40,811 nt of DNA from Bacteroidales bacterium (lineage in GTDB: Bacteria; Bacteroidota; Bacteroidia; Bacteroidales; JAAYJT01): NCBI GenBank assembly GCA_012522795.1, contig JAAYJT010000079.1:1-40811 (forward strand). Reading direction: 5' to 3'. Position numbers and translations under genes: made by a program. The notes under the pieces were generated by a model. It had not been told where the DNA came from. It worked only from the letters and a program-made list of their open reading frames with translations, and did not search any database. This document shows, one piece after another, positions 1-40,811 of the stretch (position 1 is its first letter; each line of letters opens with the position of its first letter).

Positions 1-14
1 AAAAACCGGACACT

Positions 15-250
15 GAGAAAGCCTCAGCACCCCGGATTAACAGCCCCGTAGGGGCGATATATTGGTAGAAAATCTAAAAATTCAATCTCTAAGCCCCGTA
101 GGGGCGGAATAATTGAAAGGGCGCTTCGAGAGCCTCAGCGCCCAGGATTTATAATCCCGTAAGGACCCTTACGGGATGGTATATTTATAGAAAATTAAGC
201 CAATTCCATCCCCAAATCCCGTAGGGTCGTAGACACTTACGGGGTTTAAT
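15..250. repeat. Interspersed palindromic repeat cluster (two imperfect units plus half-units)
   Basis: Two imperfect copies of one unit lie at about 15-72 and 127-195. Each has a GAGxxxGCCTCAGC-like start, a GGATT segment, a palindrome, then a TATATT(T/G) stretch ending in TAGAAAAT. The palindromes are GCCCC-GTA-GGGGC at 43-55, the same again at 93-105, and a 10-bp stem ATCCCGTAAG/CTTACGGGAT at 154-163 and 168-177. A further CCCGTAGGG occurs at 218-226. I infer a non-coding, hairpin-forming intergenic repeat family. From memory, similar GCCCCGTAGGGGC units are scattered through Bacteroidota genomes. There is no even spacer spacing, so it is not a CRISPR array. Nothing else is visible in 250-383. 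Confidence 0.75.
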
Positions 251-383
251 AACAAATGAATAATGAATTGGAACGGATTTTAGCCCGTTTGTTAAATTAA
301 AACCAACTTCAATCCGGAGTACAAACTTTATAACATTATTCTTGTTAATCAATCGTAACTTACTTTGAATTAAGGATTTTTTC

Positions 384-391
384 TAATTTTG
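384..391 (+). promoter_or_regulatory. TAnnTTTG -7 element of glyS
   Basis: TAATTTTG matches the Bacteroidota -7 consensus. A TTTG at 364-367 could be the -33 element, with a 16-bp gap that is shorter than usual. Only four bases separate the box from the ATG at 396, so transcription should start at or next to the start codon. That implies a leaderless or almost leaderless mRNA. Confidence 0.65.
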
Positions 392-395
392 CCGC

Positions 396-1916
396 ATGAC
401 AAAAAACGAAGACGCATTAAAAAAGATAATAGCCCATGCCAAAGAGTATGGGTTTGTTTTTCAATCAAGTGAAATATACGACGGCCTTAGCGCTGTGTAT
501 GACTATGGCCCTTTTGGGGTAGAATTGAAAAATAATATTGCCGATAATTGGTGGAAATCCATGGTTCAGCATCACGAAAATATTGTAGGACTTGATTCTT
601 CAATATTCATGCATCCGACAATATGGAAAGCCAGCGGACATGTGGATGCTTTTAACGACCCCATGCTTGACAATAAAGATTCGAAAAAACGATATCGTGC
701 TGATATGCTTGTAGAAGAGCATATGGCCAAAATCGAAGATAAAATTGATAAAGAGGTTAAGAAGGCAGCTAAAAGATTTGGCGAAAGCTTTAACCGTGAT
801 CTTTTTATTGAAACAAATCCGCGTGTAGCTGAGTACAGGAATAATATTGAAGAGATCAAAAAACGACTGTATACTTCCATGGATGAGGAAGATATGGAAG
901 GAATTAAAAAACTAATTGAAGATCTTGAAATTGTTTGTCCGGTATCGGGAAGCCGTAACTGGACTGATGTCCGTCAGTTCAACCTGATGTTTGCCACTCA
1001 GATAGGCTCGCTCAGCGAAGGTGCTAACACTATTTATCTCAGACCGGAAACAGCTCAGGGAATTTTTGTAAACTATCTGAATGTGCAAAAATCAGCCAGA
1101 ATGAAAATTCCATTTGGGATTGCACAAATCGGCAAAGCATTTCGTAACGAAATTGTCGCCAGGCAGTTTGTTTTCCGTATGCGTGAGTTTGAACAAATGG
1201 AAATGCAGTATTTTGTGAAACCCGGCACTGAAATGGAATGGTATAATTTCTGGAAGGAAGCGCGAATGAAATGGCATATTTCTCTTGGGTTGCCGGAAAA
1301 TAAATTCCGTTTTCACGACCATATTAAATTAGCACATTACGCTAATGCTGCCACCGACATTGAATTTGATTTCCCAATAGGATTTAAAGAACTTGAAGGC
1401 ATACATTCCCGTACTGATTTTGACCTTGGCGCTCATCAGAAATTCTCGGGCAAGAAGATTCAGTATTTCGATCCTGAACTCAATGAAAGCTATGTGCCAT
1501 ATGTTGTTGAAACTTCCATAGGGTTAGATCGCACATTCTTTGCTGTATTCAGCAATGCCTATACCGAAGAAAAACTTCCTGACGGTTCTGAAAGAGTGGT
1601 TCTTCATATTAAGCCGGCATTAGCACCTGTAAAAGCTGCTGTTTTACCTTTGACAGCAAAAGACGGCTTACCGGAAAAAGCCCGTGAAATAATGGATAAG
1701 CTCAAGTTTGAATATCGTTGTTATTATGAAGAAAAAGACTCGATAGGACGTCGCTACCGCCGACAGGATGCAATAGGTACACCTTATTGTATTACTGTTG
1801 ACCATCAGACTCTTGAAGACAATACAGTAACTATCCGCGAACGCGATAGTATGAAACAGGATAGGGTGGAGATTGAACAATTACAGGGAATTATCCAATT
1901 AAAATTAAAATCGTAA
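396..1916 (+). CDS. glyS: Glycine--tRNA ligase (homodimeric type)
   Basis: Charges tRNA(Gly) with glycine in the cytoplasm. The 506-aa protein is the single-chain alpha2 class II form, not the alpha/beta type. The N terminus has the family signature FVFQSSEIYDG followed by YDYGPFGVELKNN. Motif 2 is visible as FRNEIVARQ...FRMREFEQME and motif 3 as SIGLDRTFFAVF. The C-terminal 110 residues form the anticodon-binding domain. Length is normal for bacterial members. The ATG at 396 fits the conserved N terminus and has no Shine-Dalgarno sequence. The gene stands alone: the next gene on this strand is 237 bp away and has its own candidate promoters. Identity is very secure. Confidence 0.97.
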   Translation: MTKNEDALKKIIAHAKEYGFVFQSSEIYDGLSAVYDYGPFGVELKNNIADNWWKSMVQHHENIVGLDSSIFMHPTIWKASGHVDAFNDPMLDNKDSKKRYRADMLVEEHMAKIEDKIDKEVKKAAKRFGESFNRDLFIETNPRVAEYRNNIEEIKKRLYTSMDEEDMEGIKKLIEDLEIVCPVSGSRNWTDVRQFNLMFATQIGSLSEGANTIYLRPETAQGIFVNYLNVQKSARMKIPFGIAQIGKAFRNEIVARQFVFRMREFEQMEMQYFVKPGTEMEWYNFWKEARMKWHISLGLPENKFRFHDHIKLAHYANAATDIEFDFPIGFKELEGIHSRTDFDLGAHQKFSGKKIQYFDPELNESYVPYVVETSIGLDRTFFAVFSNAYTEEKLPDGSERVVLHIKPALAPVKAAVLPLTAKDGLPEKAREIMDKLKFEYRCYYEEKDSIGRRYRRQDAIGTPYCITVDHQTLEDNTVTIRERDSMKQDRVEIEQLQGIIQLKLKS

Positions 1917-2087
1917 TCTTATAAATAAGAACGTAATTTCTCGATTTTTAATAAGCATAGGCTGACTAAATACTTCTAAAAAATTTATCGCCAGCCAATT
2001 ATAAGTTTGGCAGTATAAAGATACAATTATTCTTTTCTTAAAATATTAAAACAATATCTTGCATATGAGTTTGGTATAAAATTACAG

Positions 2088-2095
2088 TATTTTTG
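2088..2095 (+). promoter_or_regulatory. Candidate -7 element for the flippase gene
   Basis: TATTTTTG matches TAnnTTTG and lies 58 bp before the TTG start at 2154. A second match, TAAGTTTG at 2002-2009, lies further upstream, and either could be used. No -33 TTG with 18-20 bp spacing is seen for this one. Confidence 0.45.
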
Positions 2096-2153
2096 CTGTG
2101 AAACAACATCGCTTTTAGCCTTCAACACTTTATCAAAATAAAACTCATTACCC

Positions 2154-3449
2154 TTGCTGAACAAAATTGCTATTACGGCTTTATCCAGATTTTTTAACGC
2201 TTTGCTGAGCTTTGCAATAGTAGCAATAGCAGCAAGGATTTTCGGAGCTGAAGGATATGGAACTATTGTTTTGCTCATCCTGGGTATTACATTCATACAG
2301 CTTGTTAATAATTTCGTAGGAGGTTCGGCACTGGTTTACCTTGTGCCGCGTGAAAGAGTTGGGCATCTTTTTCTGCTTTCGTATGTATGGGCTTTGATTG
2401 TTGCAGTTATTGGTGCCAATCTATTGTTTCTGTTCAAGCTCATCCCCTCTGAATTCCAGCGCGAAACCATGCTCCTTTCGTTAACATCAAGCTGGGCATC
2501 AATAAATATGATGATCATACTGGGACGGGAAAGAATAAAACTTTACAATATATTAAGTGTATTACAAACCCTGTTGATCTTCTGTAGCATTCTTTATTTT
2601 GTATTTATCCTGAAACACAACTCCATTGATTACTACATTTATGCGCTTTATATTGCCTATTTATCAACTTTTTTAATAAGTCTTATTTCTATAAGAACCG
2701 ACATCATTATAAATGATATCAGCACTATAGGAAATTCCATAAAACCAATTCTGCAATACGGCGGATTGATTCAGCTAGCCAATATATTACAGTTTTTCAA
2801 TTACCGTTTGAGTTATTACCTTCTTGAAAAGTTTTCCGGTAAATCCGAGCTTGGGGAATTTGCTATCGGTGTACAGCTTGCTGAAGGCATTTGGATACTT
2901 GCAAAAAGTGTGGCGCTTGTGCAATATGCCAGACTATCAAACGAACCTGATAATCCTGAATATGCAAAAAACACAACTCTTATATTCCTGAAACTAACTG
3001 TATCAGGAACTCTTATTATGCTTGCTGTTTTATTGGCTCTGCCTCAATCAGTATTTACCTGGATATTTGGTGCAGATTTTACAAATGTCAAATCAGTTAT
3101 TTTTATTCTAAGTCCGGGTATACTTGCGTTGGCTGCTTGTAATATTTTAAGCCATTATTTCAGTGGAACAGGACGTCCGGGGTTTAATACAGTATCATCA
3201 GCCATAGGATTTGCAGTGGTAATTATTTCAGGGTTCATTTTAATACCTGGATTAGGTATAGTTGGAGCGGGACTTGCAACCACCCTGTCACATTTATCAG
3301 TATTTATTTATCAGGCTTATTGGTTTAAAAAGATATCGAAAAGCACATTTAAAGAAATAACCTTTACTGCATTAGACTTAAAGAAAATGGTGAAAGAGCT
3401 TAAAGCAATATTGCCCGACAACAAATCTACTCCGGAGACTAATCTGTAA
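2154..3449 (+). CDS. Wzx/MATE-like polysaccharide flippase, polytopic membrane protein
   Basis: A 431-aa inner-membrane protein with about 12 hydrophobic segments. It starts with the pattern usual for O-antigen/teichoic-acid flippases (LNKIAITALSRFFNALL, then ARIFGAEGYG). Such proteins move lipid-linked oligosaccharides across the inner membrane. The start is a TTG; no in-frame ATG gives the conserved N terminus, so TTG is the best choice. The C terminus ends in a short charged tail of about 35 residues (KKMVKELKA). It stands between glyS and the convergent rnz, with no glycosyltransferases beside it, so its substrate cannot be told from context. The sugar genes at 33-37 kb are too far away to assume a link. 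Family assignment is good; exact substrate unknown. Confidence 0.8.
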   Translation: MLNKIAITALSRFFNALLSFAIVAIAARIFGAEGYGTIVLLILGITFIQLVNNFVGGSALVYLVPRERVGHLFLLSYVWALIVAVIGANLLFLFKLIPSEFQRETMLLSLTSSWASINMMIILGRERIKLYNILSVLQTLLIFCSILYFVFILKHNSIDYYIYALYIAYLSTFLISLISIRTDIIINDISTIGNSIKPILQYGGLIQLANILQFFNYRLSYYLLEKFSGKSELGEFAIGVQLAEGIWILAKSVALVQYARLSNEPDNPEYAKNTTLIFLKLTVSGTLIMLAVLLALPQSVFTWIFGADFTNVKSVIFILSPGILALAACNILSHYFSGTGRPGFNTVSSAIGFAVVIISGFILIPGLGIVGAGLATTLSHLSVFIYQAYWFKKISKSTFKEITFTALDLKKMVKELKAILPDNKSTPETNL

Positions 3450-3495
3450 ATTCAAAAAAACATTTTCCGGCATTTTGTAAATCCCTTATACCTCC

Positions 3496-4407
3496 TCAAA
3501 CATTAAAAACAGCGCCTTCAACAGCAAGATATGTTTCCTGAAAAACAGTTTTTGCTTCTTCAAGTAAAGGCTGAAGATCATCATAACGTGCTGAATAATG
3601 ACCAATGATCAGCTTTCTTACTCTGGCTGCTTTTGCTAATGTAGCAGCTTCAACAGTAGTGGAATGAAATTTTTTATGTGCCATATCAATACGATCATTC
3701 ATAAAAGTAGCTTCATGATATAGCAGGTCGGCATTAGCAACAATATCAGCAGTTGATACCTGATATGCAGTGTCAGAACAGAAAGCATAAGTACGCGGGG
3801 GAGCAGGATCAATTGTAATCTGCTCATTCTTATACAGAACCCCGTTTTCATCAGTAAAATCCTGTCCGCTTTTTAGCTTAGGGATCAATGCCAGGGGAAT
3901 ATTCAGCTTGTCTATGATTTCCGGTTTCATTTTTCTGGGTCTGGGTTTCTCCCTGAATAAATAACCACAGGTAGGAATACGGTGCTTCATAGGGATGGTT
4001 GAAACAGTAAGATATTCATCTTCATATACACTGGAAACATTCTCAGTATCCACAACATGAATATGCAAAGGATAAACCAGTGTGGTTTGCGATGCCTTTA
4101 ACTGTACTTCAATTATTTCGCGGATCCCTGCCGGTCCGTATATAAATAATGGTTGTTCCCTTCTAAAAAGATGAAAAGTAGTAACCAGTCCTATCAATCC
4201 ATAAAAATGATCGCCATGAAGGTGACTGATAAAAATATGATTGATCTTTCCTAAGCGTATATTATATTTATTTAGCTGAATTTGTGTTCCTTCTCCACAA
4301 TCAGCAAGGAAAATACGATCCAAATGATTAATAACCTGAGCAGTAGGAAATCGTCCCGTTACGGGTGTGGCTGAGTTACTTCCAAGGATAGTTACTGAAA
4401 AAGTCAT
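3496..4407 (-). CDS. rnz: Ribonuclease Z (tRNA 3' endonuclease)
   Basis: Removes the 3' trailer of tRNA precursors. The 303-aa length is typical of the short RNase Z form. The metallo-beta-lactamase signature HLHGDH is at residues 62-67 (zinc ligands H62, H64, D66, H67). The N-terminal LGSNSATP motif, the FCSDT segment and the C-terminal LIIGHYSARY motif also belong to this family. The ATG at 4407 starts the first beta strand directly. It is convergent with the flippase gene (46-bp gap, no strong terminator seen). A -7 element, TAAATTTG read on the minus strand, lies 28 bp upstream. Confidence 0.95.
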   Translation of the reverse strand: MTFSVTILGSNSATPVTGRFPTAQVINHLDRIFLADCGEGTQIQLNKYNIRLGKINHIFISHLHGDHFYGLIGLVTTFHLFRREQPLFIYGPAGIREIIEVQLKASQTTLVYPLHIHVVDTENVSSVYEDEYLTVSTIPMKHRIPTCGYLFREKPRPRKMKPEIIDKLNIPLALIPKLKSGQDFTDENGVLYKNEQITIDPAPPRTYAFCSDTAYQVSTADIVANADLLYHEATFMNDRIDMAHKKFHSTTVEAATLAKAARVRKLIIGHYSARYDDLQPLLEEAKTVFQETYLAVEGAVFNV

Positions 4408-4435
4408 TTATGATATAGCAAATATTATGAACTCA

Positions 4436-4443
4436 CAAATTTA
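4436..4443 (-). promoter_or_regulatory. -7 element of rnz
   Basis: Read on the minus strand this is TAAATTTG, a full match to TAnnTTTG, 28 bp upstream of the rnz ATG. No -33 element at the expected spacing was found. Confidence 0.5.
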
Positions 4444-4612
4444 GGCTAAAAATTGCCTTTATCAGTAATTTCCAAACAAACCAGATTATTTTTTAAAAAA
4501 GTGATGTTAATGTGATACCTTTATTAGAAATAAGAACTGAGTTATTTTTATCAGTTCACAAGATGAATTGTTTCCTATAGAAATGGGAATAGAAAGTAAA
4601 TACAATAAAAAA

Positions 4613-4638
4613 AGCCGCTTTGGTCATTTAAAGCGGCT
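4613..4638 (-). terminator. Intrinsic terminator of rpsA
   Basis: A 9-bp perfect stem AGCCGCTTT/AAAGCGGCT with an 8-base loop lies 45 bp after the rpsA stop. On the minus strand it is followed directly by a run of seven T. This is a textbook rho-independent terminator for minus-strand transcription. Confidence 0.85.
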
Positions 4639-4683
4639 CTATAAAATTATTATTGGTAAACCAATAACTGAAAATCAAACTGT

Positions 4684-6849
4684 TTATGCCTCAGTTCCTT
4701 CTTCTACCTGGCTTTCAGCTTCTTCCTCATCTTTTTTGCTCTTACTTGCAGCTTTTGACTTACGTTCTGCTTTTTCAGATTTTTCAAGATCCGATTTCAT
4801 CTTAGCCAAAGCTGTGATATCGCCAAGAGTGGTTTTTTCAATATTATCCTGTAAACGACGAACGGTACGACGTGTTGCTTCTTCTTCAGTCAAAGCTTGG
4901 GTCTTTTCCTTTGTACGCACTGCTGCCTGAGCATCCTGATAAACCCTACTATGTGAAAGAATGATCTTTTTGTTTTCTTTTGAAAACTCAATAACCTTGA
5001 AATCCAGAGTTTCATCAACCTTTGCAGTGGTATTATCTTCTTTCGCAAGATGGCGTAGCGGTGCAAATCCTTCAACACCATAAGGCAAAGTAACGATCAT
5101 ACCTTTATCAGCTTGTGTCTGAATAGTTCCTTTATGTATAGAACCTGGGGTAAATACTGTTTCAAAAACATCCCATGGATTTTCTTCAAGTTGTTTATGG
5201 CCAAGGCTCAAGCGACGGTTTTCAACGTCAACATCAAGAACAACTACCTCCATTTCTTCACCAACTTTGGTAAATTCAGCCGGGTGCTTAATTTTCTTCG
5301 ACCATGAAAGATCACTTATATGGATTAATCCATCAACACCTTCTTCGAGTTCAACAAAAATTCCAAAATTAGTAAAGTTGCGAACCAGAGCGGTATGTTT
5401 TGAATTAATAGGATATTTAGTAAGAATGTTTTCCCATGGATCGGGTATCAATTGTTTAATGCCCAATGACATTTTACGCTCTTCGCGACTCAGAGTAAGG
5501 ATAACAGCTTCAACCTTATCGTCAACTTTCATGAAATCCTGGGCTGTGCGCAAATGCTGCGACCATGACATTTCAGAAACATGGATCAGACCTTCAACAC
5601 CAGGGGCAATTTCAACAAATGCACCGTAATCAGCCAGTACCACAACTCTTCCTTCAACCTTATCGCCAACCTTCAGGTCAGGATCAAGCGAATCCCATGG
5701 ATGTGGTGTAAGCTGTTTGAGCCCTAATGCAATACGTTTCTTGCTTTCATCAAAATCAAGGATAGCTACTTTGATCTTCTGATCAAGTTCTACAACTTCA
5801 TTCGGATGATTTATGCGACCCCATGAAAGATCGGTTATATGAACAAGCCCATCAACTCCCCCCATATCAACAAACACTCCGTACGAAGTAATATTCTTTA
5901 CCAAACCTTCGAGTACCTGACCTTTTTCTAGCTTAGCAATAATTTCAGCTCTTTGTTGTTCAAGTTCGTCCTCAATAAGGGCTTTGTGTGAAACAACAAC
6001 GTTCTTATACTCATGATTGATCTTTACAACTTTGAATTCCATGACCTTATCAACATATATGTCATAGTCACGAATAGGCTTTACGTCAATCTGCGAACCG
6101 GGTAAGAAAGCTTCTATACCAAAAACATCAACTATCAAACCACCTTTGGTCCGGCTTTTCACATATCCATTGATTATTTCATCGGCTTCGTAAGCAGTAT
6201 TAACACGCTCCCATGAACGTAGAATGCGTGCCTTACGATGTGACAGTATCAACTGCCCTGTGGTATCTTCCTGACTTTCAACGTATACTTCTATTTCATC
6301 ACCAATTTTAAGATCGGGATTATAACGAACTTCATTCAAAGGGATAATGCCATCGCTCTTAAAACCTATATTAACAACCACTTCACGATTACTTATGGCA
6401 ACAACAGTGCCTAAGATCACTTCATGCTCATTGATAGAACTAAGGGTTTTTCCATAAATATCTTCAAGGCGTTCACGTTCAGCTTTTGTATATGATTCAT
6501 GTTTTTTACTGCTGAGTTCCCAATCAAATTCGGGTAGTTCCGGGGTTTTTTCAGCTTCAACAACAGGTGCGGGTGCTTCATTAATGGTTTCTTCAGAAAC
6601 CGGCTCTTCAATAGCAGGTTCTTCAATGATGGGTTCTTCAATGATGGGTTCTTCAGCTACAGGACTTTCAGTTTTTTCAGGAACAACTTCCTGAGCTATA
6701 GTTTCCTGAGGTTCTTCATGGGTTTCGGCAACATCAACGGGTTCTTCGCTAAGCTGATCTTCAGCATGTGCAGGATTTTCGTCTGTTACCTTTTGTTCTT
6801 CTGATGGATTTTGTTCCAATTCATCGTTGAATTGTTTTTCTTCAGTCAT
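4684..6849 (-). CDS. rpsA: 30S ribosomal protein S1 with acidic repeat N-terminal tail
   Basis: S1 binds mRNA and delivers it to the 30S subunit. The 721-aa protein has six S1 (OB-fold) domains, starting near residues 146, 230, 315, 400, 485 and 572. Domains 3-5 show the strong GLVHITDLSW / GLIHVSEMSW / GLIHISDLSW signatures. It is longer than the E. coli protein (557 aa). The extra length is mainly an N-terminal tail of about 110 residues very rich in Glu and Pro, with EEPII-type 5-residue repeats at residues 66-88. A Lys/Glu-rich tail of about 60 residues closes the C terminus. The first ATG after the promoter, at 6849, gives the tail as part of the protein. It has its own promoter (6953-6960), a leader with a 16-nt palindrome, and an intrinsic terminator, so it is probably a single-gene unit. 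Confidence 0.95.
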   Translation of the reverse strand: MTEEKQFNDELEQNPSEEQKVTDENPAHAEDQLSEEPVDVAETHEEPQETIAQEVVPEKTESPVAEEPIIEEPIIEEPAIEEPVSEETINEAPAPVVEAEKTPELPEFDWELSSKKHESYTKAERERLEDIYGKTLSSINEHEVILGTVVAISNREVVVNIGFKSDGIIPLNEVRYNPDLKIGDEIEVYVESQEDTTGQLILSHRKARILRSWERVNTAYEADEIINGYVKSRTKGGLIVDVFGIEAFLPGSQIDVKPIRDYDIYVDKVMEFKVVKINHEYKNVVVSHKALIEDELEQQRAEIIAKLEKGQVLEGLVKNITSYGVFVDMGGVDGLVHITDLSWGRINHPNEVVELDQKIKVAILDFDESKKRIALGLKQLTPHPWDSLDPDLKVGDKVEGRVVVLADYGAFVEIAPGVEGLIHVSEMSWSQHLRTAQDFMKVDDKVEAVILTLSREERKMSLGIKQLIPDPWENILTKYPINSKHTALVRNFTNFGIFVELEEGVDGLIHISDLSWSKKIKHPAEFTKVGEEMEVVVLDVDVENRRLSLGHKQLEENPWDVFETVFTPGSIHKGTIQTQADKGMIVTLPYGVEGFAPLRHLAKEDNTTAKVDETLDFKVIEFSKENKKIILSHSRVYQDAQAAVRTKEKTQALTEEEATRRTVRRLQDNIEKTTLGDITALAKMKSDLEKSEKAERKSKAASKSKKDEEEAESQVEEGTEA
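6624..6653 (-). repeat. Perfect 15-bp tandem duplication inside rpsA
   Basis: Two identical 15-bp units (6624-6638 and 6639-6653) encode the EEPII repeats of the S1 acidic tail, with degenerate copies on both sides. The unit is a multiple of 3, so copy changes would lengthen or shorten the tail without breaking the frame. Confidence 0.85.
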
Positions 6850-6864
6850 TCAATAATACTTTGT

Positions 6865-6880
6865 GGTTGCAATTGCAACC
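6865..6880 (-). promoter_or_regulatory. 16-nt perfect palindrome in the rpsA leader
   Basis: GGTTGCAATTGCAACC is perfectly self-complementary and ends 15 nt before the rpsA ATG. It lies between the promoter at 6953-6960 and the start codon, so it would be in the mRNA leader. It could act as an RNA hairpin or a DNA operator. The role is inference only. Confidence 0.5.
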
Positions 6881-6952
6881 GGGTTAATACTAATTTAATT
6901 ACCTAACTTACAGAGGATTATGTAATCAAAACACTTTCTGTAAAAATGGGTG

Positions 6953-6960
6953 CAAAGATA
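6953..6960 (-). promoter_or_regulatory. -7 element of rpsA
   Basis: Minus-strand TATCTTTG, identical to the box in front of yidC. It lies 103 bp upstream of the ATG, giving a leader of roughly 95 nt that contains the palindrome. Confidence 0.65.
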
Positions 6961-7104
6961 GATATTTTTTTACAGACCTAAACCGGATTTTCAGACATAA
7001 ATTTTATTGAAACAAAACAATAAATGTTTTTATACCCATGCTCTTCGCAGGATTTAATTTTCAATCCTCAACGATTTACTAACAAACTATGATTATCCGG
7101 CTTT

Positions 7105-9033
7105 TTATGGTTTATAACCACGTTGTTTAGCCATCTCCTCAATTCGTTTCTGAAAGCTGGAGACCTTTACCGGTTTCTTTTTGTTCTCCATTATTTTTTT
7201 GCGTATCTTGTCTTCATCAATCACACGACGTATCAGAAACATCTGTGCAAAAGTTATCAGATTGGTAAGCATATAATAATAGCTTAAACCAGATGAATAG
7301 CTGTTAAAGAACCCTAGAAACATTATGGGCATCATGTAGGTCATCATTTTCATACCCGGCATCTGGGTAGAACCGGTATCCATCATTTTATTATTCACAT
7401 AGGTATAGATCAGAGTTGTAATAGCCATTAACAAGGTGAAAAGGCTCACATGATCACCATAGAAAGGAATATTAAATGGAAGATCAAGAATTGAATCATA
7501 GGTTGATAAGTCGTGCGCCCACAAGAATGACTGCTGGCGCAGTTCGATCGATGAGGGGAAGAATCTGAAGAACGCTATTAGTATCGGAAGCTGGATTAAA
7601 GTGGGAACGCAACCCGACATGGGATTCACACCCGCTTTTTTATACAATGCCATAGTAGCCTGCTGCTTTTTCATGGCATCTTCCTTTTTAGGATATTTTT
7701 TATTTATCTCCTCAATCTCGGGCTTTAGCACACGCATTCTTGCCTGTGAGATATAAGTTTTATAGGTAAGAGGAGATAAAACAATTTTCAACAAAATGGT
7801 AAGTATGAGGATTATAATTCCATAATTTAAATTAAACCCTTCAAGAAAATTGAACACCTTAATAACGGCATAACGGTTTATGCCCTGTAAAAGAAAGAAA
7901 CCCCAGCCTAAAGGAATCTGACGTTCCAGTCTTAGTTTGTATTGCCTAAGGATGCTGTATTTAGTTGGACCGAAATAAATATTAAGCGGCACTGAATATG
8001 ACTGACCAGCAGTATAAGGGATGCTTATATCAGCTTTCATGGTTTTCAGATAACGGCTGTCAGTGATATCAGTTTGTACAAACGATCTAATGTCGGCACC
8101 AAGGAAATTCTCTTTTGCTATTAGGGTAGTGGTAAAGAACTGTTGTTTGAAAGCAATCCATTTGACCCTGGTTTTCAGAGACTCTGAAGCATCTTTCGCT
8201 GATGACAATTCACCCATGTCTTCACTTGTGTAGCGATAGTGTATGGTACTTGCATTGCGTTCAGTTTTAATATTTTTTTCCTGTTGTGATAATTGATTAT
8301 GCCAGTCAAGTTCAAGATAATTTGTGTTATCGTCAATTACATTATCCATGCCCGAAAAGTTCAAATCCAGTCCGGTCATGTAATCATTGCCTGTTATAAT
8401 GTATTTAAACTCAATATAATTTTCGGTTTCCTCCTGAAAATCACCTGCATTAGCGTAGGCACGCATTCCAAACTCAAGGACATCGCTACCTTTAATCATC
8501 ATTTTAAATTCACCTGTAAGAGCAGGATCATACCAAAAAGGCTTAAAATACAGAGAATTGGTTTGAATAGTACGGTTATTGGCAAAAAAAGACAGACTAA
8601 AGTCTGAGGCATCTTTATAAATCAACTGCAGTGGAAGAGTATCCCACGACTTAAAATCCTTCAGTTCGGCAGAAACTATTCGTCCGCCTTTTGAAGAAAT
8701 ACCAAGACGAAGCAAATCACTTTCAATAGTATAGATAAGCTCCTCCCCACTTGCTGCACCTGCAAAGCTTCCAAAACGCTCAAGTAATTTCAGCTTTTCA
8801 ATATCGGTATCTTCTTCTGTTATTTCAATATCATCAGCTTGTTTCTGACTTTGTGCCTTTTGTTCAGCCTCTTTAAGACGCATTTCATCCAGTTTCTGCT
8901 GATGTACCAGCGCCAACGAATCCTGCACCCGCTTTCTTTCTTCAAGTTCTTCTTTTGAGGGTGCCATCCATATTGAATAAGCAAGCAGCAGAGCCATTAT
9001 AAGCACCAAACCAATTAAATTATCTCTTGACAT
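7105..9033 (-). CDS. yidC: Membrane protein insertase YidC
   Basis: Inserts and folds inner-membrane proteins, alone or with SecYEG. The ATG at 9033 (MSRDNLIG) is chosen because the upstream part of the open frame would start inside the -7 promoter box. The resulting protein is 642 aa. An N-terminal membrane anchor (about residues 5-23) is followed by a charged linker, a large periplasmic beta domain (to about residue 370), and the conserved C-terminal core with five membrane segments. The core shows the cytoplasmic hairpin KPEIEEINKKYPKKEDAMKKQQ and the MSGCVPTLIQLPI segment. A basic C-terminal tail is present. It lies 207 bp downstream of pyrG in the same orientation and has its own promoter. 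Confidence 0.95.
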   Translation of the reverse strand: MSRDNLIGLVLIMALLLAYSIWMAPSKEELEERKRVQDSLALVHQQKLDEMRLKEAEQKAQSQKQADDIEITEEDTDIEKLKLLERFGSFAGAASGEELIYTIESDLLRLGISSKGGRIVSAELKDFKSWDTLPLQLIYKDASDFSLSFFANNRTIQTNSLYFKPFWYDPALTGEFKMMIKGSDVLEFGMRAYANAGDFQEETENYIEFKYIITGNDYMTGLDLNFSGMDNVIDDNTNYLELDWHNQLSQQEKNIKTERNASTIHYRYTSEDMGELSSAKDASESLKTRVKWIAFKQQFFTTTLIAKENFLGADIRSFVQTDITDSRYLKTMKADISIPYTAGQSYSVPLNIYFGPTKYSILRQYKLRLERQIPLGWGFFLLQGINRYAVIKVFNFLEGFNLNYGIIILILTILLKIVLSPLTYKTYISQARMRVLKPEIEEINKKYPKKEDAMKKQQATMALYKKAGVNPMSGCVPTLIQLPILIAFFRFFPSSIELRQQSFLWAHDLSTYDSILDLPFNIPFYGDHVSLFTLLMAITTLIYTYVNNKMMDTGSTQMPGMKMMTYMMPIMFLGFFNSYSSGLSYYYMLTNLITFAQMFLIRRVIDEDKIRKKIMENKKKPVKVSSFQKRIEEMAKQRGYKP

Positions 9034-9073
9034 TGGCGGATATTTAATTTTTAAATGATCTGTTTTAAGGGCG

Positions 9074-9081
9074 CAAAGATA
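9074..9081 (-). promoter_or_regulatory. -7 element of yidC
   Basis: Minus-strand TATCTTTG, 40 bp upstream of the ATG at 9033. Its presence argues against the longer reading of yidC that begins at 9087. Confidence 0.6.
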
Positions 9082-9240
9082 GGACAATTGAACAAATCAT
9101 CAGGCTATTGATGAATTTTGAAAAAACATGAATATATATTGCTGTATAGATCAAAGTGTTGGAACCAGAAGAAACATGAGCTAAATATTGGCAAATATTC
9201 GGGGAAACAAATAAAAAATATGAGATTCCTTTCAATCGGG

Positions 9241-11207
<1,967 letters not shown>

Positions 11208-12683
11208 TTAATAATATCTGTAGCTTTTAACCTGCGATATGTGCTTAGCGAGTCTTGTCACCTGGCAGGTATATCCATATTCATTATCATACCAGGCGTA
11301 AATTACAATACTCCGCTTATCATTTGAAACCTTTGTTGCCATACTATCGTAGATACAAGCGCAGGAATCGCCGATACAATCAGTTGACACAAGTTCGTTT
11401 GAAGTTGAAAATCTGATCTGTTCAATAAGACGACCTTTCAATGATGCGCTACGCATTATTTCGTTTACTTCTTCAAGGCTGGTGTCTCTTGCAACATCAA
11501 GCATAAGAATTGCCAATGAAATGTTTGGAGTAGGCACACGTACCGCATTGGCTGTCAATTTATTGGTAAGGCTCGGAATAGCTTTGACAGCTGCAGAAGC
11601 AGCACCTGTTTCGGTAATAACCATATTAAGCGGAGCAGAACGGCCGCGGCGTGTTTTTTTATGGTAATTATCCAATAAATTCTGGTCGTTAGTATATGAA
11701 TGTACTGTTTCAAGATGCCCTTTTACAATACCGATATTGTCTTCTATAACTTTCAAAACCGGCACTACTGCATTGGTTGTACATGATGCTGCTGAAAAAA
11801 TCTTTTCACCGTTCGATCCCAGATTACATACTTCTTGATTTACTCCATATACAATGTTTGGTATGTCACCTTTTCCGGGTGCTGTCAACAAAACCATATC
11901 GGCTCCCGGGCATTTAAGATGGCGACTAAGATTAGCCCTATCGCGATAAACACCAGTATTATCTATTATCAACGCATCTTTTATACCATGTTCTTCATAA
12001 TTAAGTTCATCAGGCTGAGAAGCTGCAAGCATTTTAACCATGTGCCCGTTAATATATATCACCTGATTGTCAACATCCTCAACCACAACGCCATACATAA
12101 CACCATGAACTGAATCTTTACGTAATAAAGAAGCACGTTTTCTTATTTCTTCAGGTGAGTTTCCACGGGTAACTATTGCTCTTAATCTCAATTGATTTCC
12201 CTTACCAGAACCCTGAATTATTTCTCTAGCCAACAAACGGCCAATCCTTCCAAAACCATACAGTACAACATCTTTTGTAATTTGGCTGCGTGGTGCAACA
12301 TCAATAATATAGGAAAGCTTGCTACGCAAAAATGCTTTCATATTATTATCAAAATTTTCTTTTTCTTCAGTCCATTCCCGGTTTAAGCGTCCTATATCAA
12401 TACGTGCAGGTGCGAGGTTCAACTCAAGCATTGCTTTTGCAATCTTCAGGGAATCCTGAATTATCAGCGGTTTATTAATAATATTCTCTGCATAGGAGTG
12501 TTTATGCAAAATTGAATTTGAACCTCTGTCGAGCAATTGTCGTCTGAGAAAAATGAGTTCCACTTCTTTATCATACCATAGCTGTCCAATAATATCAATG
12601 AATTCATTGGCAGTCTTTTGATCAACAATCCAGTTTTCAAGTGTTGACTGGTAATTTTCATTGTTTTCACGTGCTTGTTTCAT
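11208..12683 (-). CDS. gap: Glyceraldehyde-3-phosphate dehydrogenase, long N-terminally extended form
   Basis: Oxidises glyceraldehyde 3-phosphate to 1,3-bisphosphoglycerate, or the reverse in gluconeogenesis. The protein is 491 aa, against about 335 for the classical enzyme. A helical N-terminal extension of some 135 residues precedes the Rossmann motif GFGRIGR (143-149). The catalytic cysteine is C301 in SAASCTTN. The partner histidine lies in the following ETVHSYTNDQ segment, and RRGRSAPLN and VRVPTPN are conserved. The ATG at 12683 is preferred to the GTG two codons upstream. Long GAPDHs of this kind are known in Bacteroidota; the job of the extension is not known to me. Cofactor preference cannot be read safely. 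The promoter is at 12747-12775. Confidence 0.92.
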   Translation of the reverse strand: MKQARENNENYQSTLENWIVDQKTANEFIDIIGQLWYDKEVELIFLRRQLLDRGSNSILHKHSYAENIINKPLIIQDSLKIAKAMLELNLAPARIDIGRLNREWTEEKENFDNNMKAFLRSKLSYIIDVAPRSQITKDVVLYGFGRIGRLLAREIIQGSGKGNQLRLRAIVTRGNSPEEIRKRASLLRKDSVHGVMYGVVVEDVDNQVIYINGHMVKMLAASQPDELNYEEHGIKDALIIDNTGVYRDRANLSRHLKCPGADMVLLTAPGKGDIPNIVYGVNQEVCNLGSNGEKIFSAASCTTNAVVPVLKVIEDNIGIVKGHLETVHSYTNDQNLLDNYHKKTRRGRSAPLNMVITETGAASAAVKAIPSLTNKLTANAVRVPTPNISLAILMLDVARDTSLEEVNEIMRSASLKGRLIEQIRFSTSNELVSTDCIGDSCACIYDSMATKVSNDKRSIVIYAWYDNEYGYTCQVTRLAKHISQVKSYRYY

Positions 12684-12746
12684 AACCACTTTTTGTTAAA
12701 GTTTATAGTTGTTTTTAATTTACAGAACACAAGATTTAAGTGGCTT

Positions 12747-12775
12747 CAAAGTTATAAAATTATTTATCTTAACAA
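12747..12775 (-). promoter_or_regulatory. Promoter of gap (-7 and -33 elements)
   Basis: Minus-strand TAACTTTG at 12747-12754, with a TTG -33 element at 12773-12775 and an 18-bp gap. The leader to the ATG at 12683 would be about 55-60 nt. Confidence 0.6.
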
Positions 12776-12822
12776 TGAAATTCTTTGATATTTGCAATTT
12801 ATTATGAACAGGAATTTTATAT

Positions 12823-13740
12823 ATCGAGTAGGTAGGGGGATTACTCCCCCGCTCTCTCGCACTACCATGCATGGTGAAAATAGTTAAGCCAGCTACGACT
12901 TTGTTCCGCTTTATCTGTCCATATGCTTGTGTGATATTGCTGTAACACAATATCACTCCCATCAAATCTCAGGTTAAGGCTCATTCTTGTTCACCTACTT
13001 CTTTTACCTGCAACGCCTTTATTGAGTGAGCTCCGCTTACGGCTTCACTCTGAACAAAAGTGCGAATAAACGCGCTGCCTATCTGGCTAAACAGGCCAGC
13101 TTAGTAAGTTATACGATTTGTATTTACATTAGTTAATGCCGATGGTTTAAATATTCAGAACAATTAAGCGAAGCGATTATACGAATTGTATTTACAAAAT
13201 AATTAAAGCTGTTTTGTAAATTACAATCGTTAATGCCGGTGGTTAAAACATTAAGAACAATTGAGCGAAGCGATAATTGGTCTGTTATATTTTGCCAATC
13301 GGTATTATATCTTGCTGTTACGCCATAAAACAAATGCTGAACTAACTGCTACTTAAGTTAAAAGATTCAGACCTTCTTCTGTGATGTTAATGCACAGAAT
13401 ACTATGTCTTCTGCTGACTTCCTGATGAATATAAAGTTCATCACTGAACTTCTCGCACTGTTGGTACCGCATCAAGACCTCTCGGGATAAAATATTAAAA
13501 TTTCTCTGCGTTCTACCTGATTTACTCAACTTGAGTTATGGTTGAATTTTAGGTGTTACCAATCCATTGTCGGTTGCCCCTCAAAGGAGTCTTATATCAG
13601 ATTTCTATGAGTAAGAACTTCAGATTTGCTAAGGATTTATTTTAGGTTCGAGTCATCCACGACACCCTTATCAATTGCTAATGTTTCCTATCAACTCGGC
13701 ACATGCAGGAACTTTCATCCTGCCAGCTTAATATCATACC
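12823..13740 (-). mobile_element. Probable degenerate group II intron lacking its reverse transcriptase gene
   Basis: Read on the minus strand, 13740 to 13342 resembles the 5' RNA part (domains I-III) of a bacterial group II intron. Familiar stretches are GGCAGGATGAAAGTTCCTGC, AATCTGATATAAG, TATCCCGAGAGGTCTTG (about 13472-13488), and GAAGTCAGCAGAAGACATAG (13402-13421), which in such introns lies shortly before the intron-encoded protein. The 3' end at 12865-12823 resembles domain VI: AGTGCGAGAGAGC, a GGGGGA/TCCCCC hairpin, then CCTACTCGAT. Between them there is no reverse transcriptase frame, only about 500 bp with direct repeats. I could not fold a complete domain V: the 3' half (CATGCATGGT) is present but no matching 5' half with an AGC triad and GAAA loop. 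It is therefore probably a dead relic. The 5' end (GTATG at 13739?) is uncertain. Identification rests on remembered motifs. Confidence 0.55.
13109..13274. repeat. Direct-repeat block inside the intron relic
   Basis: A 46-bp sequence at 13132-13177 recurs at 13229-13274 with five mismatches (offset 97 bp). Both begin GTTAATGCC and end GAGCGAAGCGAT or AAGCGAAGCGAT. A 20-bp sequence at 13109-13128 recurs at 13177-13196 with one mismatch (offset 68 bp). The block sits where the reverse transcriptase gene would be expected. No coding signal is seen. Origin unknown. Confidence 0.75.
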
Positions 13741-13752
13741 TGGCATATAAAA

Positions 13753-13779
13753 AAGACCGTTTCACAATGAAACGGTCTT
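13753..13779 (-). terminator. Intrinsic terminator of rpoD
   Basis: A perfect 11-bp stem AAGACCGTTTC/GAAACGGTCTT with a 5-base loop. On the minus strand it is followed by a run of six T. It lies 27 bp after the rpoD stop and immediately before the intron relic, which was therefore not inserted between gene and terminator. Confidence 0.88.
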
Positions 13780-13805
13780 AATAAAACCTAAAAACATAAA
13801 AATCA

Positions 13806-14669
13806 TTAACCAAGATAATACTTTAGAAGTTTACTCCTTGATGATTGTTTTAATCGCCTGATAGCTCTTTCCTTGATCTGTCTGACTCTTTCGCGGGTCA
13901 GATCAAATTTAATTCCGATCTCTTCAAGGGTAAGCCCATGATTCATACCTATTCCAAAATAAAGATACAGAACCTGTCTTTCCTTTTCTGAAAGAGTTGA
14001 TAACGAACGATGTATTTCTTTCAGCAAAGATTCTTTTATAAGAGTGTTATCAGTTCCTTCAGCATCTTCATTAACAAATACATCAATATATTTTGTATCT
14101 TCATCTTCAGCAAGAGGAGCATCCATTGAAATATAACGGGTAGAGATCTTTAAAGCAGCATCAATTTTTTGTTGCGGCACTTCCATAGCTTCAGCAATTT
14201 CTTCAGCCGAAGGCGGACGTTCAAACCGCTGCTCCAAGCGGTTTGATTCCTTTCTAATTTTACTTAATGATCCTACCTGATTAAGTGGAAGTCTTACGAT
14301 CCTGGATTGCTCGGCAAGGGCCTGAAGTATTGACTGACGTATCCACCATACAGCATAAGAGATAAATTTAAAACCTCGTGTTTCATCAAATCTTTGCGCA
14401 GCCTTAATAAGTCCTAAATTACCTTCATTAATCAAGTCGGGAAGGCTAAGACCCTGATTCTGGTACTGTTTAGCAACAGACACAACAAACCTAAGATTAG
14501 CTTTGACAAGCTTCTCCAAAGCTTCATGATCGCCAACCTTAATGCGTTGTGCAAGCAACACTTCCTGATCCGCAGTAATAAGCTCTTCGCGGCCTATTTC
14601 CTGCAAATATTTATCAAGCGAGGCCGTTTCCCGGTTTGTAATAGATTTCGTGATTTTTAACTGCCTCAT
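13806..14669 (-). CDS. rpoD: Primary RNA polymerase sigma factor (sigma-70 family, short Bacteroidota type)
   Basis: Directs RNA polymerase to the housekeeping promoters, which in this phylum are of the TTTG/TAnnTTTG kind seen throughout the window. The 287-aa protein begins [22 protein letters not shown], which fits the phylum's short sigma without region 1.1. Region 1.2 ([14 protein letters not shown]), region 2 ([48 protein letters not shown]), region 3 and region 4 ([28 protein letters not shown]) are all visible. The start at 14669 is chosen for this conserved N terminus; the open frame extends 13 codons further without similarity. Ends in an intrinsic terminator. Confidence 0.95.
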
Positions 14670-14801
14670 TATTTTATATTTTTTTGTAACATATTCTATA
14701 ACAATCAAACAGGTAGTAATGTTTTAATTACAACCTTTTGACCAAAATACTAAATTATTAACTCAAACTCTAAAACAAATATTATATTTATTGTCAACAA
14801 A

Positions 14802-16289
14802 TTACATTCCGAAGCCATAATAGGCTTTCATACGGTTCGGATAAATCCCTTCGACAAGAACACCACCTTTCTTGCTTTTCAGCATTTTCTGCACATCTTG
14901 AGGAGAGCTTACCTCTTTATTATCAATTTTTGTAATAATAAAGCCTTCACGAACCCCGGCTTCGCTTAATATGCCCTTACTCAGCGATTTCACCTGGACT
15001 CCTTTGGATATTCCCAAATCAAGCATTAACTGAGATGACGGAGTTTCGAGAACTGCGCCCAGAACTTTCATAACTTCTTGTTCTTCTTTCTGAACCAGTG
15101 TAGTACTACCATCTCTGTTTCTTAATGTTACCGAAAGAGTTTTTTCCTTATTATTCCGTTTTATAGTGATCTGAACCACATCGCCCGGACGGTGAACACC
15201 AATATTTTCAAGTAATTCACTGGTGCTGTTAACGCTTATGCCGTTCACACTTAAAATAACATCGCCTTCGGTTATACCAGCATTTTTAGCAGCTCCATTG
15301 TCAGAAACACCTGCTACATAAACCCCTCTGATATCTTCAATTCCCTTTTCACTGGCAAAACTACCATCAATTTCTCTGACTGATACTCCGATAAAAGCGC
15401 GCTGAATTGTACCATAAAGCAGAAAATCTTCAACTACCTTTTTCACAATATTAACCGGAATAGCAAACGAATATCCGGTATAAGACCCAGTATTACTGGC
15501 TATTGCAGCATTAATACCAACAAGTTCACTTTTTAGGTTCACCAGTGCACCACCTGAATTTCCACGATTTACAGCAGCGTCAGTCTGAATAAATGACTCA
15601 ATTGCAGTACCTTCAGGATTTACCAGTATATTGATGTTACGCGCTTTTGCACTTACAATTCCGGCTGTAACTGTTGATGTTAGGTTAAAAGGATTTCCAA
15701 CCGCAAGCACCCACTCTCCTATCTTCAGCTCATCGGAATTGCCATAGATGATATAGGGAAGATCATTTGATTCAATTTTAATAACCGCCAGGTCAGTGGT
15801 AGGATCAGTGCCAATAATACGAGCCTCAAAAATCCGACGATCGTTCAATGTTACTTCCACTTTGTCAGCATCCTGTACCACATGGTTATTGGTAACAATA
15901 TATCCATCAGATGAAATTATAACCCCGCTTCCGGTAGCTTCAATAGGTGTATTTCTTGGATCGGAACGCCTGCCCCGATCACCGAAAAAATCATAGAAAT
16001 CAAAGAAAAAATGATCGTAAACACTGCTTTTACGTACATATTCAGTGCGAATGTGAACCACAGCATTAACAGTAAGTTCAGCAGCAACAGTAAAATTAGG
16101 AATAAGATCTGCTGAAACAGCTGAAGATGTATAATTAGCATAATGCGAAGGTAAACCATATGATCTCTCAGTAGAAACAGGCAGGGTCTCAATTTTCTGA
16201 TGCCCACGATCGCCTGAATAATATAAAACAGCAGCTCCAATCAGGCCACCTGTTATTCCAACCAGCAATAGACTAAAAAACTTTTTCAT
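14802..16289 (-). CDS. degP: Periplasmic Do-type serine protease/chaperone (DegP/HtrA family)
   Basis: Degrades or refolds damaged envelope proteins. The 495-aa protein starts with a hydrophobic signal or anchor (FFSLLLVGITGGLIGAAVLYY). The trypsin-like domain has a complete catalytic triad: H136 (TNNHVV), D166 (TDLAVIKI) and S245 (GNSGGAL). Two PDZ domains follow (about residues 290-385 and 405-490); the first has the DVILSVNG signature and the second is less typical. Length is normal for DegP/DegQ. An AGGAG stands 8 bases before the ATG, one of very few Shine-Dalgarno-like sequences in the window. It lies 132 bp upstream of rpoD in the same direction and is divergent from dapF. Confidence 0.92.
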   Translation of the reverse strand: MKKFFSLLLVGITGGLIGAAVLYYSGDRGHQKIETLPVSTERSYGLPSHYANYTSSAVSADLIPNFTVAAELTVNAVVHIRTEYVRKSSVYDHFFFDFYDFFGDRGRRSDPRNTPIEATGSGVIISSDGYIVTNNHVVQDADKVEVTLNDRRIFEARIIGTDPTTDLAVIKIESNDLPYIIYGNSDELKIGEWVLAVGNPFNLTSTVTAGIVSAKARNINILVNPEGTAIESFIQTDAAVNRGNSGGALVNLKSELVGINAAIASNTGSYTGYSFAIPVNIVKKVVEDFLLYGTIQRAFIGVSVREIDGSFASEKGIEDIRGVYVAGVSDNGAAKNAGITEGDVILSVNGISVNSTSELLENIGVHRPGDVVQITIKRNNKEKTLSVTLRNRDGSTTLVQKEEQEVMKVLGAVLETPSSQLMLDLGISKGVQVKSLSKGILSEAGVREGFIITKIDNKEVSSPQDVQKMLKSKKGGVLVEGIYPNRMKAYYGFGM

Positions 16290-16609
16290 ATCTATATCTC
16301 CTAATTATTAAGTATAACATTTTTATTGGATTTTTGTTTGCCTATATTGTTTTCAAAGCAGTATAACTATCTAATAATCAATTTATGAACCCAAATTACC
16401 TAAAGCACAAAAACCATTCCTTTTATTTAAACTGTCAGTTATGGTTTTTAATTTTATCATTAATGATTACTGAACGCAAACTAACAATATAAAGTTATAT
16501 TCAGGTGTGTTAAAAAAGGTTAACTTCAAAGCCACACAGTGTAATTTGACCTTTTTTCCTACTTTTGTTCAAAATACGACCTCGTAATATAAGAATTTTT
16601 TTTAGCATT
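16290..16609. other. 320-bp divergent intergenic region between degP and dapF
   Basis: It contains the dapF -7 element (16560-16567) and the degP ribosome-binding site (AGGAG, minus strand, about 16298-16302). No exact TAnnTTTG was found for degP, which may use another sigma factor or a weaker site. No gene or structured RNA was recognised. Confidence 0.4.
16560..16567 (+). promoter_or_regulatory. -7 element of dapF
   Basis: TACTTTTG matches TAnnTTTG 42 bp upstream of the ATG at 16610. It supports the shorter start: the longer frame would begin at 16565, inside the box. Confidence 0.6.
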
Positions 16610-17404
16610 ATGATAATTCCTTTCAGCAAATTTCACGGCACAGGAAACGATTTCATAATTATTGACAATCGAAGTGGGCAATACAGCTTAAGCTCCGAAA
16701 CGATTGAAAATCTTTGCAATCGTCATACCGGGATTGGTGCAGATGGCTTGATCATGCTGGAATTAACTGACCAGGGTAATTATTTCATGCGCTACTACAA
16801 TTCGGATGGAAAGATAGCAACAATGTGCGGAAACGGCGGGCGATGTATTGCCTCATTTGCCGTAATGTCAGGTATTACCGAGAACAGTTTTGATTTTCTT
16901 GCCGGCGATGGCTGGCACCATTCAAAGATACAAGTTCTGGAAAACGGGTTATTTTACGTTTCGCTTACAATGAACGATGTAAAGGAATATAAAAAGCTCA
17001 CTGACGGATATTATATTCATACCGGAACTCCTCATTTTGTACAATTCAGACATTACCCTGATTCTTATGATATCAATGTTGATGGCAGCAGAATAAGATA
17101 CGATGATCGTTTCAAGCCTGATGGGGTTAATGTAAATTTCATTTCTTTAAGCGATGATGTAATACAGGTTCGAACCTATGAAAAAGGAGTTGAAAACGAA
17201 ACTTTATCCTGTGGCACCGGTGTAACTGCTGCTGCTCTTGTTTCAATGCTTGAAACCGGTTCGAAAAACAAAAAACATTTGATCAGAACTAAAGGAGGAA
17301 GTTTATCAGTGGAAGCTGATTTTGACGGCAAATTATTCACAAATATAATATTACACGGACCTGCACAGTTTGTTTTTTCAGGAAAAATAAAAATAAGTTC
17401 ATGA
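16610..17404 (+). CDS. dapF: Diaminopimelate epimerase
   Basis: Converts LL- to meso-diaminopimelate for lysine and peptidoglycan synthesis. With the ATG at 16610 the protein is 264 aa, the usual size, and begins IIPFSKFHGTGNDFIIID, the family's N terminus. Both catalytic cysteines are present: C73 in MCGNGGRC and C201 in LSCGTGVTAAAL. The upstream in-frame extension has no similarity and overlaps the promoter. The stop overlaps the start of the acetyltransferase gene by four bases (ATGA), so the two are translationally coupled. It probably heads an operon that runs through mltG. Confidence 0.96.
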   Translation: MIIPFSKFHGTGNDFIIIDNRSGQYSLSSETIENLCNRHTGIGADGLIMLELTDQGNYFMRYYNSDGKIATMCGNGGRCIASFAVMSGITENSFDFLAGDGWHHSKIQVLENGLFYVSLTMNDVKEYKKLTDGYYIHTGTPHFVQFRHYPDSYDINVDGSRIRYDDRFKPDGVNVNFISLSDDVIQVRTYEKGVENETLSCGTGVTAAALVSMLETGSKNKKHLIRTKGGSLSVEADFDGKLFTNIILHGPAQFVFSGKIKISS

Positions 17405-17928
17405 TTGGAAAAAGAGTAAGCCTTAGAGCTATTGAGCCTTCGGATATTGATCTGATGTATGATCTGGAAAACGATACCTCATGGTGGCATCTGAGTAATA
17501 CTGTTGCTCCGTTTTCACGTTTTGTGCTTGAGCAATATTTTAAGCATGCACATCTTGATATTTATACGGCTAAACAGTTGCGGCTTATGATCACGACAAA
17601 TGTTGGACAAAAGGTTGAAACTGTCGGAATGATTGATCTTTTTGAGTTCGATCCCGTTAATATGAGAGCAGGAATAGGTATTCTTGTTGACAAAAAATGG
17701 CAAAACAAGGGTTATGCTTCTGAAGCGCTTGAGCTGCTCATTGAATATGGATTTAATACTCTTAACCTTCATCAACTTTATTGCAGTATAGGAGTTTATA
17801 ATGAGCCAAGTTTGAAATTATTTCAAAAACATGGTTTCAAAATCACAGGTAAAAAAGAACAATGGACTAATAAGCAAGGCACATGGGCTGATGAATATTT
17901 TCTTCAATTGATTAATCCAAAAGACTGA
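17401..17928 (+). CDS. GNAT-family N-acetyltransferase (RimJ/RimL/SpeG-like)
   Basis: A 175-aa acetyl-CoA-dependent N-acetyltransferase. It begins RVSLRAIEPSDIDLMYDLEND, typical of the RimJ/RimL group, and has the acetyl-CoA-binding motif QNKGYASEAL. The segment YCSIGVYNEPSLKLFQKHGF is the usual motif B region. SpeG (polyamine acetyltransferase) is closely related, so the substrate may be a protein N terminus, a polyamine or an antibiotic-like amine. The sequence does not decide. It is coupled to dapF by an ATGA overlap and is 34 bp ahead of mltG. Confidence 0.85.
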   Translation: MIGKRVSLRAIEPSDIDLMYDLENDTSWWHLSNTVAPFSRFVLEQYFKHAHLDIYTAKQLRLMITTNVGQKVETVGMIDLFEFDPVNMRAGIGILVDKKWQNKGYASEALELLIEYGFNTLNLHQLYCSIGVYNEPSLKLFQKHGFKITGKKEQWTNKQGTWADEYFLQLINPKD

Positions 17929-17962
17929 TTCAGTTTGTTTCAAATTAATAGCTTTTTTGCAA

Positions 17963-19009
17963 ATGAAATTTTCCAGAAAACAAATAGCTTTCAGCATAAC
18001 AGCCCTTGTTATTATTCTTATTGCACTCGCTGCAGTAGTTACCGGGCATAGGCTCTTGTACAGGCAGGCTTTAAATCTTCCACCTGATGAAGAAATGAGC
18101 CATATCTATATTCATACAGGATGGGATTTTGAAGATGTAATGCAAATGCTCAAAGAGCAAAATATTCTGAAGTACCCCAGGGTTTTCGAAAAAATAGCAG
18201 TTTATAAAAAATATCCGGAACGGGTAAAACCCGGAAGATACAAAATAACATCCGGGATGAGCAATCTTGATATGCTGAACATGCTTCAGAGTGGGAGGCA
18301 AGACCCTGTGAACGTAGTATTCAATAATATCAGAACGCCACAACAGCTTGCCGGACGCATTGCACACCAGATTGAAGCCGATTCACTTCCAATTTTAAAT
18401 GCTATCCTTGACAGCACTTATCACCAAAAATTCAATATTCCTTTGCATCAAATAGCTGTGATGTTTATTCCAAACACCTACGAGTTTTTCTGGAACACCA
18501 GCGCTGATGGGTTTATTGAAAGAATGCACCGCGAATATCTGGCTTTCTGGAACTCTCAAAGGCAGGAGAAATTGAGTCAAATTAAATTAACTCAGGCTGA
18601 AACTGTTACGCTTGCATCAATCATTGAAATGGAAACACGTAAGAATGATGAAAAGGCAAGGATTGCTGGTGTTTATATGAACCGGCTTCGTATTGGAATG
18701 CGCTTGCAGGCTGACCCAACCCTGGTGTTTGCTCATGGCGACTTTTCACTACGGAGAGTACTTAATAAACATAAATTGATTAACAGCCCGTACAACACAT
18801 ATATGTATGCCGGTTTGCCACCGGGGCCTATTTCTTTTCCTTCAATTGCTTCAGTTGATGCGGTTCTGAATTACGAAAATCATGATTATATATATTTTGC
18901 CGCTAAAGAAGATTTTTCAGGATATCATAATTTTTCCAGAACCTACCAGCAACATCTTGAGAATGCAAGAAGATTCCATAAAGCACTTAATGACAACAAC
19001 ATACGCTAA
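17963..19009 (+). CDS. mltG: Endolytic murein transglycosylase MltG (YceG)
   Basis: Cuts nascent glycan strands next to the inner membrane and so sets glycan length. The 348-aa protein has an N-terminal membrane anchor (IAFSITALVIILIALAAVV), a LysM-like/hinge region, and the YceG domain with ETVTLASIIEMET, containing the family's catalytic glutamate region. MRLQADPTLVFA and NTYMYAGLPPGPI are conserved. A TTG two codons upstream is in frame, but the ATG at 17963 directly precedes KFSRKQ and is preferred. It lies 34 bp after the GNAT gene and probably shares its transcript with dapF. Confidence 0.93.
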   Translation: MKFSRKQIAFSITALVIILIALAAVVTGHRLLYRQALNLPPDEEMSHIYIHTGWDFEDVMQMLKEQNILKYPRVFEKIAVYKKYPERVKPGRYKITSGMSNLDMLNMLQSGRQDPVNVVFNNIRTPQQLAGRIAHQIEADSLPILNAILDSTYHQKFNIPLHQIAVMFIPNTYEFFWNTSADGFIERMHREYLAFWNSQRQEKLSQIKLTQAETVTLASIIEMETRKNDEKARIAGVYMNRLRIGMRLQADPTLVFAHGDFSLRRVLNKHKLINSPYNTYMYAGLPPGPISFPSIASVDAVLNYENHDYIYFAAKEDFSGYHNFSRTYQQHLENARRFHKALNDNNIR

Positions 19010-19112
19010 CAATCAATCAATACCGATAATTTTATCCTTATTGGTTTATTCTAATCTGATAACTTCCACAGAAACCTAGTTTAACTAAATAATCCTTAAC
19101 AATTATCTGAAA

Positions 19113-20462
19113 ATGAAAAAAGCCTTTAAAGCATACGATATACGCGGGATTTTCAATCGTGATTTTAACCTGGATGATGTTTACAAAATAGGTTATTTCC
19201 TTCCGCAATTGTTAAAAAGCCGTAAAGTACTTGTTGGTCGTGACGTAAGATTATCATCCAATGATATTTTCACTGCTCTGGCAAAAGGCATTAACGATGC
19301 CGGTGCTGATGTATATAATGCCGGATTAACTACAACGCCAATGGTTTACTGGGCAACAGCAAAATATGGTTTTGAAGCTTCGGTTCAAATAACGGCGTCT
19401 CATAATTCCAAGGAATATAATGGTCTGAAAATTTCACGATCTGAAGCATTACCGGTGGGTTACGATACCGGGCTGAACCAGCTTGAAAAACTGATAGAAT
19501 CAGAACAGGTAATAGTAAAACCCCAATCCGGTAAAATCATACCTTTTAATTTCATTGACGAATATCTGGCTTTCATATTGAAGTATAAAACCGAATTCAA
19601 TGATCTAAATATTGCTGTTGATTGCTCAAACGGAATGGCATCATTATTCATCAAAAAGCTGATGGGAGAACTGCCACATTATCTTTACGATCAGCCGGAT
19701 GGTAATTTCCCAAACCATGAACCAAATCCGCTGGAAGAAAAAAATGTAGAAGACCTAAAAAAGCTGGTACTTGAGAAACAATGTGATATCGGGATTATTT
19801 TCGATGGAGATGCTGACAGGGTTATGTTCGTTGATGATCGCGGGCGCTTTATACGACCTGATATTATGATTGCATTGCTGGGCGATTACTTTAAACAGCA
19901 TTATACTAAAGCAAAAGTAGTAATAGATATACGTTCATCAAAACTTGTTGCTGCTTACCTTGAAAAATCAGGTTTTGAAACTCATTTGTGGAAAGTGGGA
20001 AGGGCTTTTGCAGCGTTGAAGCTAAGAGAATTAGATGCAGTTTTTGGAGGTGAACTTGCAGGACATTATTATTTCAAAGATTTTTATTTTAGCGATTCTG
20101 CATTTCTGGCTACAATGTTAATTCTTGACGTAGTAAGCAAAAAGCATAGGCAGGGAATAAAACTCTCAGAATGGGTGGACGAGATAAATGGCAGCTGGGC
20201 GAATTCAGGTGAGATAAATTTCAGGATTGAACAAAAAGCAGAAGCTATGGAAGCATTAAAAAACCATTTTACTTCTATTGAGGAACCAATTGTATTTCAC
20301 GATTTTGACGGATACCGTATTGAGTTCCCAAAATGGTGGTTTAATGTAAGACCCAGCAATACCGAACCTTATCTCAGATTTCTTGCCGAGGCTGAAACTC
20401 AGGAAATATTGAATGAAAATCTGGAGCAGGTTCATACTATAATTAAATATTTTGAGCACTGA
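19113..20462 (+). CDS. Phosphomannomutase/phosphoglucomutase (alpha-D-phosphohexomutase family)
   Basis: Interconverts hexose 6- and 1-phosphates, supplying sugar-1-phosphates for cell-surface glycans. The 449-aa protein has all four domain signatures: the phosphoserine loop TASHN (S96), the metal loop DGDADR (D231, D233, D235), the sugar loop GGELAGHYYF, and the phosphate-binding loop RPSNTEPYLR. Length matches ManB/AlgC-type enzymes. Mannose versus glucose preference cannot be told from the motifs. It follows mltG after 103 bp and is followed by the DUF2279-like gene after 20 bp. Confidence 0.92.
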   Translation: MKKAFKAYDIRGIFNRDFNLDDVYKIGYFLPQLLKSRKVLVGRDVRLSSNDIFTALAKGINDAGADVYNAGLTTTPMVYWATAKYGFEASVQITASHNSKEYNGLKISRSEALPVGYDTGLNQLEKLIESEQVIVKPQSGKIIPFNFIDEYLAFILKYKTEFNDLNIAVDCSNGMASLFIKKLMGELPHYLYDQPDGNFPNHEPNPLEEKNVEDLKKLVLEKQCDIGIIFDGDADRVMFVDDRGRFIRPDIMIALLGDYFKQHYTKAKVVIDIRSSKLVAAYLEKSGFETHLWKVGRAFAALKLRELDAVFGGELAGHYYFKDFYFSDSAFLATMLILDVVSKKHRQGIKLSEWVDEINGSWANSGEINFRIEQKAEAMEALKNHFTSIEEPIVFHDFDGYRIEFPKWWFNVRPSNTEPYLRFLAEAETQEILNENLEQVHTIIKYFEH

Positions 20463-20482
20463 TGAATGGTAAATAGTTTTCT

Positions 20483-21427
20483 ATGACAACAAGGTTCAAA
20501 TTTTATATCAGCATACTCATTGTTATTCATTTAAGCATAAACAACCTGCATATTTATGCACAGGAATTTGAACCTGATTATCAAACAAACTCAATACCGC
20601 AGGAAATTAACCGAACCAGACTCACCTATACCATCCTTGGCGCTTCTTCTGTTTATGCAGGATCAATGGGAGGGTTATACTATGCATGGTATAGAGATAA
20701 ACCCATGACTTCGTTTCATTTTCATAACGATGCCAGGCAATGGCTTCAGATGGATAAAGGCGGGCATATAGTAAGCTCATATTACATTGGAAAACTTGGG
20801 TATGAAGCTTTACGGTTTTCAGGAGTTAATGAGAAGCATTCAACCTGGTTCGGGGGATTTACAGGCTCAGTTTTTCTTTTTACTGTTGAGATTTTTGATG
20901 GATTTTCTCCCGAATACGGAGCTTCAGTCAGTGATTTTTTGGCTAATCTACTGGGTTCATCCATTTTTATCTCGCAGCAGGCTGCCTGGCATGAACAGCG
21001 TATACTATTAAAATATTCCTACCACAATACCAAATATGCTGCTTACAGACCAGAGGTTTTGGGTTCGAATCTTGCTGAAAAAATGATAAAGGATTATAAT
21101 GGAATAAGTTACTGGTTATCAATCAATCCCAATTCATTTGGCTGGAAACAGATACCCAAATGGTTAAATATAGCTCTGGGATATAGTGCTGACGGAATGA
21201 CAGGAGCTTTGGGAAACATCAGTAATGATAAACAGGGTAATCCCATCCCTGATTTTGATCGGAGGAGACAGTTTTTATTATCACTTGACATTGATCTGAC
21301 CCGAATTAAAACACGTTCACCTGTAATAAATTCTGTTTTCGAGCTTTTAGGATTCATAAAAATACCATTTCCAACATTAGAATTCGACAATAATAAGAAT
21401 TTCAAATTCCACCCGTTATATTTTTAA
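20483..21427 (+). CDS. DUF2279-like exported protein
   Basis: A 314-aa protein with an N-terminal signal peptide (FKFYISILIVIHLSINNLHIYAQ; likely cleavage after IYA). The conserved core is W.QMDKGGHIVSSYYIGKLGYE followed by a hydrophobic GGFTGSVFLFTVEIFDGFS stretch and SDFLANLLG, as in DUF2279 proteins of Bacteroidota. The C-terminal half (NPNSFGWKQIPKWLNIALGYSADGM, LSLDIDLTRI) looks like outer-membrane-type beta structure. Function unknown. It is 20 bp after the phosphohexomutase gene and 37 bp before the TPR lipoprotein gene, so probably co-transcribed with both. Confidence 0.75.
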   Translation: MTTRFKFYISILIVIHLSINNLHIYAQEFEPDYQTNSIPQEINRTRLTYTILGASSVYAGSMGGLYYAWYRDKPMTSFHFHNDARQWLQMDKGGHIVSSYYIGKLGYEALRFSGVNEKHSTWFGGFTGSVFLFTVEIFDGFSPEYGASVSDFLANLLGSSIFISQQAAWHEQRILLKYSYHNTKYAAYRPEVLGSNLAEKMIKDYNGISYWLSINPNSFGWKQIPKWLNIALGYSADGMTGALGNISNDKQGNPIPDFDRRRQFLLSLDIDLTRIKTRSPVINSVFELLGFIKIPFPTLEFDNNKNFKFHPLYF

Positions 21428-21464
21428 TAATACCTGATATCAATGATTTAAAACTTTTATTAGA

Positions 21465-21878
21465 ATGAACAGAAACATTATACTATTATTTTTACTGATA
21501 ACTACTGGGTTTTTCACTTCATGCAAACCTCGTGAACAGAAAGCACAGGAATTACTCAACGAAGGTACAATTATGGTAGCACAGGGCAGGCATAATGAGG
21601 CAATTGATTTGTTTACCCGTGCCATTAGATTATTGCCTGAATTTGCACAAGCATATACCTACCGTGGAAGTGCAAAATTTGATATAGGTGATCTTACAGG
21701 TGCTCACGATGATTATACTAAAGCCATAGAGATTGATCCTACCTATGCTGAACCTTATGATTTCAGGGGCAGAATAAAACTTGTATGGTCTGATGAAGAT
21801 GGTGCCTGCGAAGATTTTAAAAAAGCTTATGCGCTTGGGCGGCCTGGCATGTATGAAAGACTGCGCCGATGTCAATAA
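21465..21878 (+). CDS. Small TPR-repeat lipoprotein
   Basis: A 137-aa protein with a lipoprotein signal peptide and lipobox FFTSC (C20). It contains three tetratricopeptide repeats (from about residues 30, 64 and 98), with typical A..LF.RAI..LP and A..DY.KAIEIDP motifs. It is probably anchored in the periplasm or outer membrane and binds a protein partner, but none can be named. It is the last gene of the plus-strand run and converges on the cysteate-synthase-like gene. No terminator hairpin is seen in the 49-bp gap. Confidence 0.82.
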   Translation: MNRNIILLFLLITTGFFTSCKPREQKAQELLNEGTIMVAQGRHNEAIDLFTRAIRLLPEFAQAYTYRGSAKFDIGDLTGAHDDYTKAIEIDPTYAEPYDFRGRIKLVWSDEDGACEDFKKAYALGRPGMYERLRRCQ

Positions 21879-21927
21879 GATTGTTCAGCATCTATACAAA
21901 GAAGAATAAAAATAATTTACAAAAATA

Positions 21928-23235
21928 TCAGAATCCGAACAGTTCATTGATCCTGGCATGGATCTCTTCCTTATTGAAATCAAGGTCGAAAACTATGGAA
22001 GGTTTCAGGTAAAATAATTCCTTATCCTTTTTGAATAACTCCTCCCCTCCTCCCGTGATATTTAACATGATAAGTGCATTAGCAGGAATTTTCCTGTCCT
22101 GCATCTGTTTGATAAGAGTTGCTGTGGCAACAGCAGCAGCAGGATGAATGTCAATACCTTCGGTTTTTAAAAAAAGATCAGCAGCATATTCAGCTTCCTG
22201 ATTCGATGCTTTAAGCACATCGCCACCACTGTCAACAAGGGCATCAAATAAACCTCCCGTAATACTATACGGAGGTTTGCGATTGCTTAGAACTTTTGCA
22301 CTGATTTGAGCAGCCTGTTCTCGGGCAATATTATCGTCCAGCGGAAATAGTTGTCTTGAGCCTGCTTTCCACGCATCATAAATTGGAATAAAAGGCTCAT
22401 TTTGCGAAACCATAAGTTTCATTTTACGATCTCCATAACCTCCATCCTCTATCAAGCGCAAATTAGCCTCCCATGCTGCAATTGCACCGGTTCCACTACC
22501 AATTGCCTGAAAATAATATTCAGGTATTTCGCCAATAGTAGAAACTGCTGATAATACAGTAGTACCCATTCCATCACGCCTTGCAACATTTTTTGCACCT
22601 CCTTCGGCAATAAAATGAGGGTTACTGCTTGCAAAATCAGATAAATGAATTGCATCATAATAATCGCTACCACTGCGTGTTACAATCAGTTTTACACAAT
22701 CATGTACAGGAGCATCAAACCATAAACTACCAATATTATCTTCGGGCATACAAAGAAGCAGAGGAATATTATTATCAGAACAAACACGGGCAAACGAGCG
22801 GGCAGTATTGCCGGCAGAAGCTACTACCAATACCTTTCCATTGTCAGGTTCCATTCGTCCGCATACAGCATAAGCTTCAGTTTCCTTAAAAGAACAAGTG
22901 GCCATCTTGGCATTGCGCTGAGGCCAGTAACCACTGAAAGTTATATACAAATTACTTAAGCCCAGAACCTTTGCCAAGCCTTCGCTTTTATAGGTTACAG
23001 GTGCCGAAGAGCCATGAAGCAAACGCTTTACCGGCAACCATGAAGCAAATTTGTAAAATCCCAGATCTTTATCAAAAAGCTCTAATTTCTTACTTTCATA
23101 TTCAGCTCTTATGAGTGTAAGATGTTCTTCATCAGGTGCAGTCAGCATCCAGCCTGTATCAGCAAATTCATTGCCCGTTGCTACCGATCTCAATGTATAT
23201 TTTGTAGGTTTAAAATATTTCTTTCCGTCAATCAT
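21928..23235 (-). CDS. Cysteate synthase-like PLP enzyme (threonine synthase fold)
   Basis: Fold-type II PLP enzyme of 435 aa. Cysteate synthase makes L-cysteate from O-phosphoserine and sulfite. In Bacteroidota, cysteate is the precursor of capnine-type sulfonolipids. The PLP lysine is K117 in ATCSFKETEA, and the phosphate-binding loop is the C-terminal NITGGGEELFKK. N-terminal YTLRSVATG and the YWPQRNAKMA segment, as I recall them, are specific to the cysteate synthase group and unlike normal threonine synthases. The ATG at 23235 is preferred; the longer frame starts beyond the conserved N terminus and near the promoter. No other sulfonolipid gene lies in the window. It could instead act as a threonine synthase paralogue. 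Confidence 0.78.
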   Translation of the reverse strand: MIDGKKYFKPTKYTLRSVATGNEFADTGWMLTAPDEEHLTLIRAEYESKKLELFDKDLGFYKFASWLPVKRLLHGSSAPVTYKSEGLAKVLGLSNLYITFSGYWPQRNAKMATCSFKETEAYAVCGRMEPDNGKVLVVASAGNTARSFARVCSDNNIPLLLCMPEDNIGSLWFDAPVHDCVKLIVTRSGSDYYDAIHLSDFASSNPHFIAEGGAKNVARRDGMGTTVLSAVSTIGEIPEYYFQAIGSGTGAIAAWEANLRLIEDGGYGDRKMKLMVSQNEPFIPIYDAWKAGSRQLFPLDDNIAREQAAQISAKVLSNRKPPYSITGGLFDALVDSGGDVLKASNQEAEYAADLFLKTEGIDIHPAAAVATATLIKQMQDRKIPANALIMLNITGGGEELFKKDKELFYLKPSIVFDLDFNKEEIHARINELFGF

Positions 23236-23269
23236 GATCAGCCTTAATATCAGTTTATAAAATACCGGC

Positions 23270-23277
23270 CAAAAATA
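23270..23277 (-). promoter_or_regulatory. -7 element of the cysteate synthase-like gene
   Basis: Minus-strand TATTTTTG, 34 bp upstream of the ATG at 23235. The -33 element is not clear. Confidence 0.5.
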
Positions 23278-23403
23278 CAATAAATATTAGCGGGGTATTG
23301 AAATGTGAATAGTTCCTACCATAAATTGCAAGAATGCCAACACTCAGTTAGGCATTAAAACACAGCTCATCAGGCAATTAAAGATATTTAATTAATAACT
23401 TCA

Positions 23404-24072
23404 TTACAACCCCTGAATCAGAACAGTTTGCCTGGCATCACCAGATTGATGCCTGCCTGTTTCACTCTTCAAGTTTTTGATATTAAAACTTTTTCTGTGA
23501 TATTTTGAGAAACCATATTTCTCAATAGCTTTTATATGTGCAGCAGTGGGATAAGCTTTATTCTTGTTCCAGCCATATTGCGGCAACTCATTGTGGATGT
23601 GTTCCATAAACTCATCTCTATGTGTTTTTGCCAGAATTGAAGCAGCAGCTATCGAAACAAATTTTGCATCTCCTTTTACAAAACATTGATGGAGTATGCC
23701 GGGAAAGGGTAGAAAGCGATTTCCATCAATCAATAATAATTCCGGCTTATATTTAAGTTTCTTTACAGCTTCATGCATGGCAAGATACGAAGCCTGCAGA
23801 ATATTGATCTTGTCAATTGTTTGGTTATCAACACTTGCAACTGCCCAGGCAAGAGCATTCTCTTCAATATATTTCCTCATTACATTACGTTGTTCAGGTG
23901 TAAGCTGCTTGGAGTCATTCAAACCTGAACACCGGAAATTTGAACCAATTATCACAGCCGCTGCAAATACCGGTCCTGCCAGGCAACCGCGTCCGGCTTC
24001 ATCACAGCCTGCTTCAAGCAAATGCTCAGTATAGGATATTAATAGTTGTGGCGGCTTTTTTATTGGTTTCAT
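23404..24072 (-). CDS. rnhB: Ribonuclease HII
   Basis: Removes ribonucleotides and RNA primers from DNA. The 222-aa protein has the family motif AGCDEAGRGCLAGPV with the first catalytic acids, the DSKQL segment, LLIDGN with the third Asp, and KGDAKFVSIAAASILAK. All catalytic acidic residues appear present. The ATG at 24072 overlaps the stop of the upstream membrane-protein gene by four bases (ATGA), so translation is coupled. A short C-terminal tail of about 25 residues after the core is polar and not conserved to my knowledge. Confidence 0.95.
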   Translation of the reverse strand: MKPIKKPPQLLISYTEHLLEAGCDEAGRGCLAGPVFAAAVIIGSNFRCSGLNDSKQLTPEQRNVMRKYIEENALAWAVASVDNQTIDKINILQASYLAMHEAVKKLKYKPELLLIDGNRFLPFPGILHQCFVKGDAKFVSIAAASILAKTHRDEFMEHIHNELPQYGWNKNKAYPTAAHIKAIEKYGFSKYHRKSFNIKNLKSETGRHQSGDARQTVLIQGL

Positions 24073-25043
24073 AAAAATTTAATAACAGCAACGGCAACAA
24101 TTAAAAGGATGAAAAACAATTCGGATATAAATTTCTTTTCTGATTCAATAAAATAAAATCCAATAATTATTGCAGCAGACGGAAAAATCAGAAACTCCTG
24201 TAAGGTGGCATTAAACCCATTGCAAAGCAACATAATGCCACTAATGATCAAAAAAGCAATAGCTACCGAAAAACTTTTACGAATATTAATAACCTTGTCA
24301 ACTCGCTCATGAATGAATTTAAAAAGCGACACCATCAAAACCAGCAAAAACACAGGCCAAAATACATAATCATGAAAACCAAAATTAAAAGTCAGCCCCG
24401 ACCATGAGATACCCTGTATGTAATACGATTCAAAAATATTTAGCTGATCGCTGAGAAACAGGAATAAAACCAGGAAAAAATAGGGAGCGCAAAAACCTAT
24501 AATTGATATCAGCCATTCGCGCCATGTGTTTATCCGAAAAATAAAAAATGAAACCCAGATGAAAACAATATAAAAAGCTGCGGGATAATAGAAAAAGGAA
24601 GCCACTGAGATCCAGAAACTGGCATTAAATGCCTCTCTGAATGCCTGAGGTTTTTCATAGGCATTAAAAAGGTTTTTAAAAGAAAAAATCAGAAAAAAGT
24701 TAGCGATCAATAAAGGGTGAAGAGTAAGCAGTTCAGGGTTATGGCTCATAGAAATTATATATATCACTGCAGGTAAAAACAAAGATTTGGAAAAGGCAGG
24801 ATTACCTGCAAGTACAAAATTTAAAACGACAGCCTGAACAATTAAAACGACAAAAGCTAAAATGACAGCAATTATAGCCGGAAGCTGTAGATTATCCCTG
24901 ATAAATTCAGAACCTAAACCTAAGCCGGAAGGGAAATAAGCATAAGGTGGCTGAATGAATGCCGGTATCCACAAAAGTGCGGAAATAAGCAAAAACATTA
25001 AAACATCTGTATAATAGCCCGATCGGAAAATTCTTAAAAACAT
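24069..25043 (-). CDS. Polytopic membrane protein, DUF6427-like
   Basis: A 324-aa inner-membrane protein with about nine hydrophobic segments and no soluble domain. Its start FRSGYYTDVLMFLLISALLW and its place between purD and rnhB recall the DUF6427 family of Bacteroidota; I assign it from memory with moderate confidence. No catalytic motif is visible. It lies 29 bp after purD and overlaps rnhB by four bases, so the three form one transcript. Function unknown; transport or lipid-carrier handling would be guesses. Confidence 0.68.
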   Translation of the reverse strand: MFLRIFRSGYYTDVLMFLLISALLWIPAFIQPPYAYFPSGLGLGSEFIRDNLQLPAIIAVILAFVVLIVQAVVLNFVLAGNPAFSKSLFLPAVIYIISMSHNPELLTLHPLLIANFFLIFSFKNLFNAYEKPQAFREAFNASFWISVASFFYYPAAFYIVFIWVSFFIFRINTWREWLISIIGFCAPYFFLVLFLFLSDQLNIFESYYIQGISWSGLTFNFGFHDYVFWPVFLLVLMVSLFKFIHERVDKVINIRKSFSVAIAFLIISGIMLLCNGFNATLQEFLIFPSAAIIIGFYFIESEKKFISELFFILLIVAVAVIKFL

Positions 25044-25072
25044 ACTATTGTCAAAAACAAAGTCTAAACAAA

Positions 25073-26368
25073 TTATTCAAGCGGCTGAAAATGCAAAAGA
25101 TCCTTTCCAATATCCTTTCTGTAATAAACACCCTGAAAATGTATTTTTTCAATTTCATTATAAACATATTCCCGGCACAATTCCAAAGTCTCACCCAAAG
25201 CTGTAACAGCCATCACCCTGCCACCATTGGTAAGTATGCTTCCTGCATCAGACTTTTTGGTTCCGGCATGAAATATCAAAGCTTCCTTTATCTTTTCAAA
25301 CCCATTGATCTCAAATCCTTTTTCATAGTCACCCGGGTAACCTCCGGAGGCAAGAATCACTGTCACAGCATATTTTTCTGAGATTTCAATCCGAGCCTCA
25401 TGTAATTTACCTGAAAGAGTTTTTTGAAACATTTCCACAAAATCATTCTCAATTCTTGGAATTATTGCCTCAGTTTCAGGATCACCAAGTCTGACGTTGT
25501 ATTCAATCACATAAGGATCGCCGTTACAATTCATAAGTCCAAAGAAAATAAAACCTTTGTAATCAATATTTTCTTTTTGTATTCCGAGGATGGTAGGTTT
25601 TAAAATTCGTTCCTCAACTTTTTTCATAAAAACCTCATCGGCGAAATTCACAGGAGAAACAGCCCCCATGCCTCCTGTGTTCAGGCCTGTATCATCATCA
25701 CCAATGCGTTTATAATCCTTGGCGGCAGGTAGTAACAAATAATTCACACCATCAGTAAGAACAAAAATTGAAAGTTCAATTCCACGCAGGAATTCCTCAA
25801 TGACAACACGTTCGGAGGCTTTGCCAAATTTCTTGTTTTTAAGCATTTCAGCCAACGTTTGTTTTGCCTCATCCGCATTATCGCAAATTACCACGCCTTT
25901 ACCCTGAGCAAGCCCGTCAGCTTTGAGCACATAAGGCGGATGCATAGAATCAATAAAATCATGGGCAGCAGGAATATCGGCAATAGTAAAGGTTTTATAT
26001 CCGGCTGTAGGTATATTGTTCCGCAGCATGAATCCTTTGGCAAAATCTTTGCTCGATTCAAGCATTGCACCATGTTCTGAAGGTCCGATTATTCCTATAT
26101 GACTTATGGCAGGTTCTTTTTTAAAAAAATCAACAATCCCGGCAGCAAGCGGAGCCTCAGGTCCTACAACGATCATATTAATATCATTGTCAATTACGAG
26201 CTGGCGGATAGCTTCAAAATCATTTTCAGGAATTGCCACATTACTGCCGTATTGGGCGGTACCAGCATTACCTGGAGCGATCCAGAGATTGTGCAAATGG
26301 CTGCTTTGTGATAATTTCCAGGCTAAAGCACACTCACGCCCACCTGACCCAAGCAATAAAATATTCAT
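25073..26368 (-). CDS. purD: Phosphoribosylamine--glycine ligase (GAR synthetase)
   Basis: Second step of purine synthesis: joins phosphoribosylamine and glycine using ATP. With the ATG at 26368 the protein is 431 aa and starts NILLLGSGGRECALAWKL, the canonical N terminus. The ATP-grasp domain shows YVLKADGLAQGKGVVI, TGGMGAVSPV and VIEYNVRLGDPE. The open frame runs upstream to 26398, but that start lies inside the promoter box TATGTTTG. It heads the purD / DUF6427-like / rnhB unit and is divergent from the LysM gene. Confidence 0.96.
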   Translation of the reverse strand: MNILLLGSGGRECALAWKLSQSSHLHNLWIAPGNAGTAQYGSNVAIPENDFEAIRQLVIDNDINMIVVGPEAPLAAGIVDFFKKEPAISHIGIIGPSEHGAMLESSKDFAKGFMLRNNIPTAGYKTFTIADIPAAHDFIDSMHPPYVLKADGLAQGKGVVICDNADEAKQTLAEMLKNKKFGKASERVVIEEFLRGIELSIFVLTDGVNYLLLPAAKDYKRIGDDDTGLNTGGMGAVSPVNFADEVFMKKVEERILKPTILGIQKENIDYKGFIFFGLMNCNGDPYVIEYNVRLGDPETEAIIPRIENDFVEMFQKTLSGKLHEARIEISEKYAVTVILASGGYPGDYEKGFEINGFEKIKEALIFHAGTKKSDAGSILTNGGRVMAVTALGETLELCREYVYNEIEKIHFQGVYYRKDIGKDLLHFQPLE

Positions 26369-26391
26369 AATGACTTGAAATAAAACTGATG

Positions 26392-26399
26392 CAAACATA
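26392..26399 (-). promoter_or_regulatory. -7 element of purD
   Basis: Minus-strand TATGTTTG, 23 bp upstream of the purD ATG; the leader would be about 15-20 nt. It is only 10 bp from the divergent box at 26410-26417, so the two promoters probably compete. Confidence 0.6.
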
Positions 26400-26409
26400 A
26401 GTAAAATTG

Positions 26410-26417
26410 TATCTTTG
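26410..26417 (+). promoter_or_regulatory. -7 element of the zinc-ribbon/LysM gene
   Basis: TATCTTTG, 57 bp upstream of the ATG at 26475, back to back with the purD promoter. Confidence 0.55.
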
Positions 26418-26474
26418 CTGACCTGCTGTTTAACGAGTTATTAAAATTATTAAAGACAAAAGCTTTCAGCCTTT

Positions 26475-27050
26475 ATGGAATGTCCGGTATGTAAAAGCAT
26501 AACAACTGATCCCGAGCAGAAGAAATGTGCAGAATGTTCTACTGATCTTGAGATTTTCCGGATAATAGAAACTCTTGAAAAGAAAGCACACAAGCAAAAC
26601 AAAAGAATTTCACTTCTGGCTTTCTCACTGATTTTTCTTGTGGTTGCTGCGGCTGTATTTTATTATTATTTCCTGAACTTCAATCTCTCAAAAGGCAAGG
26701 ATGACGCTACTACCATAAGTAAACAGCATATTGAGATCGAATACCTGAACAATGAAAAACAATTGCTTACTTCAAGTTTGGTTGAATTACGAAACGAAGT
26801 TCAGGTTCTTACCGAAAAATTAAAAAAAGCTGAAAGTCAAAAAGTTGTTGCTGAAACATCAAAACCTAAACCAACTCCCAAAGAAATTATTCATGTAGTT
26901 AAGCGTGGTGAAAGTTTACAGAGAATTGCAAAAAAATATTACGGCAATTCAGATGAATATCAACGGATTATGAAAGACAACAATATTAAAAATGCGAATT
27001 CAATAATAATAGGGCAAAAACTTAAAATCACAGCACCTGTAACTGAATAA
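26475..27050 (+). CDS. Zinc-ribbon / transmembrane / coiled-coil / LysM protein
   Basis: A 191-aa protein with an unusual order of parts. The N terminus is a CxxC...CxxC zinc ribbon (C3, C6, C18, C21), then a charged helix. A single membrane segment (about 45-68) follows, then a coiled coil (about 80-120), a Pro/Lys linker, and a C-terminal LysM domain (about 138-188; HVVKRGESLQRIAKKYYG...IIIGQKLKI). By topology the zinc ribbon should be cytoplasmic and the LysM domain periplasmic, touching peptidoglycan. I infer a cell-envelope scaffold; no enzyme domain is visible. The small coiled-coil gene starts 14 bp downstream. Confidence 0.85.
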   Translation: MECPVCKSITTDPEQKKCAECSTDLEIFRIIETLEKKAHKQNKRISLLAFSLIFLVVAAAVFYYYFLNFNLSKGKDDATTISKQHIEIEYLNNEKQLLTSSLVELRNEVQVLTEKLKKAESQKVVAETSKPKPTPKEIIHVVKRGESLQRIAKKYYGNSDEYQRIMKDNNIKNANSIIIGQKLKITAPVTE

Positions 27051-27064
27051 GAAATCAGGGTTTT

Positions 27065-27301
27065 ATGAAACACAAAACAAATATCTATCAAAACCTGGCG
27101 CGGAAAATCACGATCAATCTTGCGCAACAACTGGAGCACAGACAAAAATGTCAGATTCTGGTGCAGCAGAACAAACAACTTGAGAATAACATTGAGCAAC
27201 TCATAAAGGAGCTTAAATCCATTTCAGAAGAAAACCAGGACCTGAGAGAGCTTGTTATTTCACTTAATAAAGAAAATGAAAGGCTGCGCACCATTAATTA
27301 A
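27065..27301 (+). CDS. Small coiled-coil protein
   Basis: A 78-aa, highly charged protein that is almost wholly heptad-patterned (LEHRQKCQILVQQNKQLENN, LKSISEENQDLRELV). It has no signal peptide or membrane segment. It lies 14 bp after the LysM gene, whose product also has a coiled coil, so an interaction is plausible. I do not recognise a family; the heptad pattern and tight spacing are the reasons to call it real. Confidence 0.6.
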   Translation: MKHKTNIYQNLARKITINLAQQLEHRQKCQILVQQNKQLENNIEQLIKELKSISEENQDLRELVISLNKENERLRTIN

Positions 27302-27309
27302 TTTCAAAG

Positions 27310-27373
27310 CTGATTTTTGTAAAATTATGCAGTGAGATTCCAGGCTGTTTATAAAAGATCTGACAAAAATCAG
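27310..27373. terminator. Inverted repeat between convergent genes, possible two-way terminator
   Basis: CTGATTTTTGT (27310-27320) and ACAAAAATCAG (27363-27373) are perfectly complementary over 11 nt. They are separated by 42 nt and lie between the small coiled-coil gene and pyrD. The long loop makes this weaker than a classical terminator. Confidence 0.35.
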
Positions 27374-27381
27374 AACTTGAA

Positions 27382-28296
27382 TCAGCTTACATCAAGAGCT
27401 CCTACAAGATCCTTAACTGAGTCAATCCGGTGACGTTCCAGGTAATCTTCAATACCAGCCACAATTTTCATAGTTACCGAAGGATCAATGAAATTGGCGG
27501 TTCCTACCTGAATAGCTGAAGCACCTGCAAGTAAAAAACTAATTGCATCGCTGGCATTACTTATGCCTCCAATTCCTATCACAGGTATTTTAACTTCCTG
27601 ACTTACCTGCCAAACCATACGTAAAGCCACCGGTTTAATTGCCGGTCCTGATAGCCCGCCAGTAATAGTGCTCAATACCGGCTTTCGTTTTTCAACATCA
27701 ATGGCCATACCCAATAAGGTGTTAATCAGTGAAATGCTATCAGCTCCTTCGTCTTCAACTCCTTTGGCTATTTCAACAATACTGGTTACATTAGGCGAAA
27801 GTTTAACAATTAGTGTTTTTTTGTACACTTTACGCACTGCTCTGGTTACTGCTTGTGCTGAAGCACATGAGGTTCCAAAAGCCATTCCTCCTTCTTTTAC
27901 ATTGGGGCAGGAAATATTTAGTTCAATTGCAGGTATTTTTTCCAGTTCATTGATTTTTTCAGCAACTGACTCATATTCCTCAACAGTTGAACCGCTGACA
28001 TTAACAATGACATTGGTTGGAAAATCCGAAATTGCAGGATATATCGCCTTTATGAAATAATCAACTCCTTTGTTTTGCAAACCTATTGCGTTAAGCATTC
28101 CATGAGGGGTTTCAGCCATACGTGGATATGGATTCCCCTCTCGATGACTTCCGGTAGTGGCTTTTACAACTATGCCTCCCAATTTTGACAGATCAACAAA
28201 ATCCTCATACTCCCAGCCATATCCAAAAGTTCCGGAAGCAGTCATTACAGGGTTGCGCAATTCAAGAGAATGGAGTTTAACTGACAAATCTTTCAT
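27382..28296 (-). CDS. pyrD: Dihydroorotate dehydrogenase, class 1B catalytic subunit
   Basis: Oxidises dihydroorotate to orotate. The 304-aa protein has the class 1 active-site cysteine C130 in [12 protein letters not shown], the FMN-binding [20 protein letters not shown] segment, and the N-terminal [10 protein letters not shown]. Class 1B enzymes work with the FAD/2Fe-2S subunit PyrK, whose gene lies in the same run. They are separated by a GyrI-like gene, which is unusual. It is 32 bp downstream of that gene and last in the run. Confidence 0.95.
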
Positions 28297-28328
28297 TATT
28301 TCTTTCGATATTACTTTTCTTTAAAAAA

Positions 28329-28910
28329 TTATTCGCCGGCTTCCTTCAAGGCAACATATAAATCAATCTGTGGGATTTTTCCAAGGCTTCTTTCGTCATG
28401 TAATTCAAAATCATCAATAATCCCTGAAGCTTCATATCCTGATACCGGCAGCCATTTGGTAAAAATATATCTTTTCATTCTTCCCATTGTTATTCCCCAT
28501 GCTAATTTACTTTTGGGTTTAATTGTAAAAACCGCATAAACTGAAGCAGGCACTTCGTAATAATTCAATCCTTCAGGAATTGAATCAATTTGTGTAACAA
28601 CATCACCTACAATATATTTAAATGTTCTGGCTTCGGCATTATAATCTTTACTGACATATAATCTCGCCCATGGTTGTTTTAGATCCGGTACAGGATTTCT
28701 ACTCTTTATTTCATTGAATCTTTTTGATATACGCCCGGCATCCTTGTATATGCTTTTATCATCTGTCTGAACTTCTATCCCAATAAGTTTAATTGGTTCG
28801 TTTAATTTTACGATCTCTGGTTCATATTTATCCGGATTGCCTATAAATATGAAATAAAACACTAATAATGAAATAATTACGACAAACAAGATTATGACTA
28901 TAGTTTTCAT
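28329..28910 (-). CDS. Membrane-anchored GyrI-like / AraC effector-binding-domain protein
   Basis: A 193-aa protein with an N-terminal membrane segment (VIILFVVIISLLVFYFIFIG), then a domain of about 160 residues resembling the GyrI-like small-molecule-binding fold. That fold has two repeats, visible here as the Y.VGDVV...EGLNYYEVPASVYAVFTIKP strand set. No DNA-binding domain is attached. It lies between pyrK (67 bp) and pyrD (32 bp), so it is transcribed with them. The fold call is by overall pattern and is moderate; ligand and function unknown. Confidence 0.6.
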   Translation of the reverse strand: MKTIVIILFVVIISLLVFYFIFIGNPDKYEPEIVKLNEPIKLIGIEVQTDDKSIYKDAGRISKRFNEIKSRNPVPDLKQPWARLYVSKDYNAEARTFKYIVGDVVTQIDSIPEGLNYYEVPASVYAVFTIKPKSKLAWGITMGRMKRYIFTKWLPVSGYEASGIIDDFELHDERSLGKIPQIDLYVALKEAGE

Positions 28911-28977
28911 TATGCCTTATTTGTTTTCTGTATTCTTCACCGGCAATGTATACAGAAGTTTAGCATTTTATTTTGTA

Positions 28978-29751
28978 TCACCAGCCGGCAAGCTCTTTAG
29001 TGTTGAAAACAGGGCCTTCAGTACATACGCAACGATTTCCTGTTGTAGTTTTTACCACACAGCTAAGGCAGGCACCTATTCCACAAGCCATAGTGTTTTC
29101 AAGAGAAACAAAAACCTCAGTGTCAAAACCTTTTAATTTCTGATTAACAGCTTTCAACATTCCTTCAGGACCACAGGCATAAACTATTTTATACTTAAAT
29201 TCATCTGTTTTGAATATACTATGATGAGTTACAAGTCCTTTTTCTCCCAAAGAACCATCTTCAGTAATTAAATAGAGATTGCCATATTTTTCATATTCTC
29301 CGGTTTCATGTATTTCATCTGCATTACGACTTCCAATAAGAATATCAGGGTGATAATTATGCTGTGATAAGCTATGAGCCAGAAACAGCAATGGTGCAAC
29401 CCCGCATCCTCCGCCTACCAGGAGGATTTTGTCATGTTCGGGAAATTCAAAGCCCTGCCCAAGAGGATACAGTAAATTCAAAGTATCATCTACCCTGAGT
29501 TCGGACAGCTTGTACGTTCCTTTTCCAACAATTTTAACAAACAAGCTAATGGTATTATTCTTTGTATCAACATCATGTATTGAAATAGGGCGCCGCAGGA
29601 AAACCTCGGGCTCATCCGGAATCAATATTTCGGCAAACTGTCCTGCCTTAATTGGCGGAAGCGGTTCAGAGCATAATAAATGAAGAATAACATGATTGCT
29701 GCCCGGCAGCCATTTCTTTATGACTTTGAAATCATGAATGAACTTTTTCAT
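28978..29751 (-). CDS. pyrK: Dihydroorotate dehydrogenase electron transfer subunit (FAD, 2Fe-2S)
   Basis: Passes electrons from PyrD to NAD. The 257-aa protein has the FAD-binding FLRRPISIHDV motif, the NAD-binding VGGGCGVAPLLFLA and CGPEGMLKAV motifs, and the C-terminal 2Fe-2S ligands C223, C228, C231 and C241 or C243 (CGIGACLSC...C.C). Length is typical of PyrK. It is 32 bp downstream of the DUF5606-like gene and upstream of the GyrI-like gene and pyrD. Confidence 0.94.
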   Translation of the reverse strand: MKKFIHDFKVIKKWLPGSNHVILHLLCSEPLPPIKAGQFAEILIPDEPEVFLRRPISIHDVDTKNNTISLFVKIVGKGTYKLSELRVDDTLNLLYPLGQGFEFPEHDKILLVGGGCGVAPLLFLAHSLSQHNYHPDILIGSRNADEIHETGEYEKYGNLYLITEDGSLGEKGLVTHHSIFKTDEFKYKIVYACGPEGMLKAVNQKLKGFDTEVFVSLENTMACGIGACLSCVVKTTTGNRCVCTEGPVFNTKELAGW

Positions 29752-29783
29752 GGGCAGTTGTTATGTTTATGGTTTGGCTTGTT

Positions 29784-30278
29784 TTATGTCTGATGTACAG
29801 CATCTCCGGTGTTATCCTTTTCTTCCTCTTTGTTTTCACTGCTATCAGCTTGTTGCTCATCCTTATCTTCTTCTTTTTCAGGAAATTCAAGCATGTCTTT
29901 CTCATGCAAAAGGTTATACCAGGCACAAATCTTTTTCATGTGCGATACATAAACCCTGTCGCGATCGTACTCAGGAATGACACTTTCAAAAAAATCTTTA
30001 AGCTTTTGATTATCAGATTTAGGATCGGGTGCAAGACCATTATTGGTTTTTTCCTTGATGGATTTCAATATATCCAGCAATGGCATGTCCTCATTTTGTG
30101 TGAACACACTTATTTCAGTGAGAGAGCTGACTTTGTCATGCGAGAAAACCTGAAATCGTTTGCCATCTGACAATGATTCAACTATCACTCCATTTTTTGC
30201 CTGCGCAATTGATTTGTATAATCCGGGCTTTCCTACAATTGACAATATTTTACTTAAATCAGTTGTTTTTTCTTCCAT
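29784..30278 (-). CDS. DUF5606-like protein with acidic tail
   Basis: A roughly 165-aa soluble protein. It begins with LSKILSIVGKPGLYKSIAQ and contains VESLSDGKRFQVFS, which I recall as DUF5606 of Bacteroidota. The C-terminal 30 residues are very rich in Glu, Asp and Lys. Two ATGs (30284 and 30278) are possible; both lie just after the promoter, and the second is used here because EEKTTDLSKI follows directly. It heads the pyrK run and is divergent from dnaX. Function unknown. Confidence 0.75.
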   Translation of the reverse strand: MEEKTTDLSKILSIVGKPGLYKSIAQAKNGVIVESLSDGKRFQVFSHDKVSSLTEISVFTQNEDMPLLDILKSIKEKTNNGLAPDPKSDNQKLKDFFESVIPEYDRDRVYVSHMKKICAWYNLLHEKDMLEFPEKEEDKDEQQADSSENKEEEKDNTGDAVHQT

Positions 30279-30303
30279 AATCATTTTCGATTTATTACAA
30301 CTG

Positions 30304-30311
30304 CAAAAGTA
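30304..30311 (-). promoter_or_regulatory. -7 element of the DUF5606-like / pyrK / pyrD run
   Basis: Minus-strand TACTTTTG, about 20-25 bp before the two possible ATGs. The leader would be very short (about 13-20 nt). Confidence 0.6.
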
Positions 30312-30362
30312 TAAGAAATGTATTTATAATCGTTTTTTTAACAGATTTGTTAGAAATAATGA

Positions 30363-30392
30363 TTGTAGGAACCCAATAAACTTGTAAGTTTG
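30363..30392 (+). promoter_or_regulatory. Promoter of dnaX (-33 and -7 elements)
   Basis: TTG at 30363-30365, a 19-bp gap, then TAAGTTTG at 30385-30392. This is the best-spaced promoter in the window. It lies 27 bp before the ATG at 30420. Confidence 0.7.
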
Positions 30393-30419
30393 GGCTTTAA
30401 AAATTTCTATTTTTTCTAT

Positions 30420-32183
30420 ATGGATAATTTTGTTGTATCAGCCCGAAAATACAGACCTGGCACGTTTTCGTCAGTAATAGGGCAGGATTCCATTACCAAT
30501 ACCCTAAAAAGTGCGATCCGTAAAAATCAACTGGCACAAGCTTTTCTGTTCTGCGGGCCCCGGGGTGTTGGAAAAACCACCTGTGCACGCATTTTTGCAA
30601 AAACTATAAACTGTGAACAGCGTACTGAAGATGATGAAGCATGTAATAAATGTAATTCTTGTCTGTCGTTCAATACATCGGCATCGTTCAACATCCATGA
30701 GCTTGACGGTGCTTCAAACAATTCAGTAGCTGACATCCGGAGCCTTATTGATCAGGTTAGAATACCACCACAGGTCGGACGCTACAAAGTTTATATAATT
30801 GACGAAGTGCATATGCTGTCGTCAGCTGCTTTCAATGCATTTTTAAAAACTCTGGAAGAACCTCCTCCTTACGCTAAATTCATTCTTGCTACTACTGAAA
30901 AGCACAAGATTATCCCTACCATTTTATCACGTTGTCAGATCTATGATTTCAAACGGATTTCAGTAGAAGATATAGTTCGCCAGCTTGAATTTGTTGCAAA
31001 AAGCGAGAATGTAACTGCCGATCCCGATGCTCTGCACATAATAGCTCAAAAATCGGATGGTGCAATGCGCGATGCACTTTCAATTTTTGATCAGCTTGTT
31101 AGCTTTTCAGGTAATGTTCTGGAATATAAGCATGTGATTGAAAATCTTAATGTGCTTGATTATGAATATTATTTTCAAATCACTGATAATCTGCTCAGTA
31201 ATAATATTCCGCAAACTATGCTGCTTATTGATGAGATAATCAATAATGGTTTTGACGGACAACATTTTATAATTGGACTGGGCGAACATCTTCGTAATCT
31301 TCTGGTTTGTAAAGACAGTGTTACTGTAAGACTACTTGAAGTAAGTGCGGGCTTGAAAGAACGTTATCACCGCCAATCTGCTGCCTGCGATACAGGATGG
31401 TTATTAAAAGCTCTGGAGCTTATTAACCGTTGCGACATTGATTACCGCATGAGCAATAATAAAAGAATGCTTGTTGAGCTTACTGTTCTGCAGATAGGCA
31501 ATAATCTTCATTCCAAACTTCAGCTTGACGCCTCCGGCATTTCAGAAACAGCTCCTGTTCCGGTTGCAACAACACCAGCTAGTCCTAAAAAAGAAGAAAT
31601 ATCTGGTTCACAGGCATATAAATCTGACATACAAGCTCCCGCAGCACTTGCTGAACCGGAAGCTGAAATAGAAAAGGCACCTGAAAAGCCTGTTGTTAAG
31701 CGTACCTTTATCCCTACTTCAGGTGTTTCAATAAAAAAGCCTGCTGACGGTCAGGCAGAAACAGAAAAAGATGAAGCCAAAGACCTGAGCGATACCAAAA
31801 TGAATGAAGATCATCCTTTCACAGCTGAAGAACTTGAAAAAACATGGGAAGTTTTTGCCAGGAGTGTAGCTGCAGGATCGCCCAATCTTCATGCTACGCT
31901 GACCCAATCCACACCAAGGATTGCTGATGAATCAAACAGCATTATTCTTTTTGCCATTCATAGTCAGCTTCAGCAACAGGAAATCTCAAATGCCAGACCT
32001 GAACTTATTGCATTTTTGAAAGAAAATCTTAAAAATTCCCAGATAAGCATTCAAACCGAGATGGTAGAAGCGGTTAAAGAGGCAATTCCTTACACGTCAG
32101 TAGAGAAATATCAGAAAATGAACGAGAAGAATCCAAATCTCAACAATCTAAAAAATAAATTAAGTCTCGAACTCGATTTTTAG
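30420..32183 (+). CDS. dnaX: DNA polymerase III subunits gamma/tau
   Basis: Clamp-loader ATPase of the replicative polymerase. With the ATG at 30420 the protein is 587 aa and starts VVSARKYRPGTFSSVIGQ, the canonical N terminus; the longer frame starts in the promoter. Walker A is GPRGVGKTT (46-54). The zinc module has C65, C75, C78 and C81. Walker B/DExH is IIDEVHMLS, and sensor 1 is ATTEKHKIIPTILSRC. After the AAA+ and clamp-loader collar domains comes a Pro/Glu/Ala-rich linker and a C-terminal domain likely to match tau. No obvious slippery frameshift run was noticed. It is followed by the plsC-like gene after 16 bp. Confidence 0.95.
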   Translation: MDNFVVSARKYRPGTFSSVIGQDSITNTLKSAIRKNQLAQAFLFCGPRGVGKTTCARIFAKTINCEQRTEDDEACNKCNSCLSFNTSASFNIHELDGASNNSVADIRSLIDQVRIPPQVGRYKVYIIDEVHMLSSAAFNAFLKTLEEPPPYAKFILATTEKHKIIPTILSRCQIYDFKRISVEDIVRQLEFVAKSENVTADPDALHIIAQKSDGAMRDALSIFDQLVSFSGNVLEYKHVIENLNVLDYEYYFQITDNLLSNNIPQTMLLIDEIINNGFDGQHFIIGLGEHLRNLLVCKDSVTVRLLEVSAGLKERYHRQSAACDTGWLLKALELINRCDIDYRMSNNKRMLVELTVLQIGNNLHSKLQLDASGISETAPVPVATTPASPKKEEISGSQAYKSDIQAPAALAEPEAEIEKAPEKPVVKRTFIPTSGVSIKKPADGQAETEKDEAKDLSDTKMNEDHPFTAEELEKTWEVFARSVAAGSPNLHATLTQSTPRIADESNSIILFAIHSQLQQQEISNARPELIAFLKENLKNSQISIQTEMVEAVKEAIPYTSVEKYQKMNEKNPNLNNLKNKLSLELDF

Positions 32184-32199
32184 GTTCAAAAACAGTACC

Positions 32200-32769
32200 A
32201 TGCTACGAAAGATCAGTAGTTTAATATTGAAGATAAGCGGCTGGACAACTATCATGGAGCCTCATCTTGAATATCAGCGTTGTGTATTACTTATGGCACC
32301 TCACACAAGCAACTGGGATTTTGTGATAGGCAGGCTGGCATTATGGTCAATAGGTTTGAAAACAAATTTTCTGATAAAAAAAGAAGTTTTTTTCTTTCCT
32401 CTTGGACCATTGCTCAAAGCAATGGGAGGTGTTCCGGTTGACAGGTCTCAGAGCAATAATGTAGTCCGGGATATTGCTTTGAAACTTAATAATGCTGAGC
32501 AAATGATTATAGTGATAACTCCTGAGGGAACACGCAGTTTGCGTAAAGAATGGAAAAAAGGGTTTTACTATATAGCTTCAATTGCTGAAGTGCCTATACT
32601 TCTGGGTTATCTTGATTATGCAAAGAAAGTTGCCGGCATTACAGCAATGCTTTATCCGACTGATAATTACAAAAGCGATTTGGCTAAAATATATGATTTC
32701 TACAAGGATTTTACTGCTCTATATCCTGAAAAGTTCAATCTATCGCCAATGTATCGAAAAGAAGTTTAA
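32200..32769 (+). CDS. 1-acyl-glycerol-3-phosphate acyltransferase-like protein (PlsC family)
   Basis: A 189-aa acyltransferase domain protein. The catalytic HX4D motif is H35-D40 (HTSNWD) and the substrate-binding motif EGTRS is at residues 109-113. It is shorter than typical PlsC (about 240 aa) and has no clear N-terminal membrane segment. This fits the compact lyso-phospholipid or ornithine-lipid type acyltransferases in Bacteroidota. Substrate unknown. It starts 16 bp after dnaX, so it is probably on the dnaX transcript. It converges on upxY. Confidence 0.83.
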   Translation: MLRKISSLILKISGWTTIMEPHLEYQRCVLLMAPHTSNWDFVIGRLALWSIGLKTNFLIKKEVFFFPLGPLLKAMGGVPVDRSQSNNVVRDIALKLNNAEQMIIVITPEGTRSLRKEWKKGFYYIASIAEVPILLGYLDYAKKVAGITAMLYPTDNYKSDLAKIYDFYKDFTALYPEKFNLSPMYRKEV

Positions 32770-32815
32770 GATTTGTTAATTCCTGCCCTTTAGCAGTAAC
32801 TATAACACATAAAAA

Positions 32816-33307
32816 TCAAATTTTTTTCAGATTACCAGGCGAAATAGTAAGCAAAATAGAATACCCTATATTCTCAATGCGAAGTACTACCTTACGTTTT
32901 CCTCTTATTTCAATCAATTCAGCAGGCATATCCCGAAACGGACCTCGGGTAATTAGAACTTTATCTCCGGTTTCAAGCCTCTGATCAGTTACTTCTACCT
33001 CCATACCAGTATCAATGAAATAGCGCAAGGCTTTGATCTGCCAATCAGGAATTCGTGCAGCCTTGCCTTCAAAAAAAACAAAACGTACAGCCCCGGGAGT
33101 ATTTAAAACATCAAAATATTCTTTTTCAGTTATTCTTACAAAAACATATGAGCGGATCAATGGCTCCTCAACCCATTTCTTTCTGTCACTCCATTGTTTG
33201 AGTGTTTTTTGCAAAGGCAGAAATGATTCAATTCCTCTAACTGTCAGTTCAGCATGGACTTTTTTCTCATTACGCGAACGGGTATAAAGTGCAAACCAAT
33301 CAGCCAT
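32816..33307 (-). CDS. upxY: UpxY/RfaH-like transcription antitermination factor (NusG family)
   Basis: A 163-aa protein with the NusG N-terminal domain (WFALYTRSRNEKKVHAEL at residue 3, PLIRSYVFVRI) and a C-terminal KOW-type domain (GDKVLITRGPFRDMPAELIEI). In Bacteroides such proteins let RNA polymerase read through the leader of one polysaccharide operon, usually the one they head. Here the gene is last: 21 bp downstream of the TviB-like dehydrogenase gene, with the WbpB-like gene before that. It is therefore a distal member of a surface-sugar operon, or a relic of rearrangement. Confidence 0.85.
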   Translation of the reverse strand: MADWFALYTRSRNEKKVHAELTVRGIESFLPLQKTLKQWSDRKKWVEEPLIRSYVFVRITEKEYFDVLNTPGAVRFVFFEGKAARIPDWQIKALRYFIDTGMEVEVTDQRLETGDKVLITRGPFRDMPAELIEIRGKRKVVLRIENIGYSILLTISPGNLKKI

Positions 33308-33328
33308 AATGCATGAATTTTTTTTTGA

Positions 33329-34630
33329 TTACAAACTCCAATACAAGAAATCCTTTGCAAACCTCCTGTAAAGTCCTTTCAAATCAACAAGGATCCCTTT
33401 TTCAGTAAGCAGTTTCTTAAAGAAATCTTTACTTAGCTGTGTATATGGTTCATGACTAACTGCCACAATTACAGCATCATACTGTTTTTCTGAATGCAAT
33501 CTATCAGGAGCAATCAGCTTAATGCCGTATTCATGATAAAATTCATCAGTACTTGCATAGGGATCAACTGCATCAACATTTACACCATAACTAACAAGCT
33601 CCCGGATTATATCAGGAACCCGCGAATTACGGATATCACTGACATTTTCCTTAAACGTGGTTCCCATGACCAAAACTTTCGAATCTGTAATTTGCTTATC
33701 AGCGGCTATGAGTTTTTTAACAAGTTGCTTTGCCACATAAAAGCCCATACTGTCATTTATAAAACGTCCGGCATTAATAATCTGCGGATGATAACGAAGT
33801 TCCTTTGCCTTATATGTGAGATAATAAGGGTCAACGCCAATGCAATGCCCACCGACCAATCCCGGATAAAATTTCAGGAAATTCCATTTTGTACCGGCAG
33901 CTTCAAGCACCTCATAAGTATTTATGCCCATGCGGCTAAAAATAATTGATAATTCATTCATAAACGCAATATTGACATCGCGCTGGGTATTCTCAATAAT
34001 TTTTGCAGCTTCAGCCACTTTTATTGACGAAGCACGGTGAATACCGGCTCTAACCACCATTTCATAGAGTTCTGCAATAACCTCAAGTGATTCATTATCG
34101 CAACCTGAAACCACTTTAATGATCGTGGATAGTGTATGTAGTTTGTCGCCCGGATTTATGCGTTCAGGTGAAAATCCCACTTTAAAATCCTCAATATACT
34201 TCAAACCTGAAAGTTCTTCAAGGATAGGAACACAATCGTCCTCGGTGCAACCCGGATACACGGTTGATTCATACACCACATAATCACCTTTTTTCAAAAC
34301 ATTGCCAATAGTTCGTGTAGCGGCAAACAAAGGTCTGAGATCAGGCATATTGTGCTTATCAATGGGAGTGGGTACGGCAATAATGTGAAAATCGGCATTA
34401 CGAAGGTCATCGGGATTTACAGTAAACAGGATGTCAGTATTGTCAAAAGCTGAACTTTCCAATTCATTACTCGGGTCTATATGATTTTTCATCATTTCAA
34501 CCCTGTCTTCACGAATATCAAATCCTATTACCGATATTTTTTTTGCAAATTCTAAAGCTATCGGCAAACCCACATAACCCAAGCCGATCACGCTTAGTTT
34601 TGCTTCTTTTTTAATTAATTTTTCAATCAT
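33329..34630 (-). CDS. tviB: UDP-N-acetylhexosamine 6-dehydrogenase (TviB/WbpO type)
   Basis: Oxidises C6 of UDP-GlcNAc or UDP-GalNAc to the uronic acid with NAD. The 433-aa protein has the Rossmann motif GLGYVGLP, VYESTVYPGCTEEDC-like sequence, the SPERINPGD motif, and catalytic C263 in VGGHCIGVDPYYL. TVYPGCTE and KWNFLKFYPGLVGGHC point to the TviB/WbpO group, not to UDP-glucose dehydrogenases. With the WbpP/TviC-like epimerase at 35936-36997 it could make UDP-GalNAcA, the Vi-antigen precursor route. The ATG at 34630 fits the family start. It lies 72 bp after the WbpB-like gene. Confidence 0.88.
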   Translation of the reverse strand: MIEKLIKKEAKLSVIGLGYVGLPIALEFAKKISVIGFDIREDRVEMMKNHIDPSNELESSAFDNTDILFTVNPDDLRNADFHIIAVPTPIDKHNMPDLRPLFAATRTIGNVLKKGDYVVYESTVYPGCTEDDCVPILEELSGLKYIEDFKVGFSPERINPGDKLHTLSTIIKVVSGCDNESLEVIAELYEMVVRAGIHRASSIKVAEAAKIIENTQRDVNIAFMNELSIIFSRMGINTYEVLEAAGTKWNFLKFYPGLVGGHCIGVDPYYLTYKAKELRYHPQIINAGRFINDSMGFYVAKQLVKKLIAADKQITDSKVLVMGTTFKENVSDIRNSRVPDIIRELVSYGVNVDAVDPYASTDEFYHEYGIKLIAPDRLHSEKQYDAVIVAVSHEPYTQLSKDFFKKLLTEKGILVDLKGLYRRFAKDFLYWSL

Positions 34631-34702
34631 ATATAAGTCAATGATAAATAGTTAGGATTAAAGTTGTACTTAATTATTTCTTCTTTTTTTTAAATTTTCT
34701 GA

Positions 34703-35653
34703 TCATTTTAACAATGGATGGTAGTCTCCTTGTTTTCCGATAGGAGCTGCATTTCTTATTTGATAGGCAATATTGATGCTTGGGCGTGCATCATCAAGTC
34801 CAAAACCACGACCTGCCAAAATTTCCTTATAAGCTTTGGTATGTAACTCTGTAAAACCCTCACTGAAATCAATCTCTTCTCCTTCAAGCTGCAGGGAACG
34901 ATAAGTGCGTAAACCTTTTTGTTTTACCTTTTCATGAATATCATTGTAATCAAGACTTAGAAACCATCGAACCCTCGCTTTTTCAAGGATTAGCAAACCT
35001 GCTGCTTTATTTTCACTGCTGTAATGCACAATGTTTTCTTTCACACCGCCAAAGATCCACAGCAACATATCAAAAAAATGGATCCCAATATTGGTAGCCA
35101 CACCTCCTGATTTCTCGATTTGCCCTTTCCATGAGATAAAATACCAACGTCCCCGGCTTGTAATATATGTCAGATCAATATCGTATGTTTTGTATTTTGA
35201 AGCTGAATCAATTTTTTGTTTCAAGGCTATAATTGCAGGGTGCAGGCGCAATTGAAGTATGTTGTAAATTTTACAATCACTTTCTTTTTCAATTACCTGT
35301 AATGCATCAACATTCCAGGGATTAAGCACCAACGGTTTCTCACAGATTGCATGTGCCTGATTTCGTAGAGCCAGCCTTATATGAGCATCATGTAAATAAT
35401 TTGGCGAACAGATACTTACATAATCTATTTTATTATCTCCAAGCCTGCGCTGTTTATCAAGATGACGATCAAAACGTTCGGGTTCTGTAAAAAAATCTGC
35501 TTCAGGAAAATACTGATCAATAGTGCCCATTACATCAAACCTGTCAAGAGCGCAAACTATCCTGTTACCGGTTTCTTTCACAGCTTTCATATGTCGGGGT
35601 GCGATATATCCCGCTGACCCTATCAAAGCAAACAATAATGGTTTTTGATCCAT
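34703..35653 (-). CDS. Gfo/Idh/MocA oxidoreductase, WbpB/WlbA-like UDP-sugar oxidase
   Basis: A 316-aa NAD-dependent oxidoreductase. The N-terminal Rossmann start is ALIGSAGYIAPRHMKAVKETG, and the EKP motif is ICEKPLVL. ALDRFDVMGTIDQYFPEADFF closely follows WbpB/WlbA enzymes, which oxidise C3 of UDP-GlcNAcA on the way to diacetamido-uronic acids. The partner aminotransferase and acetyltransferase (WbpE, WbpD types) are not in this window, so the pathway here is incomplete. It heads the minus-strand sugar run; its promoter box is at 35715-35722. Confidence 0.85.
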   Translation of the reverse strand: MDQKPLLFALIGSAGYIAPRHMKAVKETGNRIVCALDRFDVMGTIDQYFPEADFFTEPERFDRHLDKQRRLGDNKIDYVSICSPNYLHDAHIRLALRNQAHAICEKPLVLNPWNVDALQVIEKESDCKIYNILQLRLHPAIIALKQKIDSASKYKTYDIDLTYITSRGRWYFISWKGQIEKSGGVATNIGIHFFDMLLWIFGGVKENIVHYSSENKAAGLLILEKARVRWFLSLDYNDIHEKVKQKGLRTYRSLQLEGEEIDFSEGFTELHTKAYKEILAGRGFGLDDARPSINIAYQIRNAAPIGKQGDYHPLLK

Positions 35654-35714
35654 GACAATAAATTTTGTTCGTGCTGAAAAGAAAAAGTAAAAAGGTTTAT
35701 AACGATTAAAACTG

Positions 35715-35722
35715 CAAAAGTA
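35715..35722 (-). promoter_or_regulatory. -7 element of the WbpB-like / TviB-like / upxY run
   Basis: Minus-strand TACTTTTG, 61 bp before the ATG at 35653. A CAAA on the plus strand at 35745-35748 could be the -33 element with a 22-bp gap. Confidence 0.5.
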
Positions 35723-35855
35723 TTGAAATTGCTGAACAAAAAGTCAAACGATTCACACCTGTTCTAAAAGTATATGTGTAATGATCAAACTATAATCCGG
35801 ACTTAATCGGTTTGAGCAATTTATAATTCAGATGCAGAAATTAATGTAACTATCA

Positions 35856-35863
35856 TATATTTG
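35856..35863 (+). promoter_or_regulatory. -7 element of the WbpP/TviC-like epimerase gene
   Basis: TATATTTG, 72 bp before the ATG at 35936, in the 282-bp divergent region. No repeat or operator-like palindrome was seen around it. Confidence 0.55.
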
Positions 35864-35935
35864 CATGTGTTTTTTTAAGGACGAAACTATTGGTTCCAAA
35901 ACTTTGTTTACGAAAATAAATAATTACAAACCATT

Positions 35936-36997
35936 ATGGATATAAGGCAAACTTCAGAACCTCAGCCTTCAATGCCTTCAAAACCTTATCCTGTTATCCG
36001 GAACAAGAGAGTACTTGTTACTGGCGGTGCCGGTTTTATAGGTTCAAATATTTGTGAAGATCTTCTAAAATTTAACAATAAGGTTATTTGTTTCGATAAT
36101 TTTTTAACTGGTTTTCGAAAAAACATTGAACCTTTTCTCACTAATTCAAATTTTCAGTTGATTGAAGGTGATATTAGAAATATTGAAGATTGCCGGAGGG
36201 CTTGTGAGGGAGCTGACCTTGTTCTGCATCAGGCAGCATTAGGCTCAGTACCTCGCTCAATAAATGACCCTCTAACAACTAACGATATAAATATTAATGG
36301 ATTCTTAAATGTTTTGATTGCTGCCCGCGATGCTAAAATCAAGCGTTTTGTGTATGCTGTGAGTTCATCCGTTTATGGAGATTTGGCTGATTTACCCAAA
36401 ATAGAGGAAAATATCGGCAACCCTTTATCACCCTATGCAGTAACAAAATATGCAAACGAGCTTTATGCCCATGTTTTCGCACTCAATTATGGTATGGAAA
36501 TTATAGGACTAAGGTATTTTAATGTATTTGGAAAACGACAGGACCCGAACGGACCCTATGCTGCTGTAATTCCCAAATTTACCATGCTGCTGATGGCTCA
36601 TAAAAGCCCCGTAATAAATGGCGACGGTTCTAATTCCCGCGATTTCACTTTTATTGATAATGTGTTGCAAATGAACCATCTGGCAGCTACTACCCAAAAC
36701 AAAGAAGCACTGGGGCAGGTTTTTAATACTGCAACCAGCGAACGTAATGATCTGAACCAGTTATTTAATTATATCAAGGAATATCTGAGCCTCTATGATA
36801 AAGATATAGTAAAAATTGAACCTGTTTATGGACCTGAACGTCAGAGTGACATACCTCATTCACTTGCTTCAATTGATAAAGCAAAAAGGCTGCTTGGTTA
36901 TAATCCTCAGTTTAATTTAAAAGAAGGTCTAAAAATTGCTGTAAAATGGTATTACGAAAACCTGAAAATACTTAAACCTGATATCTCATTAAATTAA
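35936..36997 (+). CDS. UDP-N-acetylhexosamine(uronate) 4-epimerase (WbpP/TviC type)
   Basis: Interconverts gluco and galacto forms of UDP-GlcNAc or UDP-GlcNAcA. The 353-aa SDR protein has the NAD motif GGAGFIGSN, the catalytic YAVTKY (YxxxK), and family-specific stretches: QAALGSVPRSINDP, ALNYGMEIIGLRYFNVFGKR and DPNGPYAAVIPK. These match WbpP and TviC well and differ from GalE. An N-terminal leader of about 20 residues rich in Pro and Ser precedes the Rossmann fold. It is divergent from the WbpB-like/TviB-like/upxY run and is probably part of the same sugar pathway. Confidence 0.88.
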   Translation: MDIRQTSEPQPSMPSKPYPVIRNKRVLVTGGAGFIGSNICEDLLKFNNKVICFDNFLTGFRKNIEPFLTNSNFQLIEGDIRNIEDCRRACEGADLVLHQAALGSVPRSINDPLTTNDININGFLNVLIAARDAKIKRFVYAVSSSVYGDLADLPKIEENIGNPLSPYAVTKYANELYAHVFALNYGMEIIGLRYFNVFGKRQDPNGPYAAVIPKFTMLLMAHKSPVINGDGSNSRDFTFIDNVLQMNHLAATTQNKEALGQVFNTATSERNDLNQLFNYIKEYLSLYDKDIVKIEPVYGPERQSDIPHSLASIDKAKRLLGYNPQFNLKEGLKIAVKWYYENLKILKPDISLN

Positions 36998-37047
36998 ATA
37001 TCAAATACTTAACCTAATTTTATTAATTAGCCCAAACCCCACTCCAT

Positions 37048-37152
37048 TTAACTTTTCACTCTTAACTTTTAACTTTTCATTTTTCACTTTTCATTTTTCA
37101 CTTTTAACTTTTCACTCTTAACTTTTAACTCTTAACTTTTAACTCTTAACTT
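37048..37152 (+). repeat. Array of fifteen 7-bp repeats (TTMAYTY) before the aldehyde dehydrogenase gene
   Basis: Fifteen contiguous heptamers, all variants of TTAACTT, TTAACTC, TTCACTT, TTCACTC and TTCATTT, fill 37048-37152 without a break. They stop 8 bp before the ATG at 37161. One strand is purine-free except for A. The array replaces the usual promoter and leader region, and no TAnnTTTG lies between it and the ATG. Copy-number change would alter the spacing of any upstream promoter. Confidence 0.88.
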
Positions 37153-37160
37153 CCCTTCTC

Positions 37161-38579
37161 ATGAAACAATATAGACTCTACCTTGCCGGCGAATTTCGCG
37201 AAACCAGGAACTCAATAGAAGTCAGGAATCCTTTTAACAATGAAGTAATTGGTCTGGTTTCCATTGCTTCAAAAAATGATCTTGAAGATGCCATTGTTGC
37301 TGCTGAGGCAGTATTTTCAGAATTTCGCAAACTGCCATCATATCAGCGTTATAAGATACTAATGCAAATATGTAATGAGCTTGATAATGAGAAAGACCGC
37401 CTTTCAAAAATCCTTGCTGCCGAAGCTGCCAAACCCATCAGGCTTGCTGCGGCTGAAATTGACAGGGCTGTTGAGACTTTCAGGATTGCTGCCGAAGAAA
37501 GTAAACGGCTGCCAAGGGAATATATCAGCCTCGACTGGACATCAGCGGGGTTAAATAAGGAAGGACTTGTTAAGTATTTTCCGGTAGGACTTGTTGCCGG
37601 AATTGCACCTTTTAATTTCCCAATAAATCTTGCAGTTCATAAAATAGCTCCTGCAATAGCTGCCGGTTGCCCAATTATTCTTAAACCTTCTACATCTACA
37701 CCACTTTCAATGCTGGAGCTTGCCAAAATAATTGACAACAGCGATTTGCCCAAAGGTGCTGTTTCAATTTTACCAATGGATCGGCAAACAGGAAATCAGC
37801 TTGTAACTGATGAGAGGTTCAAACTATTGTCTTTCACCGGTTCGCCAGAAGTAGGATGGAAAATGAAACAGCAGGCAGGAAAGAAAAAAGTAGTGCTTGA
37901 GCTTGGAGGTAATGCCGGCGCTATAATTACTGAAACTTGTGATTTTGACTGGGCTATACGCCGTTGCATAGGAGGTGGTTTCTCATATGCCGGACAAGTA
38001 TGCATTCACACACAAAGAATTTATGTTCATGAAAGCATATTTAGCTCATTCACAAAACTTTATGTCGAAAAAGCCAGCAAGCTTAAATTCGGTGACCCTA
38101 TTGACCCATCAACAGATATTAGCTCCATGATTGATGAAACAAACGCAATAAGAGTAGAAACATGGGTAAATGAAGCTGTTAGTTATGGTGCGCAAATTTT
38201 AACAGGAGGCAAAAGAACCGGTTCATTTTACGAACCCACCGTACTAACTAATACCGAGCCTTCAATGAAAGTATGTGAGATGGAAGTTTTTGGTCCGCTT
38301 GTAGTCATTGAGTCATATAATAACTTTCATGATGCGGTAAAACTGATAAATAACGGGCGCTATGGCTTACAGGCAGGAGTTTTTACAAACAGAATTGATG
38401 AAATGAATTATGCATTTGAGCATCTTGAAGTTGGCGGAGTGATAATAAATGATGTTCCTACTTTCAGAGTTGATAATATGCCCTATGGAGGAGTAAAAGA
38501 TTCCGGTTTTGGAAGGGAAGGTGTAAAGTATGCTATCCTGGATATGATGGAGCCACGATTGCTAATTAAAAATTTCTGA
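37161..38579 (+). CDS. Aldehyde dehydrogenase family protein (NAD(P)-dependent)
   Basis: Oxidises an aldehyde to the acid (substrate unknown). The 472-aa protein has all the family residues: N152 (FNFP), general base E247 (LELGGN) and nucleophile C281 (AGQVC). VFGPLVVI and MPYGGVKDSGFGREG are also conserved. The short, SSDH/lactaldehyde-like form and IHTQRIYV suggest the group that includes lactaldehyde and phosphonoacetaldehyde/sulfoacetaldehyde-type enzymes; the sequence does not fix the substrate. It follows the epimerase after 163 bp containing the heptamer array. It is probably not part of the sugar locus. Confidence 0.88.
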   Translation: MKQYRLYLAGEFRETRNSIEVRNPFNNEVIGLVSIASKNDLEDAIVAAEAVFSEFRKLPSYQRYKILMQICNELDNEKDRLSKILAAEAAKPIRLAAAEIDRAVETFRIAAEESKRLPREYISLDWTSAGLNKEGLVKYFPVGLVAGIAPFNFPINLAVHKIAPAIAAGCPIILKPSTSTPLSMLELAKIIDNSDLPKGAVSILPMDRQTGNQLVTDERFKLLSFTGSPEVGWKMKQQAGKKKVVLELGGNAGAIITETCDFDWAIRRCIGGGFSYAGQVCIHTQRIYVHESIFSSFTKLYVEKASKLKFGDPIDPSTDISSMIDETNAIRVETWVNEAVSYGAQILTGGKRTGSFYEPTVLTNTEPSMKVCEMEVFGPLVVIESYNNFHDAVKLINNGRYGLQAGVFTNRIDEMNYAFEHLEVGGVIINDVPTFRVDNMPYGGVKDSGFGREGVKYAILDMMEPRLLIKNF

Positions 38580-38582
38580 AAA

Positions 38583-38614
38583 TTTGGACAATCGCATTGT
38601 TTTTCATATATTTG
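38583..38614 (+). promoter_or_regulatory. Promoter of the large secreted protein gene
   Basis: TTTG at 38583-38586, a 20-bp gap, then TATATTTG at 38607-38614, 27 bp before the ATG. The leader could fold a small hairpin, TGGGTT (38615-38620) with AACCCA (38631-38636). Confidence 0.65.
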
Positions 38615-38641
38615 TGGGTTATTAATCAAAAACCCATCAAC

Positions 38642-40811
38642 ATGAAAAAAATTGTACTTTTAGCAACAACAATTTTTGCTTTTATGGCTGTAAATAGCTT
38701 GCCAGTTCAGGCTTTTAGCCAAAACAAGGAAGCACTTAACCTGATCTCAGAGAAAACTCAATCTTCCAATCAGGTTGTCAATGATCTCATTAATCCTGAA
38801 CAAAGTTCAGGAAACAATAAAACAGTAAACGTGGTTGCCATTGGAAGTTCAGCAAATGCTTTTGGGCTTTCGGGCGCAGCACGCAATATTTTATGGGCTG
38901 ATAATCAGTTGAACACTATCACTTTTATTCATCGCATGAACAATCCTCCGGGAAGCGGAAATATTGCATTTAGCTATTCGGTAGATGGTGGTTTGACCTG
39001 GAATATAAATAATCAGATCCTGAGTTCGCAGTATAATGCCCGCTGGCCTCAGGGTGTAATTTATAATCCCACTGGCAATGTTTTACCCGAAATCGCCAGT
39101 TTTACTTATTTTTCGCCTTCAATGCCGAGTGGCAATTATGTATCAGGAACATGTAACCTTAATGTGCCTTTAAATCCTACTCATAACTTGTGGGAAGGAG
39201 AAATTACTGATGCAATTGTTAATTTTATTATCAATCCGGTTAGCGGAAATACATTTTCAGTTGCTGCAGGTACTGACGAGTTTGTTTATTCAGGTGATCT
39301 CGTGCTCACAAAAGGAGTATTCAACATTGCTACCAACGATTTTGATTACAGCCAAACGCTAATTCCGCTGCCTACTCATCCCCAGGGCAACCTGGAGGCG
39401 CCGGTAGATATCAGAATTGCTTTTGCTCCTGACGGGCTTGTTGGCTATATTTCAGTACTTTGGGATAACATGCTTGATACCCATGCCGGTGGACAAGGTT
39501 ATTATCCTATTCTTTTTAAAACTACCGATGGCGGAAATACCTGGGATTCACCGGAAGCTATAATTATAGGTGGTTCAGAAGGTTTTTCAGCAGTAAAAAA
39601 CTATTTAAACGATGACGAGCTGGAAGATATTTTTGGGTCACCTATACCGGATCGTAACTCCTTGATCTTTACTACCGCTTATGATCATGGATTAGCAGTG
39701 GATGTAAATGGCAACCCTCATATCGGAGTTACAGTCGGACTGATAAATACAAATCCATATATTATTTACGGAGGCAATGATGGATATACTGCCACTTTCC
39801 ATTTTTATAAATCCGCAACAACACAGGCTTTTGAAGCCAATTTGGTAAATCGTAACAAAACTTTCAGGGGATATTTTGGTTTTAACAATGAACTTTCTGA
39901 AGATAACCGCACACAGGTGTCAGTAACACAGGATGGTAGCAAAATATTTGTGTCATGGCTTGATACCGATTTTGAAGGAATATCTGATAATACCATGCCC
40001 GATATTTATTGCTGGGGTTTTGATGCCATGAAACAGAGTTTCACTCATGTTGCCAATGTTACCCAATCTTCTGAAGCCTGGTTCGAAGCTTTTAATGGCA
40101 CTGCATCGCATTATGTTTTCAGCAATCAAAACAGTTATACCATACCATTTGTATATCAAACAATTACTGATTTCGATCCTTTAAGCCCTGTTGACTATAA
40201 ATATATTAACGACTTCTCTTTTACAGATTCCGATTTTATCAGCGGCGTTACAGTAGATTTCATTGTGCAGGATATAAACAATGTTCCTGTTGCAGGTGCT
40301 TTAATTACTTTGGATGATATTACAAATCCGGCAGGAAATTATGTATTTCACAATATTACTCCGGGTGTTTATAATTACACTATCGAGAAATATGGATTTA
40401 ATACTTATACGGGAGTAGTAAATATTACAGATCAAAATGAAACCATTACGGTAACACTCGAGAATTCCGGCTTTGCAATGATTATTCGCGATGTTACTGC
40501 TATTGCCGGTGACGATATTCTTGTTGAGCTCGAAATAAATAATGAAGATTCTTTTATTACATTTCAGGCTGATATTTTGTTACCCGATGGTTTTGGATTT
40601 ATTGAAGGCTCAGCGCAATTAAATCCTGAACGAATAACCGACCATTCAACCACTGCCCATGTTTTACCCGAAACCAATATATTGCGTTGTTTAGCTTTAT
40701 CGCTTACTAATGATAGTTTTATTGGAAATTCCGGTGTTATTGCTTCTTTTATGTTGACCACCCCAACAACTCCGGGAATATACGAACTTGTTCTGATAAA
40801 CGGAGGACAAA
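38642..40811 (+). CDS. Large secreted protein with Asp-box and cohesin-like regions (incomplete at window end)
   Basis: Open from the ATG at 38642 to the window edge: 723 codons without a stop. A signal peptide is present (KKIVLLATTIFAFMAVNS..QAFS). The first 530 residues or so form a beta-rich domain with two Asp-box (BNR) motifs, SVDGGLTW and TTDGGNTW, as in sialidase-type beta-propellers. A carboxypeptidase-regulatory-like domain follows (VQDINNVPVAGALITLDD, then YTIEKYGFNTYTGVV). The last visible part (ILVELEINNEDSFITFQADI, LPDGFGFIEGSAQL) resembles cohesin-like domains of Bacteroidota surface proteins. Sialidase catalytic residues could not be confirmed. I expect a type IX secretion sorting domain beyond the window. 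Domain calls are by pattern. Confidence 0.8.
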   Translation, partial: MKKIVLLATTIFAFMAVNSLPVQAFSQNKEALNLISEKTQSSNQVVNDLINPEQSSGNNKTVNVVAIGSSANAFGLSGAARNILWADNQLNTITFIHRMNNPPGSGNIAFSYSVDGGLTWNINNQILSSQYNARWPQGVIYNPTGNVLPEIASFTYFSPSMPSGNYVSGTCNLNVPLNPTHNLWEGEITDAIVNFIINPVSGNTFSVAAGTDEFVYSGDLVLTKGVFNIATNDFDYSQTLIPLPTHPQGNLEAPVDIRIAFAPDGLVGYISVLWDNMLDTHAGGQGYYPILFKTTDGGNTWDSPEAIIIGGSEGFSAVKNYLNDDELEDIFGSPIPDRNSLIFTTAYDHGLAVDVNGNPHIGVTVGLINTNPYIIYGGNDGYTATFHFYKSATTQAFEANLVNRNKTFRGYFGFNNELSEDNRTQVSVTQDGSKIFVSWLDTDFEGISDNTMPDIYCWGFDAMKQSFTHVANVTQSSEAWFEAFNGTASHYVFSNQNSYTIPFVYQTITDFDPLSPVDYKYINDFSFTDSDFISGVTVDFIVQDINNVPVAGALITLDDITNPAGNYVFHNITPGVYNYTIEKYGFNTYTGVVNITDQNETITVTLENSGFAMIIRDVTAIAGDDILVELEINNEDSFITFQADILLPDGFGFIEGSAQLNPERITDHSTTAHVLPETNILRCLALSLTNDSFIGNSGVIASFMLTTPTTPGIYELVLINGGQ

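Follow-up and report, generated by a model that had tools for sequence, protein, structure and literature searches.

What kind of element lies behind the sigma factor gene in the window, by which we mean the whole stretch of 40,811 nucleotides that was analysed, and can it still function? The earlier note on this DNA had read a minus-strand group II intron that had lost its reverse transcriptase (RT), and had offered two states for it: a dead relic, or an RNA without an open reading frame (ORF) that is helped by an RT encoded elsewhere. We conclude, with a probability of about 95%, that the window copy is a dead group II intron relic that decayed in place, in which the RT, one half of the catalytic core and the original first base are gone.

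The intron RNA, its relatives and its insertion site

Rfam searches identified conserved domain I-IV RNA on the minus strand, with matches above the gathering thresholds to RF02001 (13662-13492; 54.3 bits, gathering 32, E 2.6e-8) and RF01998 (13455-13370; 60.4 bits, gathering 35, E 1.5e-8). These matches bear out the earlier reading of this half of the region as the 5' RNA domains of a group II intron; the domain V model failed to match. Weak matches near 13743-13869 (STnc340, the L20 leader and others) stayed below gathering, cover the end of the sigma gene and its terminator, and were taken as chance. At the opposite end, the GGGGG/CCCCC hairpin of domain VI and the terminal CCTACTCGAT mark the true intron end, and the same 28-base end occurs in 66 stretches of other genomes, in agreement with the earlier assignment of this end to domain VI. 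The domain is intact, with the same hairpin as in the relatives and 92% identity over the last 51 nt. The extent proposed earlier (12823-13740) is therefore correct at its 3' boundary but not at its 5' end, which lies at 13748. There the relic begins with ATATG, against GTATG in the relatives, and thus has an A in place of the conserved initial G.

The relatives were found by scanning for the 3'-end pattern GGGGGAGTAATCNCCCTACCTACTCGAT, which matched the 66 stretches, nearly all of them from Bacteroidales and neighbouring Bacteroidota. Many of the matches lie at contig ends, as expected of multicopy elements. DNA searches for close copies, run on 60 related genomes and on 395 of the class, gave short matches only, and no plasmid-borne relatives of the intron were found. 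The full-length copies with an intron protein that were to be sought by BLASTN do exist, but it was the 3'-end pattern and not the DNA searches that led to the family. Five of its members, from several other Bacteroidota (L045, L048, L066, L088 and L098), are complete introns of 1912-1914 nt, compared with 926 nt for the window copy, and carry reading frames of 475-495 residues from stop to stop; the L045 protein matches the group II RT/maturase model TIGR04416 with 414 bits. The relic is about 80-84% identical to these introns over domains I-III and has the same 5' context and the same 3' end. In contrast, the intron protein is open in all five and domain V scores above the Rfam gathering threshold in four of them, whereas the relic has neither. 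The element is therefore best placed among group II introns by descent, as a relic rather than a functional intron, since its domain V is broken. Two shortened members of the family were also seen. One, in a Chitinophagaceae MAG (L065), is 725 nt long, has no protein, an intact domain V (43.1 bits) and a strong domain I, and is a candidate ORF-less intron. The other (L028 834-1080; G036 C112) is a domain I-IV fragment with no domain V in the 3.3-kb stretch read, and represents an independent relic.

The relic lies directly after a rho-independent terminator, whose stem and T-run (13753-13779) are followed by the first intron base at 13748. Complete and shortened relatives alike begin with GTATG, and in most of them a terminator T-run stands directly before it. 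Two genomes of the same genus share the gene order, lack the intron and have a terminator closing the sigma gene; their unoccupied sites measure about 150 bp and about 350 bp, against roughly 1.06 kb here. Comparison with the complete relatives and with these unoccupied sites demonstrates an insertion behind the sigma-gene terminator. The relic shows that the intron family once reached this genus. It is probably without effect on the host because it is intergenic and sits behind a terminator.

Table 1. Positions of the relic, its parts and its neighbours in the window
Feature	Position	Strand	Basis
Whole intron relic (926 nt)	12823..13748	minus	Collinear BLASTN blocks with complete introns L045, L088 and L048
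Domains I-III, start of domain IV, first codons of the intron protein	13305..13748	minus	83.7% identity to L045 positions 2-449; RF02001, RF01998
Domain V 3' half, complete domain VI, intron 3' end	12823..12873	minus	92% identity to L045 1863-1913; fold comparison
Start of the intron protein frame (ATG GCG TAA), third codon a stop	13318..13326	minus	MA*QQDI against MAQQQEI in L045
Intron protein remnant, codons 12-87, with stops	12887..13111	minus	tblastn with the relatives' proteins, E 2.8e-26 to 8.7e-22
Maturase-domain remnant RSWLNYFHHA (10 residues), other frame	12864..12891	minus	Block and protein comparison with relatives
Deletion 1 junction, 6-bp repeat GCTGGC	12888..12893	minus	BLASTN block ends; removes about full-length positions 669 to 1544
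Deletion 2 junction, 6-bp repeat CATGCA, inside domain V	12868..12873	minus	Removes about full-length positions 1571 to 1863
193-bp dispersed repeat (MITE-like) in the protein remnant	13112..13304	minus	BLAST copies in the genome; ends TACCGATTGG and AAATCGTA, TAA on both sides
TAA target-site duplication, upstream copy	13305..13307	minus	Sequence flanking the 193-bp repeat
TAA target-site duplication, downstream copy	13109..13111	minus	Sequence flanking the 193-bp repeat
Sigma-factor gene terminator, insertion target	13753..13779	minus	12-bp perfect stem, T-run (inverted repeat I4); most relatives sit in the same place with respect to a terminator
RpoD-type sigma factor gene, upstream of the intron	13806..14708	minus	ORF; same-genus orthologues 93% and 85% identical
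Glyceraldehyde-3-phosphate dehydrogenase-like gene (named by eye), downstream of the intron	11208..12689	minus	ORF; synteny in L137 and L138

Lesions and the inserted repeat

We read the lesions of the relic from four collinear BLASTN blocks, in which its positions 2-444, 680-860, 858-885 and 876-926 align to positions 2-449, 489-669, 1544-1571 and 1863-1913 of L045 with 83.7, 81.8, 92.9 and 92.2% identity, respectively. The sequences carry a 6-bp repeat at both deletion junctions. Deletion 2 takes away the 5' half and the loop of domain V. In the complete relatives this domain matches RF00029 with 43.1 bits and folds perfectly, with a GAGA loop, a two-base bulge and a z of -6.1; the relic retains the 3' strand only, such a stem is absent from its fold, and a permissive Rfam search of the region gave no RF00029 match even at E 10, which bears out the suspicion that domain V was incomplete. 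The intron-encoded RT/maturase is not intact either and persists only as codons 12-87, which are 59-66% identical to the relatives' proteins and contain stops, and as the 10-residue piece. The earlier statement that no frame of the intron protein remains is thus right in that no open frame is left, but both pieces are still recognisable.

The RNA has decayed unevenly. The RF02001 match has 54.3 bits in the relic, compared with 97.2-119.9 in 11 complete or shortened relatives, so that domain I has decayed and about half of its covariance score is lost. The score for RF01998, which spans the end of domain I through domain IV, was kept: its 60.4 bits fall among those of the complete relatives (56.4-66.9). 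This, together with the intact domain VI, counts against reading the copy as a dead relic. In the family tree no end branch is longer than that of the relic (0.21; median 0.062).

The middle of the region described earlier (13304-13112) is a dispersed repeat and not intron. The intron relatives read through the insertion site uninterrupted and do not carry the 193-bp repeat, which gave 43 BLAST matches in the genome, the full-length self-match and 42 other places. No other part of the relic matches elsewhere in the genome, where the intron is single copy. Copies of the repeat, among them the window copy and those in L002-L020, are about 125 bp long; repetition of the body or of a head unit of about 31 bp makes some of them longer. 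Their ends, TACCG and CGTA, are imperfect inverted repeats. Of 17 copies examined, 11 are flanked on both sides by the same triplet, TAA or TTA, as 3-bp TWA duplications. The insert is a MITE-like transposon that struck the intron.

As these comparisons show, the starting point was a complete terminator-targeting group II intron, encoding an RT/maturase without an endonuclease extension, that settled immediately after the rho-independent terminator of the rpoD-type sigma gene; on our reading, it then died in place. Its first base changed from G to A, and its protein gained the stop at codon 3 and further stops. The MITE-like repeat entered close to codon 8, duplicating TAA. Two deletions, each between 6-bp direct repeats, cost the intron most of its protein together with the 5' half and tetraloop of domain V. 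Each of these lesions is demonstrated in the relic; they are listed in no particular order. The remaining RNA should be able neither to splice nor to move because domain V and a functional 5' end are known to be needed.

Known introns and domain-V-less copies

Class C introns and their neighbours target rho-independent terminators (PMC8919778). Among these terminator-inserting introns without an endonuclease domain (class C and the neighbouring g6, U1 and U2; PMC8919778), the family resembles the known members in its insertion directly after such a terminator, in its complete length of about 1.9 kb and in an RT/maturase (about 470 residues) whose end lies just ahead of domain V; the window copy differs in being dead. 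The relic has the insertion site expected of class C, but the neighbouring types also insert after terminators (PMC8919778), so the site alone fixes no class. Most bacterial intron copies are truncated or inactivated (review, PMC4424553), and fragmentation has been described for RmInt1 (PMC4496777). The relic shares inactivation and fragmentation in the genome with these truncated introns (PMC4424553) and with the fragmented RmInt1 copies of Sinorhizobium meliloti (PMC4496777). Unlike RmInt1, whose decay has been described with loss of the 3' end, it keeps both ends and has lost its inside. The kind of element and the kind of decay are both already known, and nothing lifts this inactive fossil out of the ordinary. 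On its own it is of little consequence: a well-documented intron death in which every lesion can be read against living relatives.

Without domain V, an intron would be expected neither to splice nor to move. The Paludibacteraceae MAG SV1-B3.2 (G451) contains three copies of the family (L109, L111 and L112, on C68, C83 and C123), about 626-633 nt long, that have neither protein nor domain V. All three have one and the same junction, at which about position 602 of the complete intron meets about 1877, and each stands behind a different terminator. As seen by eye, two further substitutions near the junction are common to them, yet the domain I-IV tree speaks neither for nor against a single origin of the three (p-AU 0.0995). 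A fourth copy (L110) is without protein and keeps domain V. Two histories would account for the copies in this genome: repeated loss of domain V at a single short repeat, or the spread of a form already lacking domain V, through transposition in trans or through recombination. We found no paper in the open literature on mobile bacterial group II introns without domain V, though this does not prove that there are none. Surveys that require domain V, as in the pipeline of PMC8919778, cannot count remnants such as the relic, nor these multicopy derivatives.

Rescue in trans and other readings

Could the window copy instead still work as an ORF-less intron that relies on a protein from another locus of the genome for splicing or mobility? 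The 725-nt L065, with its intact domain V, makes such a state possible in the family, and the preserved domain VI and RF01998 region of the relic would be consistent with it, but half of domain V is gone, the first base is A and not G, and the covariance score of domain I is down by about half. Nor does the genome provide a partner. Across its 2.88 Mb (100 contigs, 97% complete; a full intron copy at a contig break could be missing), RF00029 has no match at E up to 1, RF01998 has no second match, and no group II maturase was found. The one RT (C8, L021) is retron-like and adjoins cas1; considered as a helper, it was rejected on its best matches to retron-type models, a group II model score of 45.7 bits against a cut-off of 300, and its place beside cas1. 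Rescue of the relic in trans is very unlikely because the genome is without a domain V and its sole RT is retron-like, and we give the functional reading only a slight chance. Of the two states offered by the earlier note, the ORF-less RNA served by a distant RT thus falls to the losses in domain V, the first G and domain I and to the want of a partner, whereas the dead relic agrees with the covariance matches, the full-length relatives with their intron protein and the incomplete domain V.

It is similarly improbable that the relic was inserted already broken, as a non-autonomous element like the three G451 copies, whose common junction behind different terminators is the evidence for such a course. 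The relic is single copy in its genome, its two deletions differ from those in G451, and the lesions of its protein remnant are of different kinds, which fits stepwise decay in place. Equally improbable is the broader idea that derivatives of the family without protein and domain V are mobile as non-autonomous elements, served in trans with both domain V and maturase, and that the window copy descends from one. Least probable of all is co-option of the remnant RNA or of the extended 3' region, for example as an sRNA or as a 3' stability element of the rpoD mRNA: the location directly behind the sigma-factor terminator and the two structured segments left would suit such a role, but the terminator position is the normal target of the intron family, and the decay and the absence from same-genus genomes speak for no selection.

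Apart from the intron, the RT locus of this genome has features of its own. The retron-like RT gene (L021 1357-3406; G000 C8) lies directly upstream of cas1, 7 bases apart; the ORF in front of it (268 residues) matches no family. As a CRISPR-associated RT outside the usual group-II-like type, it may deserve a look.
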